Below, piece by piece: positions 1 to 15,448 of a DNA stretch of 15,448 bases. The notes beneath the pieces were generated by a model that saw only the letters and a program-made list of their open reading frames with translations, was not told where the DNA came from and did no database searches. The position numbers were made by a program, and so were the translations under genes. The DNA comes from Clostridia bacterium (GTDB lineage Bacteria; Bacillota; Clostridia; Christensenellales; UBA1242): NCBI GenBank assembly GCA_023228225.1, contig JALOBO010000033.1:1-15448 (forward strand), in the 5' to 3' direction. Position 1 is the first letter of the stretch. Each line of letters begins with the position of its first letter.

Positions 1-668
1 AAGTTTCTGTTAAAAAAACAGAAACTAAAAGTAAACCAAAAGTTACCACAGAAATAAAGGCGGAAAAACCTGCTATAAAAAAAATCGCTACTCCAAAGGT
101 TGCTATTGATGCAATTAAACCCGAAGTTGAAGTTAAAAAAGTAGCAGAGGTTAAAGTTTCAAAGTCTGTTAAACCCGAAGTTAAACCCGAAGTTAAACCC
201 GAAGTTGAAGTTAAAAAAGTAGCAGAGGTTAAAGAAGAAAAGCCTGTTACAAAAAAAATTAAGACAAGTAAATCAGTAAAAATAGAAAAATTTGAAGCAA
301 CAGGAAAAAGAAAAAAGTCCGTTGCAAGAGTAAAATTAGTTAGCGGTAGTGGAGTTATTACTATCAATAACAGAAATATTGAAGAATATTTTCCGATAGG
401 AACTCTTCCAATTGTTGCAAAACAACCACTGGAACTTACTCAAACATTAAATAAATTAGATGTATTTGCAGTAGTTTTCGGCGGTGGCTTTTCTGGACAA
501 GCCGGTGCCATTAGAAATGCAATTTCAAAAGCACTTTTATTAGTAAGTGATACTTATAGAGCCGAACTTAAAAAGGCAGGCTATCTTACTCGCGATTCCA
601 GAATAAAGGAACGAAAAAAGTATGGGCTAAAAAAAGCCCGTAAAGCACCTCAGTATAGCAAACGTTAA
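1..668 (+). CDS. rpsI: 30S ribosomal protein S9 with long repetitive N-terminal extension (5' end outside window)
   Basis: Frame 3 is open from position 3 to the TAA at 666-668. The last 125 or so codons (from about 291) are a clear S9: an [15 protein letters not shown] start, the EYF...PL core, the [19 protein letters not shown] segment and the invariant SKR C-terminus that reaches the ribosomal P site. S9 is a small-subunit protein. What is odd is the 96 or so codons before the core, rich in Lys, Glu, Val and Pro. They include two copies of [13 protein letters not shown], with a KPEV triplet run between them. That stretch holds no in-frame ATG, GTG or TTG, so the extension must be translated with S9, and the true start lies upstream of the window. 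The usual partner rplM may lie just upstream, and I cannot exclude an in-frame fusion to it. S9 identity is certain; the role of the extension is unknown. Confidence 0.95.
115..234 (+). repeat. In-frame repeats in the S9 extension
   Basis: A 42-bp sequence occurs identically at 115-156 and 193-234. Three tandem 12-bp units (TTAAACCCGAAG) sit at 169-204, the last overlapping the second copy. All lengths are multiples of three, so the copies keep the reading frame and encode K-P-E-V units. This looks like slippage or duplication within a low-complexity charged tail. Confidence 0.9.
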
Positions 669-708
669 AATTAAAAATCCATTCGCATTGCGAATGGATT
701 TTTAATTT
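668..708 (+). terminator. Rho-independent terminator after rpsI
   Basis: A perfect 19-bp inverted repeat (668-686 with 690-708) has a 3-nt loop. The core is ATCCATTCGC/GCGAATGGAT, and the descending arm carries TTTTTAATTT. It begins at the last base of the rpsI stop codon. The symmetric A/T tails would also allow termination from the other side. Confidence 0.85.
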
Positions 709-709
709 A

Positions 710-807
710 GTGAAGAATTAAGAACTAAGAATGAAAAATGGTGGGTCACTTCGCTCCAATAAAATAAATAATGAAAAGTGAACGGTGAAGAATGGTGAAT
801 AGTGAAA
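710..807. repeat. Non-coding spacer resembling a dispersed Firmicutes repeat
   Basis: The stretch is made of short degenerate units (GAAGAATTAAGAACTAAGAATG; AATGAAAAGTGAACGGTGAAGAATGGTGAA) around GGTCACTTCGCTCC. This style of sequence is familiar from multi-copy intergenic repeats in gut Clostridia. Only one copy is in the window, so repetitiveness is an inference. It holds no ORF. Confidence 0.4.
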
Positions 808-826
808 TTAGTCCAAACAAAACTAT

Positions 827-855
827 TTGATTTTATATTGCTTATGTGGTAAAAT
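827..855 (+). promoter_or_regulatory. Promoter of the thioredoxin reductase-like/flavodoxin operon
   Basis: TTGATT (827-832), a 17-bp spacer and TAAAAT (850-855) with an extended -10 TGG directly before it. Predicted transcription start is near 862. AGAGGA just ahead of the ATG at 905 is the ribosome binding site. Confidence 0.65.
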
Positions 856-904
856 ACTGCATAATATATTTATATAGTTTTCAAATATTTATAAGAGGAT
901 TAAA

Positions 905-1840
905 ATGAATACAAACTACGATTTGATTGTTGTTGGTGGTGGACCTAGCGGACTTACTGCGGCTATGTATGGACTAAGAGCGGGTTTAAAAGTTGTTATA
1001 ATAGAAAAACAAAATATAGGTGGGCAAACACTTACTATTCCTGATATTAAAAACTATCCCGGATTTATTTCTATAAGCGGGGTGGAATTAACCATTAAGA
1101 TGCACGAACAGGTAATTTCTCTTGGTGCAGTTATTGTTTATGATGACATTAAATCATTAGATTTAATTGGCGATACAAAAAGAGTAGAAACTTTTTCAAA
1201 CGGTACATTTACATCACAAACCATTGTTCTTGCAATGGGTGCGATTGCCCGTAATTTAGGGCTACCTCGCGAACAAGAGTTTATTGGGGCGGGTATAAGT
1301 TATTGTGCTGTTTGTGATGGAACATTCTTCAAAGATTTAGTTGTTGCAGTTGTCGGTGGTGGCAATACCGCTATTGATGATGCAATATATTTAGCGGGTT
1401 TTGCAAAAAAAGTTTATATAATTCATAGACAAAATAGGTTTAAAGCCGATGAAGAACTCATAAGTACTCTCAATACCTTTAATAAAATTGAAAAAATTAT
1501 GGACTGTAAAATAGTAGAACTTTTAGGTGAAAATAAACTTAGTGGTATTAAAATTGAAAATTTAAACACTGGTAATCAAAAACAACTAGATATAAACGGT
1601 TTATTTATTGCAGTCGGCAGAGGTCCGGATACAGAACTTGTTAAAAATATCGTTACGCTTAATAAAAATGGTTATATCTTAACAAATGACAAAATGGAAA
1701 CAAATATTTCGGGTATCTATGTGGCAGGCGATGTGCGAGAGTCGGTAATTAAACAAATTGTAATTGCTTGTGCAGATGGCGCAGTTGCGGCTACTATGGC
1801 AAACAGATATATAAAATCAAAAAAGTATAAGAAAGTATAA
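905..1840 (+). CDS. trxB: Thioredoxin reductase-like FAD/NAD(P)H flavoenzyme
   Basis: A 311-residue protein, the usual length for a low-molecular-weight thioredoxin reductase, which passes electrons from NADPH through FAD and a redox disulfide to thioredoxin. Visible motifs: FAD-binding GGGPSG (11-16), the redox-active pair in CAVCDG (C134, C137), a second dinucleotide fold GGGNTA (151-156) followed by HRQNRFKAD, and the C-terminal FAD motif GIYVAGDVR with KQIVIACADG. The active site reads CAVC rather than the commoner CATC, a mild variant. The next gene, 16 bases downstream, is a flavodoxin, so the pair looks like a redox operon. No thioredoxin gene is in the window, so the true electron acceptor (thioredoxin, or another disulfide or flavin partner) is not settled by context. 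Confidence 0.9.
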   Translation: MNTNYDLIVVGGGPSGLTAAMYGLRAGLKVVIIEKQNIGGQTLTIPDIKNYPGFISISGVELTIKMHEQVISLGAVIVYDDIKSLDLIGDTKRVETFSNGTFTSQTIVLAMGAIARNLGLPREQEFIGAGISYCAVCDGTFFKDLVVAVVGGGNTAIDDAIYLAGFAKKVYIIHRQNRFKADEELISTLNTFNKIEKIMDCKIVELLGENKLSGIKIENLNTGNQKQLDINGLFIAVGRGPDTELVKNIVTLNKNGYILTNDKMETNISGIYVAGDVRESVIKQIVIACADGAVAATMANRYIKSKKYKKV

Positions 1841-1856
1841 GGAAAGGAAAGAAAAT

Positions 1857-2273
1857 ATGGCAAAAGTTAATATAATTTATTGGTCCGGTACAGGTAATAC
1901 AGAACAAATGGCAAATTTAATTGCAAAAGGTGCGTTAGGAACGGGACATTCGGTTAATGTTTTAAATGTATCTAACGCAACGGTAGTTAATGCAAAAGAA
2001 GCAGATATATTGGTACTTGGTTCACCAGCAATGGGAGCCGAAGTTATTGAAGAATACGAAATGGAGCCTTATATAAACGAAATTGAAAGTTTTGTAAAAG
2101 GTAAAAAAGTTGCACTTTTTGGCTCATATGGTTGGGGTGGCGGAGAATTTATGGCAGAATGGACTAATCGTATGAAAAGTTATGGCGCAAATATTGTTGG
2201 CAGTATTACTGTGCAATATGCACCCGAAAGCGATGAGTCTATGCGTTGTATAGAATTTGGTGCAAAACTATAA
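1857..2273 (+). CDS. Flavodoxin
   Basis: A 138-residue short-chain flavodoxin, an FMN-binding cytoplasmic electron carrier. The phosphate-binding loop is YWSGTGNTEQMA (residues 8-19), matching the family pattern T/S-x-T-G-N-T. The second FMN loop region is in VLGSPAMGAEVIEE (about 53-66), and GSYGWGGGEFM (about 89-99) fits the third flavin contact. The ribosome binding site AAGGAAAG precedes the ATG. It follows the thioredoxin reductase-like gene by 16 bases with no terminator between, so the two are probably co-transcribed. A flavodoxin-fold reductase is possible, but the length and loops fit flavodoxin best. Confidence 0.9.
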   Translation: MAKVNIIYWSGTGNTEQMANLIAKGALGTGHSVNVLNVSNATVVNAKEADILVLGSPAMGAEVIEEYEMEPYINEIESFVKGKKVALFGSYGWGGGEFMAEWTNRMKSYGANIVGSITVQYAPESDESMRCIEFGAKL

Positions 2274-2292
2274 TTGTGCATTTCAGTCACTA

Positions 2293-2321
2293 TTGACAAA
2301 TTAATGTAAAATAACTAAAAT
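2293..2321 (+). promoter_or_regulatory. Promoter of ung
   Basis: Consensus TTGACA (2293-2298), a 17-bp spacer, then TAAAAT (2316-2321). Predicted start is near 2328, about 50 bases ahead of the ATG. Confidence 0.7.
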
Positions 2322-2376
2322 TAAAATACTTGCGAAGTAAGCAGTTAATATTTATAAATTTTAGGCGGAAAGAACA

Positions 2377-3045
2377 ATGTTTACGATAACAAAAAATTGG
2401 TATGAAATATTAAAACCTGAATTTGACAAACCTTATTATAAGTGCTTGGCAGATTTTTTACAGCAAGAATATTACAGCCAAACAATATATCCCAAACCCG
2501 AACAAGTTTTTAACGCATTGAACTATGTAAAATATGCTAATGTGAAAGTGGTTATTATAGGACAAGACCCGTATCACGGTTTAAATCAAGCACATGGGCT
2601 TTGTTTTTCGGTTCAAAAAGGCGTTGATATTCCGCCATCATTACAAAACATTTACAAGGAATTAAAATCGGATTTAAATTGTATAGTTCCAAAACACGGA
2701 AACTTGGAAAAGTGGGCAAAGCAAGGCGTGCTTATGCTTAATTCCGTTCTTACAGTTCGCTCAGGACAGGCTAATTCTCATAGGTTAAAAGGTTGGGAAA
2801 ACTTTACAAGCGCAATTATGAATGTATTAAATCAAAGGGTAGAACCGATAATATTTATGCTTTGGGGCGCCAACGCAAAAGAAATAGGAAAAAACATAGA
2901 CACAAGTAAACATTTTGTCCTATATGCACCACACCCAAGTCCACTCTCGGCATATAATGGTTTTTTTGGTTGCAAACATTTTTCTAAGGCAAATGAAATA
3001 CTTAAAAATTTAAATAAAGAGCCGATTGACTGGCAAATTGATTAA
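2377..3045 (+). CDS. ung: Uracil-DNA glycosylase, family 1
   Basis: A 222-residue enzyme that removes uracil from DNA and so starts base-excision repair of deaminated cytosine and misincorporated dUMP. The water-activating motif GQDPYHG is at 62-68 (catalytic Asp64). The F-S-V region follows at 77-79 and LMLNSVLTV at 119-127. The minor-groove intercalation loop HPSPLSA is at 186-192, with the catalytic His186. Length and motif order are those of a complete family 1 enzyme. The ribosome binding site is a modest AGGCGG. It has its own promoter, ends inside a convergent terminator, and appears to be a single-gene unit. Confidence 0.97.
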   Translation: MFTITKNWYEILKPEFDKPYYKCLADFLQQEYYSQTIYPKPEQVFNALNYVKYANVKVVIIGQDPYHGLNQAHGLCFSVQKGVDIPPSLQNIYKELKSDLNCIVPKHGNLEKWAKQGVLMLNSVLTVRSGQANSHRLKGWENFTSAIMNVLNQRVEPIIFMLWGANAKEIGKNIDTSKHFVLYAPHPSPLSAYNGFFGCKHFSKANEILKNLNKEPIDWQID

Positions 3046-3075
3046 AAAAACGGAAAAAATGCCGTTTTTTTAATC
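3040..3075. terminator. Bidirectional terminator between ung and the ABC operon
   Basis: A perfect 14-bp stem (3040-3053 with 3062-3075; GATTAAAAAAACGG) with an 8-nt loop. It has A7 on one arm and T7 on the other, so it can act in both directions. The ung stop codon lies inside the left arm. It separates rightward ung from the leftward ABC permease gene. Confidence 0.8.
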
Positions 3076-3117
3076 AAAAATTATATAAAAATATTTAAAA
3101 AATTATATAAAAATATT
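3076..3117. repeat. 20-bp direct repeat across the permease stop codon
   Basis: The same 20 bases, containing TTATATAAAAATATT, occur at 3076-3095 and 3098-3117. The second copy encodes the last residues and stop codon of the leftward permease gene; the first lies just beyond it. This looks like a small tandem duplication in AT-rich DNA. Confidence 0.7.
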
Positions 3118-4737
3118 CTCAATTTTTTGTTCTGCATTTTTATATAGGTTTTTATGAAATACAACCGCTAAGATAATTGAAATGGCGTAAATGAAAACCC
3201 ATACAATAATATTGGTTAGCACCATACTCATATAATTGGAAATATAAAAATAACCACATGCAAATATAGCGCCAAATACAACTGTTAAACCCATAGCACT
3301 AAACATTGAGGTCAATGAAGATGGAGAGTTTTTAATTCCTTCTGTAATACTCGTATAGTTTAGTCTTGGTTTTCTAATATCAATGTCTAGTGCTAAACAG
3401 GTGAATGCATAGGATAAAATTGCTAGTGCAATAAACATAACTAATGCAAGTAAAACATTAATGTTTAAAAATATCACTGCCATTAATATTGAAACAAATA
3501 CCGATATTAACGAAGAACAAAATCCTAAAATGAGTTTTGATTGCAGTATTGTTTTATAACTCACTGGTATTATTTTTAAAATATAAATTGAATTGTTTTC
3601 ACGCGTTATTGAGCATGTAGCCACATAATTCATACCAACAGCAAGCATCAAAATAAATGCAAATGTAGTTAGAGGAGTTAAGTTAATATTACTAGATACA
3701 GTACTGCCAATTGATTGACTTCCTAAATAAAAAATTAAAAATAGTGGAGTAAAAATGATACTGAATGAACAATAAAACATTAGTGATGTATTTTTTAATA
3801 TTTCTTTAAAATCTTTAATAATTAAACTTTTTAAAGTAGTTCTGCTCACAAATTCTTGTACTTTTTGATTGGTATTAATGGAATGCTGTAATTGTGCGGA
3901 TACGCCTTTCTCGTAAAATTTTGATGCTACCAACAAAGATAATATAAGAATTACTAAGTTTGTGCCCAATCCCACTAAAAGATTTAAAAAAATATTTCCA
4001 TTAAATAGTAAAACATTTGCAAAAGCATAGTCAAAAAAAATTATTTTAGCGATTGAAGTAAAAGTCGTTACAATTCCGGTCAAATTTATTTGACTCGGGT
4101 CATCGGGTATTATACTTGTCATTGAATACACAAAATATAGATATCCTCCAAATATAAACATTGTGATAAGTAATATGAATATTGAGGCTAATACTGCTTT
4201 TCTTTTAAAATAAGATACGATATACATTAGCGGAATTGTTAAAATTGCTGAAAGTAGTAAAGGAAGTACCGGCAATATTAAAACAACAAATGGCAAAATT
4301 ATATAAAATAATGCTGAAACATTTGATCCAATTCCAAATGCTATTAGTAGTGGTAATAAACATAATGTTATTACAATTTCGGTTAAATAAGTAATAACCA
4401 TTTTGCTAAAAAATATTTGAGAAGGTTTAATTGGCAGGCCTGATAAAAATTCGCTATCTTTACTACTATATAATAATGAATATAATGTTGGTACAGAAAA
4501 GAAAATTGTTACAAATTGCACCCCTAAAAACATAACTGTTAAAAATTGCGGGGCAATTCCAATTTGAATTGCGGATTGCCCAAAAAAGTACATTAAAACA
4601 CTTACCGAACCAATAAGTGGCGCAAACGCTAGTACTAGCCCCAAAATTACTAATGGAACATATTTTGGTTTAATTTTAGAACTAAGCCTAAATTGATTTT
4701 TAATTTGAATAGCAATAAGTTGCAATAATTTTTTCAT
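3103..4737 (-). CDS. ABC exporter permease subunit (ABC-2-like, multi-spanning)
   Basis: A 544-residue, very hydrophobic protein with roughly twelve predicted membrane segments. Clear ones are near residues 27-52, 64-88, 110-136, 142-170 and 181-203, with a further cluster from about 315 to 540. The segment SKDSEFLSGLPIKP (92-105) is typical of the large putative ABC exporter permeases of Firmicutes that pair with one ATPase. A charged cytoplasmic stretch lies near 280-310. The start codon overlaps the ATPase stop codon in TAATG, so translation is coupled and the two proteins presumably form one complex. The transported substrate cannot be told from sequence. Peptide, drug or lipid efflux are all possible. 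Confidence 0.85.
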   Translation of the reverse strand: MKKLLQLIAIQIKNQFRLSSKIKPKYVPLVILGLVLAFAPLIGSVSVLMYFFGQSAIQIGIAPQFLTVMFLGVQFVTIFFSVPTLYSLLYSSKDSEFLSGLPIKPSQIFFSKMVITYLTEIVITLCLLPLLIAFGIGSNVSALFYIILPFVVLILPVLPLLLSAILTIPLMYIVSYFKRKAVLASIFILLITMFIFGGYLYFVYSMTSIIPDDPSQINLTGIVTTFTSIAKIIFFDYAFANVLLFNGNIFLNLLVGLGTNLVILILSLLVASKFYEKGVSAQLQHSINTNQKVQEFVSRTTLKSLIIKDFKEILKNTSLMFYCSFSIIFTPLFLIFYLGSQSIGSTVSSNINLTPLTTFAFILMLAVGMNYVATCSITRENNSIYILKIIPVSYKTILQSKLILGFCSSLISVFVSILMAVIFLNINVLLALVMFIALAILSYAFTCLALDIDIRKPRLNYTSITEGIKNSPSSLTSMFSAMGLTVVFGAIFACGYFYISNYMSMVLTNIIVWVFIYAISIILAVVFHKNLYKNAEQKIENIFI

Positions 4738-5477
4738 TATTCATTATCGCCTTTTGTAATATTTAAAAATACTTCTTCAAGAGATTGATTTTTGTCTAAT
4801 TTTTTTAGTTTTTCTAAATCGCCTTCAAAAATCAGTTTGCCTTTATTAATAATTCCAATAGAATTAACTAATTTTTCTACCACTTCAAGCACGTGAGAAG
4901 AAAAGAAAACAGTGTTTCCATCTTTGGTATGAAATTGCATCAGTTTTTTTAGTTCAAATGAACTCTGTGGGTCTAAACCCGTAAGCGGTTCATCTAATAT
5001 CCACAATTTTGGGTTATGAAGTAATGCGCCTATTACTATTAGTTTCTGTTTCATACCGTGCGAATAGGTGCGAATTTGATTATTTACTGCATCTAATAAA
5101 TTAAACAATTTTAAGTATTCATCACATCGATCTTTACGGTCATGTAAACTTACATTATACATATCTGCCATAAAGTTTAAATATTCTTTACCTGTTAGTT
5201 TTTCGTATACGGAATGCGTATCCGGAACATATCCGATACAACTTTTTGCTTCAAGAGGGTGTTTTTTTATATCAATTCCGCAAACTTCAATAGTTCCGAT
5301 TTCAAATGGTAAAATCCCCGTAATCATTTTTATTGTAGTGGATTTTCCAGCACCATTTGGACCAATAAAACCGAAAATTTCTCCGCATTTAACTTCTAAA
5401 TTAAGGTTATCTACCGCTTTAATTAAACCCTTTGAGTAAGTTTTTGAAACATTTGTAATTTTAAGCATTGTATCCAT
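4737..5477 (-). CDS. ABC transporter ATP-binding protein
   Basis: A 246-residue cytoplasmic ATPase that powers the permease encoded directly downstream. Walker A is GPNGAGKST (39-47), the signature motif is the variant YSHGMKQK (138-145), Walker B is LWILDEP (158-164) followed by the D-loop TGLDP, and the switch histidine is H195. The Q-loop position reads IGYVPD, with Asp where Gln is common, as often seen in exporter ATPases of this type. Start choice is uncertain. From the ATG at 5477 the AGGAG (5490-5494) is 12 bases away. A second in-frame ATG at 5468 (MLKITNV) is also plausible, while the best-spaced ATG at 5484 is out of frame. Confidence 0.93.
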   Translation of the reverse strand: MDTMLKITNVSKTYSKGLIKAVDNLNLEVKCGEIFGFIGPNGAGKSTTIKMITGILPFEIGTIEVCGIDIKKHPLEAKSCIGYVPDTHSVYEKLTGKEYLNFMADMYNVSLHDRKDRCDEYLKLFNLLDAVNNQIRTYSHGMKQKLIVIGALLHNPKLWILDEPLTGLDPQSSFELKKLMQFHTKDGNTVFFSSHVLEVVEKLVNSIGIINKGKLIFEGDLEKLKKLDKNQSLEEVFLNITKGDNE

Positions 5478-5484
5478 ATAACAT
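5461..5484 (-). other. Possible leader mini-ORF overlapping the ABC ATPase start
   Basis: The ATG at 5484 is 5 bases from the AGGAG and opens an 8-codon frame (MLYGYNA, stop at 5461-5463). That frame ends just past the second candidate ATG (5466-5468) of the ATPase gene. It could be a translated leader that feeds re-initiation, or simply a chance ATG. Confidence 0.3.
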
Positions 5485-5503
5485 ATAATCTCCTATTAAA
5501 TAT

Positions 5504-5530
5504 AGTATAATAATATCTATATTAAGTCAA
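5504..5530 (-). promoter_or_regulatory. Possible promoter of the ABC operon
   Basis: On the minus strand, TTGACT (5530-5525) is followed after 15 bases by TATACT (5509-5504), or after 17 by TACTAT. A start near 5497 would give a very short leader, with the ribosome binding site almost at the 5' end. Confidence 0.45.
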
Positions 5531-5569
5531 ATAAATGCATAGACAGATTTATTGTTATATATAAAATAG

Positions 5570-5598
5570 TTGCTTATTATGATTTTGTAGTGTAATAT
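5570..5598 (+). promoter_or_regulatory. Possible promoter of the small membrane protein gene
   Basis: TTGCTT (5570-5575), a 17-bp spacer and TAATAT (5593-5598). Predicted start near 5605. Confidence 0.45.
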
Positions 5599-5631
5599 AT
5601 CTTATACATTCATAAAAGGAGATGGGAAAAT

Positions 5632-5811
5632 ATGTGGGGTGATATTTTATCGATTACTGCTTATGTTGTTTTAATTGCTGTAACTGTTTTTGCTATTATT
5701 TATCTGATAAATGGATTTACAAAAATGTATAGGCGCAAAAAAACCGAGATTAAACCAGAAGCAAAACAAGAGATAAAAGTAGAAAAGGCTGAAAAAATTG
5801 AAAAGAAATAA
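5632..5811 (+). CDS. Small single-pass membrane protein, 59 residues
   Basis: The ATG at 5632 follows a strong AAAGGAGATG ribosome binding site, and the frame is open to the TAA at 5809-5811. The protein has one hydrophobic helix (about residues 6-27), then a Tyr-Arg-Arg-Lys-Lys stop-transfer cluster, and a Lys/Glu-rich tail with heptad-like KAEKIEKK repeats. By the positive-inside rule the tail should be cytoplasmic. The N-terminal part resembles the small gamma-type subunits of membrane complexes only in a general way, so I assign no function. It lies divergent from the ABC operon and is followed by a hairpin terminator. Promoter, ribosome binding site and codon pattern together support a real gene. 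Confidence 0.7.
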   Translation: MWGDILSITAYVVLIAVTVFAIIYLINGFTKMYRRKKTEIKPEAKQEIKVEKAEKIEKK

Positions 5812-5872
5812 ATTCTAAAATTTTTATCAGTTTAATAAATTTTTCTGCGCAAAAAATTAGATGCTTTTATAC

Positions 5873-5900
5873 AAAAAGGCAGGTTAAAACCTGTCTTTTT
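5873..5900. terminator. Convergent terminator (small membrane protein gene and SRP RNA)
   Basis: A 13-bp stem (5873-5885 with 5888-5900; AAAAAGGCAGGTT) with a 2-nt loop and T tracts on both strands. The single non-Watson-Crick position is G-U in the rightward transcript and C-A in the leftward one. It lies 10 bases past the SRP RNA 3' end. Confidence 0.8.
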
Positions 5901-5910
5901 TATTTTTAAA

Positions 5911-6181
5911 TTTGCCGTGCATCATTATGTTGACAATACATTCTAAGTAGTACAAATAAATACAACTCCGTTAAAGTTTCCTTGTGGCACATCGCTAAAT
6001 CTGCTTAGTGCTGCTACCGTCAGGTCCTGACACGGTTCACAGCAAACGATTGCACAAGACCTTAACATCAACGATGTAAATTATTTGCCTGTTTTTAAAA
6101 TATACGGCCGAATAAAGCATTCAACCCCGCTATAGCGGATTTCGGGTACAGAGCACCGCTAACTCTCCATCTAGCACGGCA
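5911..6181 (-). ncRNA. ffs: Signal recognition particle RNA, large Firmicutes type
   Basis: Read on the minus strand, this is a 270 or so nt SRP RNA like Bacillus scRNA, the scaffold that binds Ffh and targets nascent membrane proteins. The ends pair: GCCGUGC (6180-6174) with GCACGGC (5920-5914). The 5' Alu domain is recognisable in GUUAGCGGUGCUCUGUACCC and CCGCUAUAGCGGGG. Domain IV is recognisable in GUGUCAGGACC and GGUAGCAGCAC, the asymmetric loop bound by the Ffh M domain. The apical tetraloop of domain IV is UGAC (6022-6019) rather than the GGAA of the classic examples. It has its own promoter, a terminator directly downstream, and no neighbour on the same strand. Confidence 0.95.
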
Positions 6182-6185
6182 TAAT

Positions 6186-6214
6186 ATTATAAAGTATATT
6201 AATAATAATTGCAA
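6186..6214 (-). promoter_or_regulatory. Promoter of the SRP RNA gene
   Basis: On the minus strand, TTGCAA (6214-6209), a 17-bp spacer and a perfect TATAAT (6191-6186). The start predicted 6-7 bases on falls at the GCCGUGC 5' end. Confidence 0.8.
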
Positions 6215-6294
6215 CTATAAAATTTAATTTTAAATTACAAATTTTATTGTTGACTAAAAATATTAATATTTAAATAATAAAAATGGTTAATTAT

Positions 6295-6323
6295 TTGTAA
6301 TATTATTGCTTTTATGTTACAAT
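6295..6323 (+). promoter_or_regulatory. Promoter of the HEPN/CBS-methyltransferase-rluA operon
   Basis: TTGTAA (6295-6300), a 17-bp spacer and TACAAT (6318-6323) with an extended -10 TGT. Predicted start near 6330, shortly before AAGGGAG at 6336. The sequence between this and the divergent SRP promoter (about 6215-6294) is plain AT-rich DNA. Confidence 0.6.
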
Positions 6324-6347
6324 TAAAAATATTATAAGGGAGTGTGA

Positions 6348-7073
6348 TTGCATTTGATAAAAAACGGAGCCGTGCGTTTTATTAACGCTTATAACACTAT
6401 TGACCATACCTTGCGTACAATTTATAATTTTAAACGAAATATTTCTTTTAGTGATGTTATTAGACGAAGTGTTGGACAAAGTTCTCTTATTAGAAAATAT
6501 GAAGATGATTTAATTGACTATTCTAGACTTCGCAACGCCATTATTCACGGAGGCGATGACCAATATATTATTGCAGAACCGCATGAGGATATTGTAGAAG
6601 AAATTGAAAAAATTGCAAAACTTATTTCTACTCCGCCACTTGCTTTACAATCGCTTTGTAAAAACTCGGTTTATTCAGTGGATTTTAATTCAAAAATAAA
6701 AAAAGTTATTACTCTTATATCTACTACTGGTTATAGCAATCTTCCAGTTTATAAAGATAGTTCTTTACTTGGTGTAGCAAATGCAAATCGCATTATAAAA
6801 TTATTAGGACAAAAATTAAGCAATGGTGTTAATGCGGAAGAATATCTTTCAAATACAAATATTGAAGAAGTTGTAAGTGAAAGAGATTATGAAACTTATT
6901 ATGTTGTGAAAGATGCACAATTAACACTGGAAAAAGCACTAAATTTATTTGATGAAAATCGAAAATTAACCGCAATAATAATTACTAAAACTGGAAATCG
7001 TGCAGAAAAAGCCATTGGAATAATTACGACAGCAGATGTGCTTGATATGAACAAAATTTTGGAAAATTATTAA
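6348..7073 (+). CDS. HEPN-like N-terminal domain fused to a CBS pair
   Basis: A 241-residue protein starting at a TTG (6348), 5 bases after AAGGGAG. An in-frame TGA lies immediately upstream, so no longer start exists. Residues 1-95 are helical and contain LRNAIIHGG, with R62-x4-H67 fitting the R-x4-6-H motif of HEPN domains, which often are RNases. Residues about 108-155 (GYSNLPVYKDSSLLGVANANRIIKLL region) and 173-236 (AIIITKTGN...AIGIITTADVLDM) form two CBS repeats, modules that bind adenine nucleotides and switch partner domains. A nucleotide-sensing HEPN protein is the natural reading. Nuclease activity and substrate are inference. It heads an operon with two RNA-modifying enzymes, 14 bases before the methyltransferase. 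Confidence 0.75.
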   Translation: MHLIKNGAVRFINAYNTIDHTLRTIYNFKRNISFSDVIRRSVGQSSLIRKYEDDLIDYSRLRNAIIHGGDDQYIIAEPHEDIVEEIEKIAKLISTPPLALQSLCKNSVYSVDFNSKIKKVITLISTTGYSNLPVYKDSSLLGVANANRIIKLLGQKLSNGVNAEEYLSNTNIEEVVSERDYETYYVVKDAQLTLEKALNLFDENRKLTAIIITKTGNRAEKAIGIITTADVLDMNKILENY

Positions 7074-7087
7074 ATTAGGATATTAGA

Positions 7088-7951
7088 GTGAGAATTAATA
7101 CTGAGTGGACAGATTATATAGTTTTAGCAACCGGCTTTGGTGAAAAACTGGAAAGGTGGGGGCAGGTTTACCTTTTAAGACCCGACCCGCAAGTTATTTG
7201 GCCGGCTAACACAGCACTCAACAAGTTTAAAGACCTTAACGCACATTATTTGCGCAGTATTACGGGCGGAGGCAAATGGGAAAATTTAAAACCTATGCCG
7301 GAAGAATGGATTATTGGCTGGCGAAATTTAAAATTTATAATTAAGCCAATGGGCTTTAAGCATACAGGACTTTTTCCGGAGCAAGCAACAAATTGGGATT
7401 ACATGATTAATGCTATACATTTGGTAAACCGACCTATTTCTGTGCTAAATTTATTTGGTTATACAGGCGCCGCAACAGTCGCATGTGCAAGTGCAGGTGC
7501 GTCAGTATGCCATGTTGATGCTTCAAAAAATATGGTAGAACGCTGTAAACAAAATATAGAACTCTCTGGGTTAAAAAATGCAAATGTACGTTATATTATA
7601 GACGACTGCAAAAAATTTGTTGAGCGTGAAATTAAACGCGGTAAGCGTTACGACTGTATTATTATGGACCCGCCGGATTACGGTAGAGGTCCAAGTGGCG
7701 AAATCTGGAAAATTGAGGAACAAGTTTTTGACCTTGTAAATCTTTGCACAAATGTGCTTTCGGATAAACCCTTGTTTATTCTTTTAAATAGTTATACAAC
7801 AGGATTACAGCCGACTGCTTTATATAATATTTTAACACTTGCAATGAAAAATTTTGAAGGCACAGTGCAAGCAGATGAAATTTGTCTTCCTACCGAAGAA
7901 AAAAATATGATATTACCTTGCGGGGCAACTGCAATTTGGCAAGTAAAGTAA
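7088..7951 (+). CDS. Class I SAM-dependent methyltransferase, RlmI-like
   Basis: A 287-residue protein starting at GTG (7088). Its N-terminal third holds a beta-rich domain (about residues 8-95). A Rossmann methyltransferase follows: SAM-binding motif I VLNLFGYTGAATVACASAGA (119-138), acidic motif HVDAS (142-146) and the catalytic-region motif DCIIMDPPDYGRG (189-201). This arrangement matches the RlmI/RlmK-like family, whose characterised members methylate 23S rRNA cytosine or guanine. The N-terminal PUA domain of RlmI itself is not obvious, so this is a shorter relative and the exact target is unknown. It sits between the HEPN/CBS gene (14 bases upstream) and an RluA-type synthase (14 bases downstream), consistent with a role in RNA modification. 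Confidence 0.85.
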   Translation: MRINTEWTDYIVLATGFGEKLERWGQVYLLRPDPQVIWPANTALNKFKDLNAHYLRSITGGGKWENLKPMPEEWIIGWRNLKFIIKPMGFKHTGLFPEQATNWDYMINAIHLVNRPISVLNLFGYTGAATVACASAGASVCHVDASKNMVERCKQNIELSGLKNANVRYIIDDCKKFVEREIKRGKRYDCIIMDPPDYGRGPSGEIWKIEEQVFDLVNLCTNVLSDKPLFILLNSYTTGLQPTALYNILTLAMKNFEGTVQADEICLPTEEKNMILPCGATAIWQVK

Positions 7952-7965
7952 ACTGGGAGATTAGT

Positions 7966-8697
7966 ATGACAGAAATAATTAACAAGGCTGAAATTAGTGA
8001 AAAAGTTAGGGTTATTTATGAAGATAATCAAGTCTTAGTAGTAATTAAACCGCAAAATTTAGCGGTTTGCGAAGATGCAAGCAAAGATCCCGATTTGCTT
8101 AACGAACTTAAACAGTATATTAAAGTAAAATATAATAAAACAGGGAATGTATTTTTAGCACTAGTGCATAGGCTGGATAGACCTACCGGCGGAGTTATGG
8201 TCTTTGCTAAAACTTCTAAATCGGCAGAAAGATTGTGCGCCGCAATTCAAGAAGGTGGGTTTGAAAAGAAATATTTAACTGTTGTTATTGGCACTCCAAA
8301 AGATAGCCGAGTAAAACTTGTAAACTATCTTAAAAAAGATGAGGGAACAAATACGGTTAGTATTGTTTCGCAATATGCCGAAGGTGCAAAACGCGCCGAA
8401 CTAGATTATCATGTGCTAGAAAGCAAAGGTGAACTTTCACTACTTGAAGTAGAATTATATACAGGCAGAAGTCATCAAATAAGAGTACAACTCGCTAATG
8501 CTGGCTATCCAGTTTTTGGCGATGCCAAATACAAGGGAGATATTGCTAAGGGTTGGAATATGGCGTTATGGGCATATGAACTTAGATTTGCACACCCGAC
8601 TACAAAAGAAAAAATGGTATTTATCGTTTATCCACCGGTAGAAGAAACGCCTTGGAAATATTTCTCCGCAAAAATAAATGCAGATAAAAAAATGTAA
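7966..8697 (+). CDS. RluA-family RNA pseudouridine synthase
   Basis: A 243-residue enzyme that isomerises specific uridines in rRNA or tRNA to pseudouridine. The catalytic motif HRLDRPTGG is at 68-76, with Asp71 the expected nucleophile. The conserved YTGRSHQIRVQL segment is at about 165-176, with FGDAKYKG just after. There is no N-terminal S4 domain, so this is a short RluA form rather than RluD. The start is the ATG at 7966, preceded by CTGGGAGA. The frame is open further upstream, but that part overlaps the methyltransferase gene in another frame and does not look like the family. It is the last gene of the operon. The target nucleotide cannot be predicted. Confidence 0.92.
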   Translation: MTEIINKAEISEKVRVIYEDNQVLVVIKPQNLAVCEDASKDPDLLNELKQYIKVKYNKTGNVFLALVHRLDRPTGGVMVFAKTSKSAERLCAAIQEGGFEKKYLTVVIGTPKDSRVKLVNYLKKDEGTNTVSIVSQYAEGAKRAELDYHVLESKGELSLLEVELYTGRSHQIRVQLANAGYPVFGDAKYKGDIAKGWNMALWAYELRFAHPTTKEKMVFIVYPPVEETPWKYFSAKINADKKM

Positions 8698-8920
8698 AAT
8701 CTAGAATGTAAAATTAATATATTTGTTCACAATTTTACATTATACATTCTATTGTGTATTAGACAAAATTGTACACTTTGCCTAGATTTTAAAAATGAAA
8801 TTTTTATAAAAAAATAATTCAAATGCTTTATTCAAGCCTATGTAACCAGTCTTTTCGCTTTGTAATATTTTGTCGAAATTTGCAATTTTTAATTATCTAA
8901 ACATTGTGCATTAATGTGTA
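8698..8920. other. Non-coding AT-rich spacer with an inverted repeat
   Basis: AATGTAAAATT (8705-8715) is inverted at 8731-8741, and TAGAATGTA (8702-8710) is inverted at 8743-8751, giving two alternative hairpins. AATGTAAAAT also repeats directly at 8691-8700 and 8705-8714. No U tract follows, so termination after the RluA gene is only possible. I see no gene in the rest. Confidence 0.5.
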
Positions 8921-8949
8921 TTGACATTTGACTAAATTTTTAGTATAAT
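8921..8949 (+). promoter_or_regulatory. Perfect-consensus promoter of the phosphoesterase/zinc-ribbon unit
   Basis: TTGACA (8921-8926), exactly 17 bases, then TATAAT (8944-8949). This is the only full-consensus promoter in the window. Predicted start near 8956. I see no operator repeat around it. Confidence 0.85.
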
Positions 8950-8992
8950 AAATTACAACTTAATAGAAAAAATTTTATTTGTGTGAGGGTAT

Positions 8993-11335
8993 ATGGCACT
9001 AAAAAACAGTATCAAACATGAGCAGAATTTGATGAATTCTGTGGACAATTATCTTACTGAGCATTTTGTTAATTCCAATTCATCACTAGTAATGGAAAAG
9101 AAAGTTAAAGGTACAGTTTACTATATAAAAGCAAACAGTGATGAGCATGAATCTAATGCAAGACCCGAAATTATTGAAGAAGGCTATAAACTGGATTCTT
9201 ATTTTACTGATGATCTCTTAGGAATTGTAAATTTGGGCGACTGGGGACAGTTTGATTTGACTAATGGAAAGCGTAATCCTATGACTGCCACAATGCCAGC
9301 ATATCGTCAGTATGATATGCATGTATATAGAATTAAAAAATATAAACTTGAAAAGAAACAAATAGCAATGGTTAGCGGAAATCATGATGAATCTGTATAT
9401 AAAAACTCCGGTATGGATGCAACAAAATTTGTTTATAATGAAATGCTTAGTGATGCTGAAAAAGGACCGTATAGAACAAAAGAACCACACTGTTTATATG
9501 CAAAAGATCGTTGTGTATTAACTTTAAAATTTGATGATCCCCTATGTCAAGGCAGAGAAATCCCATATCCAATAGAACTTTCACATGGAGATAAAACTCC
9601 GCGTGATATTGCACAAGCAGATACGGCTTTAAATCGTTCTACCGCTAGGGGTGTGCGTTTAAGTATAGTTGCTGATAGTCACATATCATACAGTGCTACA
9701 AGTAAAACATCTGTTATACAATCAAATGGTACAGTTGTTACAGATACTAGTATGACAGTAAACCCAGGTACTACGCAATCAAATGCTGACTGGGGTACTA
9801 GAATGGGTTTTGGTGCTTCAGGCGAAATTGCAAATACTGAACTTATTAGGTGTATGGTAATACCTGATGAAACAGGTAAAAAAAGTAAAGTCGTGCATGA
9901 TATTGTCAACGAACGCGATATTGTTAATGAAAAACTTGTTTTAATATATGAAACATTAAAGAAATATTTAAAAGAATTAGAGAATCGCAATTATAATTCT
10001 ACCGAGGAAATGAGTTTAACATATAAATTATTCTGCGAAAAAATAGTTCCTTTTGTATTTAAAGAAGCCGAATTAAAATACATTCCACAAGATTTATCTC
10101 AAAAAAATGGTATTTACAATGAAATTATTTTTGCACCTTGGTCTGGTTTAAATATTGGTCAAGATGACATTAGACTTGCAGAAAAAGGCTATGAAATTTT
10201 TAAAAAACCAATGAAAGGCAAAAAAAAGGATGAAGAAGAAAAAGAGGCAATAGAAGAATTAAAAGTTAAAAAAATTGAATATGTTTTAAAAAATACTCCT
10301 AGTATTGTTGATATCAAGAATAAAATTGAAACAATTAAAAAACTTGGACCAAATTGCAAAGTCCTTATAATTGGTGATTTTTTCCAAACTATTGATATTG
10401 CAATAATGAAAAATTTATTTTCTAATACTGATTACTGTAAAACTGCTTTTAGCAAAGGTGATCAAAACGAAAAAAATGCTTATATTTATCAAAACTTAAC
10501 CACTGCATTAGCAGATCTATTATTACCTATTAAAGACAATATACAAGGTTTTTATATAGGACTTGAAGAAGCACGTTCTTTGAGGGTTGATGGATATGAT
10601 TTAATGGCAATGATTGCAAGTAAATTAGGAATAAAATTATTTACAGCAGAAGAATATAATAAATTAACACAAAAAGACAAAAATGGTAGTGCCATTATTG
10701 ACAATAACATGGATAGACTAATGACACTAAATAATTATGGTGTAGTCAATTATAAAATGCGAGTACAAGGTACAAAAGAAGTAGATTTTGTAGGGGCTAG
10801 ATTTGGTTATTCAAAAACATTAGGAAAGCGTGGTAGTGCAAGAAATCAAATTGAGTATATACCCGAAAAGAAAGTTGCTGGTGCTCGTATTAATATAGTA
10901 GGAACTCGTTTGGGTGATGAATTTTTAGCCAAAGGTTATCAAACAATTTTAGATAAAGGAGAAACGGTTACTCGAAATATTGCCACAATTTCTTGCGGAA
11001 ATCTGAGTAATCCAAATTCTAATCTTAGATTGTATCGTGTAAAATTAAGACAACCGTCAAAAATAAAACAAAACGAATCAGCAATGTATAAAAATAATCA
11101 ACCGCATTTACAAACAGATTGTCTTGACTATCAAACAATACTTGCTGAACAAGCAATTGATAATACGCAACCAATTATATCTGATTTGATTGCACAAAGC
11201 CAAATTGAAACAAAAACAAAATTTGAAGAAAAGCAAAAAGATATAGTATCACAAGCAATTTGCAACGAAACACAAGATGTAATTAAAAAAGCAATGACAG
11301 AGGCAAAAACTGAAAACAAAGATGTTGCGGTATAA
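8993..11335 (+). CDS. Large protein with metallophosphoesterase motifs, 780 residues
   Basis: I do not recognise the full-length family. The N-terminal third carries the calcineurin-like metallophosphoesterase blocks in order: SDEHES (D50-x-H52), NLGDWGQFD (G82-D83), SGNHDES (G129-N-H-D132), SHGD (H198) and ADSH (H230). These are the residues that usually hold two metal ions, so a phosphodiester or phosphomonoester hydrolase is likely. Residues 300-440 are helical with a Lys/Glu-rich linker (408-420). From about 450, VLIIGDFFQTID begins a second alpha/beta region of unknown type that runs to about 720. The C-terminus (from about 735) is polar and helical. There is no signal peptide or membrane segment, so it is probably cytoplasmic. 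The start follows GAGGG at only 3 bases. It is co-transcribed with the zinc-ribbon gene and sits beside a 527-bp palindrome. Confidence 0.7.
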   Translation: MALKNSIKHEQNLMNSVDNYLTEHFVNSNSSLVMEKKVKGTVYYIKANSDEHESNARPEIIEEGYKLDSYFTDDLLGIVNLGDWGQFDLTNGKRNPMTATMPAYRQYDMHVYRIKKYKLEKKQIAMVSGNHDESVYKNSGMDATKFVYNEMLSDAEKGPYRTKEPHCLYAKDRCVLTLKFDDPLCQGREIPYPIELSHGDKTPRDIAQADTALNRSTARGVRLSIVADSHISYSATSKTSVIQSNGTVVTDTSMTVNPGTTQSNADWGTRMGFGASGEIANTELIRCMVIPDETGKKSKVVHDIVNERDIVNEKLVLIYETLKKYLKELENRNYNSTEEMSLTYKLFCEKIVPFVFKEAELKYIPQDLSQKNGIYNEIIFAPWSGLNIGQDDIRLAEKGYEIFKKPMKGKKKDEEEKEAIEELKVKKIEYVLKNTPSIVDIKNKIETIKKLGPNCKVLIIGDFFQTIDIAIMKNLFSNTDYCKTAFSKGDQNEKNAYIYQNLTTALADLLLPIKDNIQGFYIGLEEARSLRVDGYDLMAMIASKLGIKLFTAEEYNKLTQKDKNGSAIIDNNMDRLMTLNNYGVVNYKMRVQGTKEVDFVGARFGYSKTLGKRGSARNQIEYIPEKKVAGARINIVGTRLGDEFLAKGYQTILDKGETVTRNIATISCGNLSNPNSNLRLYRVKLRQPSKIKQNESAMYKNNQPHLQTDCLDYQTILAEQAIDNTQPIISDLIAQSQIETKTKFEEKQKDIVSQAICNETQDVIKKAMTEAKTENKDVAV

Positions 11336-11352
11336 AATAAAGGAGAAATCAA

Positions 11353-11598
11353 ATGTTAGGCATTACAGAAAAAGATGATGTTATTACATGTGCTACTTGT
11401 GGTATGTTAATCTCCGATAATGGAGAGTATGACCAAAAATATTGCGTTAATTGTGGCAATCCACTTACATATGAAGCAATTCAAGAACATGAAGAATTTG
11501 TTCAAAATATAAAAAATGACACAGTAAAAGAAGTCGCTGATAAATTAAGCAAAAACTCAGAAATTAAAGAAATGGTACTAAAAATGCTAACCGAGTAA
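11353..11598 (+). CDS. Small zinc-ribbon protein, 81 residues
   Basis: A short protein with two Cys pairs, C13-x2-C16 and C31-x2-C34 (CATCG and CVNCG), the pattern of a zinc ribbon, followed by an acidic, helical C-terminus (residues 42-81). Its ATG has a good AAGGAG site and lies 17 bases after the phosphoesterase gene with no terminator between, so the two are one unit. Function is unknown. Zinc ribbons of this size often bind nucleic acid or a partner protein, and the partnership with the large phosphoesterase is inferred only from position. The stop codon is directly followed by the palindromic element. Confidence 0.75.
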   Translation: MLGITEKDDVITCATCGMLISDNGEYDQKYCVNCGNPLTYEAIQEHEEFVQNIKNDTVKEVADKLSKNSEIKEMVLKMLTE

Positions 11599-12125
11599 TT
11601 AAAAGGGGCACCAAAAACTAACGCTTGTACGCACAAAGTGCTTGCAAGCGTTTTTGGTTCCCCTCTTTAACCGCATTTTTGATAAAAATGCTAATCCCCT
11701 CCGTTTTTAAGTTGCATACAAAAAATCTTTAAGTCAGGGAAACCCCGACCCAGATTTTTTGTATGCCATTTGCTGTCGCAAATGAGTTAAAACTTTACCT
11801 GTGGTTTTTCTATTATAGTTAATCTAGAAAAGTGAAGTAGCAGAAAGTTAGGGATTTTTAAGCCGTTCTTCACTTTTTAAACCTATTATTGTAAACACAC
11901 AACAAATTTTTGCTGTACTTTTTAATAGAAAAGTTATTCATTTGCGGGAGCAAATGGCATTCTAAAAATGAATAACTGGGCTTTGCCTAGCTTGAATTTT
12001 TAGAGTGCAACTTATTAGCGGAGGGGATTAGCGGAATTAATTCCGCGGTTAAAGAGGGGAACTCAAACACGCTTGTTAGACTGCAAAGCAGTCGTACAAG
12101 AGTAAATGTTTGGTGCCCCTTTTAA
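11599..12125. other. 527-bp ornate imperfect palindrome (candidate structured RNA or non-autonomous mobile element)
   Basis: Non-coding. The outermost 17 bases are a perfect inverted repeat (11599-11615/12109-12125, TTAAAAGGGGCACCAAA). Further paired blocks run inward: 11657-11674/12045-12062 (18 of 18), 11690-11703/12019-12032 (14 of 14), 11709-11716/12006-12013 (8 of 8), 11806-11815/11923-11932 (10 of 10). A central hairpin pairs 11828-11837 with 11868-11877. Between the blocks each arm has local hairpins: 11621-11651, 11673-11691, 11714-11766 (15-bp perfect stem) and 11767-11784 on the left; 11939-11956, 11957-12008, 12031-12046 and 12072-12100 on the right. As RNA it would fold into one long rod with paired side arms. 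I do not recognise a known family, and the active strand is unresolved. The tyrS promoter begins 7 bases beyond it. Confidence 0.85.
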
Positions 12126-12132
12126 AAATCAG

Positions 12133-12162
12133 TTGCGCCGATTAATGTAATTGTGATATACT
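12133..12162 (+). promoter_or_regulatory. Promoter of the tyrS-recX-acpS operon
   Basis: TTGCGC (12133-12138), an 18-bp spacer and TATACT (12157-12162) with an extended -10 TGA. Predicted start near 12169, giving a leader of under 30 bases with no room for a T-box. Confidence 0.65.
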
Positions 12163-12195
12163 TTGCTATTAAATGTATATAGTAAGGAAATTGAT

Positions 12196-13392
12196 ATGAA
12201 TGCACTTATAGAACTTAAAAAAAGAGATTTGGTTAAACAAACAGTTTTTGAAGAAGATTTACAAAAATTATTAGGTGAAAAATCTGTAACTTTTTATATG
12301 GGTTTTGATGCTACTGGCGAAAGTTTAACAGTTGGGCATTTAGTGCCTGTTATGGTTGCGAGAAGACTTCAAAAAATGGGGCATCGTCCTATTATTTTGG
12401 TTGGTGGCGGTACAGCGCTTATTGGCGATCCATCAGGTAGAACTGATATGCGTAAAATGCAAACCATAGAGCAAATCATGATAAACGCTCAAAAAATTGG
12501 CGAGCAATTAAAAAATTATTTGAGTTTTGAAGGCAAGAATGCTGCTATTATGGTAAATAATGCAGATTGGCTTTTAAAACTTAATTATGTAGAATTTATT
12601 AGAGAAATTGGCTCTACTCTTTCGGTAAACCGTATGATAGCCACAGATTGCTTTAAAAAAAGACTAGAAACTGGATTATCTTTCTTAGAATTTAATTATA
12701 TGCCTATGCAAGCATATGATTTTTGGTACTTGTTTAAGCATTATGGCTGTCAGTTAGAAGTTGGTGGCGATGATCAATGGTCAAACATTTTGGCGGGCGA
12801 GGACTTAATTAGAAGAAAAGAAGATAAGCCAGCGTTTGCGTTTACTGTGCCACTGCTTTTAAATGCTGATGGCGTTAAAATGGGTAAAACCGCAAAAGGT
12901 GCATTATATTTATCCGAAGAAAAAACGAGTGCATATGATATTTATCAGTATTTTAGAAATGTTGAAGATAGCGATGTGGAAAATGTGTTTAAAATGCTTA
13001 CCGAAGTTGATTTAGAAACTATTAAAGAACTTGTAAAGTATAAAGATGAACGCATAAATCATGCAAAAGAAATTTTGGCATACAAAATTGTTGCCCTTGT
13101 GCGTGGCGAGGCGGAAGCAAATAAAGCACAAATGCAGGCAAGAGCCGCTTTTTCCGACAATGCCGACAATATGGAAGTAGTTAAAATAGATAAAAATATA
13201 CGAAATATTATAGATATTTTACTTACACTTAAATTAGTACCGAGTAAGAGTGAAGCACGCAGACTTATTGAAGGTGGCGGAGTAAAAGTTGATGATGAAA
13301 ACATCAATTCAATCGATTATGCTATTCCCGTAAATAAAAAAGAATTTGTAATTCATAAAGGTAAAAAAGCACATATTAAGGTTGCTTTTTAG
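12196..13392 (+). CDS. tyrS: Tyrosyl-tRNA synthetase
   Basis: A 398-residue class I synthetase that charges tRNA-Tyr. The nucleotide-binding HIGH-type motif appears as LTVGHLVP (44-51), and GDPSGRTDMR (77-86) and VGGDDQWSNIL (189-199) line the tyrosine and adenylate site. The KMSKS-type loop is KMGKT (228-232). The C-terminus is an S4 RNA-binding domain (PSKSEARRLIEGGGVKVDDE). The start is the ATG at 12196, 7 bases after AAGGAAA. An upstream in-frame ATG at 12163 overlaps the promoter and has no ribosome binding site, so I reject it. Many Firmicutes control tyrS with a T-box leader; none is present here. It leads an operon with recX 22 bases downstream. Confidence 0.96.
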   Translation: MNALIELKKRDLVKQTVFEEDLQKLLGEKSVTFYMGFDATGESLTVGHLVPVMVARRLQKMGHRPIILVGGGTALIGDPSGRTDMRKMQTIEQIMINAQKIGEQLKNYLSFEGKNAAIMVNNADWLLKLNYVEFIREIGSTLSVNRMIATDCFKKRLETGLSFLEFNYMPMQAYDFWYLFKHYGCQLEVGGDDQWSNILAGEDLIRRKEDKPAFAFTVPLLLNADGVKMGKTAKGALYLSEEKTSAYDIYQYFRNVEDSDVENVFKMLTEVDLETIKELVKYKDERINHAKEILAYKIVALVRGEAEANKAQMQARAAFSDNADNMEVVKIDKNIRNIIDILLTLKLVPSKSEARRLIEGGGVKVDDENINSIDYAIPVNKKEFVIHKGKKAHIKVAF

Positions 13393-13414
13393 CCTATTTT
13401 AGCGGAGAAATAAA

Positions 13415-14050
13415 ATGCCAATTGTAACAGATATAAAAGTAAAACCTAAAAACCAAGAACTCGCTTCACTATTTTGTGATGGCGAGTTTTGTACTGTTGT
13501 ACAAACCGAAATTTTGGTTAAGTTTGGAGTTAAAATAGGCACAAATTTATCACAAAGCACGCTTAACGAAATATTAAAAGATAGTGGAGTTAAATCTTGT
13601 TTTGAGTTTGCCCTAAAATATGTTTCGGCTAGATTAAAAACCGAATATGAAGTAAAAAAGCATTTAAAAGAAAAAGAATACTTGCCAGAAGCGATCAATA
13701 ATGCAATAGCCAAATTAAAAGAATACAAATATATTAATGATGAATATTATGCTAATGTTTATATTGATATTAATAAGTCGCGTATGGGATATAAAAAAAT
13801 TGCCTATAATTTAACTAGGCACGGAGTTAATAGTAACATTGTTAACGAAGCACTAGAAAATTTAGGCGACCAACAAGAAGTTATATTAATCACAATTAAA
13901 AAATATATGAAAGCCAAAGTTTACGACTACAAAACCAAAGACAAGTTATACCGCTTTTTAGTAGGCAGGGGCTTTAAACACACGCAAATTATGAGTGTGT
14001 TTAATGATATTAATTTTAAAAATGGAGATAATGATGAAAACTGGGATTGA
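13415..14050 (+). CDS. recX: RecX family regulator of RecA
   Basis: A 211-residue helical protein, within the length range of Gram-positive RecX, which binds RecA filaments and modulates recombination and the SOS response. The hallmark repeats of three-helix modules are visible: FEFALKYVSARLKTEYEVKKHL with YLPEAINNAIAKLKEYKYINDEYYA (about residues 66-110), then SRMGYKKIAYNLTRHGVNSNIVNEAL (about 121-146), and a last module ending GRGFKHTQIMSVF. The N-terminal 50 residues form a small beta-rich domain seen in Firmicutes members. The ribosome binding site GCGGAGA precedes the ATG. It lies between tyrS and acpS and overlaps acpS by 17 bases, so the genes are translationally coupled. recA is not in the window. 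Confidence 0.9.
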   Translation: MPIVTDIKVKPKNQELASLFCDGEFCTVVQTEILVKFGVKIGTNLSQSTLNEILKDSGVKSCFEFALKYVSARLKTEYEVKKHLKEKEYLPEAINNAIAKLKEYKYINDEYYANVYIDINKSRMGYKKIAYNLTRHGVNSNIVNEALENLGDQQEVILITIKKYMKAKVYDYKTKDKLYRFLVGRGFKHTQIMSVFNDINFKNGDNDENWD

Positions 14051-14402
14051 TATTATTGAAACAAATAGACTCATAAAACTTGTTAATAATATTAAATTTT
14101 TAGAAAAATGTTTTACTCCAAATGAAATTGAATATTTTAATTCTAAACCCGGAAAAAATATCCCGCAAGTAATTAGCGGACATTTTGCACTTAAAGAGGC
14201 AACAGCAAAAGCATTAGAAACAGGACTTATGCGAGAGGGTGTAGGATTTAAAAATATAGAAATTAAGCATAAAGTTAGTGGAGCACCTTATGTGATATTA
14301 AATGGCCAAGCGTTAAAAATTTTTGAAAAATTAGGAACGCAAATTGAGGTAAGTATTTCACATACAGATAATATCGCTACGGCAATTTGCGTAATTATGT
14401 AA
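14034..14402 (+). CDS. acpS: Holo-[acyl-carrier-protein] synthase
   Basis: A 122-residue enzyme that transfers 4'-phosphopantetheine from CoA to apo-ACP, activating fatty acid synthesis. The family signatures are all present: GIDIIE near the N-terminus (metal-binding Asp), CFTPNEIEYF, GHFALKEATAKAL (metal-binding Glu), the GAPYVILNG segment and SISHTDNIATA near the C-terminus. I place the start at the second of two adjacent ATGs (14034), 6 bases after GGAG; the first, at 14031, is only 3 bases away. An apparent longer N-terminus from 13995 lies inside recX and lacks a ribosome binding site. It is the last gene of the tyrS operon, with a terminator about 60 bases on. Confidence 0.95.
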   Translation: MKTGIDIIETNRLIKLVNNIKFLEKCFTPNEIEYFNSKPGKNIPQVISGHFALKEATAKALETGLMREGVGFKNIEIKHKVSGAPYVILNGQALKIFEKLGTQIEVSISHTDNIATAICVIM

Positions 14403-14459
14403 AAATAAAAACCTAAAAGTTTATAAAAAATAATTAAAATAAAATAATTGCACAACATA

Positions 14460-14495
14460 AAAAGGAAAGGTAAAATTTTAACAACCTTTCCTTTT
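14460..14495 (+). terminator. Terminator of the tyrS-recX-acpS operon
   Basis: A perfect 12-bp stem AAAAGGAAAGGT (14460-14471) with ACCTTTCCTTTT (14484-14495), a 12-nt loop, then ACTTTTTG as the U tract. Confidence 0.8.
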
Positions 14496-14503
14496 ACTTT
14501 TTG

Positions 14504-14509
14504 TATAAT
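14504..14509 (+). promoter_or_regulatory. -10 element of the toxin-antitoxin-like operon
   Basis: A perfect TATAAT directly after the acpS terminator. No good -35 lies at 16-18 bases; that position falls in the terminator stem. TTAACA at 20 bases is a poor alternative. Such a weak promoter fits an operon that may be autoregulated, but I see no operator palindrome. Confidence 0.45.
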
Positions 14510-14534
14510 TAATGCAATTTAGGAGATAAATTAT

Positions 14535-14783
14535 ATGAGTAATTTTTTAAATAAACTTAATGTAGGCTTAAATAAGCAAATTTCAAAATTTACCGCAAAT
14601 AAATCTATCAGTATTACAGATAGCGTGCAGAACATTTATTTTAAAAAGAAGCATACAATGTTTTATGCGGAGGATAATTATAAAAAAATTTATCTGCGCC
14701 CACCCGAATTCGCAGACCAACAATATAACGATCTAATTATGTACGAAAAACTTTTATCGGAGAGTGAGAAATTTGATAATTAA
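14535..14783 (+). CDS. Unrecognised 82-residue protein in the antitoxin position before mazF
   Basis: A good AGGAG lies 9 bases before the ATG. Residues 1-30 are basic and polar ([19 protein letters not shown]); the middle is Lys/Tyr-rich ([20 protein letters not shown]); residues 55-82 are acidic and probably helical, ending [10 protein letters not shown]. That layout, a basic N-terminal half and an acidic C-terminal tail, is what an antitoxin that binds DNA and then its toxin looks like. However, I see neither a ribbon-helix-helix nor an AbrB/MazE-type sequence. Its 3' end overlaps the MazF start by 11 bases. An antitoxin role is therefore inferred from position and coupling only. Confidence 0.65.
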
Positions 14784-15117
14784 ACGTGGCGAACTGTATT
14801 ATGCAGATCTTAGCCCTGTAATAGGAAGTGAACAAGGCGGAATCCGCCCAGTATTAATATTGCAAAATGATGTGGGTAATAAATATAGTCCCACCATTAT
14901 TGCGGCTGCGGTTACAAGCCAAATAAATAAGGCTAAATTGCCAACTCATATAGAAATTAGCGCAAAAGAATATGGACTTCCAAAAGATTCTGTGATATTA
15001 TTAGAACAAATTAGAACAATTGATAAAAGGCGATTGCAAGAAAAAATTGGCGTGCTTGATAGTCATATAATGAACCAAGTAAATGAAGCACTATTAATAA
15101 GTTTAGGGTTTATATAA
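14773..15117 (+). CDS. mazF: MazF/PemK-family endoribonuclease toxin
   Basis: A 114-residue protein very close to Bacillus NdoA (EndoA), a sequence-specific mRNA interferase. It shows the family run [20 protein letters not shown] (near the N-terminus) with RPVLILQND, the catalytic-site segment IAAAVTSQ followed by KLPTH, and the conserved [16 protein letters not shown]. The start I choose is TTG at 14773, which gives [10 protein letters not shown], matches the NdoA N-terminus, and lies 8 bases after GGAGAG. The GTG at 14764 is too close to that site to be used. It overlaps the upstream gene by 11 bases, typical toxin-antitoxin coupling. No clear terminator follows. Confidence 0.93.
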
Positions 15118-15136
15118 AAAAATATTAAATTGTGTA

Positions 15137-15165
15137 TTGACATATACCTTTCAAAATGATATATT
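15137..15165 (+). promoter_or_regulatory. Promoter of the last gene
   Basis: TTGACA (15137-15142), a 17-bp spacer and TATATT (15160-15165) with an extended -10 TGA. Predicted start near 15172, so the gene is not simply part of the mazF unit. Confidence 0.75.
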
Positions 15166-15213
15166 ATATATGTAATTAACATTTTGGTGAATAACCTTAG
15201 GAGTTAAAAATAT

Positions 15214-15448
15214 ATGATAATGAATTTTTATAGATTGTTGATGATACTTTCACCGATTTTTTTAGTGGCTAGCGTTGTTATCGGTATTTTAGTTACTAAA
15301 CATCATAATAAAAAAGTCCAAGCAAAAAAAGAAGCCCAAAAACTAAATTTAACAGAAGATAAAAGTAATTGTAAAACTCAAGAAAATGAAAAAGAAATAG
15401 TAAAAACTAATACTTCTCAATTAGAAACGAGTAAAGAAAACACAGATG
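15214..15448 (+). CDS. Membrane-anchored protein with polar tail (3' end outside window)
   Basis: The frame opens at the ATG at 15214, 10 bases after AGGAG, and runs off the window after 78 codons. Residues about 7-27 form one hydrophobic helix (LLMILSPIFLVASVVIGILV), followed by TKHHNKKVQAKKEAQK, a positively charged stop-transfer region. A polar tail rich in Lys, Glu, Asn and Thr follows. The charge pattern predicts the N-terminus outside and the tail in the cytoplasm. I do not recognise the family. A coiled-coil or linker region may continue beyond the edge. It resembles the 59-residue protein at 5632 in plan, not in sequence. Confidence 0.7.
   Translation, partial: MIMNFYRLLMILSPIFLVASVVIGILVTKHHNKKVQAKKEAQKLNLTEDKSNCKTQENEKEIVKTNTSQLETSKENTD

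Follow-up and report, generated by a model that had tools for sequence, protein, structure and literature searches.

REPINs are doublets of REP sequences that form a hairpin and are moved by RAYT transposases, and GTAG and CGTC, named as families in the title of one paper (PMC3733652), are tags at the foot of the REP palindrome. The cited sections of a REPIN report describe inverted doublets with compensatory changes and two folds, a long hairpin and a clover, with a less conserved spacer between the units, one short hairpin per unit and, in the example given, invariant ends of 16 bp that are 71 bp apart (PMC3116915). Bacterial MITEs (Correia/NEMIS, ERIC, RUP, RPE, CIR) are put at about 100-200 bp in the sections cited, with terminal inverted repeats, no transposase, intergenic positions and stable stem-loops, and in CIR a linker connects two arms (PMC2229807). 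The bcr repeats of the Bacillus cereus group are outlined as intergenic, bcr1-3 being MITE-like and bcr10 and bcr18 having conserved secondary structure (PMC3446304). The large ornate RNAs OLE, GOLLD, and ROOL pair elaborately, and the section cited does not present an overall inverted symmetry as typical of them (PMC12286853). These are the nearest known kinds to the element studied here, and the cited sections of this literature contain no description of a branched palindrome of about 0.5 kb.

In this study, we analyzed a 527-bp palindrome in a stretch of 15,448 nucleotides (the window) from an uncultured member of the Clostridia. As in REPINs, two inverted hairpin-forming units with compensatory changes flank a less conserved spacer, and both a long hairpin and a clover can be drawn (PMC3116915). 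It differs from them in its four hairpins per unit, its 527 bp and its other end sequences, and no RAYT was seen within the window. GTAG/CTAC occurs once, at 11837 in the centre, and CGTC/GACG occurs nowhere in 11599-12125; judged by these missing end tags, the element is not classed as a REPIN. With bacterial MITEs it shares terminal inverted repeats (here 17 bp, perfect), the lack of a transposase, an intergenic position and stable stem-loops, and with CIR the two arms joined by a linker, whereas its length lies outside the MITE range (PMC2229807). The only direct flanking repeat is TTAA on both sides, which is self-complementary and so uninformative on target-site duplication. The bcr repeats resemble the element by description only, being intergenic, some MITE-like and some structured (PMC3446304), and OLE, GOLLD, and ROOL resemble it in size class and elaborate pairing (PMC12286853), although no Rfam match was obtained here.

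A 527-bp palindrome between two genes

An earlier note on this DNA had described a palindrome spanning 11599-12125 around one centre. Comparison of the window with itself by blastn on the minus strand returned exactly these ends in one self-match (560 columns, 64% identity, 179 bits), and the next-best palindrome of the window reached 58 bits. The score of the region against its own reverse complement was 150, and 500 dinucleotide shuffles gave a mean of 21.1 (sd 4.5) and a maximum of 40. These two results rule out a chance palindrome, and the 527-bp palindrome is confirmed as real. An assembly artefact in the form of a recent inverted chimera was also rejected, by inference from the divergence of the arms: 58 of 194 core columns are not the same, 9 of these because of gaps. 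The self-blast score calls for caution when taken alone, as two AT-rich stretches in the sampled genomes score 131 and 128 bits; these stretches fold at z -0.7 (L121) and -1.5 (L143), and the window palindrome is of another order.

The palindrome is intergenic. Its first base directly follows a stop codon, and its last base lies 70 bp 5' of the tyrS ATG (12196). No ORF of at least 60 aa overlapping 11599-12125 was found, which agrees with the non-coding status given in the note, and G+C is 37% in the palindrome and 31% in the window. The preceding gene encodes an 81-aa zinc-ribbon protein, for which only two relatives besides itself were found in the protein collection (69-73% identity, 82 aa, on short ENA contigs). 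Since both relatives end at the same place as the 81-aa ORF or one residue later, the palindrome does not shorten this protein. The longest contig of one of them is 2,396 bp, the same as for a TyrRS relative of 74% identity, which suggests that the gene pair of zinc-ribbon ORF and tyrS is kept in that relative.

The neighboring genes are bacterial housekeeping genes, for thioredoxin reductase, uracil-DNA glycosylase, pseudouridine synthase, tyrS, recX, and acpS. The closest TyrRS relatives in genome contigs reached 59-60% at best and were scattered over Christensenellales-type lineages; closer ones in the protein collection (91% and 74%) lay on short metagenome contigs, of 2,420 and 2,396 bp respectively. 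The TyrRS of the window formed a long branch, with an unsure place near L015 and L037, both in one family.

Two diverged inverted units with the same four hairpins

One unit of about 189 nt is present twice, inverted and diverged, as the two arms (left 189 nt, right 190 nt), with 136 of 194 aligned columns identical. Perfect blocks common to both arms measure 17, 18, 14, 9, 12, and 9 bp, together with 8 bp within H1; in the left arm the six blocks lie at 11599-11615, 11657-11674, 11690-11703, 11708-11716, 11763-11774, and 11777-11785. The lengths of 17, 18, 14, 8, 10, and 10 bp listed earlier were thus essentially right, and the count of at least eight local hairpins held as well, with eight found, four per arm. 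The features are listed below with strand and, where given, basis.

11599..12125, no strand assigned: whole palindromic element (self-complement match, shuffle score, fold z)
11599..11787, plus: left unit, inward orientation; four hairpins when folded alone
11936..12125, minus: right unit, inward orientation; second copy of the left unit, inverted and diverged, with the same four hairpins
11599..11615, plus: trunk T1 left, perfect terminal inverted repeat of 17 bp with TTAA as its first bases (arm identity)
12109..12125, minus: trunk T1 right, terminal inverted repeat, ends TTAA (arm identity)
11657..11674, plus: trunk T2 left, 18 bp; local pairing with T1 also possible (hairpin H0)
12045..12062, minus: trunk T2 right
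11690..11703, plus: trunk T3 left, 14 bp; has no partner when its arm folds locally
12019..12032, minus: trunk T3 right
11708..11716, plus: trunk T4 left, 9 bp
12006..12014, minus: trunk T4 right
11620..11652, plus: side hairpin H1 left (listed inverted repeat)
12072..12100, minus: side hairpin H1 right, with compensatory changes in 3 of the 4 pairs of the tip stem (by-eye stem alignment)
11673..11691, plus: side hairpin H2 left (arm fold, by-eye stem alignment)
12031..12046, minus: side hairpin H2 right, with compensatory changes relative to the left in 4 of 6 pairs (arm fold, by-eye stem alignment)
11714..11766, plus: side hairpin H3 left (arm fold, by-eye stem alignment)
11957..12008, minus: side hairpin H3 right, with compensatory changes in 5 of 19 pairs and 1 pair turned into G-T (arm fold, by-eye stem alignment)
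11767..11784, plus: hairpin H4 left, also trunk T5/T6 (11763-11785)
11939..11956, minus: hairpin H4 right, also trunk T5/T6 (11938-11960)
11827..11878, no strand assigned: central hairpin, arms 11827-11837 and 11868-11878 (seen in whole-region and centre folds)
11353..11598, plus: neighboring 81-aa zinc-ribbon ORF, stop codon abuts the palindrome, C-terminus intact
12196..13392, plus: neighboring tyrS, tyrosine--tRNA ligase (TIGR00234, start codon read)

Folding as a tree or a clover

The whole region folded at -240.5 kcal/mol (z -16.9) on the plus strand and at -233.9 kcal/mol (z -19.1) on the minus strand, and as single-stranded DNA it gave the same tree (z -18.4). All six identical blocks were paired in the free minimum-energy fold, and forcing them cost 0.1 kcal/mol (-239.7 vs -239.8). 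H1, H2, and H3 stood between the trunk blocks as side branches, most fully in the single-stranded DNA fold. Folded alone, the left arm (11599-11790) reached -73.7 kcal/mol (z -9.0) and the right arm (11934-12125) -62.3 kcal/mol (z -7.7), each with four hairpins on a common plan: a long compound hairpin H0/H1, H2, an unpaired stretch, H3, and H4. The central 152 nt folded no better than shuffles (z -0.23), and its halves were weakly similar by inversion (17 vs 10.1, a score reached by 16 of 2000 shuffles). A clover form, in which T1 and T2 pair within one arm (H0), was calculated at about -173 kcal/mol (arms -149.3, centre -23.5). In these models, the clover form can compete with the arm-to-arm tree.

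The outward strands folded more stably than the inward ones (-80.4 vs -73.7 and -75.6 vs -62.3 kcal/mol) and contained 4 and 6 G-U pairs against 1 and 2. This difference in energy follows from composition, because permuted arms showed the same strand gap (means -51.3 vs -43.0 and -53.3 vs -40.6). A strand-specific RNA was therefore not counted on the strength of the G-U pairs.

Divergence between the arms

The covariation between the two arms of this one element was the sole substitute for covariation among homologues. Letters were shuffled among the 58 varying columns (of 194) within one arm, for both arms and both orientations. The permuted arms folded at about -41 to -53 kcal/mol, and the stability of the real arm was reached in 0 of 500 permutations in each of the four tests. 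Arm divergence respects the hairpins. RNAalifold on the two arms gave 51 pairs, 7 of which had both sides changed with the pair kept. A structural stem alignment made by eye covered 44 pairs: 31 unchanged, 1 with a one-sided change, and 12 with two-sided changes. This table is biased, since its stems were chosen as paired in both arms, unalignable stems were omitted and the H0-middle row was dropped; its 0 of 44 broken pairs is no test of breakage, which is provided by the permutation test.

The identity between the arms was clumped, with a run score of 1360 against 749 (sd 108) in permuted data, and 12 of 20000 permutations reached it. An identical trunk with independently drifting branches would be expected from a tree whose trunk is held by pairing between the arms and whose branches each pair with themselves. 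The same pattern would also be expected from two separate copies with conserved protein-binding joints.

Searches for families and relatives

The Rfam search that the note had proposed was run, and at gathering level no family matched in the palindrome; the only match of the window was a Bacterial large SRP RNA at 5915-6179 on the minus strand (166.6 bits). At E<=10, the region 11560-12200 gave 15 sub-threshold matches, the best being 23.5 bits to a microRNA model with a cut-off of 100. OLE, GOLLD, and ROOL are presumably among the models of this library. A known RNA family was rejected on the absence of an Rfam model at threshold, and a T-box or other tyrS leader likewise on the absence of an Rfam match. 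No relative of the palindrome was found in 72,556 plasmid records or in 50,697 phage records, where one 46-base match had E 0.6. These searches bear out the description of the element as of unrecognised type. Pattern searches of IMG/VR gave 1, 4, 0, and 0 matches and no convincing relative: one match (L001) covered one end only, with no partner within the 1.2 kb read, and around the others (L093-L096) the element was not seen in flanks read for up to 350 bases.

The DNA of the element matched 17 of 20 genomes at E<=1 (best 0.014 over 24 bases) and 10 of 297 genomes at E<=0.01 (best 5.8e-4). The best of the 297, G061, matched at L097:1501-1522 in 22 of 22 bases of the right-arm T3/H2 region, inside a GC-rich repeat. 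This match is probably due to chance, about 0.2 such being expected over the 297 genomes, and kinship is possible. A covariance model built from both units (CM R1) matched in 1 of 396 genomes (E 0.008), in 6 of 197 at E<=1 (best 0.0026), and in 0 of 4, 0 of 1, and 0 of 5, these sets overlapping. The T2 pattern with one mismatch allowed occurred in 18 of 386 genomes, never exactly, and the reversed control in 7 genomes. No trusted relative or second copy was found in these genomes, which include no close kin, and for that reason the silence of the searches weighs little.

The palindrome scan covered 106 fetched loci and the window, and then 55 more loci. A 219-bp palindrome (L017:14954-15172, 109 bits) lay beside an ORF start in G308, a genome without a CM R1 match, and the palindrome in L051 consisted of GC-rich repeats.

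Inverted doublets in a related genome

In G307, a genome of Christensenellales type, a 440-bp palindrome (L049:8536-8975) likewise lies upstream of tyrS. It consists of two inverted copies of a repeat of about 214 bp, which has 84 matches in G307, and inverted repeat pairs were found at three further loci of that genome where such copies cluster (L108, L111/L113, and L115). The likeness to the window element is that of an intergenic palindrome upstream of tyrS, in a genome of a related order. Its sequence is unrelated, as CM R1 finds nothing in G307, its fold (z -7.4) is far weaker, and each of its halves has its own terminal repeats of about 25 bp at both ends, in which the window element differs. 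From this locus it is clear that a palindrome of this type can arise from a mobile repeat in such a position, and that doublets form repeatedly.

The window element does not fit a pairing by chance of two inverted copies of an ordinary MITE, the case seen in L049, as the inner ends of its halves lack a terminal repeat. With up to 2 mismatches, AAAGGGGCACCAAA occurred only at 11602, 11653 (minus), and 12109 (minus), and not near the centre.

Discussion

The element is an inverted doublet with a conserved trunk, side hairpins kept by compensated changes, and outer ends exactly at TTAA. The earlier note had its anatomy right, and its interpretation, in which the region might be a new family in the class of large ornate RNAs or a palindromic element, is partly supported. 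As the best explanation, we tentatively propose a non-autonomous mobile element that would work like a REPIN in a larger, branched form; we regard this as a real possibility with somewhat less than an even chance. Two inverted hairpin-bearing end units joined by a centre of about 150 bp would form a REPIN- or MITE-doublet-like element, and the whole doublet would be copied as one piece by an enzyme supplied in trans. A single strand can take either of two shapes, one long branched hairpin in which side hairpins stand on the trunk T1-T6, or two separate hairpin clusters, and this folded strand may be the substrate of the enzyme. Such an element would move, and other copies would exist.

Several features argue for the mobile element. 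The inverted-doublet layout keeps its sequence most strictly at the outer ends, where arm similarity begins exactly and is perfect over 17 bp, and arm identity is clumped while the side hairpins are held despite divergence. The element begins directly after a stop codon and leaves the protein at its full length. The element is also little gene-like, with no ORF, no promoter excess and no strand preference beyond composition, and L049 and the three other loci with inverted pairs provide a precedent in a relative. REPINs themselves, in the sections cited, are inverted doublets with compensatory changes and two folds (PMC3116915). Against the mobile element stand the lack of a relative in the genomes searched, none of them close kin, the lack of a target-site duplication other than the uninformative TTAA, the 527 bp against about 100-200 bp for MITEs, the absence of REP tetranucleotides from the ends and the absence of a transposase in the 15.4-kb window.

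The main rival, and a serious one, is a structured RNA, which we consider less likely than the mobile element. It could be one RNA of about 0.5 kb with the branched-tree fold, perhaps serving as the 3' UTR of the operon ending at 11598, or a divergent pair of RNAs of about 190 nt, each starting from the centre and stopping at one of the GGTGCCCCTTTTAA ends. Folding far beyond shuffles in the whole region and in each arm, the two-sided changes between the arms, the more stable outward strands with more G-U pairs, and a GC-rich stem followed by TTTT at both outer ends are all consistent with it. However, the strand difference recurs in permuted arms and so comes from composition, and promoter-like sites number 1 against 3.2 expected, that one being misplaced to drive the arms outward as a pair. 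No terminator was called at the outer ends under a loop limit of 8, which excludes H0; there is no Rfam family, and single-stranded DNA folds into the same tree. Nothing favours RNA specifically, because promoter-like sites are not enriched and permuted arms reproduce the strand difference, and function as RNA and function as DNA are indistinguishable here. A further reading, which we think unlikely, is a new class of ornate branched nucleic acid: a palindromic tree of 0.5 kb, with a trunk kept by arm-arm pairing and paired side branches that would each change on their own while selection preserves their folding. Such a tree would serve as an RNA scaffold or a single-stranded transposition intermediate.

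An old inverted duplication without present function is improbable in our estimate. Template switching during replication, known as quasipalindrome correction, keeps short local hairpins perfect and acts more readily on these than on arms of 500 bp, and in such a duplication it could mimic compensatory change. This preference, the faint inverted similarity left in the centre halves, and the palindromes of 400-900 bp made by inverted doublets of ordinary repeats in a relative all fit a duplication. It leaves unexplained why T3 (14/14, unpaired in its arm) and the ends (17/17) are intact while their neighbors differ, and why a decaying palindrome began with four hairpins per arm. We give a still smaller chance to a DNA site that acts locally, for example by blocking transcription from both directions, as a site of replication or integration, or as what was the hairpin end of a linear replicon that invaded and became fused. 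The perfect outer repeats, the cruciform capacity (z -18.4 as single-stranded DNA) and the position between same-strand genes would suit such a site, as would the outline, in which a multi-branched palindrome resembles viral inverted terminal repeats. However, no adjoining gene was assigned to a replication, recombination or phage family, save for a distant exonuclease-like match in a 780-aa ORF; the palindrome lies inside a longer contig (66,870 bp) and not at its end, and no relative was found in the phage and plasmid records.

The palindrome looks like a folded genetic element of an uncatalogued kind. Should it be a mobile element, the REPIN concept, in which an inverted hairpin doublet is what replicates, would extend to a far larger form with many branches, and to uncultured Clostridia, from which the literature surveyed describes no examples. 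Should it be an RNA, its inverted symmetry would set it apart from the three classes of large ornate RNA known so far. Long palindromes are reportedly unstable in cells, as in E. coli work on SbcCD, and the upkeep of a 527-bp palindrome is of interest given this instability.

Other features of the window

The 780-aa ORF (8993-11335) had itself as sole relative among 7994 scored candidates in the protein collection, and no Pfam or NCBIfam family was found for it. Against PHROG, residues 77-274 weakly matched a DNA repair exonuclease (E 2.4e-8), and one match of 50 residues was obtained in genome G281 (E 7e-5). A 41-bp near-perfect palindrome (97.6%) at 668-708 forms a terminator-like hairpin between genes. 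At 14535-15117, a PemK/MazF-like toxin ORF has a start that overlaps the end of an 82-aa ORF, which has no Pfam match and is a candidate antitoxin.
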